Positions 1-52,734 of a DNA stretch of 52,734 bases are shown one piece after another. The notes below the pieces were generated by a model that was given only the letters and a program-made list of their open reading frames with translations, searched no databases and was not told the origin of the DNA. The stretch covers positions 1 through 52,734 of the forward strand of contig JAADIA010000044.1 in the NCBI GenBank assembly GCA_013151555.1. Direction: 5' to 3'. Position 1 is the first letter of the stretch. Each line of letters opens with the position of its first letter. Origin of the DNA: Nitrospirota bacterium. Lineage in GTDB: Bacteria; NPL-UPA2; JAADIA01. A program made the position numbers and the translations under genes.

Positions 1-2
1 TT

Positions 3-1220
3 GACGTGTTGAAAAAGCAGGGATACAAGGTCGGTCTCTCCGGGAAAAATCATTCCCACCTTACCGATGCTCGTCTGGACTTTTGTGCACAATTCGGCCA
101 CGAGGGTGGAGTCGGGAATGACCGGACCGAACAGGAAAAATCCTTCGATACATTTCTACGTGACCTCCGCCATAGAACATACCTTCAGCCTACACCTTTC
201 CCGGTGGAATGTCAGGGACCGTATCGCATTGTGACCAAGGCTCAGAAATGGATCGGGTCTCTTACCGGTTCTCCCTTTTTCTTATGGCTGACATTTGCAG
301 AACCGCATAATCCTTACCAGGTTCCCGAACCGTATTATTCCCTGTTTCCTCCGGAAACTCTCCCGCCCTGCCGGTCAGATGAAAGCGCGCTGGAGAAAAA
401 AAGTTACCGCTGGAATTGGCTCAGGAAAATGTGGGACCGGTCCGTCCCCGGCTATCGGAACCAACTGGACCGCACCCGGGCGAATTATCATGGCATGCTA
501 CGCCTCATTGACGATCAGGTGCAACGATTTGTTTCCTTTCTGGACGAAAAGGGACTTCGGGAAAACACGATTATCGTCTTTCTTTCGGATCACGGTGACT
601 TCGTCGGCGAATATGGATTGATTCGCAAGGGTCCGGACCTTCCGGAGTGCCTGGTGAGGATACCTCTCTTCTTTACCGGTCCTGGCATTGTTGCCAGGGA
701 CAAAGCTCATGATGCCCATGTCAGCATCTGCGATATTATGTCCACTCTTTGTGAAGCCCTGGATGGGGAAATTCCCGATGGCGTCCAGGGGCGGAGTCTA
801 TGGCCGCTTCTGACCGGCCGGGGATACCCCGAAGAAGAATTCTCCAGTGCTTATGCCGAACATGGATTCGGGGGACTCAACTATGATGAAAAAGATGACC
901 TCGATCCTCTCAAGGAAGGAGCCTTGCAACCGGACGGGGCCTTCGATTGCTTGAATTCCTGGACTCAGAGCGGTATCATGCGGATGGTCCGCAGGGGCGA
1001 TTGGAAGCTGACCTATGATAAAGAGGGAAAGGGAGAATTATATAATCTCAAAGACGACCCGGTCGAATTGAACAATTTATATGGTCAGCCTGAACTGATC
1101 AAGACGGAGAAATCCTTGCTGGAGGAGCTGCTTACCTGGCTTCTTCGTGTTCAGGATCCCTTACCGTTGCCCCGAAGAAGGTATATTATGAAAAAATTCT
1201 CAAAACGGGTTGAAAGATGA
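3..1220 (+). CDS. Sulfatase, 5'-truncated by window edge
   Basis: C-terminal 405 residues of a type I sulfatase (alkaline-phosphatase fold), which hydrolyses sulfate esters. The frame is open back to the first bases, so the N-terminus with the catalytic C-x-P-S-R motif lies outside the window. Visible family marks are the GLSGKNH segment (second sulfatase signature), FLSDHGDFVGEYGLIRKGP with the metal-ligand Asp-His pair and a following Lys, and the usual C-terminal block 'LYNLKDDPVELNNLY'. It is the first gene of a same-strand run of four sulfatases plus a maturase. It differs clearly from the three downstream sulfatases, so the substrate may differ. Substrate unknown; family certain. Confidence 0.93.
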   Translation, partial: DVLKKQGYKVGLSGKNHSHLTDARLDFCAQFGHEGGVGNDRTEQEKSFDTFLRDLRHRTYLQPTPFPVECQGPYRIVTKAQKWIGSLTGSPFFLWLTFAEPHNPYQVPEPYYSLFPPETLPPCRSDESALEKKSYRWNWLRKMWDRSVPGYRNQLDRTRANYHGMLRLIDDQVQRFVSFLDEKGLRENTIIVFLSDHGDFVGEYGLIRKGPDLPECLVRIPLFFTGPGIVARDKAHDAHVSICDIMSTLCEALDGEIPDGVQGRSLWPLLTGRGYPEEEFSSAYAEHGFGGLNYDEKDDLDPLKEGALQPDGAFDCLNSWTQSGIMRMVRRGDWKLTYDKEGKGELYNLKDDPVELNNLYGQPELIKTEKSLLEELLTWLLRVQDPLPLPRRRYIMKKFSKRVER

Positions 1221-1290
1221 TTGGTTTTCGTGCCGGAACTGCTCCGGGCATGTCGGGAACAAGGTTCTTTCTTTTAGGAGGAGAATAATT

Positions 1291-2982
1291 ATGGATATGG
1301 ATAGACGTGAATTTTTGAAAATGCTTGCTGCCTCAACTGCTGCATCCGTTTTATTCACCAATATTTCCGGTTGTGGCTTCCTCTCTGCTGAGGAAAAACC
1401 TAATATCCTCTTAATCTTAAATGACGATATGGGGTATTCCGATCTTGGCTGTTATGGCGGGGAAGTTCAGACTCCCAATCTCAATTCATTGGCGGCTAAC
1501 GGCTTGCGCTACACTCAATTTTATAATACTGCCCGGTGCTGCCCATCCCGGGCGTCACTGTTGACCGGTTTATATCCGCAGCAGGCGGGTGTAGGCCACA
1601 TGATGGATGATGACCTGCTCGACGGTTATCGTGGAAACTTAAGTCTCAATGCGGTAACCATTGCCGAAGCATTAAAAAATGGCGGATACGCCACCTATAT
1701 GACCGGCAAATGGCATGTTGCCCGTTCCGTAAAAAAGGATAAATACAACTGGCCGAACCAGCGGGGTTTTGATGACTACTACGGTATTATTACCGGAGCT
1801 GCAAATTATTTTCAGCCCCGTACCCTGACCCGAAATAATGAACAGTTTTTACCTGAAGGTGATGACTATTACTTCACCGATGCTATTTCCGACGAGTCCT
1901 CCCGGCAGATTCGCGAACATGCGAAAAAACAATCCGATAAACCATTTTTTCAGTACGTCGCCTATACTGCTCCTCACTGGCCTCTGCATGCTTTTCCTGA
2001 AGATATTGCCAAATATAAAGGACGCTATGATGCCGGATGGGATCAACTGCGCCGGGAACGTCGTCAACGGATGATCAACATGGGTATCCTTCGGGAAGAG
2101 TGGGAGTTAACCAAACGGGATTCACGCGTACCACCCTGGGAAGAAGCTGAAAACAAAGAGTGGCAGGTTCGGCGCATGGAAGTCTATGCCGCCCAGATAG
2201 ATCGTATGGATCAAGGTATCGGACGTATCTTGCAAACGCTCAAGGATACCGGGCAGTGGGAAAATACCCTGATTATCTTTTTAGCTGATAACGGTGGCTG
2301 TGCCGAAATAATTAGAGAACATTGGAAAAACTGGATGGTACCAATTATAGCTACGGCAAAAACACGTGACGGACGCGATGTCCGGTTTGGCAATAATCCG
2401 GCCATAATGCCGGGGGGTGAAGATACCTACCAAAGCTATGGCATTGCCTGGGCGAATGTATCCAATACACCCTTCAGATTATATAAGCACTGGATACATG
2501 AAGGCGGAATTTCGACTCCCTTCATCGCCCATTGGCCTGCAGGTATTAAAGCGAAAAACGAACTGCGGCATCAACCCGCACAGTTACCGGATATTATGAC
2601 CACTTTCCTGGATATTGCCAATGTTGAATATCCGTCTTCTTATAACGGGCGGGAAATAAAACCTGGGGAAGGGTTCAGTATGACGCCGACATTTAAGGGT
2701 AACCCTCACAAACGGGATGTTCTTTATTGGGAGCACGAAGGGAATAAAGCCGTCCGGAGAGGTAAATGGAAATTAGTCCGTAAGTATCCGGGAGACTGGG
2801 AACTCTATGATATTAAAGCTGATCGTACGGAAACCAACAATGTTGTCAAGGACTATCCGGAAAAAGTCGGGGAACTTACCAAGCTTTATGAACGATGGGC
2901 TGAGCGATGTGAAGTGGTCCCATGGAACGAACTGCTTGAACTGAGGAAGAAAAGACGGGAAGAAAGGAAAAATAAAACCTGA
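1291..2982 (+). CDS. Sulfatase with Tat-type, possibly lipoprotein, signal
   Basis: Type I sulfatase of 563 residues. The start at 1291 follows a strong AGGAGG site; an in-frame extension back to 1210 has no such site. The N-terminus shows a twin-arginine signal (DRREFLK, residues 4-10) and an ISGC lipobox-like stretch near residue 28, so export by Tat and perhaps lipid anchoring are inferred. The catalytic motif is C83-C-P-S-R87; C83 should be oxidised to formylglycine. NDDMGYSDLG (metal ligands) and FLADNGG are also present. It is strikingly similar to the sulfatase at 4510-6099, which lacks any signal. Overall sequence resembles arylsulfatases; the true substrate cannot be read from sequence. 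Confidence 0.95.
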   Translation: MDMDRREFLKMLAASTAASVLFTNISGCGFLSAEEKPNILLILNDDMGYSDLGCYGGEVQTPNLNSLAANGLRYTQFYNTARCCPSRASLLTGLYPQQAGVGHMMDDDLLDGYRGNLSLNAVTIAEALKNGGYATYMTGKWHVARSVKKDKYNWPNQRGFDDYYGIITGAANYFQPRTLTRNNEQFLPEGDDYYFTDAISDESSRQIREHAKKQSDKPFFQYVAYTAPHWPLHAFPEDIAKYKGRYDAGWDQLRRERRQRMINMGILREEWELTKRDSRVPPWEEAENKEWQVRRMEVYAAQIDRMDQGIGRILQTLKDTGQWENTLIIFLADNGGCAEIIREHWKNWMVPIIATAKTRDGRDVRFGNNPAIMPGGEDTYQSYGIAWANVSNTPFRLYKHWIHEGGISTPFIAHWPAGIKAKNELRHQPAQLPDIMTTFLDIANVEYPSSYNGREIKPGEGFSMTPTFKGNPHKRDVLYWEHEGNKAVRRGKWKLVRKYPGDWELYDIKADRTETNNVVKDYPEKVGELTKLYERWAERCEVVPWNELLELRKKRREERKNKT

Positions 2983-2999
2983 AATAAGGAAGGAAAATC

Positions 3000-4382
3000 A
3001 TGGATATTGATAGACGTGAGTTCCTGAAGAAGTTAGGTTTGAGTTTAGGCCTCAGCGCTATTGCCTCGCCATTAAATATTTTTACCGGATATGCTGCCGA
3101 TACCCGCAAACCCAATTTTGTGATTTTGCTGGGTGACGACTGTACCTGGAGCGATATTAGCTGTTACGGTGGACAGGCCATAATGCCAAATATCAATAAA
3201 ATGGCCAAACAAGGTATCCGCTTTGAGCAGGCCATCGGATCTACGGCTATGTGTACTCCTACCCGTCATTCCCTTTATACCGGCATATATCCAATTAAAC
3301 GGGGTGGGTACAAGAATCATAGCGCCGTGAAAAAAGGCACTAAGAGTATCGCTCATTACCTTAGGGATTTGGGCTACCGGGTTGGGTTAACAGGAAAATG
3401 GCATATTGCTCCCAAAGAATCGTTCCCCTTCGAAGTAGTCGATGGCTTCCCGAAAAACTGCGTGCTGCAAAAGACCCCACGTCCCGATTTAACCGGTCCA
3501 AAAGAATTTATGACGCGTAATGCGGAAGAACCCTTTTGCTTGGTCATTGCCTCCGTTCACCCTCATGCACCCTGGACTGAAGGCGACCGTTCGCAGTATC
3601 CTGTCGATTCCCTCAAGCTGCCGCCCAATTGGGTCGATACCCCGGAAACCCGTTCCGAGTACCAAAAATATCTGGCGGAACTGACGGAATTAGATCGGCA
3701 GGTAGGTACCGTGATGAATCTCCTGCAGGAAGAGCAACTGGCGGAAAATACGATCTTCATTTTTGCCAGTGAACAGGGCGCCCAATTTCCCTTTGCCAAG
3801 TGGACGCAATGGGATGGTGGCATCAAGTTCGGGATGATTGCTTGTTGGCCGGGAAAAATCAAAGCAAACAGTACTACGGAGGCTTTGGTTCAATATGAAG
3901 ATTTCGTACCTACATTGATCGATGCTGCAGGGGGGGCATCTGTGCCGGGAATTGACGGGCGTAGTTTTCTTAATGTCCTCCTTGGCAAAACAGACGAACA
4001 TCATGACTATGCCTTTGGCGTCCATTCCAATACTCCTAAAGGCCCCCCCTACCCGATTCGCTCCATCCGCAGCAAAAAGTATAAACTAATTCTTAATTTG
4101 CTTCCTGATTCCACCTACTATCAGAAATATCTGATGGGATACGATGCAACCTGGAAGTCATGGGTTGAAAAAGCTAAAACCGATAAACATGCCGCCTGGG
4201 TGGTTAAACGTTTTGAAAAGCGTCCGGAGATTCAGTTCTACGATGTGGAGAATGATCCCTATGAGATTACCAATCTTGCCGAGGAGCCGAAATATGCCGG
4301 GATCATTAAGGAGATGCGCACTAAATTAGAAGCCTGGATGAAATCCCAGGGAGATACCGGCATCGATACAGATGTATTATAA
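3000..4382 (+). CDS. Sulfatase with Tat signal, heparan-N-sulfatase-like
   Basis: Type I sulfatase of 460 residues starting 17 bases after its upstream neighbour, behind AAGGAAGG. It has a Tat signal (DRREFLKKLG) and a hydrophobic stretch ending near GYAAD. The catalytic motif is C85-T-P-T-R89. Metal-site sequence LLGDDCTWSD (with Asp-Asp) and the C-terminal block 'FYDVENDPYEITNLAEEP' are present. The usual S-D-H/N-G motif is replaced by SEQGAQFPFAKW, a pattern I associate with sulfatases related to N-sulfoglucosamine sulfohydrolase. A different substrate from its neighbours is therefore likely, though that assignment is inference. Confidence 0.94.
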   Translation: MDIDRREFLKKLGLSLGLSAIASPLNIFTGYAADTRKPNFVILLGDDCTWSDISCYGGQAIMPNINKMAKQGIRFEQAIGSTAMCTPTRHSLYTGIYPIKRGGYKNHSAVKKGTKSIAHYLRDLGYRVGLTGKWHIAPKESFPFEVVDGFPKNCVLQKTPRPDLTGPKEFMTRNAEEPFCLVIASVHPHAPWTEGDRSQYPVDSLKLPPNWVDTPETRSEYQKYLAELTELDRQVGTVMNLLQEEQLAENTIFIFASEQGAQFPFAKWTQWDGGIKFGMIACWPGKIKANSTTEALVQYEDFVPTLIDAAGGASVPGIDGRSFLNVLLGKTDEHHDYAFGVHSNTPKGPPYPIRSIRSKKYKLILNLLPDSTYYQKYLMGYDATWKSWVEKAKTDKHAAWVVKRFEKRPEIQFYDVENDPYEITNLAEEPKYAGIIKEMRTKLEAWMKSQGDTGIDTDVL

Positions 4383-4390
4383 AGTATCCG

Positions 4391-4421
4391 GAGGGAACAA
4401 AGAAATCCTTATTGTTCCCTC
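4391..4421 (+). other. Stem-loop after third sulfatase
   Basis: Perfect 10-bp inverted repeat, GAGGGAACAA at 4391-4400 and TTGTTCCCTC at 4412-4421, with an 11-base loop, just after the stop at 4382. No T-run follows, so a classical intrinsic terminator is not supported. It could be an RNA-processing or stabilising hairpin splitting the sulfatase run into two units. Confidence 0.5.
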
Positions 4422-4436
4422 ATCACCGGAGCGGAA

Positions 4437-4461
4437 TTATTATCATATGAATTGATAATAA
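4437..4461. promoter_or_regulatory. Palindrome upstream of sulfatase-maturase pair
   Basis: Perfect 9-bp inverted repeat TTATTATCA at 4437-4445 and TGATAATAA at 4453-4461, with a 7-base spacer, 48 bases before the fourth sulfatase. AT-rich symmetry and position suit a regulator-binding site for the sulfatase-maturase pair. No regulator is identified in the window. Confidence 0.4.
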
Positions 4462-4509
4462 CTGGTTGAATTACAAAACTAAAGTTACTATTAAGGAGAT
4501 GAACGAAAA

Positions 4510-6099
4510 ATGAGTAAGCCTAATATTATTTTAATCTTAAACGACGACATGGGATATTCGGACCTTGGCTGTTATGGCGGAGAAGTTCAGACTCCCAATC
4601 TTGATTCATTGGCGGCTAACGGCCTGCGTTACACTCAGTTCTACAATACGGCCAGATGTTGTCCTTCCCGGGCATCGTTGTTGACCGGTTTGTATCCGCA
4701 CCAGGCCGACGTAGGTCACATGACGGAAGATGACGGAGTCGACGGCTATCTGGGGAACTTGAATCCCAATACGGTGACTATTGCCGAAGGCCTGAAAAGG
4801 GGTGGTTATGCCACCTATATGTCCGGCAAGTGGCATGTTACCCACTTTGTTAACGGGCCCAAAGATAACTGGCCGTGCCAACGGGGATTTGACAAGTACT
4901 ACGGGATTCTCACCGGGGCGGCAAATTATCACCAGCCACGCACTCTCACTCGGAACAATGAACGCATTGAACCGGAGGATGAAGATTATTTCCTCACCGA
5001 TGTTATTTCCGATGAAGCCATCCGCCAGATACGTGAGCATACTGAAAAACATTCTCACCGGCCCTTCTTTCAATATGTTGCCTATACCGCGCCCCACTGG
5101 CCATTGCATGCCCACCCCGGGGATATTGCCAAATATAAGGGACGTTATGACGCCGGCTGGGATCAACTGCGACAGGAACGTTTGCAACGGATGATCGAGA
5201 TGGGTATCATTCACCGGAGTTGGAAATTAACCGAACGGGATCCGTGCGTACCGCGATGGGAAGAGGCAGACCACAAGGATTGGCAGGTGCGCCGGATGGA
5301 AGTTTATGCTGCCCAGATCGATCGCATGGATCAAGGCATTGGACGTATCTTGCAAGCACTCAAAGATAGCGGGCAGAGTGACAATACTTTGATTGTATTT
5401 TTATCCGACAACGGCGGCTGTGCGGAAGAAATCGAAAAAGATTGGCAGGAATGGATCACCCGGGGAGGGGAACAAATCGGCACTTCAAAAACGCGAGCTG
5501 GACACGATGTGCAATATGGCAATGACCCCACGATAATGCCGGGGGGAGAAGAAACTTACCAAAGCTATGGAGTTCCCTGGGCCAATGTTTCCAATACGCC
5601 CTTCAGGCTTTATAAACACTGGGTACATGAGGGCGGAATTGCCACCCCCTTGATTGTGCATTGGCCCGGAGGGATCCCGGCGAAAGGCGAGCTGCGCCGG
5701 CAACCGGCACAATTGCCGGATATTATGGCTACTTTCCTGGACCTGGCCGGGGTCGAATATCCGTCTGCTTATAATGGGCAGGAGGTAAAACCTTTGGAAG
5801 GTTTCAGCCTGGCCCCGACATTTGCAAACGGACCACCTCCCCGGGAGGTGCTTTACTGGGAACACGAAGGCAACAAGGCTGTCCGAAAAGGTAAATGGAA
5901 GCTGGTTTGTAAATATCCCGAGGACTGGGAACTTTATGATATGGAAGCAGGACGAACGGAAACCAAAAATATCGCCGCAGATCATCCCGGGATAGTTAAA
6001 GAACTTGCCGACCTCTATGAACAATGGGCCCGGAGGTGCAAGGTAATGCCATGGGATAAACTGCTCGAACTTCGAAAACAAAAAGCAGCTAAACGCTGA
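4510..6099 (+). CDS. Sulfatase without signal peptide (paralogue of 1291-2982)
   Basis: Type I sulfatase of 529 residues, preceded by AAGGAG. From 'KPNIILILNDDMGYSDLGCYGG' onward it shares very long identical runs with the sulfatase at 1291-2982. The catalytic motif is C50-C-P-S-R54. It begins directly at the catalytic domain, with no twin-arginine or Sec signal, so it is predicted to be cytoplasmic, or its annotated start is genuine and it acts on imported oligosaccharides. The maturase starts 21 bases after its stop, which suggests co-transcription. A recent duplication with loss or gain of the signal is inferred. Confidence 0.95.
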   Translation: MSKPNIILILNDDMGYSDLGCYGGEVQTPNLDSLAANGLRYTQFYNTARCCPSRASLLTGLYPHQADVGHMTEDDGVDGYLGNLNPNTVTIAEGLKRGGYATYMSGKWHVTHFVNGPKDNWPCQRGFDKYYGILTGAANYHQPRTLTRNNERIEPEDEDYFLTDVISDEAIRQIREHTEKHSHRPFFQYVAYTAPHWPLHAHPGDIAKYKGRYDAGWDQLRQERLQRMIEMGIIHRSWKLTERDPCVPRWEEADHKDWQVRRMEVYAAQIDRMDQGIGRILQALKDSGQSDNTLIVFLSDNGGCAEEIEKDWQEWITRGGEQIGTSKTRAGHDVQYGNDPTIMPGGEETYQSYGVPWANVSNTPFRLYKHWVHEGGIATPLIVHWPGGIPAKGELRRQPAQLPDIMATFLDLAGVEYPSAYNGQEVKPLEGFSLAPTFANGPPPREVLYWEHEGNKAVRKGKWKLVCKYPEDWELYDMEAGRTETKNIAADHPGIVKELADLYEQWARRCKVMPWDKLLELRKQKAAKR

Positions 6100-6120
6100 A
6101 TAAAAAATTCCCTTAATACT

Positions 6121-7242
6121 ATGAAACCTTTCCCGCTTTTGATAAAACCTGCTTCTGCTGATTGTAATCTGCACTGCGAATATTGTTTTTATTTAGACCG
6201 GAACACACTGTATCCGGATTCAAACCGTCATCGGATGTCTGATGAGGTCTTGGAACTAATGATTTCCGGTTATCTGGCAACACCACAACCGCAGTACATT
6301 TTCAATTGGCAAGGTGGTGAACCGACACTTATGGGGACGGATTTTTTCCAAAAGGTGGTTCAATTACAGCAAGAATACGGGAAAAGAGGTGCTGTCGTAT
6401 CTAACAGTTTACAAACGAATGCTACTATGATTGATGGTAAACTTGCAGAATTTCTGGCAAGATACAAATTCCTCGTTGGGGTCAGTCTTGATGGTCCTGC
6501 AGACATTCATGATCGTTACAGAATTACCGTCAAAGGACATAGCTCACACAGTGATGTACGGAAAGGAGTTGAATGTCTAAAGCGCAATAAGGTGGAATTC
6601 AATATTTTGACCCTTGTTACTGCCGCAAATGTAAGAAAAGGGAGAGAGGTATATTGTTATCTTCGCGAAATGGGCTTTTATTATCATCAGTATATCCCCT
6701 GTGTAGAGTTTAATAGGAACAATGAACCGAAGCCATTTACGGTTTCTGCAGATGAGTGGGGAAATTTCCTGTGTGAAATTTTTGATGAATGGGTTCGCAG
6801 AGATGATATGCGTAAAGTCTCTATCCGTTTGTTTGATTCAATCATTATGTTGATGGTAGAAGGGATTTATAATGAATGCGATATGGGACGCAACTGTTGT
6901 CAATATTTTGTGGTAGAATATAATGGTGATGTTTTTCCCTGTGACTTTTATGTTGAACCGGAGAAGAAGTTGGGTAACATAAGGAACGATTCCTGGGAAA
7001 AACTTCAAAAGTCTCCCGCTTATCTGACTTTCGGTCAACAAAAAACCGCGTGGAATAATAAGTGTTCTCAGTGTGAATATCTTCTCTATTGTTCCGGTGA
7101 TTGTCTCAAACACCGATTGTATAGAGATAAGCATCCTGAAGAATTAAGTTGGTTATACAGGTTGGAAACAATTCTACAAGCATTCAATCCCGACCTTCAG
7201 GAAGCTTGCTTCCTCAATCATCAGAGAGAGACAACAACATAA
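6121..7242 (+). CDS. Anaerobic sulfatase-maturating enzyme (radical SAM/SPASM)
   Basis: Radical-SAM enzyme of 373 residues predicted to oxidise the active-site Cys of the adjacent sulfatases to formylglycine without oxygen. The [4Fe-4S]-binding motif is C15-x3-C19-x2-C22 (CNLHCEYC). The [11 protein letters not shown] segment matches the family. The C-terminal SPASM region shows clustered cysteines ([14 protein letters not shown], and '[14 protein letters not shown]') for auxiliary clusters. It starts 21 bases after a sulfatase. The ribosome-binding site is weak, so translational coupling is possible. The reading frame ends early at 7242; a SEC-C tail lies in the next frame (separate entry). 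Family function is established; the exact clients are inferred from adjacency. Confidence 0.93.
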
Positions 7243-7345
7243 ACAACCTGTCCGTCGAGGCAATTCTCCCAAGATAGGCAGAAACCACCCCTGTCCTTGT
7301 GGAAGCGGAAAAAAGTATAAAAGATGCTGTGGGAGAATCACATAG
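7200..7345 (+). other. Out-of-frame SEC-C tail of the maturase
   Basis: In the +1 frame relative to the maturase, the DNA encodes a basic stretch ([18 protein letters not shown]) followed by [18 protein letters not shown] and a stop at 7343-7345. P-C-P-C-G-S-G-K-K-x-K-x-C-C is the zinc-binding SEC-C motif, which I recall at the C-termini of some sulfatase-maturase-like proteins. This frame is closed upstream at 7145-7147, so the tail only makes sense as a continuation of the maturase after a one-base shift, most simply one surplus base near 7199-7202. Either a genuine frameshift, a programmed shift or an assembly error. Confidence 0.75.
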
Positions 7346-7498
7346 AAGTAATAAATAGTTACCTATTGTAGTGGTCGAGCTTGCTTGTGCCCGCAAGGGT
7401 ATAAGGGTGTTCGACAGAAGAAGCCACACAAACTCTGCCCCTACCATATGAATACGCAAGTATTTATTACCTTGCCTATAGTAAGAAGCTGAGTCCGG

Positions 7499-8371
7499 TT
7501 AAGATTTAACTTGCCTCTTGAAAATGTAGCCGAGAAGTTTATAGACGAGTTTGGCAGCAAGGAAGTCGGGCGCAATATTTCCCGGCTGGGGGGAAAGTTC
7601 CACGATATCAAAGCTTACAATCCTTTTCTTTTCCGTAAGCCGGCGAAGAAAGTTAAGGGTTTCATACCAGCTTAATCCTCCCGGCTCGGGCGTACCCACA
7701 GCGGGCATAATTCCCGGGTCGAGAACATCGAGGTCGAAAGTAAGATAAACGTTTGAAGAAAGGGAGGAGAGGACTTCTTCTATCCAATCTTTCTGTCCAA
7801 TAATACGGGAAGCGTAAAAGACTTTTAACCTTTTCTCACTCCTCATATAATCCGCCTGGACCCGATCTAAACTTCGCACTCCTACCTGAGTCAACGGGGT
7901 CAGTTCCAGGATCCTTCGTCCAATACAGGCATGGTTATACTTAGTTCCCTGATATTTATCCCGCAGGTCCGCATGGGCATCCAATTGGAGGACGGTTAAG
8001 TCTTTATATTTCTGGTTCAGGGCTTTTACCAGACCCAGACTGAGGGAGTGTTCTCCTCCCAGGGCCGCGAGAAATTTTCCCTCCCCGGCCAAACGGGAAG
8101 CTTCCCGGTAAACAGCCTCGGTTAATTCTTCCGGAGAAAGGGTTTCTGCTTTTATTCCTTTGAGGGTATGAATTCCTATCCGGTATGTTTCCTGGTCAAG
8201 CTCTTCATCATATAATTCTAACTGTTGGGATGCTTCAATAATAGCTTTCGGACCCTGGCCGGTTCCTTTCCCGTAGGTTACTGTACCTTCATAGGAAATA
8301 GGAAGGATAACTACCCTGGATGTCCGGTAGGCAGAAAACTTCTCTTCTAAATCGCCGAAATTATCTCTCAT
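7499..8371 (-). CDS. speB: Agmatinase
   Basis: Ureohydrolase of 290 residues, normal family length, converting agmatine to putrescine and urea. Binuclear manganese ligands are all visible: H108 in GGEHS, D131/H133/D135 in DAHAD, and D213/D215 in FDLDVLD. The neighbouring pyruvoyl arginine decarboxylase supplies agmatine, which favours agmatinase over arginase. No Shine-Dalgarno site precedes the ATG. A TATAAA-like box ends about 14 bases upstream, so a very short leader is possible. It is separated from the decarboxylase by a 200-base gap filled with a repeat. Confidence 0.93.
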   Translation of the reverse strand: MRDNFGDLEEKFSAYRTSRVVILPISYEGTVTYGKGTGQGPKAIIEASQQLELYDEELDQETYRIGIHTLKGIKAETLSPEELTEAVYREASRLAGEGKFLAALGGEHSLSLGLVKALNQKYKDLTVLQLDAHADLRDKYQGTKYNHACIGRRILELTPLTQVGVRSLDRVQADYMRSEKRLKVFYASRIIGQKDWIEEVLSSLSSNVYLTFDLDVLDPGIMPAVGTPEPGGLSWYETLNFLRRLTEKKRIVSFDIVELSPQPGNIAPDFLAAKLVYKLLGYIFKRQVKS

Positions 8372-8392
8372 AGGAAAGAAAAAAACTTTATA

Positions 8393-8543
8393 GGACGCAG
8401 ATAAACACAGATTTCAAGGATTAAAAAATCAAGAAAACTTTAGAAACCACAAGTTTTACAGATTACCATAAGATTTTGAGAATTAAAGAAAAAAGATTGA
8501 ATCTTGATTCTTATTCTATATCCATCTGCAAAAATCTGCGTCC
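8393..8543. repeat. Inverted pair of GGACGCAGAT-type word repeats
   Basis: GGACGCAGAT at 8393-8402 is mirrored by ATCTGCGTCC at 8534-8543. Inside, each arm continues with another looser CAGAT copy. The element fills the gap between agmatinase and arginine decarboxylase. It belongs to the word-like intergenic repeats found throughout the window. Confidence 0.7.
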
Positions 8544-8572
8544 AAAAAAAGAAAAGGTTTTTATCGGTTATT

Positions 8573-9133
8573 TCAAGGTAAATCGTGAGAATAAGGAACG
8601 AAGATGGCTGCAGCAACCACTGTCGTCCACAGTCCTTTTTTATCACCGATGGCTGATTGAGTGATATTGCTGGTTCTGACGATCTGGTTATGCATCTTGA
8701 AAATCTCTTTTCGTTCGTCCCAGGCATCGTCGAGATTGAATTCTATCCCCAGGGTGGTAGCCAACATGGTTGCTGCCAGGTCCTCAGCATAATCGCCGGC
8801 CATTACTCCCGTCTGGCCGAAGGAATGATGCTCGCTAAGGTAACCATGTTTATCTTTCCCGGTGGGAATAGCAATACCGATGGAGGCTGCCAGAAGCCGG
8901 TTTGGTTCATTAGTGCTATTCTCACTAAAGACACCGAAGATAATCTCGCCCGGATGCATAAAACCCAGGGCCTTCTTTCCGGGTATCATCTTGCATCCGG
9001 GAGGGAGAATACTGGAGACCCGCACTAAGTTATACCGGGCAATATTGGCTTTCCGGAGAGCCATCTCGAAAGATTGCAGCTTTTCCTTGTGCTTTCCTAC
9101 CCCTTTGGTAAGGAATATTTGCCGGGGAACCAT
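8573..9133 (-). CDS. pdaD: Pyruvoyl-dependent arginine decarboxylase
   Basis: Protein of 186 residues matching pyruvoyl-dependent arginine decarboxylases, which make agmatine from arginine. The proenzyme self-cleaves between adjacent serines; here VRVSSILPPGC places them at residues 40-41, and S41 would become the pyruvoyl group. The conserved downstream block 'GEIIFGVFSENSTNEP' and the GYLSEHHSFGQT segment are present. It starts one base after the small basic protein's stop and precedes agmatinase, forming a two-step arginine-to-putrescine route. This cofactor type is typical of archaea and scattered bacteria, so horizontal history is possible. Confidence 0.93.
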   Translation of the reverse strand: MVPRQIFLTKGVGKHKEKLQSFEMALRKANIARYNLVRVSSILPPGCKMIPGKKALGFMHPGEIIFGVFSENSTNEPNRLLAASIGIAIPTGKDKHGYLSEHHSFGQTGVMAGDYAEDLAATMLATTLGIEFNLDDAWDERKEIFKMHNQIVRTSNITQSAIGDKKGLWTTVVAAAIFVPYSHDLP

Positions 9134-9134
9134 T

Positions 9135-9239
9135 TCAAGTCCCCATCTTTTTTAAACGTTTCTTCAGCTTTTTCTCTTTCTTGCTCAACTTGGATTTCTT
9201 TTTTACTTCGTGGCCGGTCTTCTCCATCTTCCTGGACAT
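9135..9239 (-). CDS. Small lysine-rich protein, 34 aa
   Basis: Open frame of 34 codons with ATG at 9239, preceded by AGGGAGG at good spacing and ending one base before the arginine decarboxylase start. The product (MSRKMEKTGHEV, then Lys-rich) has roughly half its residues basic and no hydrophobic segment. Tight packing between groEL and the decarboxylase gene supports real translation, perhaps coupled to the decarboxylase. Nucleic-acid or ribosome binding is conceivable from charge alone; no family recognised. Confidence 0.55.
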   Translation of the reverse strand: MSRKMEKTGHEVKKKSKLSKKEKKLKKRLKKMGT

Positions 9240-9257
9240 TGGACTAAGCCTCCCTAT

Positions 9258-9318
9258 AACAGAGAGACCAGAAGACAGATATCAGATTTTCTCTGCTCTC
9301 TGCCTTCTGTTCTCTGTT
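9258..9318. repeat. Inverted word repeat of CAGAGAACAGAAG type
   Basis: AACAGAGA at 9258-9265 is complementary to TCTCTGTT at 9311-9318. Both arms continue with loosely periodic AGAAGACAGA / CAGAAGGCAGAGAG words. It lies just downstream of the groEL stop on the minus strand and could fold into a hairpin separating groEL from the small basic gene. Confidence 0.6.
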
Positions 9319-9326
9319 TTTCTTTT

Positions 9327-10964
<1,638 letters not shown>

Positions 10965-10979
10965 TTAATATCACCTCCT

Positions 10980-11267
10980 TTATTTGATAATAGCTAAGAT
11001 GTCTTCTTCTTTCATTATCAGGTGTTCATCTCCATCGACTTTCACCTCCGTTCCCCCGTATTTGCTGAAGAGAACTTTGTCCCCCTTCTTTACTTCCAGA
11101 GGCACAGTCTTGCCGTCTTTTAGCATCCGACCGGGCCCTACAGCGATTACTTCTCCCTCCTGGGGCTTCTCCTTGGCCGTATCCGGAAGAAGAATCCCTC
11201 CTTTGGTCTTCTCCTCCTTCTCCATAGGTTTGACCAACACTCTATCTCCTAAGGGTTGAATAGCCAT
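10980..11267 (-). CDS. groES: Co-chaperonin GroES (Hsp10)
   Basis: GroES of 95 residues, the heptameric lid of the GroEL chamber. [14 protein letters not shown] at the N-terminus, [17 protein letters not shown] (mobile loop region) and [12 protein letters not shown] are diagnostic. I chose the ATG at 11267 because AGGAGGTG lies 9-10 bases ahead; a GTG four codons earlier overlaps that site. First gene of groES-groEL. No CIRCE inverted repeat (TTAGCACTC-N9-GAGTGCTAA) is visible upstream; a sigma-54-type promoter is instead (separate entry). Confidence 0.97.
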
Positions 11268-11317
11268 TTTTCTTTTCACCTCCTCTCAAATTTATCGGTT
11301 CACTATATGTTTATTAT

Positions 11318-11334
11318 AGCAATTTCCGTGCCAA
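11318..11334 (-). promoter_or_regulatory. Sigma-54 promoter upstream of groESL
   Basis: On the minus strand the sequence reads TTGGCACGGAAATTGCT, matching the -24/-12 consensus TGGCACG-N4-TTGC without mismatch. The -12 GC lies about 52 bases from the groES ATG, so transcription would start near 11307 with a leader of about 40 bases. A TATAAT overlaps just downstream (11312-11317) but has no good -35 partner. The strict match and spacing make sigma-54 control likely; no enhancer-binding protein gene or site is identified here. Confidence 0.7.
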
Positions 11335-11388
11335 TCTTGATATGAGCAAGGGGAGAAGAACTCCTTAACCTTCCTAACCAGCAGGGAC

Positions 11389-11580
11389 TCAATAAGTTGC
11401 GGCTAAAATGGTTTTTTTAGAGAATAACCCTTGCTCGATTTGCAGAATAGCCTCTCCCGGGAAAAGTATTTCATTTTGGTAGAGTCTATTTCTTATCTCT
11501 CTTAAAGTCTCCCATTTTGATAAAACGGCAGAAATTTCTTGCCAGAGATTAGGTGATAACGTATAATTACTTATGGGAGA
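11389..11580 (-). pseudogene. Gene remnant, C-terminal fragment without start
   Basis: The 490-base gap between groES and the dehydrogenase gene contains a minus-strand frame that reads like protein (SPNLWQEISAVLSKWETL, then REIRNRLYQNEILFPGEA, ending ILAATY-stop at 11389-11391). No ATG, GTG or TTG exists in this stretch, and the frame runs upstream into the repeat block at 11582-11750 before hitting a stop at 11641-11643. This suggests the 3' end of a gene whose front was lost, possibly when the repeats arrived. Family not recognised; chance open frame remains possible. Confidence 0.4.
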
Positions 11581-11581
11581 C

Positions 11582-11750
11582 CCGCCATAGGCGGATAATT
11601 TTAATTCGCACTTATCATCCGCCTTGGGCAGGCGATGTGCTCACTCACTTGCTTAAACAAGGGGAAATTCTCTGCGATAATTTCCCCTTAAGCGGCGGAG
11701 TTAATTCGCACTTATCATCCGCCTAGGCGGATGATGTGCTCATTAAGGAG
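11582..11750 (+). repeat. Composite hairpin repeat with embedded ribosome-binding site
   Basis: Four parts lie in order: a CCGCC-ATA-GGCGG palindrome (11582-11594); a partial unit TTAATTCGCACTTATCA...ATGTGCTC (11601-11642); a perfect 11-bp hairpin AAGGGGAAATT/AATTTCCCCTT (11659-11669 and 11679-11689); and a full unit (11701-11750). The full unit starts TTAATTCGCACTTATCA, has a perfect palindrome TCCGCCTAGGCGGA in the centre (11718-11731), and ends TGATGTGCTCATTAAGGAG. The final AAGGAG is the only good ribosome-binding site of the gene at 11758. Related copies lie at 24138, 44868 and 45327. Confidence 0.85.
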
Positions 11751-11757
11751 TCTGAAT

Positions 11758-12813
11758 ATGTACAAAATTGCGGTTGTTCCCGGGGATGGAACCGGGCCGG
11801 AGGTGGTTAGGGAAGGATTGAAAGTTCTAAAAGCTGTTGCTGAGGTAACCGGCTTTAAATTTGAGACGGTAAATTATGACTTTGGAGGAGACCGTTATCT
11901 GAAGACGGGGGAGACTTTGCCCGATTCGGCTATTGCGGAATTTAAGGAAATGGATGCCATTTACCTGGGGGCGGTGGGACACCCCGGGGTGGAACCGGGG
12001 ATCCTGGAGAAGGGTCTGCTTCTCAAGATAAGGTTTGCTTTAGACCAGTATATAAACTTGAGACCGGTCAAGCTCTATCCGGGAGTGTGGACACCCTTGC
12101 GGGACAAGGGGCCTGAGGATATAAATTTTGTGGTGGTCCGGGAGAATACGGAAGGACTTTACACCGGAGTCGGAGGGATTACTAAAAAGGGAACTCCTGA
12201 TGAGGTAGCTATCCAGGGAATGGTCAATACTCGCAAGGGAGTAGAACGCTGTATCCGCTATGCCTTTCAGTATACTAAAGAACAGAAGAGAAAAAAACTT
12301 ACCCTTTGCGATAAAGCCAATGTTTTAACTTATGCTCATGACCTGTGGCGGCGGGCATTCGAAGAAGTAGGGAAAGAATATCCCGATATAGAAAAAGATT
12401 ATGCCTTTGTGGATGCTGTCTGTATGTGGATGGTTAAGAACCCGGAATGGTTCGAGGTTATCGTTACCTGCAATATGTTTGGGGACATCATCACCGACCT
12501 GGGAGCTATGATTCAGGGAGGGATGGGGATTGCCGCCGGGGGAAATATAAACCCGGAAGGGACTTCCATGTTCGAGCCTATCGGGGGTTCTGCTCCTAAG
12601 TATACAGGAAAAAATGTTATCAATCCTCTGGCAGCTATCTCGGCTGTCCAGATGATGTTGGAGTATCTGGGAGAGACAAAATCCGCCCTTCTGATAGAAG
12701 AGGCCGTCATCAAAACCTGCGGGAAGATGAAGAGTCTCTCGGCCGGGAAGATGGGTTATACCACGACCGAGGTCGGGACCTGGTGGCAGGTTTTGTTAAA
12801 GAAGAATAAATAA
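11758..12813 (+). CDS. Isopropylmalate/isocitrate dehydrogenase family enzyme
   Basis: NAD(P)-dependent beta-decarboxylating dehydrogenase of 351 residues. GDGTGPE at residues 9-15, the substrate-loop RENTEGLY (R128 onward), the metal-binding region '[20 protein letters not shown]' (two Asp ligands) and [13 protein letters not shown] are diagnostic. RENTEGLY occurs in archaeal-type LeuB, homoisocitrate and isocitrate dehydrogenases, so the substrate is not settled. The ATG at 11758 is preferred over an ATG at 11731, because the latter lies inside the upstream repeat while AAGGAG sits seven bases before 11758. asd follows, suggesting amino-acid synthesis, but a repeat-filled gap separates them. 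Confidence 0.88.
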
Positions 12814-12967
12814 TATAGGACACGGATGAACACAGATTTAAAAGGTCAAGGAAATTCGTAACCAAGATTTAATTTTAAGAAATTAAAAGAAAATATGACA
12901 GGATGTACAGGATTAAACAGGATGGATATGGTTAAAAAAATATCCGGTTTATCATGTTAATCCTGTC
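12814..12967. repeat. Word repeats, CACAGATT then inverted ACAGGAT pair
   Basis: A GGACACGGATGAACACAGAT copy begins just after the dehydrogenase stop. It is followed by GACAGGAT at 12897-12904 with further ACAGGATTAAACAGGAT words, and by the complementary ATCCTGTC at 12960-12967. The arms could fold into a long imperfect hairpin filling the gap before asd. Confidence 0.7.
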
Positions 12968-13038
12968 AAAAAAAAGTACATTTTTGTTAAATCTTATCCG
13001 GACAAATCTTATGGTTTATGTTTCAGAAAGGTATTACC

Positions 13039-14058
13039 ATGAAAAAGTTTAATGTGGCCGTTGTCGGAGTAGGAGTGGTCGGGACGGAGATGCTCAAGAT
13101 TCTCCGGGAGAGAAACTTTCCTGCCCGGGATATCAAGGTTCTGGCTACCCGGGCAAGGACAGAGGAGATCGGAGGCTGTCAATATCAAGTTGAACCGACT
13201 ACAGTAGAATCCTTTGAGGATGTTGAGATCGCTTTCTTTGCCGGTACCGAAGGAGCTAAAGGAGCCTCCCGGCAGTTTGGTTGGCCTGCGGTAGAGAAAG
13301 GAACAATCGTCATAGACAATGGGGACGACTACCGTTTAGACCCGAGGGTGCCTCTGGTTATTCCGGAAGTAAATGCGGAACATTTGAAGAAGCATCAGGG
13401 CTTTATCTCCAATCCTAACTGTTCTACTATCCAGTTAGCCATGGCTCTGGCTCCCCTTCACCGCCGGGCAGGAATAAAGAGAGTCATCGTCTCAACCTAC
13501 CAATCGGTATCCGGCACGGGACGAGCCGCTATTGAGGAACTTAAAGCTCAGACGAAGGCTATCGGGAAAGAAACGAAAGCGGAGGTTTATCCTCACAAGA
13601 TTGCTTTTAATCTCTTCCCTGAAATCGGGAGTTTAACGGATGAATTTCCGGGTTATTACCGGGAGGAAGTGAAAACTATAAAAGAGATGAGAAAGATCCT
13701 TGGCAAGCCGGAATTGCCCGTTTCAGCTACCTGTGTTCGCGTACCTGTCTTCATTAGTCATGCCGAGGCTGTTAATGTACAATTCGAGGAAGAACTGTCT
13801 GCCGGGGAAGCCAGAGATATTCTCAGAGTTTCTCCGGGACTGAAAGTCCTCGACGAACCTCGGAAAAGCCTCTATCCTGTCCCCCTTGAGGTAGCAGGGA
13901 AAGACGACGTCTACATCGGGAGGATCCGGGAGGACCATTCCGCTCCCCATTGTCTCAACCTCTGGGTAGTAGGAGACAATATCCGCAAGGGAGCCGCTCT
14001 GAACGCTGTCCAGATCGCTGAGGAGATGATAAAACAGGGACTAATTTCCGGCTCTTAG
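13039..14058 (+). CDS. asd: Aspartate-semialdehyde dehydrogenase
   Basis: Enzyme of 339 residues reducing aspartyl phosphate to aspartate semialdehyde for lysine, threonine, methionine and diaminopimelate synthesis. The N-terminal Rossmann motif is VAVVGVGVVGTEML. The nucleophile is C128 in SNPNCSTIQ, and the phosphate-binding GTGRAAIEELK and the HAEAVNV active-site histidine follow. The ATG at 13039 is chosen: AAAGG precedes it, and the upstream ATG at 13018 adds seven atypical residues. It stands alone with word repeats in front and a featureless 160-base gap behind. Confidence 0.96.
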   Translation: MKKFNVAVVGVGVVGTEMLKILRERNFPARDIKVLATRARTEEIGGCQYQVEPTTVESFEDVEIAFFAGTEGAKGASRQFGWPAVEKGTIVIDNGDDYRLDPRVPLVIPEVNAEHLKKHQGFISNPNCSTIQLAMALAPLHRRAGIKRVIVSTYQSVSGTGRAAIEELKAQTKAIGKETKAEVYPHKIAFNLFPEIGSLTDEFPGYYREEVKTIKEMRKILGKPELPVSATCVRVPVFISHAEAVNVQFEEELSAGEARDILRVSPGLKVLDEPRKSLYPVPLEVAGKDDVYIGRIREDHSAPHCLNLWVVGDNIRKGAALNAVQIAEEMIKQGLISGS

Positions 14059-14220
14059 GGAAAAACATTTTTTGCTTGCCATCCACAACTCTGCTGACCT
14101 CACCCGGGTACGGCAAAGCCACAGGCACGACATCTGACCAGAAACAACGCTTGCCATAATTGTTACCCCTACAAATAATTAAAAGGGAAGGGGAAGCAAA
14201 TAGAAAAGGAGGTTGGAAAA

Positions 14221-15348
14221 ATGTGGAGACTGTTTTTGACTTTAGGTACTTTGGTGGCGGTCCTCTCACTCTTTTCCCCGGCAGAAGCGCGTATCAAACT
14301 GGTAGCCCTACCGGAGAGAGGGGAAACAATTATTCGCTTAGATAATCCCCAGGCTACTCTGGTGGAGGAAGAACGGGTCCTTGCCCTTCAGAAAGGGCTC
14401 AATCAGGTGGACTTCTCCTGGAAAGGAGTGCGTATTGACCCCGATTCTATCCGCATCCGCATCTTGTCGCACCCGGATAAGGTGAATCTGCTCAGCGTCA
14501 GCTACCCACCCAATGAGAAGGCACTGGTCTGGCAGATATTCAGCCCGGAAGCCGGCGAGGAGAAAATCAGGGTAAGCTACCTTCTCTCAGGAATTGACCG
14601 CCTGATAACCTACAAGGCCATAGCAAATAAGGGGGAAACCAACGTTGACCTGAAATCTTTCCTGGTGCTCAGAAACTTCTCGGGAGAAGACTTTGCCATG
14701 GCTAAGGTTCAGCTCGACTACGGAGAAGCTTTTAAGAAAGCCATCCTGAACGAGGAAACGAAGCGGATGCTCTTCCTGAGCAGGAAGGATATCCCGATAG
14801 AAAAAACCTTTACCTTCGATGCCGCTAAGCTCCCCTGGAATTCAGACCGGCAGAGAAAAAACGTAGGAATTCCTGTCCATTACGTCATCAGAAACGATAA
14901 AAAGTCAGGATGGGGAGAATTTGCTCTCTGGGGCGGAAAGATGAGACTTTTCCAGGATGACGGACAGGAAGGCACTATCTTCCTGGGAGAGGATAGAGCT
15001 CAGTTTACTCCTGTAGGTAAGAAGATGGAGCTTTATGTAGGTGACAGCCGCGATATAGTAGTAACCCAGCGTAAAATGAAGGATATGAAGATCAATATTC
15101 GCCGCAATAACAAAAACAAGATTATTCTCTACGATACCGATGAGATTATCAAGGCCAAGATGGAAAACTTCAAAGATAAGCCGGCTGTCCTTACTATGGT
15201 GGAACATATCCCCGGTCAATGGGATATGGAGGAGAGCAGCCACAAGTTTGAGAAGGAAGATGCCAATACTCTCAAGTTCCGCATTGAGATTCCCGCTCAT
15301 GGGGAAGAGACGCTGATCTTCCACTATCAGAGGAGGAATGTACAATGA
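14221..15348 (+). CDS. Exported DUF4139-like protein A
   Basis: Protein of 375 residues with a clear signal peptide (hydrophobic stretch residues 3-20, likely cleavage after PAEA). The body is beta-rich, with motifs such as LITYKAIANKGETNVDLKSF and LVLRNFSGEDFAMAKVQL that resemble DUF4139 proteins, where a short 'xYxLxNxSGxDWxxAxL' block recurs. AAGGAGG precedes the ATG. Its stop overlaps the next gene's start by four bases (ATGA). The neighbour is a longer relative, so they probably work together in the periplasm or outer membrane. Function unknown. Confidence 0.75.
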   Translation: MWRLFLTLGTLVAVLSLFSPAEARIKLVALPERGETIIRLDNPQATLVEEERVLALQKGLNQVDFSWKGVRIDPDSIRIRILSHPDKVNLLSVSYPPNEKALVWQIFSPEAGEEKIRVSYLLSGIDRLITYKAIANKGETNVDLKSFLVLRNFSGEDFAMAKVQLDYGEAFKKAILNEETKRMLFLSRKDIPIEKTFTFDAAKLPWNSDRQRKNVGIPVHYVIRNDKKSGWGEFALWGGKMRLFQDDGQEGTIFLGEDRAQFTPVGKKMELYVGDSRDIVVTQRKMKDMKINIRRNNKNKIILYDTDEIIKAKMENFKDKPAVLTMVEHIPGQWDMEESSHKFEKEDANTLKFRIEIPAHGEETLIFHYQRRNVQ

Positions 15349-16706
15349 AAAGATATAGTCTGCCCCATAAGTTTAGTTCTCGGGGGTTGCTTTTCTTGCT
15401 TTTCTTCACCTTCATCTTAAATTTTCCGGTCCTGGCTAAGGTAGATCTGGTCACTCTCCCCGCAAGGGACAAGGTCCAACTCACCATCTACAACTCTGCC
15501 GACCTGACGCTGGTAAGAGAAAACCGCAGTCTCACCATGAGGAAAGGTGAGAACAAACTCCAATTCTCCTGGGCGAATACCCTTATTGACCCGACTTCTT
15601 TGGAGATTTTACCCTTAAGTCAGGCCGACAAGATTGATGTCTTTGACCTGACCTATCCCCCCGGGATAAGAGATCTGGGTCTATGGCATATCAACTCCCA
15701 GGTTTCCGGTAAAGTACCCGTTGAGATAACTTTCTTCACCTCGGGTATATCCTGGAGAGCCTATTATCTGGGAACGCTCACCCGGGATGAAAAGAAAATG
15801 AAGCTGGAGGGATATGTGCGAGTAATGAACAATAGTGGGGAAGACTATGCTAATGCCCAGATAAGGCTCATTGTGGGAAAGATTCACCTTCTGGACGAGA
15901 TTGCCAAGCTGGCCAGAAGGTATCCTCCCTATGGCAAGCCCGGAGGGTATCCGCCGCTGCTGGCCGGGAGGCCTGTTGAACGATTTCAGCGTAAATTTAA
16001 GAAGGCAGCAAGAGTCGTTGCCAACCTTGAAGAGGCCAGAAGAATCAAGAAAGAGGGCCTTTCGGAGTATTTTCTCTACACCATTGAGGGAACGGAGACC
16101 ATCCCCACCGGCTGGTCAAAGCGTCTCCCCTCCTTTAAGCAAGAAGATATCCCGGTCGTCAACCTCTACAAATACGAGGAGGAACGCTTTGGCAACCAGG
16201 TGGTGAGGTTTCTTTCCTTCAAGAACGATAAGGAACACAACTTAGGAAAAGAACCGCTTCCCGGGGGATTGATAAAAGTCTTCAGAAGACTGGATAAAGA
16301 AGCGCACCTCTCCTATATAGGTCAAGACAACAGCAAATATATCCCCATAGATGAGGATGTAGAGCTTAACTTAGGAAGAGCCCGGGATGTGGAAGTAGAG
16401 CCGAAGTTGATAGAGTATAAGACCTCCAACTATCGCTTTAATGCCCCGGGAAGGAATATCTCCGGTTGGGATGAGGAAAAAACCTACCAGGTTAAAGTTT
16501 CCAACTACCGTTCCCTTCCAGTCAAGGTAGAGATAAAACGCAATTTCCCGCACCAATACTGGAAACTCACGGAAAAAGGAGCTTTCGGCAAGTACGAGAA
16601 GGTAGACCTGGACACGGTAAAGTTCACCTTGGAGCTTGCCCCCAATACGAGTAAGACCTTTACTTACAAACTCGTGCTGCATGAGGGAGATAGGCAACAG
16701 AGATAA
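15345..16706 (+). CDS. Exported DUF4139-like protein B
   Basis: Protein of 453 residues, translationally coupled to protein A by an ATGA overlap. The N-terminal hydrophobic segment (residues 14-30, ending VLAK) is a signal peptide. Parallel blocks with protein A, for example LTLVRENRSLTMRKGENKLQF against LVEEERVLALQKGLNQVDF, show they are paralogues. The block GYVRVMNNSGEDYANAQIRL is typical of DUF4139. An insert at about residues 185-260 is rich in basic residues and prolines and is absent from protein A. Envelope location is inferred; role unknown. Confidence 0.75.
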   Translation: MKRYSLPHKFSSRGLLFLLFFTFILNFPVLAKVDLVTLPARDKVQLTIYNSADLTLVRENRSLTMRKGENKLQFSWANTLIDPTSLEILPLSQADKIDVFDLTYPPGIRDLGLWHINSQVSGKVPVEITFFTSGISWRAYYLGTLTRDEKKMKLEGYVRVMNNSGEDYANAQIRLIVGKIHLLDEIAKLARRYPPYGKPGGYPPLLAGRPVERFQRKFKKAARVVANLEEARRIKKEGLSEYFLYTIEGTETIPTGWSKRLPSFKQEDIPVVNLYKYEEERFGNQVVRFLSFKNDKEHNLGKEPLPGGLIKVFRRLDKEAHLSYIGQDNSKYIPIDEDVELNLGRARDVEVEPKLIEYKTSNYRFNAPGRNISGWDEEKTYQVKVSNYRSLPVKVEIKRNFPHQYWKLTEKGAFGKYEKVDLDTVKFTLELAPNTSKTFTYKLVLHEGDRQQR

Positions 16707-16766
16707 GTTGGGAGCAAGAATAACCATACCTTTCGGAGAAAAACCAAGACGACAGGGAACAAAAGA

Positions 16767-17510
16767 TTGGAAACCCGGAACCTTAAACTTACTCTTGAAT
16801 ATGACGGCGAGAATTATCATGGTTGGCAGAGGCAACCCCGGGTAACTACCATTCAGGGAATAATAGAGGAAGCCTTAGCCAAGGTTCTCCAGAAGAAGAT
16901 AAGTCTCATCGGGGCCGGCAGGACCGATGCCGGAGTTCATGCCCGGGGACAGGTAGCAAACTTCAAGACGAAGAGCAATCTCCCCCTTAAGAACCTGAAA
17001 GCGGCTCTGAATAGCTTGCTGCCCGAAGATATCGTTGTCAAACACGCCGTTCATGTCTCAAACGATTTTCACGCCCGTTACGATGCTCGGTCCAAATTAT
17101 ATCGCTACACTATCCTGAATGCTCCTCTTTCTTCTCCCCTCCTCAGAAAATATGTTTATTTTTTTTCTTATCCTTTAGATATCAAAGCGATGAAACGAGC
17201 GGCTAAATTTTTGGCAGGAAGACATGATTTTTCTTCTTTCCGGGGAGCAGGAACAGCCCGGGAAAACTATATCCGGAAAGTAAAAAGATTAAAGGTATCA
17301 ACAGAGAAGGAACTTATTTGCCTGGATATGGAAGCTGACGGTTTTCTTTATAATATGGTTAGGATTATTGCCGGGACACTTCTGGACGTAGGGAGAGGAA
17401 AAATAACGGCAAGCGAGGTGAGAAAGATTCTGGAAGCTAAGGATAGACGGCAAGCCGGTCCTACCCTCCCGGCCCGGGGACTTTGTTTGCTGAAAGTGAA
17501 GTATCGGTAA
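16767..17510 (+). CDS. truA: tRNA pseudouridine(38-40) synthase TruA
   Basis: Pseudouridine synthase of 247 residues modifying positions 38-40 of the tRNA anticodon stem. The catalytic aspartate is D54 in GAGRTDAGVHARGQ; DFHARYDARSKLYRY and DGFLYNMVRIIAGTL are also family blocks. The start is a TTG at 16767 with AGGGA nearby; it puts the first conserved strand (LKLTLEYDG) at the expected distance. It lies 60 bases after the DUF4139 pair. Upstream in-frame alternatives are less consistent with family length. Confidence 0.95.
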   Translation: METRNLKLTLEYDGENYHGWQRQPRVTTIQGIIEEALAKVLQKKISLIGAGRTDAGVHARGQVANFKTKSNLPLKNLKAALNSLLPEDIVVKHAVHVSNDFHARYDARSKLYRYTILNAPLSSPLLRKYVYFFSYPLDIKAMKRAAKFLAGRHDFSSFRGAGTARENYIRKVKRLKVSTEKELICLDMEADGFLYNMVRIIAGTLLDVGRGKITASEVRKILEAKDRRQAGPTLPARGLCLLKVKYR

Positions 17511-17657
17511 CCCGGCCTATTCCCTGGAAAGCGAATAATTTGCTCCCTCTTAAGAGTCGTTCTGTGATTCCCGGGTTTTTAATCCTGAAAATTTTAACGA
17601 ACTTAGCCAGGACTTCTCCAATTTCCCAGAGGTACTGTAAGCGTAAAACTATTTCCC

Positions 17658-17687
17658 TTGACGGCGACAGCGAAGTTGAGTTATTAT
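17658..17687 (+). promoter_or_regulatory. Candidate sigma-70 promoter
   Basis: TTGACG (17658-17663), an 18-base spacer and TATTAT (17682-17687) would start transcription near 17694, ahead of the small basic protein, BamD-like, lptE and holA genes. Reasonable match, unverified. The rest of the 245-base gap after truA shows no feature I can support. Confidence 0.45.
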
Positions 17688-17755
17688 ATGGCAAGGTTTT
17701 GAGTTGCCACGAGACTCGTTCCAGCTTATGACTACTGGGAAGGGAGGAGACAAAA

Positions 17756-17854
17756 ATGCCGTCCGGAAAGAAAAAAAAGAGAGCAAAGATAGCTAAGCAT
17801 AAGAGAAAGAAGAGACTAAAGCGAGACCGCCATAAGAAAAAAGGACGAAAGTAG
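17756..17854 (+). CDS. Small Lys/Arg-rich protein, 32 aa
   Basis: Open frame of 32 codons (MPSGKKKKRAKIAKHKRKKR, then LKRDRHKKKGRK) with GGGAGGAG at ideal spacing. More than half the residues are Lys, Arg or His. The sequence closely resembles a class of tiny conserved bacterial proteins beginning M-P-S/N-G-K-K-x-K-R-x-K that I recall from Bacteroidota genomes and that look ribosome-associated; that link is from memory. It opens the run leading to the BamD-like gene, eight bases downstream. Far too short for routine gene finding. Confidence 0.7.
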   Translation: MPSGKKKKRAKIAKHKRKKRLKRDRHKKKGRK

Positions 17855-17862
17855 TAACAACG

Positions 17863-18816
17863 ATGAAAAAAATTCTCCTGTTAGGTATCGCCTTGATAAT
17901 AGGGCTAACCTCTTCTCCTGTTTCCGTCAGTCATGCTGTTTGGATCTGGACTCCGGAGACAAGGAAATGGATAAATCCTAAATATGCGGTGAAGGAAAAT
18001 CCAGAGAAGCAATTTGCCCAGGCAGAAGGACTCTTCCAAAACAAGGAATACGAAAAAGCAATAGCTGAATACCGCAAGCTTATCAAGAATTATCCTGATA
18101 GTGCTTATGCTCCCCGTTCTCAATATGCCATCGGGGCCTCCTATGAAGCACTGGGAAAATATTACCGGGCAGTCGAGGAATACCAGAAAGTTATCGATAA
18201 CTATCCATCCAGCAATAAGGTCGCCGATATTGTCGAGAGTCAGTACCGTCTGGGAAATTTCCTCTTCGGGGAAGAGATCAAGAGTAAACTCAAGAAGGCC
18301 TTTGTTGAAAGCAACTACGAAAAGGCAGCCAAGGCATATCAACTAGTCATCAAGAATGCTCCTTATAGTAAAAGAGCCGCCGAGGTCCAGTATAGAATAG
18401 GGTTAAGCTACCGCAAGCAGGGAAATTTCCCCGAAGCTATTTCCGAATACCAGAAAGTTATCGATAACTATCCTAAGAGTCCCTGGGTGGAAAAAGCTTA
18501 CTACGATATTGGGCTCTCTTACCTCTCTCAGTTAATCCCTACCCTTTACGATCAGACAAGGACCGATTCTGCCCTCAAGCAATTTCAGGAGTTCCGAAAA
18601 CGTTTCCCGGACAGCAAATTGACCGGGGAGGTAGAAAAAAAGATAAAGTTCCTGAAGAAACGGAAAGCAAAGAGACTTTATCAAATCGCTCAATTTTACG
18701 AGAAAGGGGGAAGCCTCCAGGCAGCGAGAATCTATTATCAGGAAGTTATAGATAAATATCCGGCAAGTGATTGGGGGATGCTTTCCCGGGAGAGGTTAAG
18801 TGAATTGGAAAAGTAA
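17863..18816 (+). CDS. BamD/YbgF-like TPR outer-membrane biogenesis protein
   Basis: Exported protein of 317 residues with a signal peptide (residues 3-25). At least four tetratricopeptide-type helical repeats follow, with near-identical signatures such as AIAEYRKLIKNYPDS, AVEEYQKVIDNYPSS, AISEYQKVIDNYPKS and AARIYYQEVIDKYPAS. This arrangement matches BamD-like components of the beta-barrel assembly machinery. Unlike classical BamD there is no lipobox cysteine, so it may be periplasmic. It overlaps the start of lptE by 17 bases, which suits an outer-membrane assembly operon. CpoB/YbgF is the alternative. Confidence 0.8.
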   Translation: MKKILLLGIALIIGLTSSPVSVSHAVWIWTPETRKWINPKYAVKENPEKQFAQAEGLFQNKEYEKAIAEYRKLIKNYPDSAYAPRSQYAIGASYEALGKYYRAVEEYQKVIDNYPSSNKVADIVESQYRLGNFLFGEEIKSKLKKAFVESNYEKAAKAYQLVIKNAPYSKRAAEVQYRIGLSYRKQGNFPEAISEYQKVIDNYPKSPWVEKAYYDIGLSYLSQLIPTLYDQTRTDSALKQFQEFRKRFPDSKLTGEVEKKIKFLKKRKAKRLYQIAQFYEKGGSLQAARIYYQEVIDKYPASDWGMLSRERLSELEK

Positions 18817-19309
18817 GATAAGCAGTTCTTCCTTCCTTGTCCTGTTGCTGATGTTAGTAGGAGGTTGTGGTTATAGTCCCCGGCCTTTATTAGGAACCGG
18901 CTTAAGATCTATTGCCATTGATAATCTGGAGAATGAAACTTACGAACATAGCCTGGGCGTTTCGGTAACGAAAGCAGTTAGGGATGAGTTCATCTTCGAT
19001 GGAACTTTAAAGGTAGTAGGAGATGCTCAAGCAGACCTTCTGCTCTCAGGAGCAGTTATCGGCTACACATTTGAACCTCTTTCCTTTTCCCAGAGTGATA
19101 AAGCAGAAAGTTATCGACTGAATATAAGAACCAAGCTTACCCTGAAAAATACAAAGACAGAGAAAGTTGTCTGGCAGGATAAAATTATAGAAGGAGACGC
19201 ACGTTATCTCCTCGTTGGCTCTTTAGCAGTAACAAAAGCCCAGGCCCAGGACAAGGCCTTGCAGAATTTAGCCAGGGAAATTCTCCGTCAGACAATAGAT
19301 ATCTGGTAG
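18800..19309 (+). CDS. lptE: LPS-assembly lipoprotein LptE
   Basis: Lipoprotein of 169 residues, starting with GTG inside the end of the BamD-like gene. The lipobox VGGCGY puts the lipidated cysteine at C23. The block 'GYSPRPLLGTGLRSIAIDNLENETYEHSLGVSVTKAV' is characteristic of LptE, the plug that partners LptD in lipopolysaccharide export. The C-terminal helix region (QALQ-like ALQNLAREILRQ) also fits. This gene supports a lipopolysaccharide-bearing outer membrane. holA follows after 52 bases, the usual neighbour of lptE in many bacteria. Confidence 0.88.
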   Translation: MNWKSKISSSSFLVLLLMLVGGCGYSPRPLLGTGLRSIAIDNLENETYEHSLGVSVTKAVRDEFIFDGTLKVVGDAQADLLLSGAVIGYTFEPLSFSQSDKAESYRLNIRTKLTLKNTKTEKVVWQDKIIEGDARYLLVGSLAVTKAQAQDKALQNLAREILRQTIDIW

Positions 19310-19361
19310 CTTTTCTCTTCAATCCGACCTGCCTAACGGCTGGTCGCCCAAAGAAATCTTT

Positions 19362-20351
19362 ATGAATTATCAGCAATTCTTACATATCCTTGAGGGGGAG
19401 AGATTATCTCCCATCTATCTTTTTTCCGGCGAAGAGGAGTTCTTGAAGGAAGAGGTCATAAAAAGACTTAGGGATTCTCTCCTCGCTCCCGGAGCAATTG
19501 ACCTTAACTACCATCTCTTTTATGGAAAAGAAGATAGCGGGGCAAAAATAGTGGAAGCTGCTTCAACTCTCCCTTTTCTATCAGAGAAAAGATTGGTAGT
19601 GGTCAAGGAAGGAGAAAAATTAAGAGCTTCCGATAAGAAGGAAATAGCCGATTATATACAATCTCCTTCCCCCTCTACCTGCATGGTCATTCTGATGGAT
19701 AAAATCGACCGGCGGGAAAGTTTCTCTTCCCTCCTGCTCAAATCCGGTAAGGAAGTTTCCTTTAAGTCAATACCCGAAAGAGAAATCCTCGGATGGATCA
19801 ATAATTGGGCAAAAAAGGAAGGGAAAAAAATAGCTCCCCGGGCAGCCTTCGAACTTAAGGAAAGGGTGGGTAGAAACTTAAGAGAACTGACCGGTCATTT
19901 AACCAAACTTTTTCTCTATGCCGGGAATAAGACGGATATTGGAATAGAGGAAGTGAGAATCCTGGTGGGAGAAGGAAAAGAAACGAGCGGCTTTGACCTC
20001 ACCGAAGCCCTCAGTGAAAAAAAGAAAGGCAAGGCCCTCAAAACGCTAAACAAAATCTTAGTTGAGGGGAAAAAAGCCCCGGAGATAATCGGCCTAATAT
20101 CCTGGCAGATGAGACGGATAGCTGAAGCTAAGAGCCGGATAGTTCGGGGAGAAACACCAACGGAGGTCTGTCAATCCTTAGGAATACTTCCTTTCTTTAG
20201 AAAGAAATTTCTTTCCCAGGTGAAGAAATTCTCTCTCTCTAAATTAAGGGAGAATTTCTCCTCTCTATTAGAGGCCGACCAGCAATTCAAATCGGGGAAG
20301 TTAACTCCGAATTTAATTCTCGAACTTCTGGTAATTAAGCTCTGTACTTGA
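19362..20351 (+). CDS. holA: DNA polymerase III subunit delta
   Basis: Protein of 329 residues matching HolA, the clamp-loader wrench that opens the sliding clamp. YLFSGEEEFLKEEVIKRLR near the N-terminus and the loop 'SLPFLSEKRLVVVKEGEKL' type segment (here TLPFLSEKRLVVVKEG) are standard. The C-terminal collar domain ends LELLVIKLCT. As usual for the subunit, the Walker motif is degenerate. The gene ends head-to-head with rpsT, an arrangement seen in many genomes. Confidence 0.94.
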   Translation: MNYQQFLHILEGERLSPIYLFSGEEEFLKEEVIKRLRDSLLAPGAIDLNYHLFYGKEDSGAKIVEAASTLPFLSEKRLVVVKEGEKLRASDKKEIADYIQSPSPSTCMVILMDKIDRRESFSSLLLKSGKEVSFKSIPEREILGWINNWAKKEGKKIAPRAAFELKERVGRNLRELTGHLTKLFLYAGNKTDIGIEEVRILVGEGKETSGFDLTEALSEKKKGKALKTLNKILVEGKKAPEIIGLISWQMRRIAEAKSRIVRGETPTEVCQSLGILPFFRKKFLSQVKKFSLSKLRENFSSLLEADQQFKSGKLTPNLILELLVIKLCT

Positions 20352-20397
20352 GAGGTGAGACACATTTGTGCCTCAAAGCCTTGTCCGCATCGAAGGG

Positions 20398-20673
20398 TTA
20401 ACTGGAGGCAGTTGTTAACTTATTCACTTTCTTAGCCAAACGGGACTTCTTCCGCCAAGCAGTATTTTTGTGAATTACGCCTTTGGAAGCGGCCCGGTCC
20501 AAAGCCGAACTCGCCTTGAGGAAAGCTCCCTTCGCTTCTTCTTCTTTCTTAAGCTCGATAGTTTGATTAAAGCCTTTAATCAGTACCTTCAAGGATTTCT
20601 TAACTTTAAGATTCCTATCTCGCTTCTTTTTATCTGTTTTTAACCTTTTCTTGGCTGACTTGGTTGCGGGCAT
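20398..20673 (-). CDS. rpsT: 30S ribosomal protein S20
   Basis: Basic protein of 91 residues with the bS20 start MPATKSAKKRLKTDKKKRDRN and the conserved 'KGVIHKNTAWRKKSRLAKKVNKL' end. S20 binds 16S rRNA early in small-subunit assembly. The ATG at 20673 is selected because AGGAGGAG lies eight bases upstream; seven extra codons to 20694 are not needed. Convergent with holA. Confidence 0.97.
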   Translation of the reverse strand: MPATKSAKKRLKTDKKKRDRNLKVKKSLKVLIKGFNQTIELKKEEEAKGAFLKASSALDRAASKGVIHKNTAWRKKSRLAKKVNKLTTASS

Positions 20674-20812
20674 ATACCTCACTCCTCCTAACAATAGTTC
20701 GTTTCGCTCACGGTTTCAGGCTATCTGCAACGAACAGTTACAGGCAGCTATGTTTTCACAGGAAAGACAGCTTATCTTCCAAAAGGGCTATTATCCCATT
20801 ACATAGATTTTT

Positions 20813-20841
20813 ACCTTATCATATAAAAAGACGGCTGTCAA
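20813..20841 (-). promoter_or_regulatory. Candidate rpsT promoter
   Basis: On the minus strand a perfect TTGACA (20836-20841) is followed after 17 bases by TAAGGT (20813-20818). The -10 is weak but spacing is ideal. The start would be near 20806, giving rpsT a leader of about 130 bases, long enough for autogenous control, which is known for S20 in other bacteria. Confidence 0.45.
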
Positions 20842-20866
20842 ACATAATTTAGGCACCCGTTCCTGT

Positions 20867-21490
20867 TCACTCCAGGGGCAGATTCCACTTAAAGGTTCTT
20901 TTTTTCGCCCCAGCCAAACCTTTAATGACTAACTCCATAAATTTGGCCTTGTTGCTGATAACGGGATTGCCCCGGGCATCATCGCCGGAGAAGATAAGAA
21001 TTCCGACTCGGTGATGATTGGGCATAGAGGGCATATCTGAAAGACCTTCTTTCCAACCCACCGCCTTGTATTCCTTACCCCATGCATCTCTCAAGAAACT
21101 TATCTTCTTCATCCGGTACTTAGAAAGGTTAAGCGTAGGGCAAACCTGAGAGCCCACATGAGTGGTCAAGCCAACGACGAAGAGGATGTTCTTACCTCCA
21201 TCCCAATATTTCTCCAGCATTGCCAATCGTGCCGGATCGATTTCGTCCTTCATCGCTTTCAGGGTCTCAAAAAAACGGGGGGAAACATAAGTCACCTCTA
21301 CCCTAGCCTTCCCAGACTCATCAGTCTGGAAATAGACCTGCCCCGCTTCTTTATAAGCATCATTTGGGAACAGTTCCATGTTTGTGGGGCAAGCTTTGCC
21401 CATCTGTCCCCTGGCTTGCCCGGGCCAGAAAGCGAGAACGGAAACTAACGCCAGAAAACCAACCAAGAATAACTTCTTCACTATTTCCAC
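20867..21490 (-). CDS. Exported protein of unknown function
   Basis: Protein of 207 residues with a signal peptide (hydrophobic residues 7-22, cleavage near ARGQ). The mature part has two cysteines (KACPTN and QVCPTL) that might pair in the periplasm. The segment 'VYFQTDESGKARVEVTYVSPRFFETL' looks beta-rich, and 'FVVGLTTHVGSQVCP' is distinctive. I do not recognise a family. A GGAGG site precedes the ATG. It lies between rpsT and a cation antiporter on the same strand, with about 100 bases on each side. Confidence 0.75.
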   Translation of the reverse strand: MEIVKKLFLVGFLALVSVLAFWPGQARGQMGKACPTNMELFPNDAYKEAGQVYFQTDESGKARVEVTYVSPRFFETLKAMKDEIDPARLAMLEKYWDGGKNILFVVGLTTHVGSQVCPTLNLSKYRMKKISFLRDAWGKEYKAVGWKEGLSDMPSMPNHHRVGILIFSGDDARGNPVISNKAKFMELVIKGLAGAKKRTFKWNLPLE

Positions 21491-21591
21491 CTCCTTTTTT
21501 AAACTTCTTGCTCTGGACTATTACGGATAGAATCAAAAACTCCCAATTAAAAATTGTTTTTGATTTACCTTGATTTTTCGTCTTGTATTTT

Positions 21592-23016
21592 TCATTGATT
21601 CGGTAGGTTCCTCTCCCCTAATTCCGGAAGGGCCCGCCTTAACCATACGGGAGTAATAAAGGTGGTTACCATAATCATTATTACCAGAGCCGTGTACTGC
21701 CAGGGCAGAATTATCCTGTTCAATAGACCATAGACGGCAAACACCAGGGCTACCTCGCCGCGGGGGATCATTCCTACTCCTACCGCATATCTATTGACTG
21801 TCTTATCGATAACTCCCCAGCCGGAGATAAGCTCGCTAATAATGGCCACTACTGAGAACACCCCGGCTATTATCAAAATCCGGGATAAGTTGCCGGAAAT
21901 TCCCGAGAGGTCAACCATAATCCCTATGGCAACAAAGAAGAAGGGAATAAACACCTCCCCGATAGGCTTCAACTGGTCGCGAATTTTATTGTGCTCAAAT
22001 GCCTGAGCTAAGATAAGGCCGGCCACAAAGGCTCCAATTACATAAGCTAATCCGGTTACATCAGCCAAATAGGACATCAGGAGCATAAAAGAAAAAGCAG
22101 TGGTAATTAAGATGCCTTTCACTCTTAACTTCACCACCCTATTGAACCATCTCGGAATCCATTTAACGCCAATCCACAAACTGAGGATTAAAAATCCAAT
22201 ACCGATGCCGGTTGTAGTCAGGATAGCCTGTGGTCTCAAGGTCCCGGTTAAATACAGAACCGTTACTCCGGAGAGGATTATTAAACCGCCGACATCATTT
22301 AAGGCCGCTGCTCCCAGGATAATCCTGGCCTCCTTGCTCCTCAATTTTCCTAAATCCGAGAGGACGCCCGCGGTAATACCGATGCTGGTAGCTGTAAGCG
22401 TCCCCCCGATAAACAGATGTATTAACCGGATATCGCTCCAGTACCCTACCTTGGCGAAAAAGAGGGAAGCAGCGTATCCCAGGACGAAGGAAACGATAAT
22501 CCCTAAAATGGCTACTAAAAGAGAGGACTTTCCTACCCGAACAAACTCCCTTATATTATAACCTAAGCCTACCTGAAACAAAAGAATAATGACCCCGATC
22601 TGACAGAGCAGACCGATAACTTTCGCCTCCATAATGTTTGCTAAATTATCTACTACATACCCGGAACTCTCCCCGGCAATTTTCAACAAAATCAAGGGGG
22701 AAGGCACAAGTTTTAACAGGCTGGGACCGATAATTATCCCAGCCGACAACTCGCCTAAAACCATTGGCTGCTTCAAGCGCTGAGCGACTATTCCTCCCAA
22801 CTTGGCAGCTACCAGGATAATCAGAAGGTCCAAAAGAATTCGCTGGAGATTCCATAGTCCTTCGGACTGACTCGCCCCAGCAGAAATTTTGCTTTTATCC
22901 TCAGAAATATTGGTATTTCCAAGGGAACTGCTTTCCGAAGATGGTTCCTGAGCAAAGGCCGGGAATAAGAGATGAATCAAGAGTAAAATAACTATAAAGA
23001 TAGAGGTTTTCTTCAT
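21592..23016 (-). CDS. Cation:proton antiporter (CPA2/Kef type)
   Basis: Membrane protein of 474 residues with about twelve hydrophobic segments after a cleavable-looking N-terminal signal and a Ser-rich linker (residues 1-55). Blocks such as KQPMVLGELSAGIIIGPSLL, GGTLTATSIGITAGVL and 'GAAALNDVGGLIIL' (the paired Asn-Asp of the ion site) are typical of CPA2 Na+ or K+/H+ exchangers. No C-terminal TrkA domain is attached, but a TrkA-type K+ channel is encoded next. Potassium or pH homeostasis is inferred. Confidence 0.9.
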   Translation of the reverse strand: MKKTSIFIVILLLIHLLFPAFAQEPSSESSSLGNTNISEDKSKISAGASQSEGLWNLQRILLDLLIILVAAKLGGIVAQRLKQPMVLGELSAGIIIGPSLLKLVPSPLILLKIAGESSGYVVDNLANIMEAKVIGLLCQIGVIILLFQVGLGYNIREFVRVGKSSLLVAILGIIVSFVLGYAASLFFAKVGYWSDIRLIHLFIGGTLTATSIGITAGVLSDLGKLRSKEARIILGAAALNDVGGLIILSGVTVLYLTGTLRPQAILTTTGIGIGFLILSLWIGVKWIPRWFNRVVKLRVKGILITTAFSFMLLMSYLADVTGLAYVIGAFVAGLILAQAFEHNKIRDQLKPIGEVFIPFFFVAIGIMVDLSGISGNLSRILIIAGVFSVVAIISELISGWGVIDKTVNRYAVGVGMIPRGEVALVFAVYGLLNRIILPWQYTALVIMIMVTTFITPVWLRRALPELGERNLPNQ

Positions 23017-23159
23017 CTGAGCTTACTCCGAACTTTTCTCACCAATCCGGCCAATCTACAACTAAGGGCGACTCCGGTCGCCCCTAAGCGCAAGGGTATT
23101 CTGTCAATCTTGCTTGCCTTTACCCATCCCGGTTTGCTCATTGATCTGGTTATCCTCTT

Positions 23160-23867
23160 TTATAACTTTGCTTTGTCAATCATCATCCGGGCGCCGGCAT
23201 CGTGGCAGGCAACCACATCATCCGCACCGGCTTTCTTAAGTTTAGCAATGTTGCGGCTATTTTCTGTCTTAGCGACGACATACAGGGAAGGATTAAGGAG
23301 CTTGGCAGTCAAGGTAACGAACACGTTATAGGAATCATCCATGGTAACAAAAAGGCATCCGGCCTCTTTTATCCCGGCTCGTTCCAGAACCTCTTCTTCC
23401 CGGGCATCTCCTTCGATAACCGTTAAATTATCTTCCACCATCCTCCGGACATTTTCTTTGTCCTTTTCCACAACCACAAAATCTGCTTTCTTTTCTCTCA
23501 GATTACGCACAATGGCCTTGCCTACCATACTATAGCCGCAGACAAGATAGTGCCCGGTCTTATGAACCTCTCTCTCCGCCATCCCTAACTCCTCCTTGAT
23601 TCTCTTTCCCACCAGCGATTCAAAGACCGTTTGCATAGAGACCAGGGCCGCACCCACCCCGACGATGATTACACCGATGGTTAAAACTTTTCCTGCTACG
23701 GTTTGCGGGGTAATATTGCCATAGCCAATAGTAGTAACGGTAACCAGAGTGAAAAAGAAAGAATCCAGAAGCGTTTTAACATTATCCTCTAATAACCAGA
23801 AACCAACCGTGCCCACGATAACGACCAGAAGCAAAACAGTTAAGGGAATTTTTAGACGTGTCCACAT
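23160..23867 (-). CDS. Two-helix potassium channel with RCK/TrkA-N domain
   Basis: Protein of 235 residues: transmembrane helix (10-27), pore with selectivity filter T-I-G-Y-G (46-50), second helix (62-80), then a Rossmann RCK-N domain with the nucleotide-binding motif CGYSMVG (110-116) and an acidic strand end VVVEKD. This is the MthK-like layout, but the RCK-C domain is missing and the protein stops soon after KAGADDVV. Gating by a nucleotide or ion is the family role. It ends near the antiporter gene; the thioredoxin-like gene precedes it by six bases. Confidence 0.9.
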   Translation of the reverse strand: MWTRLKIPLTVLLLVVIVGTVGFWLLEDNVKTLLDSFFFTLVTVTTIGYGNITPQTVAGKVLTIGVIIVGVGAALVSMQTVFESLVGKRIKEELGMAEREVHKTGHYLVCGYSMVGKAIVRNLREKKADFVVVEKDKENVRRMVEDNLTVIEGDAREEEVLERAGIKEAGCLFVTMDDSYNVFVTLTAKLLNPSLYVVAKTENSRNIAKLKKAGADDVVACHDAGARMMIDKAKL

Positions 23868-23873
23868 AGTCGC

Positions 23874-24128
23874 TTACTTTAAATTATCCAATTTCTCAAT
23901 CAATTTTTGCTTATCGAGTGCCCCGGTGGAAAATAACTCCCCGTTAATAATTACTCCGGGAGAGGACATAATCATATATTTGGAAATTATCTCCTGCCCT
24001 TCCGGCGTAGCCATATCCACTTCCTCAACCACAAGCTCCGGATATTGAGGCTTAATCTCTTCTAAAAGCTTCTTCGCCTTGGCACATTCCCCACAAGCGG
24101 GAGTACTCAAAATCTTCACCTGCATCAT
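23874..24128 (-). CDS. Small thioredoxin/glutaredoxin-like protein
   Basis: Protein of 84 residues of the small thioredoxin-fold type, with redox motif C12-G-E-C15 in STPACGECA and the cis-Pro region MSSPGVIINGEL. Predicted cytoplasmic thiol-disulfide exchange, possibly with the neighbouring metal proteins. I start at the ATG at 24128, since GAGGAGG lies eight bases upstream; the in-frame ATG at 24152 lies inside the upstream repeat and before the ribosome-binding site. A long repeat and hairpin (24138-24256) separate it from the HMA gene. Confidence 0.85.
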   Translation of the reverse strand: MMQVKILSTPACGECAKAKKLLEEIKPQYPELVVEEVDMATPEGQEIISKYMIMSSPGVIINGELFSTGALDKQKLIEKLDNLK

Positions 24129-24137
24129 AACCTTATC

Positions 24138-24195
24138 CTCCTCAATGAACACGTGACTTATGGAGTGTTAACGAACATAAGTCACTGTGTGAATT
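24138..24195 (-). repeat. Hairpin repeat ending in a ribosome-binding site (divergent copy)
   Basis: On the minus strand the unit begins AATTCACACAGTGACTTATG, loops through 13 bases, and closes CATAAGTCACGTGTTCATTG followed by AGGAGG, which serves the thioredoxin-like gene. The 10-bp stem pairs 24153-24162 with 24176-24185. The outer frame AATTCACAC...GTGTTCATT.AGGAG matches the copies at 45327 and 11701; the stem core differs. Confidence 0.7.
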
Positions 24196-24196
24196 G

Positions 24197-24256
24197 ATCC
24201 CGCCGAATATGCCAAAATTATAGAATAGAATTTTGGTATATCTTATGAAGCGGGAT
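24197..24256. other. Long imperfect hairpin
   Basis: ATCCCGC (24197-24203) pairs with GCGGGAT (24250-24256). Inside, ATATGCCAAAATT (24207-24219) pairs with AATTTTGGTATAT (24229-24241) with one mismatch around a nine-base loop. It sits between the HMA gene and the thioredoxin-like gene, directly next to the repeat at 24138. It could attenuate or stabilise the transcript; no T-run follows on the minus strand. Confidence 0.5.
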
Positions 24257-24285
24257 AATAATCCACTGCCTTATTATAATCTGTC

Positions 24286-24504
24286 TTAATCCGGGTCACG
24301 CAGGGTATACCCCAGCGGACTTATGGATTCAGTTAATTTCGACAAACCCGTTTTCTCGTTATCATACTCAATAACGGCTTCTTTATTATCAAAACTTACC
24401 GAAGCGGATTGCACCCCTTCCTGGTTCTTCAGAATCATTTCAATATTAATGGCGCAACTGCCACAATGCATTCCCTCTACCATAAACTTTTTTTTCTCCA
24501 CCAT
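24286..24504 (-). CDS. Heavy-metal-associated (HMA) domain protein
   Basis: Stand-alone HMA domain of 72 residues with the metal-binding motif C14-x-x-C17 in GMHCGSCAINIE, as in copper chaperones of the CopZ/Atx1 fold. It starts two bases after the stop of the DsbD-like gene; I use ATG 24504 because GGAGG lies nine bases upstream. Partnering with the CopA ATPase encoded further upstream is a reasonable inference, as is delivery to the adjacent DsbD-like membrane protein. Confidence 0.9.
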   Translation of the reverse strand: MVEKKKFMVEGMHCGSCAINIEMILKNQEGVQSASVSFDNKEAVIEYDNEKTGLSKLTESISPLGYTLRDPD

Positions 24505-24506
24505 AA

Positions 24507-25760
24507 TCACATTCCTCCCCCCCTGAAGTCAAATAAAGCTAATCCCCAGATAATAAAAATAATCAAAATGATAACAAATGTCCGCAGACTCATCTCTTCT
24601 CTCTTTTTCCGAAGGAAATACCACACTAAAACAAATATCGGGAAAAGCAGATTTATCCAGCCGGCATATTGGATAAAAGGAACTTTGGCTTCAACTTTCT
24701 CAATAGGTATCTTCGCCTCTGCAATACGCTCTCCGCCGATGTTAGCGAAGAACTTGTTCAGACCTGTATGGACAAAAGACCCCTCATACCAGAGGTGACC
24801 AAAAGCACCATTGAGGATGATAAAAGAAGCTATCAGGACCAGGGCCCAGCCGGTAATACTATCTACCAACTTCTTCTTCCGGACCAAGGCCCCGGTGGCA
24901 TTAATCCCCACTATCCCTAAAACGGAAAAGAAAAGAAGAGGTAGCACTCTCCCCAAGCCATTGACTCCCATATAAAAAGCTCCGGTAGTCATGCTGCCGC
25001 TGCCAGCGGCAGCAATAAGGATAAGATAAGTAATCGGATTGGGACAACCCACGCCGGCATTTCCCAGGAATAGCCCCAGGAAAAAAGTTTTCAAATAATC
25101 CGACTGCCGCTGGATAAATCCCGGCGTCTTCGCCAGCGAAGGCATCTTGAAAGTAATCAGCGCTAATTCCGAAAGGCCGAAAACCAGAGCCGCTACTCCC
25201 GCTACCAGGTAAAGTACCCGGGTGGTCTTGTCCAATCCCAGATATTTTCCTGCTACGGCAATCCCGGCCCCGTAAATAGCCAGCATGATAGTCAGCCCGG
25301 CTCCAAAGAGAAGAGCCATAATCAGACCCTTTTTATAACCCTGCCCCATAGAAAGAGGCACGATGACAAAAACCAGGGGCAAAGTACAGGGCAGGAAGAT
25401 ATTGGAGACTCCCCCGGCAAAGGAAAGAGTAGCAGTCAAAGCTGTAGAGGTAGTGGTCGAAACATAAAAAAGAGCCAGGATGATAAAGGAAAGCATCAAA
25501 AAGGCGAAGCTGATAAAATAGATTTTAAGTTTTTGTGCCTTCGCAGCGGTCAGTTCCTCGGGCGATGATGAAGAACGAACCTCCGCCGATACCGGCTGGC
25601 CGCGGAACCCGTAAACAAAGCCCACAAAGAAAAGGATAATAGCCACAAGGGTGTTAAGGGGATGAATTCCATGGCCTACTATCCAGGTGGTAAAGATAAA
25701 ATACAGTAAAGCTCCCACGATGAAAGTTATACCCATGGTTTTATTGGTCTTATTTTTCAT
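24507..25760 (-). CDS. DsbD/CcdA-like transmembrane protein
   Basis: Membrane protein of 417 residues with an N-terminal pair of helices, a six-to-eight helix core and a C-terminal two-helix tail. The core carries the two cysteines expected of the CcdA/DsbD electron-transfer domain: C125 in NIFLPCTLPLV and C239 in NAGVGCPNPITYL. The family moves reducing equivalents from cytoplasmic thioredoxin across the membrane. The extra helices at both ends are not standard for CcdA. Tight coupling to an HMA protein suggests a role with metals or metalated thiols. Confidence 0.85.
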   Translation of the reverse strand: MKNKTNKTMGITFIVGALLYFIFTTWIVGHGIHPLNTLVAIILFFVGFVYGFRGQPVSAEVRSSSSPEELTAAKAQKLKIYFISFAFLMLSFIILALFYVSTTTSTALTATLSFAGGVSNIFLPCTLPLVFVIVPLSMGQGYKKGLIMALLFGAGLTIMLAIYGAGIAVAGKYLGLDKTTRVLYLVAGVAALVFGLSELALITFKMPSLAKTPGFIQRQSDYLKTFFLGLFLGNAGVGCPNPITYLILIAAAGSGSMTTGAFYMGVNGLGRVLPLLFFSVLGIVGINATGALVRKKKLVDSITGWALVLIASFIILNGAFGHLWYEGSFVHTGLNKFFANIGGERIAEAKIPIEKVEAKVPFIQYAGWINLLFPIFVLVWYFLRKKREEMSLRTFVIILIIFIIWGLALFDFRGGGM

Positions 25761-25799
25761 TGATACTTTCCTATCTCTTTAAAATATACTGTTAAATTT

Positions 25800-25890
25800 A
25801 AACTACGGATAGATAAGCTATCCCAGACGTTAGACAAAAAGCTGGGAAATCTTTTAGTCTACCGCCTACAGTCTATAGTCCATAATCCGG
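25800..25890. repeat. Word repeats of TATAGACTATGGACT type
   Basis: CAGACGTTAGACAAAAAGCT near 25826 and GTCTACCGCCTACAGTCTAT near 25858 are loosely periodic and partly complementary. The same word class recurs at 50697-50760 in the opposite orientation. They fill the gap between the beta-propeller and DsbD-like genes. Confidence 0.5.
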
Positions 25891-25911
25891 AGTCTGTTTA
25901 ATCAGGGGTTT

Positions 25912-26892
25912 TCATTTTGAAAACACGAACTGGTGAGGTTCCCCTTCAACGGGAATCTTCTTCAGGATCTTTCCCGAGGATGCATCCAACACATAGATAG
26001 CTTTTTCAGTCCGTGAACCGATATATACTTTTTTTCCTTCCGGGCCAACAGATATATGAGTAACTCCCGGAATGGCGATTTTCTTTTCTACTTCTAACGA
26101 CGATGGATTTATCGTATATACCGAATTATCTCCCAAGTTGGACATAAAGATCGTCCCCGCCGGCGTAACGGCAATGGCATGAGGGTCATTACCAACCTTG
26201 ATAGAGGCTACCAGCTTTCGACTTTTTAGATCGACAACCGATACCGTTCCTCCCGCAGCCTCCGTTATATAAAGTTTCCGGCCATCAGGAGAAAAGGCAA
26301 GGTGACTAGGCCCAAGCCCCGTGGGAATGGTGGCCACGATTTTCCCCAAAGGAAAAGTCAGCACGGAGAGAGTATTACTTCCTTTGTTAGTAACATAGAT
26401 GTATCTTTCCTCAGGACCCAGCGAAACGTAATAGGCCATCATCCCTGTCTTTACCCGGGCCACTATCTTCCTGGTACGGGTATCGATAATCACTAATCTC
26501 CCCGTGGTAACGTAGAGATAACGTCCATCTTTGCTGATAGCAAAATGGTGAGAAACCTTTCCAACGAGGATCTCGGCAATCTTTTTTTTCTTTAAAATGT
26601 CCGTGACCAAAACCCGGTTCTTCTCCATTTTCTTCATCTGCCCGCTGTAAAGATAGCGGCCACTGGGCGAGACGGCCACCCCGTGGGGATTTATTCCTAC
26701 ATCGAAATAACCAACTACGGCCTCCTTTTTTAAATTAATTTTAGCTACTTTATTGGACGGGCCCAGGGGAGCATAGAGATATTTGTATCCTTCCTGAGTC
26801 CCCCTCGCCAGAGAAACCGAACCTGATACGACCGTTAGATAAACGGCAACGAGGATTGCTACTTTCCCGATTCGCCTCAGTACTTTCTTCAT
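25912..26892 (-). CDS. Exported YVTN-type beta-propeller protein
   Basis: Protein of 326 residues with a signal peptide (about residues 9-30). The rest is a seven-bladed-looking propeller of repeats around 42 residues, each with a strand like YIYVTNKGSNTLSV, LYITEAAGGTVSVVD, IFMSNLGDNSVYTI or VYIGSRTEKAIYVLD, and 'PHGVAVSPSGRYLY' or 'PSHLAFSPDGRKLY' turns. Such proteins are periplasmic or surface scaffolds and occur near metal-handling and redox systems. Function here unknown; it lies between CopA and the DsbD-like gene on the same strand. Confidence 0.88.
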   Translation of the reverse strand: MKKVLRRIGKVAILVAVYLTVVSGSVSLARGTQEGYKYLYAPLGPSNKVAKINLKKEAVVGYFDVGINPHGVAVSPSGRYLYSGQMKKMEKNRVLVTDILKKKKIAEILVGKVSHHFAISKDGRYLYVTTGRLVIIDTRTRKIVARVKTGMMAYYVSLGPEERYIYVTNKGSNTLSVLTFPLGKIVATIPTGLGPSHLAFSPDGRKLYITEAAGGTVSVVDLKSRKLVASIKVGNDPHAIAVTPAGTIFMSNLGDNSVYTINPSSLEVEKKIAIPGVTHISVGPEGKKVYIGSRTEKAIYVLDASSGKILKKIPVEGEPHQFVFSK

Positions 26893-26967
26893 TTTGTCTC
26901 CTCCTATACTATTGAAGGTATTATCAAATATCTTTCCCCACTCCCGCTCAAACTCCCCACTTCTTCT

Positions 26968-27164
26968 GACAGGATGAACAGGATTAAACAGGATACAGAT
27001 AATGAGCTAAAGAAAAACTCTAAGAAAACTTTTTAAACCTTGAAGCACTGAAAAACTGCTTCTTCCGGGTTTCTTTAGTTCCGTACTTCCGTAGTTAATC
27101 TTTTATCCTTTACATATTTCAAGAAATCCTGTCTATCCGGCCGGCCTACTCGGTTAATCCTGTC
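26968..27164. repeat. Inverted ACAGGAT word-repeat pair
   Basis: GACAGGAT (26968-26975) continues as GACAGGATGAACAGGATT with a further AAACAGGAT. The complement ATCCTGTC closes at 27157-27164, with another copy near 27127. Between them lies a second word class (TTCCGTACTTCCGTAGTTAA). The pair fills the gap between copA and the beta-propeller gene. Confidence 0.75.
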
Positions 27165-27184
27165 CATTTTTTCATTCTTGCCTC

Positions 27185-29893
27185 TCACAGCCTGACCTTC
27201 TTTAATCTCAAGGCGTTGGAAACCACGGAAATAGAGGAAAGGGCCATGGCCGCAGCAGCAATTACCGGACTTAAAAGAAAGCCGTCAAAGGGGTAAAGCA
27301 ACCCGGCGGCAATGGGAATGCCGGTAATGTTATAGCCAAAAGCCCAGCATAGATTCTGTTTAATATTTCTTAAAGTAGCGGCACTTAACTTGTAAGCCTT
27401 GACCACATCAAGAAGATCGCTCTTCATCAAAACAATCTGGGCAGATTCCATGGCCACATCCGTGCCTGCGCCAATGGCTACGCCTACATCCGATTGCATC
27501 AGGGCAGGAGCATCGTTAATGCCGTCGCCGACCATAGCTACCGTATGCCCTTCCTCTTGAAGCCTTTTTACTTCTCTGGCTTTGTCCTGCGGCAAAACCT
27601 CGGCCACCACCCGGTCAATGCTCACAGTGCGGGCAATAGCTTCCGCAGTCTTCCGGTTATCTCCCGTAAGCATAGCTACTTTTATCTTCAATTTGTGAAG
27701 TTCTTTAACCGCTTTCGCACTATTTTCTTTTAAGACATCGGCCACAGCAATAATACCAAGCAGGGTCTTATCCTGAGCGATAAACATCGGGGTCTTCCCC
27801 TCATTTGCCAGGCGGGTAGCATCTTCTTGAGCCACTTTCAAATCTATCTTTTCATCATCCATCAACTTCTGGTTGCCTAAAAATACTTTTGTCTGATTCA
27901 GACTCATTTCTATCCCATGACCGGGGATAGCGTTAAACTCCTTAATTTCCAATAACTCTAACTTTCTCTCCCCGGCCTCGTTGACGATAGCTTCAGCTAA
28001 GGGATGTTCGGATTTTTTCTCGCCGCTGGCCGCAAGCCGGAGAACCTCATCTTCCTTAAGGTCACTAAAGGTAACAATATCGGTAACCCGGGGCTTCCCC
28101 TCGGTAAGCGTTCCTGTCTTATCAAAGACAACAAAATCGATCTTGCGGAAGATCTCTAAGGCTTCAGCGTTCTTAATAAGAATTCCATTCTCCGCTCCTT
28201 TACCGGTTCCCACCATAATGGCGGTAGGGGTAGCCAGTCCCAGGGCACAGGGACAGGCAATAATGAGAACGGAAATTACTACCGTCAGGGTAAAGAGAAA
28301 GGTTCCTCCCACCAGGGTAACCCCAAAAACGGTCCCGGCAAGGGTCCAGATAACGGCAGTAAGGACGGCAACTCCAATTACACCCCAGGTAAAATAACCG
28401 GCAATGATATCAGCCAAGCGGGCAATGGGGGCCTTGGATCCCTGGGCCTCCTCGACCAGCCTGACAATTTGGGCCAGGGCAGTATCCTTACCCACCCTTT
28501 CGGCCCGGAATTTAATGGAACCGGTCTTGTTCAGGGCCGCACCGGTTACTTTAGCGCCGGGATTCTTCTCCACGGGCATGCTCTCTCCCGTTAACATGGA
28601 TTCATCTACAGCAGTCCTTCCCTCAATGACCTCGCCGTCAACGGGTATCTTCTCTCCAGGTTTAACAATGACAATATCTCCGACTTGCACCTCGGAGATG
28701 GGGACCTCTTCCTCAACTCCATCCACTTCGATAATGGCCGTCTTAGGAGCCAAGCCCATCAGTTTCTTTATCGCCTCGGAGGTCTTACCCTTGCTTATCG
28801 CTTCCAAGAACTTCCCTAACAAAATCAAGGCAATAATTACCGCCGCGGTTTCAAAATAAAGGCTGCGTACATACTCCCCACTGGGGTCCCGTCCCAGCAA
28901 TACCAAACCGGCTGCATAAAAACTGTAAAGATAGGCTGCCGCGGTCCCCATGGCGATGAGCGAGTCCATATTAGGGGTCCCTTTAAAGAGATTGGGGAAA
29001 CCGATGCGGTAAAAGTTCCAGCCGGCAATAATCACCGGGATAGATAAAACTACCTGGAACAGAGCAAAGCGGCCCGGGAAATTATCCGGACGTAAAAATC
29101 CCGGCAAAAGGCTGGCGCTGATTACCTCTCCCATAGCCACATACAAGATGGGAAAAGCAAATAAGATCGCCCAGATAAGCTTCTTCTTCAAGGTCCTGAT
29201 TTCCCTTTTCCGGGCCTCTTTCTCCACATCTGCGGCCTCTTCTCCGGTCTGAATAAGTTCGGGCTTATAGCCGGCGGCGGAGATGGCCTTGATTATCTGC
29301 CGGGTGCTGAGCTTGCTCTCATCATAAGAAACCTGGGCGTAGGAGTTGGGAAAGCTGGTCTCTACTTCTTTTACTCCCTCCAGTTTCTCCACCGCTTTCT
29401 TAACCACTTCGGCGCAGTGGTCCGAGCCCATACCGATAACCTTAAATTCTACGGTCTTCTCTCCGGTCGCTTTAACAACCTCATATCCACTGTCCTTGAT
29501 GACCTTTTCAATCTCTTCCGGGCTAACCAAGGCCGTATCATAATCTACCATGGCTTTTTGAGAGGCAAAATTTACCGAGGCCTTGAGAATACCTTTCTTC
29601 TTAGCAAAATTCTTTTCAATTGTCTGGGCACAGGAGGCACAACTCATCCCCCCAATCCTTAATATTGTTCTTTCTTTCTCCCCCAGCACCGAATAGCCGG
29701 CCGACTCCACAGCCTTTACCAGATCCGCCTCTTTCACCTGGGAAGGCTCATATTCTACCGTCGCCTTCTCGGTAGCAAAATTGACGGCCGCTGAGGATAC
29801 TCCTTTCACTGCCTTAAGAGCTTTTTCAATATTAGCGGCACAAGAGGCACAAGTCATACCCTTAATCTTCAAGGTAGTCTTTTGCTCAGCCAT
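27185..29893 (-). CDS. copA: Copper-exporting P1B-type ATPase with three HMA domains
   Basis: ATPase of 902 residues. Two N-terminal HMA domains have intact metal sites (C15-x-x-C18 and C85-x-x-C88). A third HMA-like domain (about 147-212) reads G-M-G-S-D-H-C160, so only one of the two cysteines remains. The membrane metal site is C547-P-C549, typical of Cu(I) pumps. TGES (435-438), the phosphorylated D591 in [11 protein letters not shown] and [16 protein letters not shown] complete the catalytic core. It exports Cu+ from the cytoplasm. Two CsoR-type repressors and an HMA chaperone are encoded elsewhere in the window. GGAGGG precedes the start. Confidence 0.97.
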
Positions 29894-29929
29894 TTTCTTC
29901 TCCCTCCTTCAAGAAAAAACATTTAGATA

Positions 29930-30100
29930 CGGATTAAAAACACAAAAAACTAAAATAATTTCAAAAGCAGATAGGATTAACAAGATTTACAGGATAGTTT
30001 TTTCAAAGAATAAAAGCCTTAGTAAATTTTTAAAAAAATCAATTTAATCCTGTGAATCCTGTCATGTTTTATTTTCTCTGTGTTCACCTGTGATTTATTA
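29930..30100. repeat. Nested inverted word repeats (CACAG and ACAGGAT)
   Basis: AGGATTAACAAGATTTACAG (from 29973) is mirrored by TTTAATCCTGTGAATCCTGT (from 30043). Outside them an ACGGATTAAAAACAC word (29937 on) faces CTGTGTTCACCTGTGATTT (30077 on). The outer right arm overlaps the last codons and stop of the methyltransferase gene at 30084. Confidence 0.7.
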
Positions 30101-30758
30101 TCTTCGAAGTTCGTTTCTCCCGCAAGAGATGCATGGGAATAAACCGGCTGGGGACAAGCCGTTCGTATTCCCGGTAAGTTTCTCCGAACTTTTCCGCTAA
30201 TTCTCTTTCTTCTCTCCCGGCTAAACGCCGATAGGCAATGAACAGGAAAGGAAACATGGCCGCGGTGAGTATAGTCGGCCACTGGATAAGCATCCCTATA
30301 AGAATGAGCATCAATCCTAAATACTGGGGATGGCGAATATAACTGTAAACGCCTTCCGTTACCAGTCCTTCCTTTCCCCTATAAATTCTCCGCCAACCCA
30401 TTCCCAGAATAACTAACCCACTCCAAATCAAGATAGAACTGATCGCCATTACTAAACGCCAGGCGTCATTCAAACTCATAATTCCTAATCGCTCTAAAAT
30501 TACGGCATTGAGATGGCCGGCTTTATGTCCAAGGGAAAGATGTACTCCCAAAACACTACTCAGGATGTATATTGTGAGGGGAAAACCATACATCTCCGCA
30601 TATAAAGCCACGAGAAAAGCCTCGAAGAGCCCGAAAGAACGCCATTCCCTCTTTTTTTTCGGCTTGAGAAAAAAAACAGCGAAGAAAGTAAAGAAAAGAA
30701 TGAGCCCAATCACCGCCGGCCACATCCCATATTCAGAGGGAATTTCCTTATTCTGCAT
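30084..30758 (-). CDS. Isoprenylcysteine/phospholipid methyltransferase-like membrane protein
   Basis: Membrane protein of 224 residues with about five hydrophobic segments. The C-terminal half has the hallmark 'GVYSYIRHPQYLGLMLILIGMLIQWP' (R-H-P-Q-Y, SAM-binding) and ERELAEKFGETYREYERLVPSRF, as in ICMT/PEMT family enzymes that methylate small membrane substrates using SAM. I start at 30758, where GAGG lies seven bases upstream. The last residues and stop come from a word repeat. A broken relative lies at 49901-50103. The true substrate is unknown. Confidence 0.85.
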   Translation of the reverse strand: MQNKEIPSEYGMWPAVIGLILFFTFFAVFFLKPKKKREWRSFGLFEAFLVALYAEMYGFPLTIYILSSVLGVHLSLGHKAGHLNAVILERLGIMSLNDAWRLVMAISSILIWSGLVILGMGWRRIYRGKEGLVTEGVYSYIRHPQYLGLMLILIGMLIQWPTILTAAMFPFLFIAYRRLAGREERELAEKFGETYREYERLVPSRFIPMHLLREKRTSKIINHR

Positions 30759-30776
30759 AATTTTCCTCAAAGAATA

Positions 30777-30861
30777 GGCACAGAGGCACAAAGTCTTTTA
30801 TCTCTTATTTCTTTTATGTATTTACTTTGTGCCTTTGTCCCTCTGTGCCTTTGTGCCTTTT
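30777..30861. repeat. Inverted word repeat of GGCACAGAGGCACAAAG type
   Basis: GGCACAGAGGCACAAAGT starting at 30777 is complementary to the block ACTTTGTGCCTTTGTCCCTC plus TGTGCC that follows a 35-base loop; a further TTTGTGCC copy ends near 30859. It forms a strong predicted hairpin between hflC and the methyltransferase gene. Confidence 0.75.
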
Positions 30862-30895
30862 TTTTAAATTGTTTTACTTCGTCCGACTCAGGTAC

Positions 30896-31732
30896 TTAAA
30901 GAACTCCGAATCGCTGGAGAGAACAACCGTCGTTCCTTTCGCCAAACTTCTTATAAGCCTCCAGGGTCCTCAGGAAGGCATAGAACTCCGGATCCTTCTC
31001 GAAGGCCTCGGCATAGATTTTAAGCGCCTGGGCGTCTCCCTCGCCTCTTATCGTCTCCGCTTTTTGATAAGCGTCGGCCAGGAGAATGGTCTTCTCTTTG
31101 TCCGCCGCGGCTTTAATCTTTACGGATTCTTCCTGGCCTTCGGAACGGTATTTCTTGGCTATCCTCTCCCTTTCCGCCCTCATTCGGTCATAGACCGATT
31201 GTTCGACCTCCGTCGGCAAATCGGCCCGCTTTATACGTACATCTATCACCTGAATGCCATAATCCCGGGCCTTTTTATCGCTTTGCCGGCTTACTCTATC
31301 CATTACCGCCCCCCGCTGGATGGCGATAATATCCGACAGGTTATATGAAGCTAAGTCTTCCCTCAGCTCGGAGAAAACAATGTCGTCCAACCGGGCCTGC
31401 GCCCCGGCCTCCGTCCTCACCGTTTGATAGAATTTCAAGGGGTCCACAATCCTCCAGCGGGCATAGTTATCAACCACTAAGTATTTCTTATCCTTGGTGA
31501 TAATCTTGGCCGCAGCGGCATCGTATTCCAGTATCCTTTTCTCAAAACGATATACCGTCTGGATAAAAGGAGTTTTGAAATGTAGCCCCGGTTCCTTGAC
31601 CGTTTTCACATACTTCCCCAACTGGGTGATAATCACCTGTTCGGTCTCATTCACGGTATATAAGCTGGCCGCTGCTCCTATTATCAGAATTACGGCTAAC
31701 AGGCCCACGATAAAGCCAAGTTTAACTTTCAT
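30896..31732 (-). CDS. hflC: HflC (SPFH/prohibitin family), frame break near end
   Basis: Band-7 protein of 278 residues with an N-terminal membrane anchor (about 5-25), the SPFH domain and a C-terminal coiled coil. HflC partners HflK in a large periplasmic-side membrane complex that modulates the FtsH protease. It overlaps hflK by four bases. The family's C-terminal block is broken: after KKFGER the frame runs into NDGCSLQRFGVL, whereas the +1 frame gives TTVVLSSDSEFFKYLSRTK with a stop at 30874-30876, the expected ending. One surplus base around 30930-30940 explains it. Confidence 0.92.
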   Translation of the reverse strand: MKVKLGFIVGLLAVILIIGAAASLYTVNETEQVIITQLGKYVKTVKEPGLHFKTPFIQTVYRFEKRILEYDAAAAKIITKDKKYLVVDNYARWRIVDPLKFYQTVRTEAGAQARLDDIVFSELREDLASYNLSDIIAIQRGAVMDRVSRQSDKKARDYGIQVIDVRIKRADLPTEVEQSVYDRMRAERERIAKKYRSEGQEESVKIKAAADKEKTILLADAYQKAETIRGEGDAQALKIYAEAFEKDPEFYAFLRTLEAYKKFGERNDGCSLQRFGVL

Positions 31733-32742
31733 TTTGTCCCCTCCCCTGTCTTATCCAGAGGCAACAGTTGCAACAAACCGCCCCCGGCTTCTTTGTCAAT
31801 GACAAATTTCTTAATCCCGGGCAGTATCTCCTCCATGGTCTCTAAATACAGCCTCCTCCGGGTTACATCCGGGGCTTTTTCATATTCTTTCAAAATCTCC
31901 AGGAACCGGTCGGCATCGCCCTGGGAGCGACTTACCCTCTGTGACTTATATGCCTCCGCCTCCAGGACAAGACGCTCCGACTTGCCCCGGGCCCCGGGAA
32001 TGATAGATTCGGCGTATCCCTCGGCCTGTTTAACAAATTTATCCTTGTCTTCCTTGGCCCTGACCACATCATCAAAGGCCGAGGATACCTCCTTGGGCGG
32101 CCGGACCGTCTGCAGTTTTACCTCGCTTATCAAGAGCCCGGAATCATATTCATCCATTATCTGCTGGAGAAGCTCTTTGGTATCCGCCTCCACCTTAAAC
32201 TTCCCTACGGTAAGCACATCGTCAATCTTGCTCCGACCGATAACCTGCCTCAGGGCTACCTCGGCGGCATCGCGGAGAGTCCCGCTTGGCCCCTCGAGGT
32301 CGCGGACATTGAACAGGTAGGCCGAGGCATCCTTTATCTTATACTGGACGATAATCTGGGCATCAATGATATTCTCATCTCCGGTTAACATCAGGGACTC
32401 TTCCGGATAGAACCGGTAGCGGGCCGGTGGACCCGCGTACACCGTCCGGAACCCAACCTCCAGCCTTTTCGTCTCCGTTACCTTGGGCTTATCCACCACC
32501 TCAATCGGCCGGGGCAGAGCGTAATGCGGTCCCGGACCAACTATCCGGACCTCCTTGCCGAACCGTCTCACCACTCCCTGCTCATCGGGGCCGATAATGT
32601 AGATGCCCGAGAGAAGCCAGAGGGCAATAACGATGGGTATCCCGAATTTCAGGAACGGGCCCGCAGACTTAAGCAACTGCTTTAAATCTTCTTCTCCCTG
32701 GCCACCGATAATCTTGGCCGGAGTTATCTCATCCCATTTCAT
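31729..32742 (-). CDS. hflK: HflK (SPFH/prohibitin family)
   Basis: Protein of 337 residues, partner of HflC. There is a cytoplasmic N-terminus, a transmembrane helix (about 30-50, ending IYIIGPDEQGVVRRFG), the SPFH domain ('GPGPHYALPRPIEVVDKP') and a helical C-terminal region with RSQGDADRFLEILKEYEKAP, all typical. The ATGA overlap with hflC indicates translational coupling. A GGGGGG-type site precedes the ATG. The HflKC complex is known to surround FtsH and tune membrane-protein quality control. Confidence 0.95.
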   Translation of the reverse strand: MKWDEITPAKIIGGQGEEDLKQLLKSAGPFLKFGIPIVIALWLLSGIYIIGPDEQGVVRRFGKEVRIVGPGPHYALPRPIEVVDKPKVTETKRLEVGFRTVYAGPPARYRFYPEESLMLTGDENIIDAQIIVQYKIKDASAYLFNVRDLEGPSGTLRDAAEVALRQVIGRSKIDDVLTVGKFKVEADTKELLQQIMDEYDSGLLISEVKLQTVRPPKEVSSAFDDVVRAKEDKDKFVKQAEGYAESIIPGARGKSERLVLEAEAYKSQRVSRSQGDADRFLEILKEYEKAPDVTRRRLYLETMEEILPGIKKFVIDKEAGGGLLQLLPLDKTGEGTK

Positions 32743-32811
32743 AACTCATCCCCCCTCCATTTAACAGTCCCTAACTCCTGCAGGACTTTTTACTTCCGGT
32801 AAATGATATCT

Positions 32812-33033
32812 TTATAGTCCCAGCTCCTTTTTCTGCTTCTCGGCCTGAGGGCAACTACAGGTAGCTAAGGTTTCATTACATGCTCCACAAGCACATTTGG
32901 TGCTGGAAAGCAATCTTTCTCTCTCCGCCCCGGTCAAAGGGGTATTAGCCTTCGTCGATGACTTTAGACGACAACCGGATATAGCTATAACCAGGATTAA
33001 TAAGATACCACTGACTAAAATCTTTCTCTTCAT
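32812..33033 (-). CDS. Small cysteine-rich lipoprotein
   Basis: Protein of 73 residues with a type II signal peptide; lipobox ISGC gives lipidated C21. The mature 52 residues hold five more cysteines spaced C47-x-C-x2-C-x6-C-x-C61 in STKCACGACNETLATCSCPQ. This could bind a metal or take part in thiol exchange; it vaguely recalls PCYCGC/CcmH-like cysteine patterns, but I do not assign it. AAGGAGGG precedes the ATG. It lies between hflK and the large membrane protein. Confidence 0.75.
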   Translation of the reverse strand: MKRKILVSGILLILVIAISGCRLKSSTKANTPLTGAERERLLSSTKCACGACNETLATCSCPQAEKQKKELGL

Positions 33034-33087
33034 TCCCTTGCCCTCCTTAAGTTTATAGGAATCACTTGAAGAATTATCCTCTATCCT

Positions 33088-35556
33088 TCATATTGAAAAC
33101 GAACGAAACCTCCAGAATATCCACGAATAAATAACTCCTCCCAGTAATAGTGACCAGGTAAAGCCGAAAAGCATAGCTAAAGCTACCGCTCCGGCCGAAC
33201 CAAGAACGGAAGTTATTCCATTCACCCCATACATCCAGGGAACCTCTTCAGGAAACACTTTTTTCAAAATCCTCAAGCCCGCAGGGAAAGGAATACCCAT
33301 CAAAAATCCGAGAGGAAATATCAAGACCATGGTCAACAAGGACCGCCCCAGGAGCGGCAGGGATAAGAAATTGTCCATAATCGGAGATATTAAAAAAGCA
33401 TAGGTAATGGCCAGGACAGCTATGCCCAGAGTGGCCAAGGAAACCCGGCGACTCAACTTCTCCCGGAAATAATGGCTGGTTAAGCTCCCCAAACCTGCGG
33501 AGAGAAAGAGAGCAAAGAGAATTACCGAAAATGTCAGGGTGGGTTCACCTAAAAAGAGGATAAACTTCTGAATCAAAGAAATCTCAATCAACATAAATCC
33601 CGCTCCCAGACTGGCGAAATAGAAGAGAAAATGATAAATCTTCGGGTGCCCGGCTTTAACCTTTCCCCTCTTTTTTAAGAAAAGGGGCAATAAAAAGAGA
33701 GGCGTGAAATAAGAGAGCACAAGAAGAAGGCTTTTCAGCCTATCGGGAATCCCGGGGCTGAAATTATAGAAAAAAGGACGGTCATCGGTAGCCGGCTGAA
33801 GGTTGACATCCTTCATTTCAGATACCAATTTTTCCGGACTCATTTTCCCTTCCATGAGGGACAACAAAAGCCCCTTTTCAAAGGAATAAGGAATAAAGAG
33901 AGGCGTAAATTGGAGAGCAGTAATTGCCCCGCGCATCTCGGCACCTTCGTCCGGGGTAAACTCCGATTTCTTCAGGATGAAGAGAGGAAACATAACCATG
34001 GATTCGTTCTTCCCCATCATCGCTGAGTTCTGAAGCATAGCTATGTGTTTCAAAGCCGTGGGAGTATCCTTTCCCGCCTCACCTAATACCGACAGACTGG
34101 TAATAAGAAGCTTGAGCAACTCCGGTTCTCCGTGAACCATAATAACCAGTCTCCCATTTTCTCGGAGACGGTCCAGATAATCCTGAAAGGCCTCTTTAGT
34201 AAAGACATAGTTCTCTGCCAGGGAAAAACCTATCGTCTCAGCAGCCGTAGTAAAGACAAGAGGAAGAAAGATAAGGTCATATTTTTCTTTCGTCCTCTTG
34301 ATAAAACTTCTTCCTTCCTCCACAACAACTTTTATATTATCATACTTATTATAGATCCCCCCATTGAACTCGGAGAATTTGTTCACTGCTTTCACCATGG
34401 CAGGATTAATTTCTACCGCAGTAATCTCTTTGACTCCCGCCCTCAGAGCATTGAGAACATCAACACCTCCGCCGGAACCGATGATCAATACCTTTTCATT
34501 TTTCCCAAAGTAGAAAGGAGAAAGTTTATCCGCGGATTCAGACTCAGGGACGGGCGTCTCCACCTTCTCTTTTTTCCCGAAGTAGAAAGGGAAGAATTGT
34601 AACCGATAATCCAGATAGCTGACTTTTCCAAAGTCGCCGTCAAACTTAAACATAGAGGTTCCGGCCCCTCCATCGGTAAAAATGGTTTTCTGTAGAGGCC
34701 TGTTTTTCTCATCAACCACATCAATGCGGGCAAAGGCATTCCAGGTAGTGTAGACGATCTTTCCCTGTGACGACCGGTCGTCGAGTAGCCGCCGGATGGT
34801 CTTCTCGCTGGTCACCTTACTAGCTTTCTTTTCAAACAGGGAGGCATCCAAAAACCCACTTTTAAGGTGCCATCCAAAGAGGAAGGAAAGCAGAATAAGA
34901 CTGACCAGAGCTCCCCGAGAATAAACCTTTTTCTCAGAGCCCAACCCTAAAATAAGTCCGGCTAAGGAAACTAAAACCCCCAGGAAGAGGGCACTATTTA
35001 TTCCTCCCCAAAGCTGGAGAAGGAGGAGAACAAGAAGAGTCCCTAACGCTCCCCCGGTCAAATCGGCAAAGTATATCTTGCTCGTCTCCCAGGTAAAGCG
35101 TTCCAGGATAAAAGATAAAAACATCCCTCCAAAGAAGAAGGGAATAAGAGCAATGAACCCATAGAGAATAAGACTATCCGTGTTCGGAATTTTCAAGAGG
35201 AAGATAGTGGAAAACGATAAAGAAAAAGCCAAAAGCAAACATAAGAGACTGGCCACTCGCAAGCTTCTTTTCGCCGAGGGAGGCCTTAACCCGAGTACCC
35301 GCAAGGTAATGGCCCCTAACCCCAGACCGAAGATAGCTGCCGAGACAATCATAAAGACGGAATGATAGTAGATGATCACCGAGAAAATACGGGTAAGAAG
35401 AACTTCAAACATCAAGAGGGACAGAGAGACAATAAAGGTAGCACTAAGGATTAAGGTAAGTTTCCCCCGGGTAAGGGAAATCTCCTTCAGGGGTACGGCC
35501 GGCAGTTTCCCTCCCGGCATCTTTTCTCTCTTCTTTTTTTGACTTTTCTTTCCCAT
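33088..35556 (-). CDS. Membrane protein with embedded spermidine-synthase-like domain
   Basis: Protein of 822 residues: a Lys-rich cytoplasmic start, about seven hydrophobic segments (33-230), a soluble spermidine-synthase-fold methyltransferase domain (about 265-600) with the SAM site IGSGGG (359-364) and acidic E382, then about seven more helices (605-815). Such fusions are widespread but uncharacterised. Aminopropyl transfer is possible; the polyamine genes at 7.5-9.1 kb make putrescine. A 10-residue block occurs twice (PFYFGKKEKV 323-332, PFYFGKNEKV 347-356), pointing to an internal 75-base duplication just before the SAM site. Confidence 0.85.
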   Translation of the reverse strand: MGKKSQKKKREKMPGGKLPAVPLKEISLTRGKLTLILSATFIVSLSLLMFEVLLTRIFSVIIYYHSVFMIVSAAIFGLGLGAITLRVLGLRPPSAKRSLRVASLLCLLLAFSLSFSTIFLLKIPNTDSLILYGFIALIPFFFGGMFLSFILERFTWETSKIYFADLTGGALGTLLVLLLLQLWGGINSALFLGVLVSLAGLILGLGSEKKVYSRGALVSLILLSFLFGWHLKSGFLDASLFEKKASKVTSEKTIRRLLDDRSSQGKIVYTTWNAFARIDVVDEKNRPLQKTIFTDGGAGTSMFKFDGDFGKVSYLDYRLQFFPFYFGKKEKVETPVPESESADKLSPFYFGKNEKVLIIGSGGGVDVLNALRAGVKEITAVEINPAMVKAVNKFSEFNGGIYNKYDNIKVVVEEGRSFIKRTKEKYDLIFLPLVFTTAAETIGFSLAENYVFTKEAFQDYLDRLRENGRLVIMVHGEPELLKLLITSLSVLGEAGKDTPTALKHIAMLQNSAMMGKNESMVMFPLFILKKSEFTPDEGAEMRGAITALQFTPLFIPYSFEKGLLLSLMEGKMSPEKLVSEMKDVNLQPATDDRPFFYNFSPGIPDRLKSLLLVLSYFTPLFLLPLFLKKRGKVKAGHPKIYHFLFYFASLGAGFMLIEISLIQKFILFLGEPTLTFSVILFALFLSAGLGSLTSHYFREKLSRRVSLATLGIAVLAITYAFLISPIMDNFLSLPLLGRSLLTMVLIFPLGFLMGIPFPAGLRILKKVFPEEVPWMYGVNGITSVLGSAGAVALAMLFGFTWSLLLGGVIYSWIFWRFRSFSI

Positions 35557-35589
35557 TTTTCCAAATCCTCAGGAAAACCACAACCAGTT

Positions 35590-35822
35590 TAAATCTAAAA
35601 TCTAAATTTCAAAATCCAAATAAATCGCTAAAGCCCAAACACATGAAGAAAATTCTATAATTTTTTTGACAGCCTGCCTGCCACAGGTAGGGATGAACAG
35701 GATTGACAGGATTGTTTTACTTTTTCTGTAGTTATTAATCTTAATCCCATCTTCATCCTGTGAATCCTGTCAGAATAATTGCAGTTTTTTTATTTGTCAT
35801 TTGGGTTTTGTCCTTTGTCATT
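35590..35822. repeat. Three classes of word repeats with a nested palindrome
   Basis: First, AAATCTAAAATCTAAATTTC words (35591 on). Second, an ACAGGAT pair: GACAG (35668-35672) and GATGAACAGGATTGACAGGA (from 35692), facing TCATCCTGTGAATCCTGTCA (35753 on). The left arm is split by a 19-base imperfect palindrome at 35673-35691 (CCTGCCTG...CAGGTAGG). Third, TGTCATTTGGGTTTTGTCCT (35796 on), which is inside the end of lgt. Confidence 0.75.
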
Positions 35823-36590
35823 CCGTCTCTTTGATGACGATAGAAATCTCATTATCAGAAGGGAGATAACGATGATTAAAATTCCTATTACCTGAGCGGT
35901 TTTAAGAGAGGTCCCCCAGATATAGAGGCTGTCTCCCCGGAAGATTTCCACGAAGAAGCGTATCCCGGAATAGAGAATAAGATATAATAAGAAAAGGTAA
36001 CCATCATACTTCCCCTTCTTCCTCCATTTCCAAAGGAAGAGAAATATGGAGAAATCAAGGAGCATCTCATATAACTCAGTGGGATGGAGAGGCTGGGAAC
36101 CATAGGCAAAGCTCGCAGGGGTCCCCTTGGGAAAGACTATCCCCCAGGGAAGTTGGGTAGGAGTTCCATAAGCCCCTCCAATCAGAAAGCAGCCTATCCT
36201 CCCGATAGCCTGCCCGATAATGAGGGAGGGAGCTAAAGTGTCGGAGAGTTTCCAGAAGGAAATCTTCTGCCTCTTAGCAAACCAGATAGCTGTCAATAAC
36301 CCTCCGATGATACCTCCATGGATAGCCAATCCCCCTTTCCAGATAGAGAAAATTTCCGCCGGGTGGCTTAAATAGTTGCTCAGGTCGTAAAAAATAATAT
36401 AATAGAGGCGAGCTCCGACAATGCCTGCTATTAAAGCATAAAGAGAAAAATTAACTATATTCTCCTCTCCTATTCCTTTTCTCCTGGCTTCCTTTCGAGC
36501 CAAATAAAGCCCGACTATAAAAGCAGTAGCAATCATTACCCCATAAGAGCGGAGAGTAAAATGTCCTAATTTAAAGAGTACCGGATACAT
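35790..36590 (-). CDS. lgt: Prolipoprotein diacylglyceryl transferase
   Basis: Seven-helix membrane enzyme of 266 residues that transfers diacylglycerol from phosphatidylglycerol to the lipobox cysteine of prolipoproteins such as LptE. LAIHGG (89-93), R131 in the signature GQAIGRIGCFLIGGAYG, and HPTELYE (169-175) are the conserved residues. The final residues KRRNDKGQNPNDK and the stop are encoded by a TGACAAA-type word repeat, so the natural C-terminus was probably shorter. It begins six bases after the csoR stop. Confidence 0.95.
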   Translation of the reverse strand: MYPVLFKLGHFTLRSYGVMIATAFIVGLYLARKEARRKGIGEENIVNFSLYALIAGIVGARLYYIIFYDLSNYLSHPAEIFSIWKGGLAIHGGIIGGLLTAIWFAKRQKISFWKLSDTLAPSLIIGQAIGRIGCFLIGGAYGTPTQLPWGIVFPKGTPASFAYGSQPLHPTELYEMLLDFSIFLFLWKWRKKGKYDGYLFLLYLILYSGIRFFVEIFRGDSLYIWGTSLKTAQVIGILIIVISLLIMRFLSSSKRRNDKGQNPNDK

Positions 36591-36596
36591 ATTTTT

Positions 36597-36866
36597 CTAC
36601 CTTATGAATTTATTAACGGTATCTAAAAGCTCATCTATCTTGTCCCGGCTATTGTCCTTCTTAATAGCTTCGCTAACGCAGGTCTCAATATGTTTCTTCA
36701 TTATAATGAGGGCCGTCTGGTCAAGCGCCCGTTTTACCGCGGTAATCTGATTGATGACATCAATGCAGTACCTTTCCTTATCTATCATCCGCTCGATTCC
36801 TCCCACCTGACCGGCAATCTTCTTCAGACGCTCCAGAGCATCCCTCTTAGTATCCTCATTAATCAC
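36597..36866 (-). CDS. csoR: CsoR-family copper-sensing repressor (copy 1)
   Basis: All-helical repressor of 89 residues. The Cu(I) ligand set C34, H59, C63 (YCIDVINQ, KKHIETC) is complete, which separates CsoR from nickel (RcnR) or formaldehyde (FrmR) relatives. Copper binding releases DNA. The GTG start has GGAGG six bases upstream. It is nearly identical in length and ligands to the copy at 46504-46773. No G/C-tract operator is visible in its own upstream region. It precedes lgt. Confidence 0.92.
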   Translation of the reverse strand: MINEDTKRDALERLKKIAGQVGGIERMIDKERYCIDVINQITAVKRALDQTALIIMKKHIETCVSEAIKKDNSRDKIDELLDTVNKFIR

Positions 36867-36990
36867 TGCTTTCCTCCCGGAAAAACATTCATTAGACCTG
36901 GATCACAGGCTAAAACGAGTTTCACGATAAATGTCTGTTATTTATTTCCCTAAGAACTTTAAACTTCTTCCTCTTATCTCTTCTTAATAA

Positions 36991-38040
36991 CTAATCCGAA
37001 CTATTCTCTTCCCACTGAACAAGACGAGCCAAATCCCGGTATTTCCTCATTAACCATCTGAATATTATCTGCCGGCTTAATAAGCCGGAGAAAAACCACA
37101 CCCAGAAGTTAGGAATGGAAATAAGAAATTTTTGCCCTTTTTCCATATGCCTAAAAGCTCCTTTATGCCCCCGGACGAAGGCCCGGTAATGAGCCAGCCC
37201 CTGTTTCCGGTTTATTTTTCCATCTATTATTCTCTGAACGATAATGCCACACTCCTGCCCGAAATGCAAGGCTGTTCTTATCCCTTCTCCGGTAAAAGGC
37301 AGACATTGACCGGCAGAGTCACCGGCCAGGAAGATATTATCCACGGTAGGTTCTCTTAAACGATGCGGGAAAAAGCCCCCGTGCAAACCGTCTATCTCCA
37401 AGTCAAACTGTTTTAAGAAACCTTCCAACCCTTCCTTCAACCGGGTCCGGCCGACATAGCTCCCAATCCCTATACGGGATTGACCCTTACAGGGAAAAAG
37501 CCAGGTCACCCCTTTATCGGCAAATCCGTTCCACCAGAAGTAGAGGCTGTCACCCGTATAGTCAAGGACAGTCTCAATGCCAAAGCTCAGGTCCTCTTTG
37601 CGAACAAAATCTTTCCTCAGAGAACTGGCTAAGACGGCCTTCCAGCCACTGGCATCAATTATACATTTTGAGCTGAATTCACCTCTATCGGTAATCACCT
37701 TATCCCCTCTTATTCCCCGGACAGCCGTCTTAAGAAACTCGGCCCGGGAGCGTTTGAGCAAAACCCCGCAGAACTTCTTATAGTCAATAGTGCAGAAAGG
37801 ATAAGGGAGATTAAAGACCACCTTCCGCGAACCTATATGGACAATGATAGTCTTAAATATCTGGATGATCGACTCCTCAAGCCCCAACTCTTCCACGGTG
37901 GGAAGAAGGGTGCCGCAGGCTGAGCGGGGGAAAGTGCCGGGTTCTTTACTATCTATCAGGAGAACCCGCCCTCTTTTGATTTGATCAGCCGCCGCCAGCC
38001 CGGCAAAGCTTCCACCCGCAATAATACAATCGTAATCCAT
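36991..38040 (-). CDS. Geranylgeranyl-reductase-family FAD oxidoreductase
   Basis: Flavoprotein of 349 residues. The FAD-binding start is CIIAGGSFAGLAAADQI, followed by the second FAD block 'DNIFLAGDSAGQCLPFTGEGIRTAL' and a C-terminal membrane-touching stretch (IPNFWVWFFSGLL). This resembles geranylgeranyl reductases, which saturate isoprenoid chains, and related FixC-like enzymes. I start at 38040, where GGGAGG lies ahead; an in-frame extension to 38097 overlaps repeat DNA. Substrate uncertain, perhaps quinone or lipid isoprenoid. Confidence 0.82.
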   Translation of the reverse strand: MDYDCIIAGGSFAGLAAADQIKRGRVLLIDSKEPGTFPRSACGTLLPTVEELGLEESIIQIFKTIIVHIGSRKVVFNLPYPFCTIDYKKFCGVLLKRSRAEFLKTAVRGIRGDKVITDRGEFSSKCIIDASGWKAVLASSLRKDFVRKEDLSFGIETVLDYTGDSLYFWWNGFADKGVTWLFPCKGQSRIGIGSYVGRTRLKEGLEGFLKQFDLEIDGLHGGFFPHRLREPTVDNIFLAGDSAGQCLPFTGEGIRTALHFGQECGIIVQRIIDGKINRKQGLAHYRAFVRGHKGAFRHMEKGQKFLISIPNFWVWFFSGLLSRQIIFRWLMRKYRDLARLVQWEENSSD

Positions 38041-38072
38041 GTTAACCTCCCTGTGAAACAAGAAATATTTTG

Positions 38073-38160
38073 TAACCACGAATGGACACGAATACACACG
38101 AATTGTTTAAAAAATTTTATAACTTAACCTTCGGCATTCATTAGTGTTCATTCGTAGTCC
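38073..38160. repeat. Inverted CACGAAT word-repeat pair
   Basis: ACCACGAATGGACACGAATA (from 38074) with a further CACACGAATT is mirrored by ATTCATTAGTGTTCATTCGT (about 38135-38154). It fills the gap between the oxidoreductase and the beta-barrel gene. Confidence 0.7.
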
Positions 38161-38209
38161 CAGTTTACATCTTCATAGACCCAAACAAAGATGCTCGGCG
38201 GTCTTGCCT

Positions 38210-39469
38210 CTAAAAGTTAACCTTCATCTTAAAATAGACCTGGTCCCAGTCCTTCCAGCTTCCGAAGAGAGTCCCTTTCTTCCCGTCCGATAAAAAAGCA
38301 CCCAGAGTAAGTTCCACATTATCGGTAGGGCGATAACTTATCTCCGGGAAGAGACCGGTGCCATAGCTATCTTGGATATTCCCTCTTATATCCTTTACCT
38401 CCAAAGCTCCACCCAGGGAGAGTTTGAGGTCATCATTCAGGAATTTTCTATCTACACTAACTATCAGATAATCATGCAGGTTACCCCGACCCCTCTCGGT
38501 AAAGAAACCATGAACATATTGAGTTTCCAAATAAATTCCGTTTTTAAAGGTATAATCCACCCCAAAAGTATGTTTAAGATAGGAGTCGTTGGACAACATA
38601 ACATCGGTCCCCGACTTGACCTCCTCCGGAAAAAACATGGCCATCTCACCCCAAAAGCCAAGGGAACGGAACTCTCCGGCAAAATCAAATCCCACCACCT
38701 GCATTGCCGGAAAGCTCATCTCCAACCCATCCGAGTTATCAAACTCGACCGGAATATCATCAAAACCCTTAAAATAGCTCAAGGAATAGTCTAAGTTAAA
38801 AGCCATGCCGGAGATTTTCAAGGCAAACATTCCCTTATCCAGGGTTTTCGCCGGCAATTCTATCCTGTCCGGGACCTGTCCCAGAAGGGACAAGGCTCCT
38901 CCCCGGGGCAAAAGGATCGGCTCGAAAAAGGGCAGCCATACACCAGTTATGGTATAATCTCCCAAGTAATAATCCCCCTTCAGCGCCAGGGTAGGCACCT
39001 TGGCTCCAAAGTCCAGAGAATCGGTGAAATCGTCGGGGTTCAGATTATCCGTGGGATTAAACTCATCCGCCGCACCCCAGGCAATCCTCTGCTTGCCAAG
39101 CTTCAGGTCCAGGTTATCCCAGATAAACTGATCGAGCTCGATATAGGCCTCCCCGAGGCGGAGGTCAACCGGATAATTGCTTTCCACTTCACCCTCGGAG
39201 GGCAAAGTCTCCAATACGGGAAAATCATAGTAGCGAAACTCTAAGCTGATTAAAGAGAAGATATCCGGGCTCAGGTTAGCTTTTGCTTCTAACTTTAATT
39301 TGCCATAAGTATCCCCGTTAGATACTCCTTTATTTATATCAAAGCGTTTATCTATTTCCAGAAAACCATTCATTTCTACTCCTTCACTCCTAATCTCGAC
39401 AGCAAAGAAAAGAAAAATAACATTAGACAGGATAACAGGATAAACAAGACTTTTTATTATCTTAATCAT
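38210..39469 (-). CDS. Outer-membrane beta-barrel protein (DUF1302-like)
   Basis: Protein of 419 residues with a signal peptide (about 7-28, cleavage near IRSEG) and alternating amphipathic strands throughout, ending in an aromatic residue (VYFKMKVNF), as barrel proteins do. LKLGKQRIAWGAADEFNPTD is a hallmark of DUF1302-type porin-like proteins. It lies 79 bases after a LolA-like gene, itself downstream of an RND permease, and the three probably form an inner-membrane/periplasm/outer-membrane lipid or hydrophobe transport path. Substrate unknown. Confidence 0.85.
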   Translation of the reverse strand: MIKIIKSLVYPVILSNVIFLFFAVEIRSEGVEMNGFLEIDKRFDINKGVSNGDTYGKLKLEAKANLSPDIFSLISLEFRYYDFPVLETLPSEGEVESNYPVDLRLGEAYIELDQFIWDNLDLKLGKQRIAWGAADEFNPTDNLNPDDFTDSLDFGAKVPTLALKGDYYLGDYTITGVWLPFFEPILLPRGGALSLLGQVPDRIELPAKTLDKGMFALKISGMAFNLDYSLSYFKGFDDIPVEFDNSDGLEMSFPAMQVVGFDFAGEFRSLGFWGEMAMFFPEEVKSGTDVMLSNDSYLKHTFGVDYTFKNGIYLETQYVHGFFTERGRGNLHDYLIVSVDRKFLNDDLKLSLGGALEVKDIRGNIQDSYGTGLFPEISYRPTDNVELTLGAFLSDGKKGTLFGSWKDWDQVYFKMKVNF

Positions 39470-39548
39470 TCTATAACCCTGTCAAAAGAAGGGAAACTCC
39501 TGCCATCAAAACAATAAATCCAGCCCATCCGGTTCATCCCGGAAAAAA

Positions 39549-40322
39549 TTACCGGGCCTGTCTCTTTAAGTTTCTCTCGGTAAAGAAATTATCCGCAAGG
39601 CCACTATCGTGTTTAATCTCCAGCACCTCCAGGACCGTTCGGTGTTCTGTCTTCACCGTTTCCATGGTCATCTTCATGGGAAACCAATAACCATCCACCT
39701 TTTCTATATTCTCGTAGGTAAGCACTTTAACCAATTTCCCCCCCGGGGAAAAGTATTCTGTCTTAGCCGGAATAAAAGTCTCTTTATCCACCCACATTCT
39801 TTGCCTGGAATAACTGACATCGACCCCGGGGCGAGGTTTGAGCTCAAGGATATACTGGTTGGGATCTTCCTTTTCCAGGGCGGAGTCCTGAGCCTGTTGA
39901 AGGATCGCCAGATAGTCCGCGGTATATTTAGTCTCGGCCATATTCTCATAGGAGAAATCCGTCCCCATAAAATCTTCGTTCTTGATATGAGAGGCTATCC
40001 TCCGAACCTTGCGAAAAGCGGGTAGATAAAGATACATCCTGTCCTTGGATAGGGAAAGGAAGCCTACCCCCTTAATATCGGCGGGCGACAGAAAGACTAC
40101 CAGCCTTTTATCGTTCCCCTTCTGATAGAACCTGATGGTTCGCTCTTTCTCGGAACCGTCTGCTTTAATGAGGACCATCTTCTCGGTAACAGTCCTGTCC
40201 TGAGGGGCATTCATGGCTTCTTCCGCCCTCTTCAGGATCTCATCTCCGGTCAGGGCAAAGGCACTCTTAGCCACCAGAGGAAATAGAGCTGCCGCTAATA
40301 AGATTATGCTCAATTTTTTCAT
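39549..40322 (-). CDS. LolA-like outer-membrane lipoprotein-sorting protein
   Basis: Protein of 257 residues with a signal peptide (residues 3-23, cleavage AFA-LTG) and the LolA/LppX half-barrel fold seen in the 'outer membrane lipoprotein-sorting protein' family. Blocks MVLIKADGSEKERTIRFYQK, DMKGVG-like ADIKGVGFLSL and RMYLYLPAFRKVRRI are typical. Such proteins are often encoded beside MMPL/RND permeases and DUF1302-like barrels, as here. A role as periplasmic lipid carrier is inferred. Confidence 0.88.
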   Translation of the reverse strand: MKKLSIILLAAALFPLVAKSAFALTGDEILKRAEEAMNAPQDRTVTEKMVLIKADGSEKERTIRFYQKGNDKRLVVFLSPADIKGVGFLSLSKDRMYLYLPAFRKVRRIASHIKNEDFMGTDFSYENMAETKYTADYLAILQQAQDSALEKEDPNQYILELKPRPGVDVSYSRQRMWVDKETFIPAKTEYFSPGGKLVKVLTYENIEKVDGYWFPMKMTMETVKTEHRTVLEVLEIKHDSGLADNFFTERNLKRQAR

Positions 40323-40362
40323 CTTTTTATTCCCTCCTTAAAAAACCGGATATGATCAAATT

Positions 40363-40714
40363 TTACCACGGAAACACAGAAATATGGAAATTTTTAATTT
40401 ATAATAACCCTTTTTATTGTGATTCTTATCCTAAAAGTGTAGTCATCCATAATCTTCTCCCTCATCCTGCTAATCAGAACCTTCTTTTGAACGGAAGAAT
40501 CAGTTTTTTTCAGTGTTTCCGTGGTTACGAAGTTTTCTTGGAGATTTTCTTTATCTTATCATCTGTATCCTGTTTAATCCTGTTAATCCTGTCTGGAATT
40601 CTTTAAAGGATTCTTTCTCTTCCTCTCTGTTTTAGGAGAAGAGCCTTTATTGTTAGGGTTTCTTTACTAAGCTCATTTTTCAGTGTCTCCGTCCTTCCAT
40701 ATCTCTGTGATTTT
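40363..40714. repeat. Word repeats filling a 357-base gap
   Basis: CCACGGAAACACAG (40367 on) is mirrored by CAGTGTTTCCGTGG (40511 on). A TCCTGTTTAATCCTGTTAAT word (ACAGGAT class) follows at 40567. CAGTGTCTCCGTCCTTCCAT at 40681 lies inside the end of the RND permease gene. No open frame, promoter or RNA gene is apparent in 40323-40679. Confidence 0.7.
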
Positions 40715-43586
40715 CATTTTTTCTTGAACAGCTCCTTAAAAATTTAGGTCTGACCCAAAGGATAACGGCCGGCAGAACCGTGAAAGTAAAGAAGGCGCTT
40801 AAGAGCACGGTAAGAGCCACCAGTCCTCCCAGTCTCCTGATATGCTGTCCCCCCGCTAAAAGGAGAACCGCAAAACCCAAACCTACGGTAAGGGCATTGA
40901 TGAGGATGGCCACTCCGGTGGTAGAAAAGGTTTTCTTAAGGGCCTTAAGCTCATCCCCTAACCGGGAAAATTCCCGTTTGAAGCAGGAGATAAAATGGAC
41001 ATCGGTATCTATCCCCAACCCAATGGCAATGGAAGCAATCATGGCCGTGAAGGAATCCAGGCTTATCTTAAAATAACCCATCACGGCAAAATTAACCAGG
41101 ATGGTCAAACTAATAGGAATAATGCTGATAATCCCTGCCGCCGGGGAGCGGAAAATAAATGCTAAAGTAATGGCTACCAGGATCAGGGCAATAAAGAGAC
41201 TGAACACCTGAGTAGGCACTAACTCTTCCTCCATCTTCTTGATCACCGCAGCCAGCCCGGTGTTCTCAAAAGAGATAGGAAGCTCTTCAACCTTAGCAGA
41301 GAGAGGGATGGCCGGAAGACCCCGGTATTCACTCGTCCTCAAGGCAACAAGGTCCTCGTTCATCTCCCAGAGGTCGCCTTTAAGGTCCCGGGAGAGGTCC
41401 CTCACCCGGCCGGAATCCGGGGGAAGAAGTTTCTCGATTTTCCCCAGAGCCGAGGCCACCCTTATTTCCCCTACTGCCTCCTTTACCACTACCTCTAAGG
41501 ATTGAGCCAGGGCCCTCAGGTCCTCCATTGTCGCTCCTTTAATTGCGGATTGGGCCAGAGTTAAAATCTTCGCCTCCTTGATACCGGCATTTCTCTTGAG
41601 TCCCTCCACAATACCGCCAGCCAGCGCTGCGGCGTCTGCCGGCGGGATTGCTTCTACCTCAGCCTCATTACTTAAGAGATATTCTTTAACCTTCCGTCGA
41701 ATCTTCCCGTAACTATCCCCGGTTAACTCTTTCCCCAAAAGGGCAGTTCTTACTATGGAGCTGAGTTGCTCTCTTTCGACCCCGAGCTGCCTTCTGTTTA
41801 TATCCAGGATAAGGTTATCGGTAATTCTCTTACGGCGTATCTTGAGCAGGGCTTCCCGGGCTTCAGGGGAAACCTTACTTAACTTGACCACTACCAACTT
41901 TTTGGGAAGGGTCTTAATAAAGGCATTTATGTCATCTACGGCCTTAGCCATGGTCCCCGTATGCCAGGTATCCAGCTTGGCCTGGATAAGACCCTCGGTC
42001 CCATCTTCTTTAACGAGCTGCTTCAAAATATCCTTGCCTTCAAGCAGAAACCGCAGGTTAGCTACCCCTTCTTTAGTCTCGGGTATCACATAGCGGTCAT
42101 TAAGCACATCGTTCATCTCGCTGATAACGCCGGCTATGGACTGGGTCTCGCCCACGGAAGGCACTGTCTCCAGATATCGCTCTAAGTATCTCATTGCCTT
42201 CAAGGTAAAAGGGTCCTTAATATTTCCTTCCACTAATACCTGCACCGGCAAGGTCCCCCCGAAATCCCGCCTCAGGAGCATCTCCGCATGATAAGGCTTG
42301 CTCCCCTTTTGGAGACAACGTGACCAATCCACATCCTTTTCAATGCGGGGTATTACTACCGCTGCAGCAATTACGATCAAGCCTGAGAAGACAAGGATAG
42401 CTTTCTTATATTTAAAGACCAATTCTGCCACACGCTCCAAAATAAAGGGCCTCTTAGACGGTTTAGGTGTTTTTCGGTTTCCTGCCCTCGGCCGGGAGAA
42501 ACTCAGGAGGGCCGGGAAGAGGAGAAAGGTTACCGCCAGGGCCAGAAATACCCCCAGGGCGGTGACCAGACCGAACTGCCTGATAATGGAAAAATTCGAG
42601 CTCAGCAGGGATAAAAAGCCAATCATGGTAGTAAAGGTAGTGATAATGAGGGGGGTACTTAATTCCGAGAAGGTCTCTTTAATTGCCGGCACGGGCGCTT
42701 GACCGTCCTCCCGTTTTTCATAGTACCGGCGCATTATATGAATACCATCGGCGCTCCCCATAGCAATGAGGATAATCGGCACCAGCCCGGTGAGGAGATT
42801 TAAAGAAAGATTAAACAGGGTCATCAGCCCAATAGTCCAGACAACGCTGAAAGACACCACCGCCAGGGGCAGGAAAATCCCCCCCGCCTTGCGGAAGCTT
42901 AAAAAGAGGATGACCAACATCAAAAGAATCATCAGCGGATCTAATGTTTTTAGATTATTGACGATAAGCAAGGTCATGTTATACATCAGGAAAGGCATGC
43001 CGCCGTAGGAAATCTGCTCCGGCCGAGGGGCAATAGTCCCGGTGAGTTTCCCTATTTTTTTGGTCACCGCAAATTCGGATACTCCCGGCTTAAGGCGGAT
43101 GACGATAACGGTTGATTTTCCGTCTTCGGAGACCAACTTCTTAACATACATCTCCTTGGAAAGGACATAATCCTTAAGCTTTTTCAAATCCTTCTCGTTT
43201 TGCGGGATTTTTCCTCTCTGGATAAGCTTGCCTACTTCCAATCCCCAGGCAGTCTTCTTGAAATCGAGCACATTGGTGAGACTGGTAACATAGGCAACTC
43301 CGTCCAACTCTTCATAAGCAGCCGTGAGGTCCTGAACCAACTTTAGGGTCTTCGAGCTAAAGGCATCGTCAGCCTCAATAAGCACCAGGGCCATGGACTT
43401 GGAGGCATACTGCTTGCCGATATAGTTGAACTGCCGGACCAAGGGATCATCCTGCCTGAGGTAAGTGGTAAAGTCAGCATTCAGGCGGACTTTGAGCATC
43501 TCATAGCCCAGAATAAGGGTCACAAGCAACAGCAAAGTGATCACGATGCCCCGGCGGCGAATAATAATATCTATTAAACGTTTCAT
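40680..43586 (-). CDS. MMPL/RND-family permease
   Basis: Protein of 968 residues with the RND layout: an N-terminal helix (about 13-30), a large periplasmic domain, a six-helix bundle with a sterol-sensing-like segment (about 215-380), a second periplasmic domain and a second bundle (about 800-950). MGSADGIHIMRRYYEKRE and 'IGLGIDTDVHFISCFKREF' are the paired helix-4 motifs with the Asp that couples to protons. It lies upstream of the LolA-like and beta-barrel genes, so it probably moves a lipid or lipoprotein-related cargo. The last 11 residues (ENHRDMEGRRH) come from a word repeat. Confidence 0.92.
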   Translation of the reverse strand: MKRLIDIIIRRRGIVITLLLLVTLILGYEMLKVRLNADFTTYLRQDDPLVRQFNYIGKQYASKSMALVLIEADDAFSSKTLKLVQDLTAAYEELDGVAYVTSLTNVLDFKKTAWGLEVGKLIQRGKIPQNEKDLKKLKDYVLSKEMYVKKLVSEDGKSTVIVIRLKPGVSEFAVTKKIGKLTGTIAPRPEQISYGGMPFLMYNMTLLIVNNLKTLDPLMILLMLVILFLSFRKAGGIFLPLAVVSFSVVWTIGLMTLFNLSLNLLTGLVPIILIAMGSADGIHIMRRYYEKREDGQAPVPAIKETFSELSTPLIITTFTTMIGFLSLLSSNFSIIRQFGLVTALGVFLALAVTFLLFPALLSFSRPRAGNRKTPKPSKRPFILERVAELVFKYKKAILVFSGLIVIAAAVVIPRIEKDVDWSRCLQKGSKPYHAEMLLRRDFGGTLPVQVLVEGNIKDPFTLKAMRYLERYLETVPSVGETQSIAGVISEMNDVLNDRYVIPETKEGVANLRFLLEGKDILKQLVKEDGTEGLIQAKLDTWHTGTMAKAVDDINAFIKTLPKKLVVVKLSKVSPEAREALLKIRRKRITDNLILDINRRQLGVEREQLSSIVRTALLGKELTGDSYGKIRRKVKEYLLSNEAEVEAIPPADAAALAGGIVEGLKRNAGIKEAKILTLAQSAIKGATMEDLRALAQSLEVVVKEAVGEIRVASALGKIEKLLPPDSGRVRDLSRDLKGDLWEMNEDLVALRTSEYRGLPAIPLSAKVEELPISFENTGLAAVIKKMEEELVPTQVFSLFIALILVAITLAFIFRSPAAGIISIIPISLTILVNFAVMGYFKISLDSFTAMIASIAIGLGIDTDVHFISCFKREFSRLGDELKALKKTFSTTGVAILINALTVGLGFAVLLLAGGQHIRRLGGLVALTVLLSAFFTFTVLPAVILWVRPKFLRSCSRKNENHRDMEGRRH

Positions 43587-43672
43587 ATCCTTAAAAACCT
43601 TCTCTTGAAAAAATATTTATAAATAGACCAAAGCCTATGGCTTGAATTTATATGCTTTCAGGATCTCTTTAT

Positions 43673-44296
43673 TTACTTATTTTTATGCTTTGAGTCTCCC
43701 TTCTCAAGCATGATAAGCACCCCAGCTTTAAACTCCTTGATCATTTTCCTTTCTCCGAACTCCTCCCAGGCTTCCTTTCTTACGCCTTTGAATTTAAAAA
43801 GCAATTCGAAGGGCCAGGCTAAGACGTTAAAGGGGAAGGAGGCTCTTTTCCAGAAAAGAAGGATGAGATATCCTCCCTCCTTCAATACCCTCAATCCTTC
43901 CTCGACTACCCGCTGGGGTTTCTTGAGATGAGAGAAGACCCAGGTAGAGATGACTAAGTCGAAGGTGCCGTCCCGTAAGGGCAATCTGTTTATATCGGCT
44001 CTCAGGAAACTTACCCCTTCTCTTCCCCGGGATTTCTTCCTTGCCTGAGCTATCATCCCCTGAGACAGGTCCACCCCTACATAACCTTTGAATCCCAGTC
44101 TTAACCGGTCCAGCCTCTTCAGATTCGCCCCGGTTCCACTCCCCAAATCCAGGATTATTCCTTCCTGAGGCAAGTAACGAGGAAGAAGTTCTCTTTCCAG
44201 AAAATCCTCCATCCCCTCCGCCGCCAACTTTCGCCATAAAGTTCGGAAAGGGTCATAAAAAGGAGCAAAACGGTTATAGAGCTGCTCTACTTTCAT
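43673..44296 (-). CDS. Class I SAM-dependent methyltransferase
   Basis: Protein of 207 residues with the methyltransferase-11 fold. ILDLGSGTGANLKRL is SAM motif I, VGVDLSQGMIAQAR binds the ribose, LPLRDGTFDLVIS follows, and RVLKEGGYLILLFWK is the post-motif. The opening VEQLYNRFAPFYDPF resembles UbiE-like and small lipid methyltransferases. It starts nine bases after the ferredoxin gene and precedes the RND permease; substrate unknown. Confidence 0.85.
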   Translation of the reverse strand: MKVEQLYNRFAPFYDPFRTLWRKLAAEGMEDFLERELLPRYLPQEGIILDLGSGTGANLKRLDRLRLGFKGYVGVDLSQGMIAQARKKSRGREGVSFLRADINRLPLRDGTFDLVISTWVFSHLKKPQRVVEEGLRVLKEGGYLILLFWKRASFPFNVLAWPFELLFKFKGVRKEAWEEFGERKMIKEFKAGVLIMLEKGDSKHKNK

Positions 44297-44305
44297 AACC
44301 TTTTC

Positions 44306-44476
44306 CTACGCCGGTACAGGAGCATCTACCGGGCAAATCTCTGCACAAGCTCCGCAATCCGTGCAATCGTCGGGATTGATAAAGTATTTCTCTTCCCCTT
44401 CGCTGATAGCTCCCACCGGGCACTCCTCCAGACAGAGACCGCAGGCCGTGCAATCATCCGTTATTTTATAAGCCAT
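44306..44476 (-). CDS. 2[4Fe-4S] ferredoxin, 56 aa
   Basis: Small clostridial-type ferredoxin. Two C-x2-C-x2-C-x3-C-P motifs are visible: C9, C12, C15, C19 and C38, C41, C44, C48. GAGGTGAGGGGG precedes the ATG at 44476. Such proteins carry low-potential electrons in anaerobes and could serve radical-SAM or reductase enzymes. It is followed after nine bases by the methyltransferase gene. Confidence 0.93.
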   Translation of the reverse strand: MAYKITDDCTACGLCLEECPVGAISEGEEKYFINPDDCTDCGACAEICPVDAPVPA

Positions 44477-44529
44477 TTCCCCCTCACCTCCTCTCGACCA
44501 TTTGAGAGGTTAACACTTTAATATGTTCT

Positions 44530-44655
44530 ATAGCAAATTAATAACCAAATAAGTAATGGCCAATTAACCAAACACTGAGGAGCTTTCTTGGTTCGGTTAT
44601 TGATATATTGGTGTTTATTTGGTGCTTAGTGCTTGGTTATTGGTAATTTCACCGT
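44530..44655. repeat. Word repeats of TTGGTTATTGGT type
   Basis: AATAACCAAATAAGTAATGG (44541 on) is partly complementary to GGTTATTGATATATTGGTGT (44595 on), followed by TTGGTGCTTAGTGCTTGGTT (44618 on). The sequence fills the gap between the first YHS gene and the ferredoxin. Confidence 0.55.
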
Positions 44656-44683
44656 TAATGTTTGAGGTTTCTAACACTGTACA

Positions 44684-44860
44684 TTAATGTTGCTTATGGC
44701 TCTTATGCTTTTCCTTCCGCAGATACTTTTCCGGGTCTTCTTCAAACTCCGACTGGCATTCCGGACAACAGAGATAATAAGTCTCACTCTTATATTCTAC
44801 TTTGGCATAGGCTTTATTCCTGTTGATTTTTCTGCCGCAAACCGGGTCATGATAAAACAT
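44684..44860 (-). CDS. YHS-domain metal-binding protein, 58 aa
   Basis: Stand-alone YHS domain. MFYHDPVCGRKIN begins with the D-P-V-C motif (C8), and YYLCCPECQSEFEEDPEKYL supplies C31, C32 and C35. A His/Lys-rich tail (KHKSHKQH) may also bind metal. The ATG at 44860 uses AAGGAG that belongs to a hairpin repeat (44868-44963). YHS/TRASH domains are linked to heavy-metal binding. First-pass gene finders may miss it because of its length. Confidence 0.88.
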   Translation of the reverse strand: MFYHDPVCGRKINRNKAYAKVEYKSETYYLCCPECQSEFEEDPEKYLRKEKHKSHKQH

Positions 44861-44867
44861 AGCTTAT

Positions 44868-44963
44868 CTCCTTTTAATGAGCACATCACTTAGTGCCAGC
44901 TAAGTGATAAGTGCGAATTAACTCCGTAGCTTAAGGGGAAATTGTCGGAGAGAATTTCCCCTT
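44868..44963 (-). repeat. Composite hairpin repeat with embedded ribosome-binding site
   Basis: Read on the minus strand, CTCACTTGCTTGGAC leads into the 11-bp hairpin AAGGGGAAATT/AATTTCCCCTT (44953-44963 and 44933-44943, nine-base loop), then TTAATTCGCACTTATCA, a stem CTTAG...CTAAG, TGATGTGCTCATTAA and AAGGAG. Order, spacing and most bases match the element at 11643-11750, apart from the centre of the second hairpin. It ends eight bases before the YHS start at 44860. Confidence 0.88.
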
Positions 44964-44986
44964 GTCCAAGCAAGTGAGTAACATCA

Positions 44987-45316
44987 TCAACAACAACCTC
45001 CCCTCTTCTTAGGTTGTTGTTGAGGCTGGTCTTTAGGCATATACTTCATAGGCTCTTTATCAAAATTCTCCTTGCAGGCAGGAGCGCAGAAATAAAAGGT
45101 CTGTCCCATATGCCAACTGCTCACCGGCGAGGTTTTGGGATCAACGAATGTCCCACAGACCGGGTCTTTCACCATCTGAGAACCGCCTGTTGACCCGGAA
45201 CCAACCCCGGGCCCGGAATGTCCTCCCTGTCCCACCATGCTATGGCCACCGTGACCTCTTCTCATCATCCAGAAGAATAAACCCCCGATAATGACAATCC
45301 ATAAAATAGTACTCAT
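44987..45316 (-). CDS. Membrane-anchored YHS-domain protein
   Basis: Protein of 109 residues. An N-terminal transmembrane helix (about 2-17) is followed by RRGHGGHSMVGQGGHSG, a His/Gly-rich linker, then a YHS domain with DPVCG (C54) and FYFCAPACKENFDKEPMKYM (C77, C81). It ends GGCC. The layout suggests a metal-binding site held at the membrane. I start at 45316 because AGGAGG, supplied by the repeat at 45327-45376, lies nine bases upstream. Confidence 0.88.
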   Translation of the reverse strand: MSTILWIVIIGGLFFWMMRRGHGGHSMVGQGGHSGPGVGSGSTGGSQMVKDPVCGTFVDPKTSPVSSWHMGQTFYFCAPACKENFDKEPMKYMPKDQPQQQPKKRGGCC

Positions 45317-45326
45317 CTTCATTCAC

Positions 45327-45376
45327 CTCCTTAATGAACACATCACTTAGTGAAACTAAGTGATAAGTGTGAATTA
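45327..45376 (-). repeat. Hairpin repeat with embedded ribosome-binding site
   Basis: On the minus strand: TAATTCACACTTATCA, stem CTTAG-TTTCA-CTAAG, TGATGTGTTCATTAAGGAG. It matches the second hairpin of the element at 44868 with three or so changes in the arms. AAGGAGG is the ribosome-binding site of the YHS gene at 45316. The first hairpin (AAGGGGAAATT) is absent here. Confidence 0.85.
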
Positions 45377-45417
45377 CCCGATACTTGACCTCCTTTTGCC
45401 TTTTGAGTTACCGGAAT

Positions 45418-45918
45418 TCATTTAATAACCTTGAGAACAGCTTCTAAGACCGGCTTTGCCACAGAAGGATCCACTGCCAGCCAGATAACCTTCTTGGAGT
45501 CAAGATAAAAGTAATGTATCTGACCAAAACCCAATACAGAATATATCTTTCTTCTTTCCTCCTTGAGTTCCCGAAAATGACCAAAACTCTTAGTCCCTTT
45601 CCCGATCTTCTCCCGCATCAGGTCGATCTGCTGCCGGGCTTGCTCCTCATTTTCAAATTCGGCAACATAAAGCATGGCCTTTGCCTGGCCACTTTCATAA
45701 TGCGCCACATAGCCGTTCTTTACCGCGATTTCCTTGCCGTGCAGTTTACTAATCTTAGCCATAGCATCTTTCCCCTGGGAAGAATGCCGAAGTTGTAAAC
45801 CTGCGATTTCGGCAGGAATCGTAAACTGTTCCGTTTTGCTATCAGCAGGAATAGAAAAAAGATAAGCTGCTCCAAGTAAAGTCAGAATAGTTATAGCTAA
45901 AGATTTCTTCCTGAACAT
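45418..45918 (-). CDS. Exported protein of unknown function
   Basis: Protein of 166 residues with a signal peptide (about 6-22, cleavage near PADS). The mature part alternates strands and helices (AHYESGQAKAMLYVAEFENE, EEQARQQIDLMREKIG) and lacks cysteines. I do not recognise a family. GAGGGAG precedes the ATG at 45918. Its position between YHS genes on the same strand suggests a periplasmic partner in metal handling, which is inference. Confidence 0.72.
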   Translation of the reverse strand: MFRKKSLAITILTLLGAAYLFSIPADSKTEQFTIPAEIAGLQLRHSSQGKDAMAKISKLHGKEIAVKNGYVAHYESGQAKAMLYVAEFENEEQARQQIDLMREKIGKGTKSFGHFRELKEERRKIYSVLGFGQIHYFYLDSKKVIWLAVDPSVAKPVLEAVLKVIK

Positions 45919-45966
45919 AGACACATCTCCCTCTAAGATAATTTTACCATAAATAAATAAAGCAAG

Positions 45967-46200
45967 CTAATGCTTCATATCATGGCAACTTTTGGGTGCC
46001 CGGACATCATCTCCCCCAGCTAACCGCTCAAGAAAGCTTTTATCTTTCCCTTTTCCGGAAAACCGTTCGGGCTTCTCCTCAAAGGTCGCCCGGCAAGCGG
46101 GACAATCAAAATAATAAGTACGTTTGCCATATATAGAAAAATACCTGCTATGTTTACTCACCTTAGCCGCACACACCGGATCTCGAGTTTTTCCAAACAT
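45967..46200 (-). CDS. YHS-domain protein, 77 aa
   Basis: Small YHS protein beginning MFGKTRDPVC (C10) with YYFDCPACRATFEEKPERF (C33, C36) and a polar tail ending CHDMKH. GGGAGG precedes the ATG. The domain is the third of four in this cluster and the least canonical: VCAAKV replaces VCGM. Metal binding is inferred from the family. Confidence 0.85.
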   Translation of the reverse strand: MFGKTRDPVCAAKVSKHSRYFSIYGKRTYYFDCPACRATFEEKPERFSGKGKDKSFLERLAGGDDVRAPKSCHDMKH

Positions 46201-46225
46201 ATCCTCACCTCCCTAAAGGAGGGCA

Positions 46226-46251
46226 GGTCCCCCTCCCTTCCGGAGGGGACC
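46226..46251 (-). other. Intercistronic GC-rich hairpin
   Basis: GGTCCCCCTCC (46226-46236) pairs with GGAGGGGACC (46242-46251), with one bulged base and a very short loop, between two YHS genes. Likely an RNA-processing or partial-termination hairpin; no T-run on the minus strand. Confidence 0.5.
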
Positions 46252-46269
46252 CGCTTCCCTTCTGTAACC

Positions 46270-46458
46270 CTACATGTGGCAACTATCGCCTTTCTCCTCT
46301 TCTTCAGTACTCATATACTTCATAGGATTCTGGTCAAACTTCTCCTTACATCCCTGAGCACAGAAGTAGAAAGTTTTGCCCATATGCTCGCTGGTAGCTA
46401 CGGCACTATCGGCATCCATATCCATCCCACATACCGGATCCTTTACCTGCTCACCCAT
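46270..46458 (-). CDS. YHS-domain protein, 62 aa
   Basis: Canonical YHS protein: VKDPVCGMDMDADSAVATSE (C10) and KTFYFCAQGCKEKFDQNPMKYM (C33, C37), then an acidic tail ending DSCHM. I start at 46458, where GGGAGG lies eight bases upstream; a GTG at 46467 overlaps that site. It is the first gene after csoR copy 2 and therefore probably copper-induced. Confidence 0.87.
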   Translation of the reverse strand: MGEQVKDPVCGMDMDADSAVATSEHMGKTFYFCAQGCKEKFDQNPMKYMSTEEEEKGDSCHM

Positions 46459-46503
46459 ATCATCCACCTCCCTTCTCTCGTTATAGCGTCAAATACCATC
46501 TCA

Positions 46504-46773
46504 TTATCTTATAAACTTATCAACAGTATCTAAGAGTTCATCTATCCCGTCCCGGCTGTTATCCTCCCGGATGGCTTCGCTGACACAAGTTTCGATATGT
46601 TTCTTCATTATAATAAGGGCCATCCGGTCAAGAGCTCGCTTTGCTGCGGTAATTTGATTTACGATGTCAATACAATATTTTTCCTTATCCACCATTCTGC
46701 CGATTCCTCCTATCCGGCCGGCTATTTTCTTCAGCCGCCCGAGAGCAATCATTTTTGTCTCTTCATCTACCAT
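46504..46773 (-). CDS. csoR: CsoR-family copper-sensing repressor (copy 2)
   Basis: Repressor of 89 residues, very close to the copy at 36597-36866, with the same ligands C34, H59 and C63. The ATG at 46773 has GGAGGAAGG upstream; an ATG at 46791 lies on that site. It leads the YHS gene group and has its own promoter plus a TACC-N14-GGTA operator (46814-46871), so it should repress itself and the YHS genes until copper rises. Confidence 0.93.
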   Translation of the reverse strand: MVDEETKMIALGRLKKIAGRIGGIGRMVDKEKYCIDIVNQITAAKRALDRMALIIMKKHIETCVSEAIREDNSRDGIDELLDTVDKFIR

Positions 46774-46813
46774 AGCCTTTCCTTCCTCCATTCCTCATCC
46801 TCAATCGGCTTAT

Positions 46814-46871
46814 TACCCCCTACCCCTACATGGTATGATAAAAGTTTACCACTTCCCCCGAAACTTGTCAA
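46814..46871 (-). promoter_or_regulatory. csoR-YHS promoter with CsoR-type operator
   Basis: On the minus strand TTGACA (46866-46871), a 17-base spacer and TAAACT (46843-46848) form a strong sigma-70 promoter starting near 46836. Directly downstream, the sequence 46814-46835 begins TACC, ends GGTA and holds two C-tracts (CCCCC and CCCC). This is the layout of CsoR operators. Repressor bound there would block initiation. Confidence 0.72.
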
Positions 46872-46895
46872 GGGGCAAATAAAAAAAATTTTCAC

Positions 46896-46958
46896 TTGAC
46901 AAAAAAGGGGGATATGATAAAATCCAATTGCAACTAAAACTCAATAGCAACTAAAAGG
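46896..46958 (+). promoter_or_regulatory. fur promoter with repeated half-sites
   Basis: TTGACA (46896-46901), a 16-base spacer and TAAAAT (46918-46923) start transcription toward fur. Just downstream, GCAACTAAAA occurs twice, 17 bases apart (46930 and 46947). This resembles the half-site of the palindrome at 47406-47426, so autoregulation by Fur is likely. Confidence 0.6.
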
Positions 46959-46964
46959 CATTCG

Positions 46965-47390
46965 ATGAGAATAGAGGAAGATAAACTAAGGGACTATTTG
47001 AAGTCGAAGGGTTTAAAGTTTACCCCGGAAAGACAGCTTATTCTGAAAGAAGTGTTTTCTATCCACCGCCATTTTGAGGTGGACGACCTTTTTATCCGCA
47101 TGCGGCGCCGGGATAATCGTATTTCCCGGTCCACTCTCTATCGCACCCTAAGGCTTTTGGTGGAATGCGGCCTTCTCAGGGAAGTTCTCTTCGAAGAGAG
47201 GCATAGCCATTATGAGCATATCCTGGGGCACGAACATCACGACCACCTTCTCTGTCTGGGATGTGGACAGGTAATAGAGTTTAGCAATAGTTCTATAGAG
47301 AAGCTTCAAAGCAAGGTGTGCGGGGAGTATAAATTTCAGCCCCAAGGGCACCGGCTTCAGATTACGGGCTACTGCAGGAAGTGCCGGTAA
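46965..47390 (+). CDS. fur: Fur-family metal-responsive regulator
   Basis: Regulator of 141 residues with an N-terminal winged helix (KFTPERQLILKEV, ISRSTLYRTLRLLVECGLL) and a C-terminal dimer/metal domain: HEHHDHLLCLGCGQVIEF and GYCRKCR provide C97-x2-C100 and C137-x2-C140, the structural zinc site. Followed directly by an FTR1-type iron permease, so iron-sensing is more likely than zinc or peroxide sensing. It diverges from the csoR-YHS group. Confidence 0.93.
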   Translation: MRIEEDKLRDYLKSKGLKFTPERQLILKEVFSIHRHFEVDDLFIRMRRRDNRISRSTLYRTLRLLVECGLLREVLFEERHSHYEHILGHEHHDHLLCLGCGQVIEFSNSSIEKLQSKVCGEYKFQPQGHRLQITGYCRKCR

Positions 47391-47405
47391 AAATTTTTGT
47401 GACTT

Positions 47406-47426
47406 AATTGAAACTAAGTTTTAATT
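47406..47426 (+). promoter_or_regulatory. Candidate Fur box
   Basis: AATTGAAACT-A-AGTTTTAATT is a near-perfect palindrome between fur and the iron permease gene. It looks like a regulator site 30 bases before the permease start. Assignment to Fur is by position and by shared half-sites near the fur promoter. Confidence 0.55.
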
Positions 47427-47455
47427 GCAGTTAAGGAAAGGGAGAGGAGAAGAAG

Positions 47456-48472
47456 ATGTTATCAAGTCTGTTAATCACCCTCCGGGAAGGAATAGAAGCC
47501 GCCTTAATCGTAGGGATTATCATCACTTATCTCACTAAGATTAATAAATCCATCTACATCAAGGATATCGTTCTGGGAATAGCCCTGGCTATCCTGGCAA
47601 GCATCGGGACAGCCTGGCTCTTTGCGAGGATTATGGGTGGATTCAGCGGTCGGAGCGAGGATATCTTCGAGGGAGTAATCATGCTCCTGGCCGTCTCCAT
47701 TCTTACTTATATGATTATCTGGATGCATCACCAGGCAAAAAATATCGCCGGGAATATCCGGGAACAAGTAAATGCTTACCTCAGCCATAAGCAAATCTAT
47801 GGTTTAGTCTTTTTGGGTTTCATCTCCGTCTATCGGGAAGGGGTTGAGACCGTCCTCTTCTTCGCTGCCCTTCGGGCGGTGGATGCGGCCTCCTGGTTAG
47901 GAGGCGTGCTGGGGCTGGTCCTGGCAATTACTTTGGCTATCCTCTTTTTCCAGACTACCCGACATTTCTCTTTGAGGTTATTCTTCCAATTCACAGGACT
48001 CTTCATCATCATCATCGCTGCCGGACTCTTCGCCCACGGCATCCATGATCTGCAGCAAGCTGAGGTCATTCCCATAGTGAAGGAACATCTATTTGATATT
48101 AACCCTACTATTACTTACGGGAAGACAAAAAAGATAGACGCTTTTCTTTCCCAATCTGACTGGCAGCAAAAAATACTTAAGAGACCCGAAGGAAAGGAAA
48201 AACTTATTCTTCTCCAGGAACTCATCCGGAACAATGGTGTTTATCGAAGCAAGAAGTATAAACCTTATAAGAGCCTCATCCAAGAAGGTTTGGTAGAAGT
48301 AAAAAGCCCCATCCGTTTAGCTTTTCATGAAAACGGGACCGGGGGCAGTTTCCTAAAAGCTCTCTTCGGCTACAATGGCAACCCTTCCCTGATAGAGTTT
48401 CTTGCTTATCTCCTTTATTACCTCGGCGTCTATGGGTTGATAAGATTGAGCCTGCACCGCTTGGACCAGTAA
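47456..48472 (+). CDS. FTR1-family iron permease
   Basis: Membrane protein of 338 residues with about seven helices. Two iron-binding R-E-x-x-E motifs are present: REGIE (10-14) and REGVE (127-131). This is the FTR1/EfeU family, which imports iron, usually with an oxidase or extra periplasmic partners; none is seen here. A soluble loop of about 85 residues (about 215-300) lies before the last helix. It directly follows fur and a candidate Fur box, consistent with iron-repressed import. GGAGAGGAG precedes the ATG. Confidence 0.92.
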   Translation: MLSSLLITLREGIEAALIVGIIITYLTKINKSIYIKDIVLGIALAILASIGTAWLFARIMGGFSGRSEDIFEGVIMLLAVSILTYMIIWMHHQAKNIAGNIREQVNAYLSHKQIYGLVFLGFISVYREGVETVLFFAALRAVDAASWLGGVLGLVLAITLAILFFQTTRHFSLRLFFQFTGLFIIIIAAGLFAHGIHDLQQAEVIPIVKEHLFDINPTITYGKTKKIDAFLSQSDWQQKILKRPEGKEKLILLQELIRNNGVYRSKKYKPYKSLIQEGLVEVKSPIRLAFHENGTGGSFLKALFGYNGNPSLIEFLAYLLYYLGVYGLIRLSLHRLDQ

Positions 48473-48495
48473 CCAAATAGGAGATGGATTTTCTC

Positions 48496-49230
48496 CTATC
48501 CCCTCATCCAGCCTATACCCCAGGATTGGAGGTAGGAAGAGATAATAGAGAAATAGTTAGTAAATATCAAAACCCCCACAGCTAACAAAAAGATTCCCGA
48601 GATTATCTGAATCAACCGCATATGTTTCTGAACCTTTTTGAAATGAACCAGGAAGGAATTTATGGCCAGGGAGGTGATAAAGAGAGGAAGTCCCAATCCC
48701 AGAGAATAAGCCGTTAGCAGCTTAATACCCGAACCCACGGAACCGGTGGTGCTCGCATAAAGTAAGATGGTGCCCAGAATAGGGCCCACACAGGCCGTCC
48801 AGCCCATGGCAAAAGCATTCCCCACCAAATAGGAACCCCATAATCCGGAAGGTTTCCGGGTGAAACCAATCTTTGCCTCCCGGCTCAGAAAACTCCATCT
48901 CAATAGCCCCATAATGTACAGGCCGAAGAGGATAATTAAGATACCTCCCGCCTTCCGAATAACATTTTGATAATCGTGGAGAATTTTTCCGGCAAAACTT
49001 GCTGAAGCTCCCAGCAGAATGAAGATAGTGGAAAACCCGGCGATGAAAAGAAGCGAGTGCTTTATAGTTATTATCTTGATTCTCCCTCTATCAAATTCCT
49101 GGGTTAACTCCTGAAAAGATAAACCCGTAATATAGGAAACATAGGAAGGGAGTAAAGGCAAAACACAGGGGGCGATAAAGGATAAAAATCCGGCCCCGAA
49201 GGCAATGAATAAAGAGATGTTCTGGTCCAA
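48496..49230 (-). CDS. ccdA: CcdA-type cytochrome c/thiol-redox membrane protein (copy 1)
   Basis: Six-helix membrane protein of 244 residues that passes electrons from thioredoxin to periplasmic thiols. The two redox cysteines are C22 (FIAPCVLPLLPSY) and C147 (TACVGPILG). It starts 20 bases after the TlpA-like gene. Copy 2 at 50880-51611 is closely related, starting with an almost identical N-terminus; here the second motif has Ala before the Cys rather than the usual Pro. Confidence 0.92.
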   Translation of the reverse strand: MDQNISLFIAFGAGFLSFIAPCVLPLLPSYVSYITGLSFQELTQEFDRGRIKIITIKHSLLFIAGFSTIFILLGASASFAGKILHDYQNVIRKAGGILIILFGLYIMGLLRWSFLSREAKIGFTRKPSGLWGSYLVGNAFAMGWTACVGPILGTILLYASTTGSVGSGIKLLTAYSLGLGLPLFITSLAINSFLVHFKKVQKHMRLIQIISGIFLLAVGVLIFTNYFSIISSYLQSWGIGWMRG

Positions 49231-49250
49231 GAATATTTCCTCCTAAACGA

Positions 49251-49904
49251 TTACTTGGATTTAAGAAGCCCTTCAATTAAATCGCGGGTGCCCTGGGTAA
49301 ACCAGTCCCGATAGCCTATCTCCCTACCGATCATCTTTCCTTCCCGGTTAATCAAATAGGAAGTAGGAGTTCCGGTAATTCCATACAGAGTATCTACTCT
49401 CCCGGTGGGATCCAACAGCCCGGAATCGCCAAAGAAAGTGTATCCGGATTTCTCAACAAAAGGCACAACCGCCCTAGCTCCTTCCCGATCACTGAAAACA
49501 GCCACGATAACAAAATCCTGGTCTTTGAATTGCTCATAAAGCTTCTGCAAAGAAGGCATCTCTTTACGGCACCAGTGACACCAGGTAGCCATGAAATTCA
49601 AAAGTATAATCTTGCCCCGGTAATCTTTTAAACGAACCTTCTTGCCGTCCAGATTATCCAGTTCAAAATCAGGAGCAGCCACATCTTTCCCCATCTTCTG
49701 AATTCCTAAGGAACGCATAAGCTTATCAAGACGTTTAGAGCTTGCTGTCCCGGAATTGGATATCTGCTGGCCGGTTTCCCGGGCAGGTCTTTCCTTTTTT
49801 GCTTTAAACTGTGGATAAAGCAGAAGAACAAAGGCCCCAAGAATTACAATTGAAATCACGGTTATGACATACGGCGTTCTTCTTTTTAAATTTTCCCCAG
49901 TCAT
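49251..49904 (-). CDS. TlpA-like membrane-anchored thioredoxin (copy 1)
   Basis: Protein of 217 residues with an N-terminal membrane anchor (about 11-30) and a thioredoxin-fold domain: FMATWCHWCRKEMPSLQ gives the redox pair C109-x-x-C112, and GITGTPTSYLINREG holds the cis-Pro. It would receive electrons from the adjacent CcdA and reduce periplasmic disulfides, as in cytochrome c maturation. The start overlaps the stop of a broken methyltransferase gene (ATGA). GGAGG lies nine bases upstream. Confidence 0.92.
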   Translation of the reverse strand: MTGENLKRRTPYVITVISIVILGAFVLLLYPQFKAKKERPARETGQQISNSGTASSKRLDKLMRSLGIQKMGKDVAAPDFELDNLDGKKVRLKDYRGKIILLNFMATWCHWCRKEMPSLQKLYEQFKDQDFVIVAVFSDREGARAVVPFVEKSGYTFFGDSGLLDPTGRVDTLYGITGTPTSYLINREGKMIGREIGYRDWFTQGTRDLIEGLLKSK

Positions 49905-50103
49905 TTATTTTTTCCTCCTTTCAACTTCATCTCTCTTTTCTCCCGGTAAGTTTCCCCGAACTTCCCGGCCAATTCCCTTTCCTCTTTTCCGGCTAATCGA
50001 TAGTAAGCAACCATCAACATTGGTCTCATAAGAAGAGCAGGGATAGCCTACCCCTGAATAAGCATGCCCAAGGCAATGAGAATCAATCCTGAATATGGGG
50101 GGA
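49901..50103 (-). pseudogene. Remnant of an isoprenylcysteine-methyltransferase-like gene
   Basis: The minus strand encodes a decayed copy of the C-terminus seen in the intact gene at 30084-30758: PPYSGLILIALGMLIQ, then a TAG stop at 50048-50050, then ALLMRPMLMVAYYRLAG and KEERELAGKFGETYRE. Alignment places the stop where the intact protein has Pro (Q-W-P-T-I became Q-G-stop-A-I). The front half is missing. Its final TGA overlaps the ATG of the TlpA-like gene, so the ancestral gene was translationally coupled to tlpA. Confidence 0.85.
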
Positions 50104-50174
50104 TTAAAAAATTCTAACGGCAACAAATAATATATACTTTTGTAGTTAAATTAGTTGGATAAGAGATAAGGGAC

Positions 50175-50534
50175 TTATAGTAGATATGAAGAATTGAGGA
50201 TATATGCTTGAATTTTGGAAATTTTGCTATCCGGCCTGTTGAGAGTTAACCGGAGAGAAGGTTTTTCTTCAAATGGCAATTTAGCTATTTGTCCAGATGG
50301 ATAACTCTGCTTGAAGGAAGGGTAAGAAGAATAATTCTTAGGAACTTGAATAGAGCCGGAGCTGATTAATACTTGAGGAAGGAGACCGGAAGAACATTCT
50401 TCAGTCCCTAAACTCTGCCCTTGATTATGAGAGACGGCCGCGAAGGAATCGCTTGAACAATTCCAATTTGCAAGAAATAGAAAAGCTGCGGCAATCAAAA
50501 CAACTGCTGCTAAATATCTTCTTCCGCTCATCAT
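50175..50534 (-). CDS. Exported protein of unknown function, 119 aa
   Basis: Short protein with a probable signal peptide (residues 7-24, hydrophobic, then NWNCSSD) and a polar mature region rich in Ser, Lys and Pro. Three cysteines, no recognised family. Ribosome-binding sequence is weak (GAGTGAG). A TTGACA at 50605-50610 on this strand may begin a promoter. It lies between the broken methyltransferase and the second CcdA-TlpA copy. Moderate confidence that it is real. Confidence 0.5.
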   Translation of the reverse strand: MMSGRRYLAAVVLIAAAFLFLANWNCSSDSFAAVSHNQGQSLGTEECSSGLLPQVLISSGSIQVPKNYSSYPSFKQSYPSGQIAKLPFEEKPSLRLTLNRPDSKISKIQAYILNSSYLL

Positions 50535-50879
50535 TATATCAACTCACTCTGGCTCAGTTTTCCCCATCATCCAGATTTAAGTTAGTATCACATCCTACCG
50601 GTACTGTCAAGAAAAAAACTTCCGGTCATTATATACCACCAAGGCATTATGATAGTTAAATGACAAATGAAAAAACCCAAATGACAAATTGTAACGGACT
50701 ATAGACCATAGACTAAAAGATTTTTGTGGTTTTTGTCTAAAGTCTGATGTTTTAGGTCTGAATTCTATTATTGGGATTTTATCGATCGGACACACCAGTC
50801 GGCAGGGAGATGCTCTCCCAGCATGTCTATTAGGGACAGTGGCCGCTATAGCAGCCGGCAAACACTATTAGGTAGGTCA
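50535..50879. other. Gene-poor gap with word repeats
   Basis: Contains a possible minus-strand -35 (TTGACA at 50605-50610) with no convincing -10. Then come a GACAAATGAAAAAACCCAAA word block (50662 on; class also at the end of lgt) and a GGACTATAGACCATAGACTA block (50696 on; class also at 25858). The last 120 bases have a short plus-strand open frame without a supported start. No gene is called. Confidence 0.55.
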
Positions 50880-51611
50880 TCAGGACATCCAACCTACCCC
50901 CCAGGCTTGGAGGTAAGAAGAGAGGATAGAAAAATAATTAGTAAATATCAAGACTCCCACTACTAACAAAAAGATTCCCGAGACCACCTGAACCAGCCGC
51001 ATATGTCTCTGAACCTTTTTGAAGTAAATTAGAAGAGAGTTAATGGCCAGGGAAGTAATAAAGAGAGGAAGTCCCAATCCCAGGGAATAAGCCGTCAACA
51101 ACCTGATTCCTGAACTAATAGAACCAGTGGTGCCCGCATAGAACAAAATGGTACCCAGGATGGGACCCACGCAGGGCGTCCAGCCTACGGCAAAGGTATT
51201 CCCCACCAAATAGGAACCCCATAAGCCGCGAGGCTTCCTGGAAAGACGAATCTTCGCCTCCCGGCCCAGGAAATTCCATCTCAACAAACCCATAATGTAG
51301 AGACCGAAGAGGAAAATTAATACCCCCCCTACCTTCCGAATTACATTTTGATAATCAAGAAGAACTTTTCCCACAAAACTTGCTGAAGCTCCCAGCAAAA
51401 TGAAGATAGTGGAAAATCCGGCAATGAAGAGGAGGGAATGTTTTATGGTTATTATTCTGATTCTACTCCTATCATTTTCTCCCGTTAACTCCCGAAAAGA
51501 TAAACCCGTAATATAAGAGACATAAGAAGGAATTAAGGGCAGAACACAGGGGGAGATAAAGGACAAAAGACCCGCTGAGAAAGCAATGAACAAAGAAATA
51601 TTCTGGTCCAA
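50880..51611 (-). CDS. ccdA: CcdA-type cytochrome c/thiol-redox membrane protein (copy 2)
   Basis: Paralogue of the protein at 48496-49230, 243 residues, with redox cysteines C22 (FISPCVLPLIPSY) and C147 in the canonical TPCVGPILG. Six hydrophobic segments. It begins 13 bases after the TlpA-like copy 2 stop. Closer to the family consensus than copy 1, so copy 1 may be the more derived of the pair. Confidence 0.93.
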   Translation of the reverse strand: MDQNISLFIAFSAGLLSFISPCVLPLIPSYVSYITGLSFRELTGENDRSRIRIITIKHSLLFIAGFSTIFILLGASASFVGKVLLDYQNVIRKVGGVLIFLFGLYIMGLLRWNFLGREAKIRLSRKPRGLWGSYLVGNTFAVGWTPCVGPILGTILFYAGTTGSISSGIRLLTAYSLGLGLPLFITSLAINSLLIYFKKVQRHMRLVQVVSGIFLLVVGVLIFTNYFSILSSYLQAWGVGWMS

Positions 51612-51624
51612 AAGGTATTACTCC

Positions 51625-52200
51625 TTATTCAGACCCCAGAAGTCCTTCGATCAAATCGCGGGCATCCTTGCTGAACCACTCCCGATATCCTACCTCCCAA
51701 CCGATTATCTTTCCCTTCCGGTCGATCAAATAAGAGGTGGGAGTTCCGGTAACCCGGTAGATGCCGGCCACTCTCCCGGTAGAATCCAACAGCCCGGAGC
51801 TCACAGAGAAGGTGTACCCGGATTTCTTGATGAAAGGCCCCACCACCCGGGCTCCTTCCCGGTCGCCGAAAACAGATACGATCACAAAATCTCTGTCTTT
51901 GAACCGGTCATACAGCTTCTGCAGATGAGGCATCTCCTTGCGACACCAGTGACACCAGGTAGTCATAAAATTTAAAAGCACAACCTTCCCCCGGTAGTCC
52001 TTCAAGCTTACCTTCTTGCCCTTCAGGTTAAACAGGGTAAAACCAGGAGCTTCTTTCCTCTTTTTAATTTCTTGAATACCCAGAGTGCTAAAGAGCCGGC
52101 TCATTTTTTCGGAAGATACCTTCTCGGCCGCTCCTGCTTTTACCGGAACGGGCAGCAGAATAGCCGCCAGGGCAGCAGATAAAAATATCCTTTTCAACAT
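51625..52200 (-). CDS. TlpA-like exported thioredoxin (copy 2)
   Basis: Protein of 191 residues when started at the ATG at 52200, which follows AAGGAG by nine bases and gives a neat signal peptide (MLKRIFLSAALAAILLPVPV, cleavage near KAGA). Starts up to 24 codons earlier are possible. The redox motif is C83-H-W-C86 (TTWCHWCRKEMPHLQ), with the cis-Pro in VTGTPTSYLIDRKG. Unlike copy 1 it may be released into the periplasm rather than membrane-anchored. Paired with CcdA copy 2. Confidence 0.9.
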   Translation of the reverse strand: MLKRIFLSAALAAILLPVPVKAGAAEKVSSEKMSRLFSTLGIQEIKKRKEAPGFTLFNLKGKKVSLKDYRGKVVLLNFMTTWCHWCRKEMPHLQKLYDRFKDRDFVIVSVFGDREGARVVGPFIKKSGYTFSVSSGLLDSTGRVAGIYRVTGTPTSYLIDRKGKIIGWEVGYREWFSKDARDLIEGLLGSE

Positions 52201-52529
52201 CTGTCTCATCTCCTTATGCATCATGATATCCTCTTCATGAACAATTTCTTTCCTTCCTTTGCCCACATTCAACTTTTCTTATGTTTGTGGCCAACCAATT
52301 ATCCAAACAGTCTTTTAACTTATTCCCGAACAGGTTACATCTCCCCCTCCACCTTCCAGGACGTGCCTGTCTTTGTCACTTCCTCATCCCAAAAACTTCT
52401 TTCTTATCGCTATATTTTATGGTATCCTATTCCCAGATTTTTCGCAAGACATTAGTTTGCCTGACCCCGGAAGGAAGATTGCAAAACATAATCAGGCACA
52501 ACAAACATTATCCCAGGAGGTGAAGAAGG
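52201..52529. other. Divergent intergenic region
   Basis: Lies between two divergent genes. I see no repeat of the classes found elsewhere, no hairpin with a T-run and no convincing promoter pair. A TTCTTA / TATCCT pair with 16-base spacing near 52400 is weak. It must hold promoters for both directions, but I cannot place them. Confidence 0.4.
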
Positions 52530-52734
52530 ATGGACTTACCTGTTTATCATTGCTTCAAAGTAACGCAAGGGCTTCAACTGACCGGGAAACTCGATGACCC
52601 GTTATGGAAGAAGGCACCTGTAGCAAAGCTGGTTCGGGCCGACACGGGCAAGGCTCCACGTTTCCCTACCGAAGTACGCCTGCTATACAGCGAGACTACA
52701 CTTTACATCGGTTTTCACTGTATAGACGATTATA
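52530..52734 (+). CDS. CBM9/DOMON-like domain protein, 3'-truncated by window edge
   Basis: First 68 codons of a gene starting at 52530 behind AGGAGGTG. The product contains LTGKLDDPLWKKAPVAKLV and TEVRLLYSETTLYIGFHCIDD, the characteristic opening of CBM9-like and related beta-sandwich domains ('GxLDDPxWxxAP...VRxLYDxxxLYxGF'). No signal peptide is visible before the domain. These domains bind carbohydrate or sit on larger enzymes; with the sulfatases at the other end of the window they fit a polysaccharide-degrading lifestyle. Confidence 0.75.
   Translation, partial: MDLPVYHCFKVTQGLQLTGKLDDPLWKKAPVAKLVRADTGKAPRFPTEVRLLYSETTLYIGFHCIDDY

Follow-up and report, generated by a model that had tools for sequence, protein, structure and literature searches.

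The hairpin repeats that stand before four genes in the window (the whole stretch of 52,734 nucleotides analysed here) are probably members of a non-autonomous family of palindromic mobile DNA, REP/MITE-like in kind, that is built from one or more imperfect palindromes and inserts at TAA. The element would enter most often at the stop codon of the upstream gene, and insertion would leave TAA on both sides of it. Entry of this kind would place the start of the element at the stop codon and its end before whatever follows TAA, either a Shine-Dalgarno sequence (TAAGGAG) or a start codon (TAAATG). The hairpins appear to be an undescribed, phylum-wide element family, and the host bacteria are known almost only from metagenomes.

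Results

Hairpin copies and their parts in the window

An initial annotation had placed repeats at four loci, and all were found: four copies of a hairpin that we call hpA, one on the forward strand (11701-11750) and three on the reverse strand. The parts, with scores from a covariance model (R1), are as follows.

11601..11645, forward strand: upstream hairpin (hpA type) in the composite, TTAATTCGCAC...GTGCTCACT, with TCCGCC as stem core; exact pattern match, and R1 match at 11600-11651 with 35.5 bits
11644..11700, forward strand: middle hairpin of the composite, hpB, CTC-AC-TTGCTTA-AACA-AGGGGAAATT ctctgcgat AATTTCCCCT-TAAGCGG-CG-GAG; fold z -4.6
11701..11746, forward strand: terminal hpA before the dehydrogenase gene; 3' foot ATTAA, the final TAA of which runs into host GGAG; R1 74.4 bits
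11747..11750, forward strand: GGAG, the core of the Shine-Dalgarno sequence before the dehydrogenase gene, taken to belong to the host and not to the element on the analogy of empty sites, where this sequence is retained
24140..24198, reverse strand: terminal hpA before the thioredoxin-like gene; feet TCAAT/ATTGA, stem GTGACTTATG/CATAAGTCAC; core TTC..TCAT at 24145-24193
44874..44921, reverse strand: terminal hpA before the small YHS-like gene (44684-44860); R1 71.9 bits
44922..44979, reverse strand: hpB upstream of the 44874-44921 copy; inverted repeat I2, 88%, in common with 11634-11717; hpB core at 44937-44961
45331..45377, reverse strand: terminal hpA before the gene of a 111-aa YHS protein; R1 74.1 bits

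Two of these hairpins, 11601-11645 (hpA type) and 11644-11700 (the second type), were absent from the initial annotation; since they lie directly upstream of the 11701 copy, the first locus is a composite, hpA'-hpB-hpA. By Pfam, the downstream genes encode an isocitrate/isopropylmalate dehydrogenase, a thioredoxin_3/glutaredoxin protein and a YHS protein, and the second YHS-like gene (44684-44860) takes its identity from ORF reading alone.

The window holds other repeats as well. A further dispersed repeat (AATCCTGTTAATCCTGTC with its complement), unrelated to the hairpins, occupies five intergenic sites (12883-12967, 26958-27055, 30043-30075, 35751-35782 and 40506-40607) and includes an 88-nt inverted pair, 26968-27055 / 40506-40593. 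Two long direct-repeat pairs of 72-82% identity, at 1396-6082 and 48505-52050, resemble tandem gene duplications.

Fold, covariation and a specific mismatch

The hpA copies of the window fold alone as (TTAAT)TC(GCAC)nn(stem)...(GTGC)TC(ATTAA), with z of roughly -3.6 to -3.9 in the two types that were folded. This architecture begins with an outer stem, or foot, and a 2x2 TC/TC mismatch (GA/GA on the opposite strand); a stem of 4 bp follows, then a freely varying distal stem, with 2 nt bulged on the 5' side between the two. Compensatory changes were seen at 8 of 19 pairs in 17 copies. In a larger set of 117 copies, 17 of the 19 pairs had changed on both sides and 98.5% of cells were paired, as against 28-41% in slid controls of the same alignment. 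The stem cores named in the initial annotation substitute for one another with full compensation, and its refuting condition of stems that do not covary does not refute the family.

Because the 117-copy alignment had been fitted to R1, an independent scan was made for hairpins with any internal-loop dinucleotide pair, in 494 kb of r-protein operons picked regardless of hairpins. TC/TC hairpins numbered 46, compared to a median of 2 over all 256 dinucleotide combinations, and the nearest other combinations, TT/AA (43) and AA/TT (29), are self-complementary, that is, continuous stems. The constant TC/TC mismatch near the hairpin foot is specific. The foot itself covaries (TTAAT/ATTAA, TCAAT/ATTGA, TAAAT/ATTTA, TAAGT/ACTTA). 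A promoter reading of the TATAAT-like 5' foot was dropped, since the bases of this foot change together with those on the 3' side (CAAT/ATTG, AAAT/ATTT), something not required of a promoter.

Distribution across genomes

A strict pattern matched 20 sites in the window's own 1.8 Mb genome and none in a reversed control. In the same genome R1 gave 27 sense matches (1.2e-17 to 2.3e-9), plus many weaker ones. The genome thus has more than 20 copies in 1.8 Mb. Matches to R1 were found in 4 of 40 other genomes only, all of the same phylum. When about 85,000 species genomes were scanned by pattern, at least 108 stretches came back; among the matches listed, nearly every title names an Omnitrophota/Omnitrophica MAG, and a few name no phylum. 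R1 matches, 10 to 54 per genome, were present in each of the 16 genomes searched on the basis of these loci. The hairpins are best read as an element family spread through Omnitrophota and the relative from which the window comes. The hpB core occurs in 19 copies in the window's own genome versus 0-1 in each of eight relatives, a difference that looks like a lineage burst and is counted for mobility.

No match to the family was found in viral contigs or in plasmid and phage collections. By title and abstract, none of the open-licence literature on palindromic repeats, hairpins or RNA motifs in Omnitrophota/Omnitrophica deals with such repeats.

Position between genes

In the r-protein operon sample all 46 hairpins are intergenic, though 89.5% of bases are coding. 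Sense hairpins end at the Shine-Dalgarno sequence or directly at the start codon, and antisense hairpins occupy the opposite end of the intergenic space, where most start exactly at the TAA stop codon (TAAGTGAGGAC...); antisense copies also lie in convergent spaces. A 344-kb contig of another genome has the same positional pattern. Placement at random relative to start codons, which the initial annotation had named as evidence against its proposal, is not what we observe, for the copies are non-random relative to genes. At several junctions one hairpin fills the entire space, TAA-TTCGCAC...GTGCTCAT-TAAATATG, and composite copies have the form TAA-GTGAGGAC...GTGCTCAT-TAA, in which the ends are inverted and flanked left and right by TAA.

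At the target site, clean pairs have TAA on both sides, while the right flank covaries with the inner foot. Neither the association of the upstream stop codon with the right-flank trinucleotide (p 0.19) nor that of right-flank length with empty spacing (n=10) was significant. As the right trinucleotide does not significantly follow the stop codon, plain target duplication is unproven. Other repeat families use the same niche: at one locus (L184, genome G049), a different repeat (AACCAGAAACCAGTTGTACCCTGTCGGGTACAGG...) fills the tuf/rpsJ, rpsJ/rplC and rplW/rplB junctions.

Empty and occupied junctions in relatives

Junctions were compared among related genomes at 85-92% r-protein identity, with gene starts assigned by scripted homology, so that single bases at some junctions may be off. 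Base by base, the comparison is clean for about four junctions only. Empty junctions probably show what stood there before insertion. The rpsD/rpoA junction is TAAgaGGGGGTAATAAATG when empty and TAA-element-TAAaGGGGGTAATAAATG when occupied. The corresponding forms are TAAgATG and TAA-element-TAAtATG at rplF/rplR, TAGaaATG and TAA-element-TAAaaATG at rplR/rpsE, and, at rplX/rplE, TAAaaATG or TAAacATG and TAA-one hairpin-TTAACATG. Before a pilT-like gene, the empty site ATTAAGGAGG, whose case in G049 bears a Shine-Dalgarno sequence, stands against the occupied forms TCAT-TGAGGAG and TCAT-TAAGGAG. Given that empty sites already possess a Shine-Dalgarno sequence or start codon, both belong to the host, and TAA is the point of entry.

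The hairpin had been credited with supplying the ribosome-binding site of the gene behind it. This claim fails, as the Shine-Dalgarno sequence is the host's at empty sites (rpsD/rpoA; the pilT-like gene in G049) and some copies precede ATG with no such sequence. The narrower statement that the last bases of the repeat are the Shine-Dalgarno sequence of the next gene describes the window, where one follows all four copies, but not other lineages, where the hairpin often ends directly at ATG.

Gain and loss can be followed at single junctions. At rpsG/fusA, G046 and G049 have the element in common, whereas G047 and G053 are without it; the simplest reading would be an insertion in a common ancestor of the first two. 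The rpsQ and rplN genes overlap or nearly touch in most genomes and are 55-134 nt apart in G046, G042 and G067; the gap in G046 and G042 carries hairpins. In G045, two neighbouring junctions have nearly the same core with different feet. Orthologous junctions of related genomes mostly carry different cores, and the same junction can be free in close relatives. Comparison of these genomes shows that copies are gained and turned over, that they stand at gene boundaries, and that the clean cases carry TAA at either end; it gives no sign that pairing is kept up at the mRNA level (see below). The element recurs before groEL, ribH and pilT-like genes in distant genomes, which hints at hot spots or at some selection on where copies persist.

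Two further observations concern these junctions. In G063 (L193) several r-protein junctions have the composite's middle spacer (CTTGCCATTTTGCGG...CGCAAAATGGCAAGG) in almost identical form, a sign of recent copying or conversion. At rpsH/rplF and rplE/rpsZ (L202, L203 and L210, in G045, G066 and G042), short junctions TAAGTGAGGACATAAGTCTATG match the left hairpin's first half and include a GAGGA Shine-Dalgarno sequence; such junctions may be what lost elements left behind, or the source of the elements.

Pairing on the mRNA strand

Stems read on the mRNA strand contained 27 G-U versus 33 A-C (10 versus 12 in the fitted set, 17 versus 21 in the second set). In tRNA acceptor stems of the same sequences the counts were 8 G-U and 1 A-C (Fisher p 0.03), a small control with a clear direction. 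A fold maintained in mRNA would be expected to have G-U in excess of A-C, and because this is not seen, upkeep at the mRNA level is unsupported. These counts make it more likely that hairpin pairing is maintained in the DNA, or restored through copying.

Discussion

Mobility and its possible mechanism

We propose that the element might move as a single-stranded DNA hairpin by means of a putative enzyme, its internal foot pairing with the TAA flank as a guide in the manner of an IS200/IS605 guide-target pair. IS200/IS605-derived MITE-like elements use guide-target pairing at the hairpin foot. They resemble the present family in that the foot pairs with a short fixed flank and insertion takes place beside a TA-rich short target; they differ in that our family has equivalent inverted hairpins at both ends, and no TnpA relative was found with them. 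Covariation of the foot would fit a foot-guided Y1 HUH single-strand transposition. Y1 transposases occur in 24 of 26 genomes, and the hairpin-bearing genomes G001 and G044 have no Y1 match. None of 31 loci examined in hairpin-bearing genomes, a part of the Y1 (PF01797) genes found, has a TC/TC hairpin within ~1.5 kb, and in a search for an autonomous element the genes between left and right ends were all ordinary, none transposase-like. One Y1 transposase gene (L021, G000:C1) is bounded by inverted AAAGGGGACAGGCTACTTT-type ends, which are unlike the hpA/hpB hairpins.

A doubtful version of the mobile-element reading, and a variant of it as opposed to an alternative to mobility, is a DDE-type MITE with inverted-repeat ends (RTGAGSAC) and TAA duplicated as a 3-bp target, which an insertion sequence, lost or distant, would cross-mobilise. 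Composites with inverted ends and TAA on both sides speak for it. More generally, the family has the marks of a MITE in its inverted-repeat ends (GTGAGGAC/GTGCTCAT), lack of coding capacity and lineage-specific burst. Against the DDE version, flank and inner bases of the element covary (TTAAT/ATTAA, TCAAT/ATTGA, TAAAT/ATTTA), which simple target duplication would not yield; single asymmetric hairpins also insert, as at rplX/rplE, and no transposase is seen between the ends.

Relation to known repeats

Among described families, the GTAG REPs, BIMEs and REPINs associated with RAYTs (PMC2817692, PMC3733652) are likewise short imperfect palindromes, single or in mosaics of both orientations, intergenic and in high copy. 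Our family, too, consists of high-copy extragenic imperfect palindromes that often form mosaics, but it has a TAA flank, the TC/TC mismatch and the 2-nt bulge, and in place of a GTAG/GTGG head the GA-strand consensus reads TTAATGAGCAC / TAAGTGAGGAC. GTAG REPs often supply the TAG stop codon of a flanking ORF (PMC3733652), and RAYT genes have their REPs on either side (PMC2817692); the hairpins described here end flush with both the stop codon and the start codon or Shine-Dalgarno sequence, and no flanked Y1 gene was seen in 31 loci. A REP/BIME is marked by its head and by a RAYT gene set between two inverted copies of the cognate REP. As the family lacks the head and showed no such gene in the loci examined, it is not filed as a REP/BIME, although it works like one. 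The CGTC-tagged palindromes, including the RPEs of Rickettsia (PMC3733652), are also small mobile palindromes in many copies; no CGTC tag was seen in our family, and RPEs lie inside reading frames whereas the hairpins lie between genes. The TAACTGA repeats of Beggiatoaceae (PMC4679880) are similarly abundant and intergenic, with a post-transcriptional role proposed, and are short direct repeats, not hairpins with covarying stems.

Host function and RNA control

Many occupied intergenic spaces fold as hairpin chains. They might be structures selected for the host, such as an mRNA stabiliser, an insulator or a re-initiation bridge, and spread by gene conversion. Occupied spaces do fold far better than others (median z -6.8 versus -1.3), some are tiled with hairpins that leave 2-5 free bases, and several highly expressed genes carry the element. 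We nonetheless hold selection of this kind to be improbable, considering the gain and loss among close relatives, the lack of a G-U preference, and a median of 14.5 free external bases that is little lower than the 16 of shuffled sequences.

The initial annotation left two readings standing, a mobile element that lands before genes and a shared RNA switch. The first has held; the second gives way to mixed gene functions, empty sites, inverted copies and stems indifferent to G-U. As a cis-acting leader, a riboswitch or protein-binding hairpin, the repeat would open or close the Shine-Dalgarno sequence of a regulon, and the strong stem covariation, the sense orientation adjoining the start, the recurrence at some orthologous genes (e.g. 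groEL and ribH) and the pairing of the 5' foot with the AA of AAGGAG would all suit it. Yet the downstream genes, which the initial annotation had wished to see tabulated, are unrelated housekeeping genes that share no function and no regulon theme. Antisense copies lie at stop codons and in convergent spaces, orthologous sites are empty in close relatives, most occupied r-protein genes (11/15) have no Shine-Dalgarno sequence to control, and the mRNA strand prefers G-U no more than A-C. A search of Rfam with the window and five loci from relatives and Omnitrophota gave no match above the gathering score. We regard such a leader as highly improbable. The neat landing of a mobile element between a stop codon and a start signal explains the look of a regulatory leader, and is a trap for annotation and for RNA-motif searches. 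Integron attC sites were set aside, as the attC core consensus was not seen and the genes form conserved housekeeping operons.

Consequences for r-protein operons

The element is present in r-protein operons, where it parts genes that normally overlap, many of which have no Shine-Dalgarno sequence: 11 of 15 r-protein genes at occupied junctions are without one, as compared to 228 of 680 at empty junctions. A tentative and, on the whole, unlikely elaboration would make this a new kind of phylum-wide mobile element, with a putative enzyme and a foot-flank pairing that picks TAA, in which a near-gapless chain of hairpins between stop and start keeps the element harmless, ribosomes restarting on genes that have neither a Shine-Dalgarno sequence nor an overlap. 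The r-protein genes that lie behind the element with no Shine-Dalgarno sequence pose a testable question on translation re-initiation, and the missing enzyme poses another.

Follow-up and report, generated by a model that had tools for sequence, protein, structure and literature searches.

A CsoR-headed cluster of four small YHS proteins in a Nitrospirota bacterium: an unusual arrangement of copper-locus components

Several described systems bear on small YHS or TRASH proteins and on metal homeostasis. First, the archaeal copTMA locus encodes a regulator (CopT), a small TRASH chaperone (CopM) and a pump (CopA) (PMC5328820). Second, paired chaperones of Halobacterium buffer copper and hand it on, together with a pump and a regulator (PMC3551603). 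Third, the YHS domain of an M. phlei cyclase mediates the response to Cu and not to other metals tested, an Asp and three Cys residues being the proposed Cu ligands (PMC4626032). Fourth, FetA, a membrane protein encoded in the iron-uptake cluster fetMP-fetABCDEF of Campylobacter jejuni, contains a YHS domain along with DUF2318, and no CsoR is reported in the available part of the source (PMC10783030). Finally, a 2012 survey of mer operons, the text of which does not mention CsoR, recorded stand-alone TRASH genes in archaeal operons only and never in bacterial ones (PMC3466566). A literature search returned no paper joining the YHS domain, copper and CsoR.

The locus described here is similar to copTMA in comprising a regulator, small TRASH/YHS proteins and a pump, but CsoR replaces the HTH-TRASH regulator CopT, four YHS proteins replace CopM, and the pump is not adjacent. 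It may also be compared with the copper circuit of Halobacterium salinarum, in which several chaperones buffer copper and deliver it to one pump, although the regulator is different. With the C. jejuni cluster, as far as the source is available, it shares a YHS domain next to iron-uptake genes and also thioredoxins.

Gene content and control region

The analysed stretch of DNA, hereafter the window, comprises 52,734 nt (positions 1-52,734 of contig JAADIA010000044.1, assembly GCA_013151555.1) and belongs to a Nitrospirota bacterium (GTDB NPL-UPA2; JAADIA01) with a genome of 1.81 Mb, 94% complete. Six genes on the minus strand (44684-46773) follow one another in the transcription order csoR, YHS62, YHS77, the gene of a 168 aa exported protein, YHS109 and YHS58, separated by 45, 69, 42, 101 and 126 bp, respectively. 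The four YHS genes are thus located on one strand downstream of csoR, inside 1.8 kb. The preliminary description of this DNA had listed four distinct YHS proteins of 58, 109, 77 and 62 aa in 2.1 kb; these sizes were reproduced from the starts with the best Shine-Dalgarno sites (which also set the CsoR start at 46773), and all four proteins score above the curated cut-off of the YHS profile (Pfam PF04945, 30.3 bits). Profile scores and Shine-Dalgarno sites together rule out chance open reading frames.

YHS62 (46270-46458, minus strand, 56.2 bits) is a small, presumably cytosolic protein with an SCHM end. YHS77 (45967-46200, minus strand, 35.1 bits) is divergent and ends in SCHDMKH. YHS109 (44987-45316, minus strand, 45.9 bits) consists of one transmembrane (TM) segment, a His/Gly linker, the YHS domain and a CC end, while YHS58 (44684-44860, minus strand, 48.4 bits) carries the motifs INR and LCCPxCQ and ends in a tail rich in His. 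Each of the four has 4 to 5 Cys residues and a His-bearing tail. According to the alignment, the proposed Asp and three Cys ligands are in place in YHS58, YHS62 and YHS109, whereas YHS77 has Asp at the position of the canonical second Cys (FDC versus FC) and a Cys one residue later. The YHS domain of YHS109 is probably on the cytosolic face, since the single N-terminal hydrophobic stretch is followed by two Arg residues (positive-inside rule). Among PDB sequences, the YHS proteins matched a phenol hydroxylase component and otherwise nothing above chance level.

A palindromic element of 45 bases (ATCACTTAG...CTAAGTGAT) is present in two copies (44868-44930 and 45325-45385), in the spacers on either side of YHS109; it might represent a repeat, a weak terminator or a site of processing. 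As it occupies the last two spacers, it is uncertain whether the six genes share one transcript.

The CsoR-family repressor (46504-46773, minus strand; 89 aa if translation begins at the ATG preceded by the best Shine-Dalgarno site, or 95 aa if it begins at the upstream ATG at 46791) matches PF02583 with 85.2 bits (cut-off 22.8 bits), and the FrmR, RcnR and RicR models all score far below their cut-offs. The closest solved structure is 2hh7 (E 4e-16), which together with 4m1p and 4adz, all of them copper-sensitive repressors, makes up the best structure matches. The Cys-His-Cys residues of CsoR proteins form the Cu(I) site. The Tyr-Cys, His and Cys of this site are aligned between the repressor and 2hh7 and 4m1p, in agreement with its earlier classification as copper-type.

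The candidate csoR promoter (TTGACA-17-TAAACT with TG before the second hexamer; 46843-46871, minus strand) is a consensus match only, at 10 of 12 positions. It stands back to back (46871-46843) with the promoter-like site of fur (46896-46923). Between csoR and this promoter, downstream of the latter, there is a candidate CsoR operator TACC-N7-GGTA (46821-46835), with spacing equal to that of CATACCATAGGAGGGTATG, which is present twice upstream of csoR in a CsoR-CopA-YHS locus of another bacterium (L020). The pattern is not enriched genome-wide (16 sites versus 18 for the reversed control); therefore, the site is regarded as a candidate only. An attempt to derive a genome-wide CsoR regulon from the pattern failed, the sites being equal in number to the control, and upstream of copA no good site of this type was found.

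The CopA pump and relatives of the YHS proteins

No Cu(I) ATPase was found in the CsoR cluster itself. The window does encode, at a distance of 15 kb and on the same strand as the cluster, a CopA-type Cu(I) ATPase with three HMA domains and a CPC motif (27185-29893, minus strand), which matches PF00122, PF00702 and, in three stretches, PF00403. The preliminary description had overlooked this pump, the probable partner of the YHS cluster. The copA gene adjoins a gene for an ICMT-like methyltransferase, as in genome G190, and in L020 a YHS gene is found between the two. A second CsoR (open frame 36600-36902, minus strand; PF02583, 96.2 bits), 77% identical to the first, adjoins Lgt (35790-36590); in G190, G173 and G291, Lgt likewise has YHS/CopA or a member of the exported-protein family in its vicinity. 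Two CcdA-TlpA pairs are located at 48.5-52.3 kb. In G291, CcdA, TlpA, Lgt, a class I methyltransferase and a multicopper oxidase are encoded around the YHS and CopA genes; this likeness of content suggests that the window and G291 represent one type of copper island, although the gene order differs.

The YHS search of the whole genome gave five matches: the four proteins of the cluster and one on another contig, in a mercury locus, which is below the PF04945 cut-off in the genome search, though the whole protein passes. On contig C40 (L115) of this genome, genes for CsoR, MerT, a MerA-like reductase and a 137 aa double YHS/TRASH protein stand in a row (8872-11559). Eight other genomes of the phylum, which are smaller and in some cases incomplete, yielded neither YHS nor the exported protein; hence, the cluster was gained in this bacterium or lost in its relatives.

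In other phyla, YHS genes were found in at least 64 of 121 Chloroflexota genomes. Among the matches listed, three small YHS genes lie near a YHS-CopA gene in Chloroflexota genomes G235, G283, G199, G176, G189 and G291, and loci of this composition, extending over about 5-13 kb, recur. Omnitrophota multi-YHS loci were found in G010, G113 and G137. Thus YHS genes of relatives are not only scattered singly, a result that would have spoken against the preliminary description: single genes are frequent, yet copper clusters with several YHS genes occur as well. CsoR is present in G113; in the fetched stretches of G235, G283, G291 and G189 it was not found. Among the matches listed from 145 Omnitrophota and 121 Chloroflexota genomes, no second locus was seen to hold four separate, small YHS genes within 2 kb. 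In one Chloroflexota genome (G234:C54:159754-160365), four YHS domains stand in tandem in one open frame of 602 aa.

Among the scoring loci found with YHS62 and YHS109, YHS is fused to CopA in 22 of 79, and CsoR occurs inside the locus in 6 of 79 versus 1.8 expected at the CsoR density of the genome that carries the window. In 51 short YHS loci (149 kb, two other phyla) CsoR is nearby in four, versus 0.25 expected at that same density. YHS domains occur elsewhere, too: beside FTR1, beside MerA, and in enzymes without known link to copper.

A tree of 109 YHS domains (46 columns; many forks open) placed YHS58 in a clade with one YHS protein each from G235, G283, G189 and G291 (support 100/97); in the data gathered, this subtype is limited to these four Chloroflexota multi-YHS loci with YHS-CopA. 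YHS109 groups with the YHS protein of the CsoR-CopA operon in L020 (support 97/95), and its layout is the same in L020 (55% identity over 108 columns) and L018, and similar, without the CC end, in L045. YHS62 belongs to the same larger group with weaker support; it is 57% identical to the YHS protein ending in GHCC that follows and adjoins CopA in L010. YHS77 forms a long branch without a close relative. Local duplication of one YHS gene was ruled out, the four being in different clades, within the limits of a short domain and many open forks. These groupings of YHS58, YHS109 and YHS62 indicate that the set combines YHS lineages that are found in copper loci elsewhere.

Two types of loci are closest to the cluster. 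In L020 (bacterium HyVt-354), the genes for CsoR, CopA, a TM-His/Gly-YHS-CC protein and an ICMT-like methyltransferase follow one another, and an operator-like repeat has the spacing of the candidate operator described above; unlike L020, the window has its CopA 15 kb off, four YHS proteins and the additional exported protein. The Chloroflexota loci of G235, G283, G291 and G189 resemble it in small YHS proteins, the INR/LCC subtype among them, and in the proximity of a CopA gene, but contain three small YHS each, with genes across about 5-13 kb, a CopA carrying its own YHS domain, and no CsoR in the stretches fetched. Four distinct YHS proteins under CsoR without a pump were not seen elsewhere in the searched data, the components and the CsoR-CopA-YHS sets being known or recurrent. 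The earlier statement that no system of such composition has been described therefore holds, within the searches made, for this precise combination, but not in a wider sense, since multi-YHS copper loci recur in other phyla. As the same pieces are found there beside copper pumps, we regard the cluster as an unusual arrangement of a known kind and not as a new kind of system.

Copper buffering and relay versus other roles

We consider it rather probable that the cluster is a copper buffer and relay, switched by CsoR and serving the nearby CopA. A rise in cytosolic Cu(I) would lead to its binding by CsoR through Cys-His-Cys, release of the operator and expression of the YHS genes. In the cytosol, YHS58, YHS62 and YHS77 would bind Cu(I) via the Asp and three Cys residues and the His/Cys tails, thus buffering it, while YHS109, tethered by one N-terminal helix, would pass Cu(I) to CopA; the exported protein would act outside the membrane, perhaps on exported copper or on haem-protein assembly. 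The copper function, already suggested in the preliminary description, is supported by the match of the CsoR ligands and by the presence of relatives of three YHS proteins and of the exported protein in CopA loci. Several features speak against the relay model: the cluster itself contains no ATPase, the operator pattern is no more frequent than its control and has no good site upstream of copA, the ligand set of YHS77 is incomplete, the palindromic spacers could split the transcript, and YHS domains are also found beside FTR1 and MerA and in enzymes not known to be linked to copper.

The cluster without a pump, coding for four small Cys-containing proteins with His-bearing tails, might instead be mainly a metallothionein-like copper store, or sponge, made as copper rises and lacking directed hand-off; in Halobacterium, the abundance of metallochaperones itself buffers copper (PMC3551603). 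Such a role is possible but unlikely, given that the four YHS proteins represent distinct lineages and not copies of one, that YHS109 is membrane-tethered, and that YHS relatives adjoin CopA or are fused to it, which fits delivery.

Divergently from csoR, genes for a Fur-family regulator (46965-47390, plus strand; PF01475, 110.1 bits) and an FTR1/EfeU-like iron permease (47456-48472, plus strand; PF03239, 143.8 bits) are encoded, so that this part of the earlier description was confirmed by Pfam. A direct repeat (TAAAATCCAATTGCAAC / TAAAACTCAATAGCAAC, 46918-46951) at the fur promoter-like site is possibly a Fur autoregulation box. This neighbourhood raises the question of an iron or mixed iron-copper role together with Fur-FTR1, for instance as an accessory of iron uptake. 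In two Chloroflexota loci (L019 and L023) a YHS gene directly follows FTR1, and matching by coordinates placed YHS and FTR1 on one contig, no more than about 6 kb apart, in at least four of the 53 Chloroflexota genomes that have FTR1 (G013, from which L019 comes, and at least three more: G189, G176 and G218); the fetMP cluster of C. jejuni, in the part of the source available, likewise includes a YHS domain in FetA (PMC10783030). Nevertheless, we consider an iron role improbable: the YHS strand is headed by CsoR and not Fur, and Fur-FTR1 has a promoter-like site of its own. YHS58 has its highest raw identity to the L019 domain (59%), yet in the tree it groups with YHS proteins of CopA loci and not with L019 or L023. 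Finally, no P19/FetP or DUF2318 (FetA) domain, as a fetMP-type cluster has beside FTR1, was found in the adjacent genes scanned. The iron cross-talk proposed earlier thus retains the two Chloroflexota neighbourhoods in its favour and has the separate promoter-like site against it, and we regard the case for it as weak.

The CsoR-MerT-MerA-YHS/TRASH set of contig C40 means that YHS and CsoR pair with mercury, too, in this bacterium, but it is very improbable that the CsoR of the cluster senses a non-copper ligand (sulfur species, nickel, formaldehyde) and that the YHS set handles mercury, zinc or nickel, as the CsoR ligands match those of copper CsoR, the best solved matches are copper sensors, and the FrmR, RcnR and RicR models fall far below their cut-offs.

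The exported protein and the significance of the locus

The fourth gene of the cluster encodes a 168 aa exported or membrane-anchored protein (45418-45924, minus strand) with an N-terminal hydrophobic stretch. It has no match in Pfam or NCBIfam and was not found in the genome-contig and plasmid collections searched. Homologs in Chloroflexota rule out an orphan: a profile search revealed nine in eight of 400 genomes of this phylum. The gene of a clear homolog in G190 (E 1.2e-18) follows those for CopA and YHS and precedes Lgt, while most of the others adjoin CcmE/CcmF. The neighbours in G173, G291, G292, G200 and G507 are cytochrome c maturation genes, partly assigned by eye; those confirmed by Pfam are CcmE, CcmF and CcmH in G173, CcmE in G292 and CcmF in G507. 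In several Chloroflexota (L182-L190, L191-L197), the family is directly beside CcmE. The family might represent a cytochrome c maturation factor not yet recognised as such, and an outer-face role in the assembly of copper or haem proteins would be our guess. The structure predicted from the single sequence (mean pLDDT 66) is similar to sandwiches of the Mog1/PsbP/DcrB/LpqN-like kind, with Z 9.5 at best, and Foldseek returned no match to it under E 0.001; this likeness was too weak, and assigning a function from the fold was dropped.

Returning to the copper relay, a bolder and quite unlikely version of it would be a division of labour between the YHS lineages (cytosolic capture, membrane-face delivery to CopA and a third target), with the exported protein linking copper export to the maturation of cytochrome c or cupredoxins, in a type of copper island that unrelated phyla have in common.

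Small YHS proteins often accompany copper pumps but have been little studied, and only one report of a direct copper response of the YHS domain was found (PMC4626032). The locus offers four natural YHS variants, one of them membrane-tethered, together with a likely copper sensor, so that it becomes testable whether such proteins act as copper buffers, as carriers to CopA or in both ways. In addition, the locus draws attention to an exported-protein family, outside Pfam and NCBIfam, that is common to copper and cytochrome c maturation loci.
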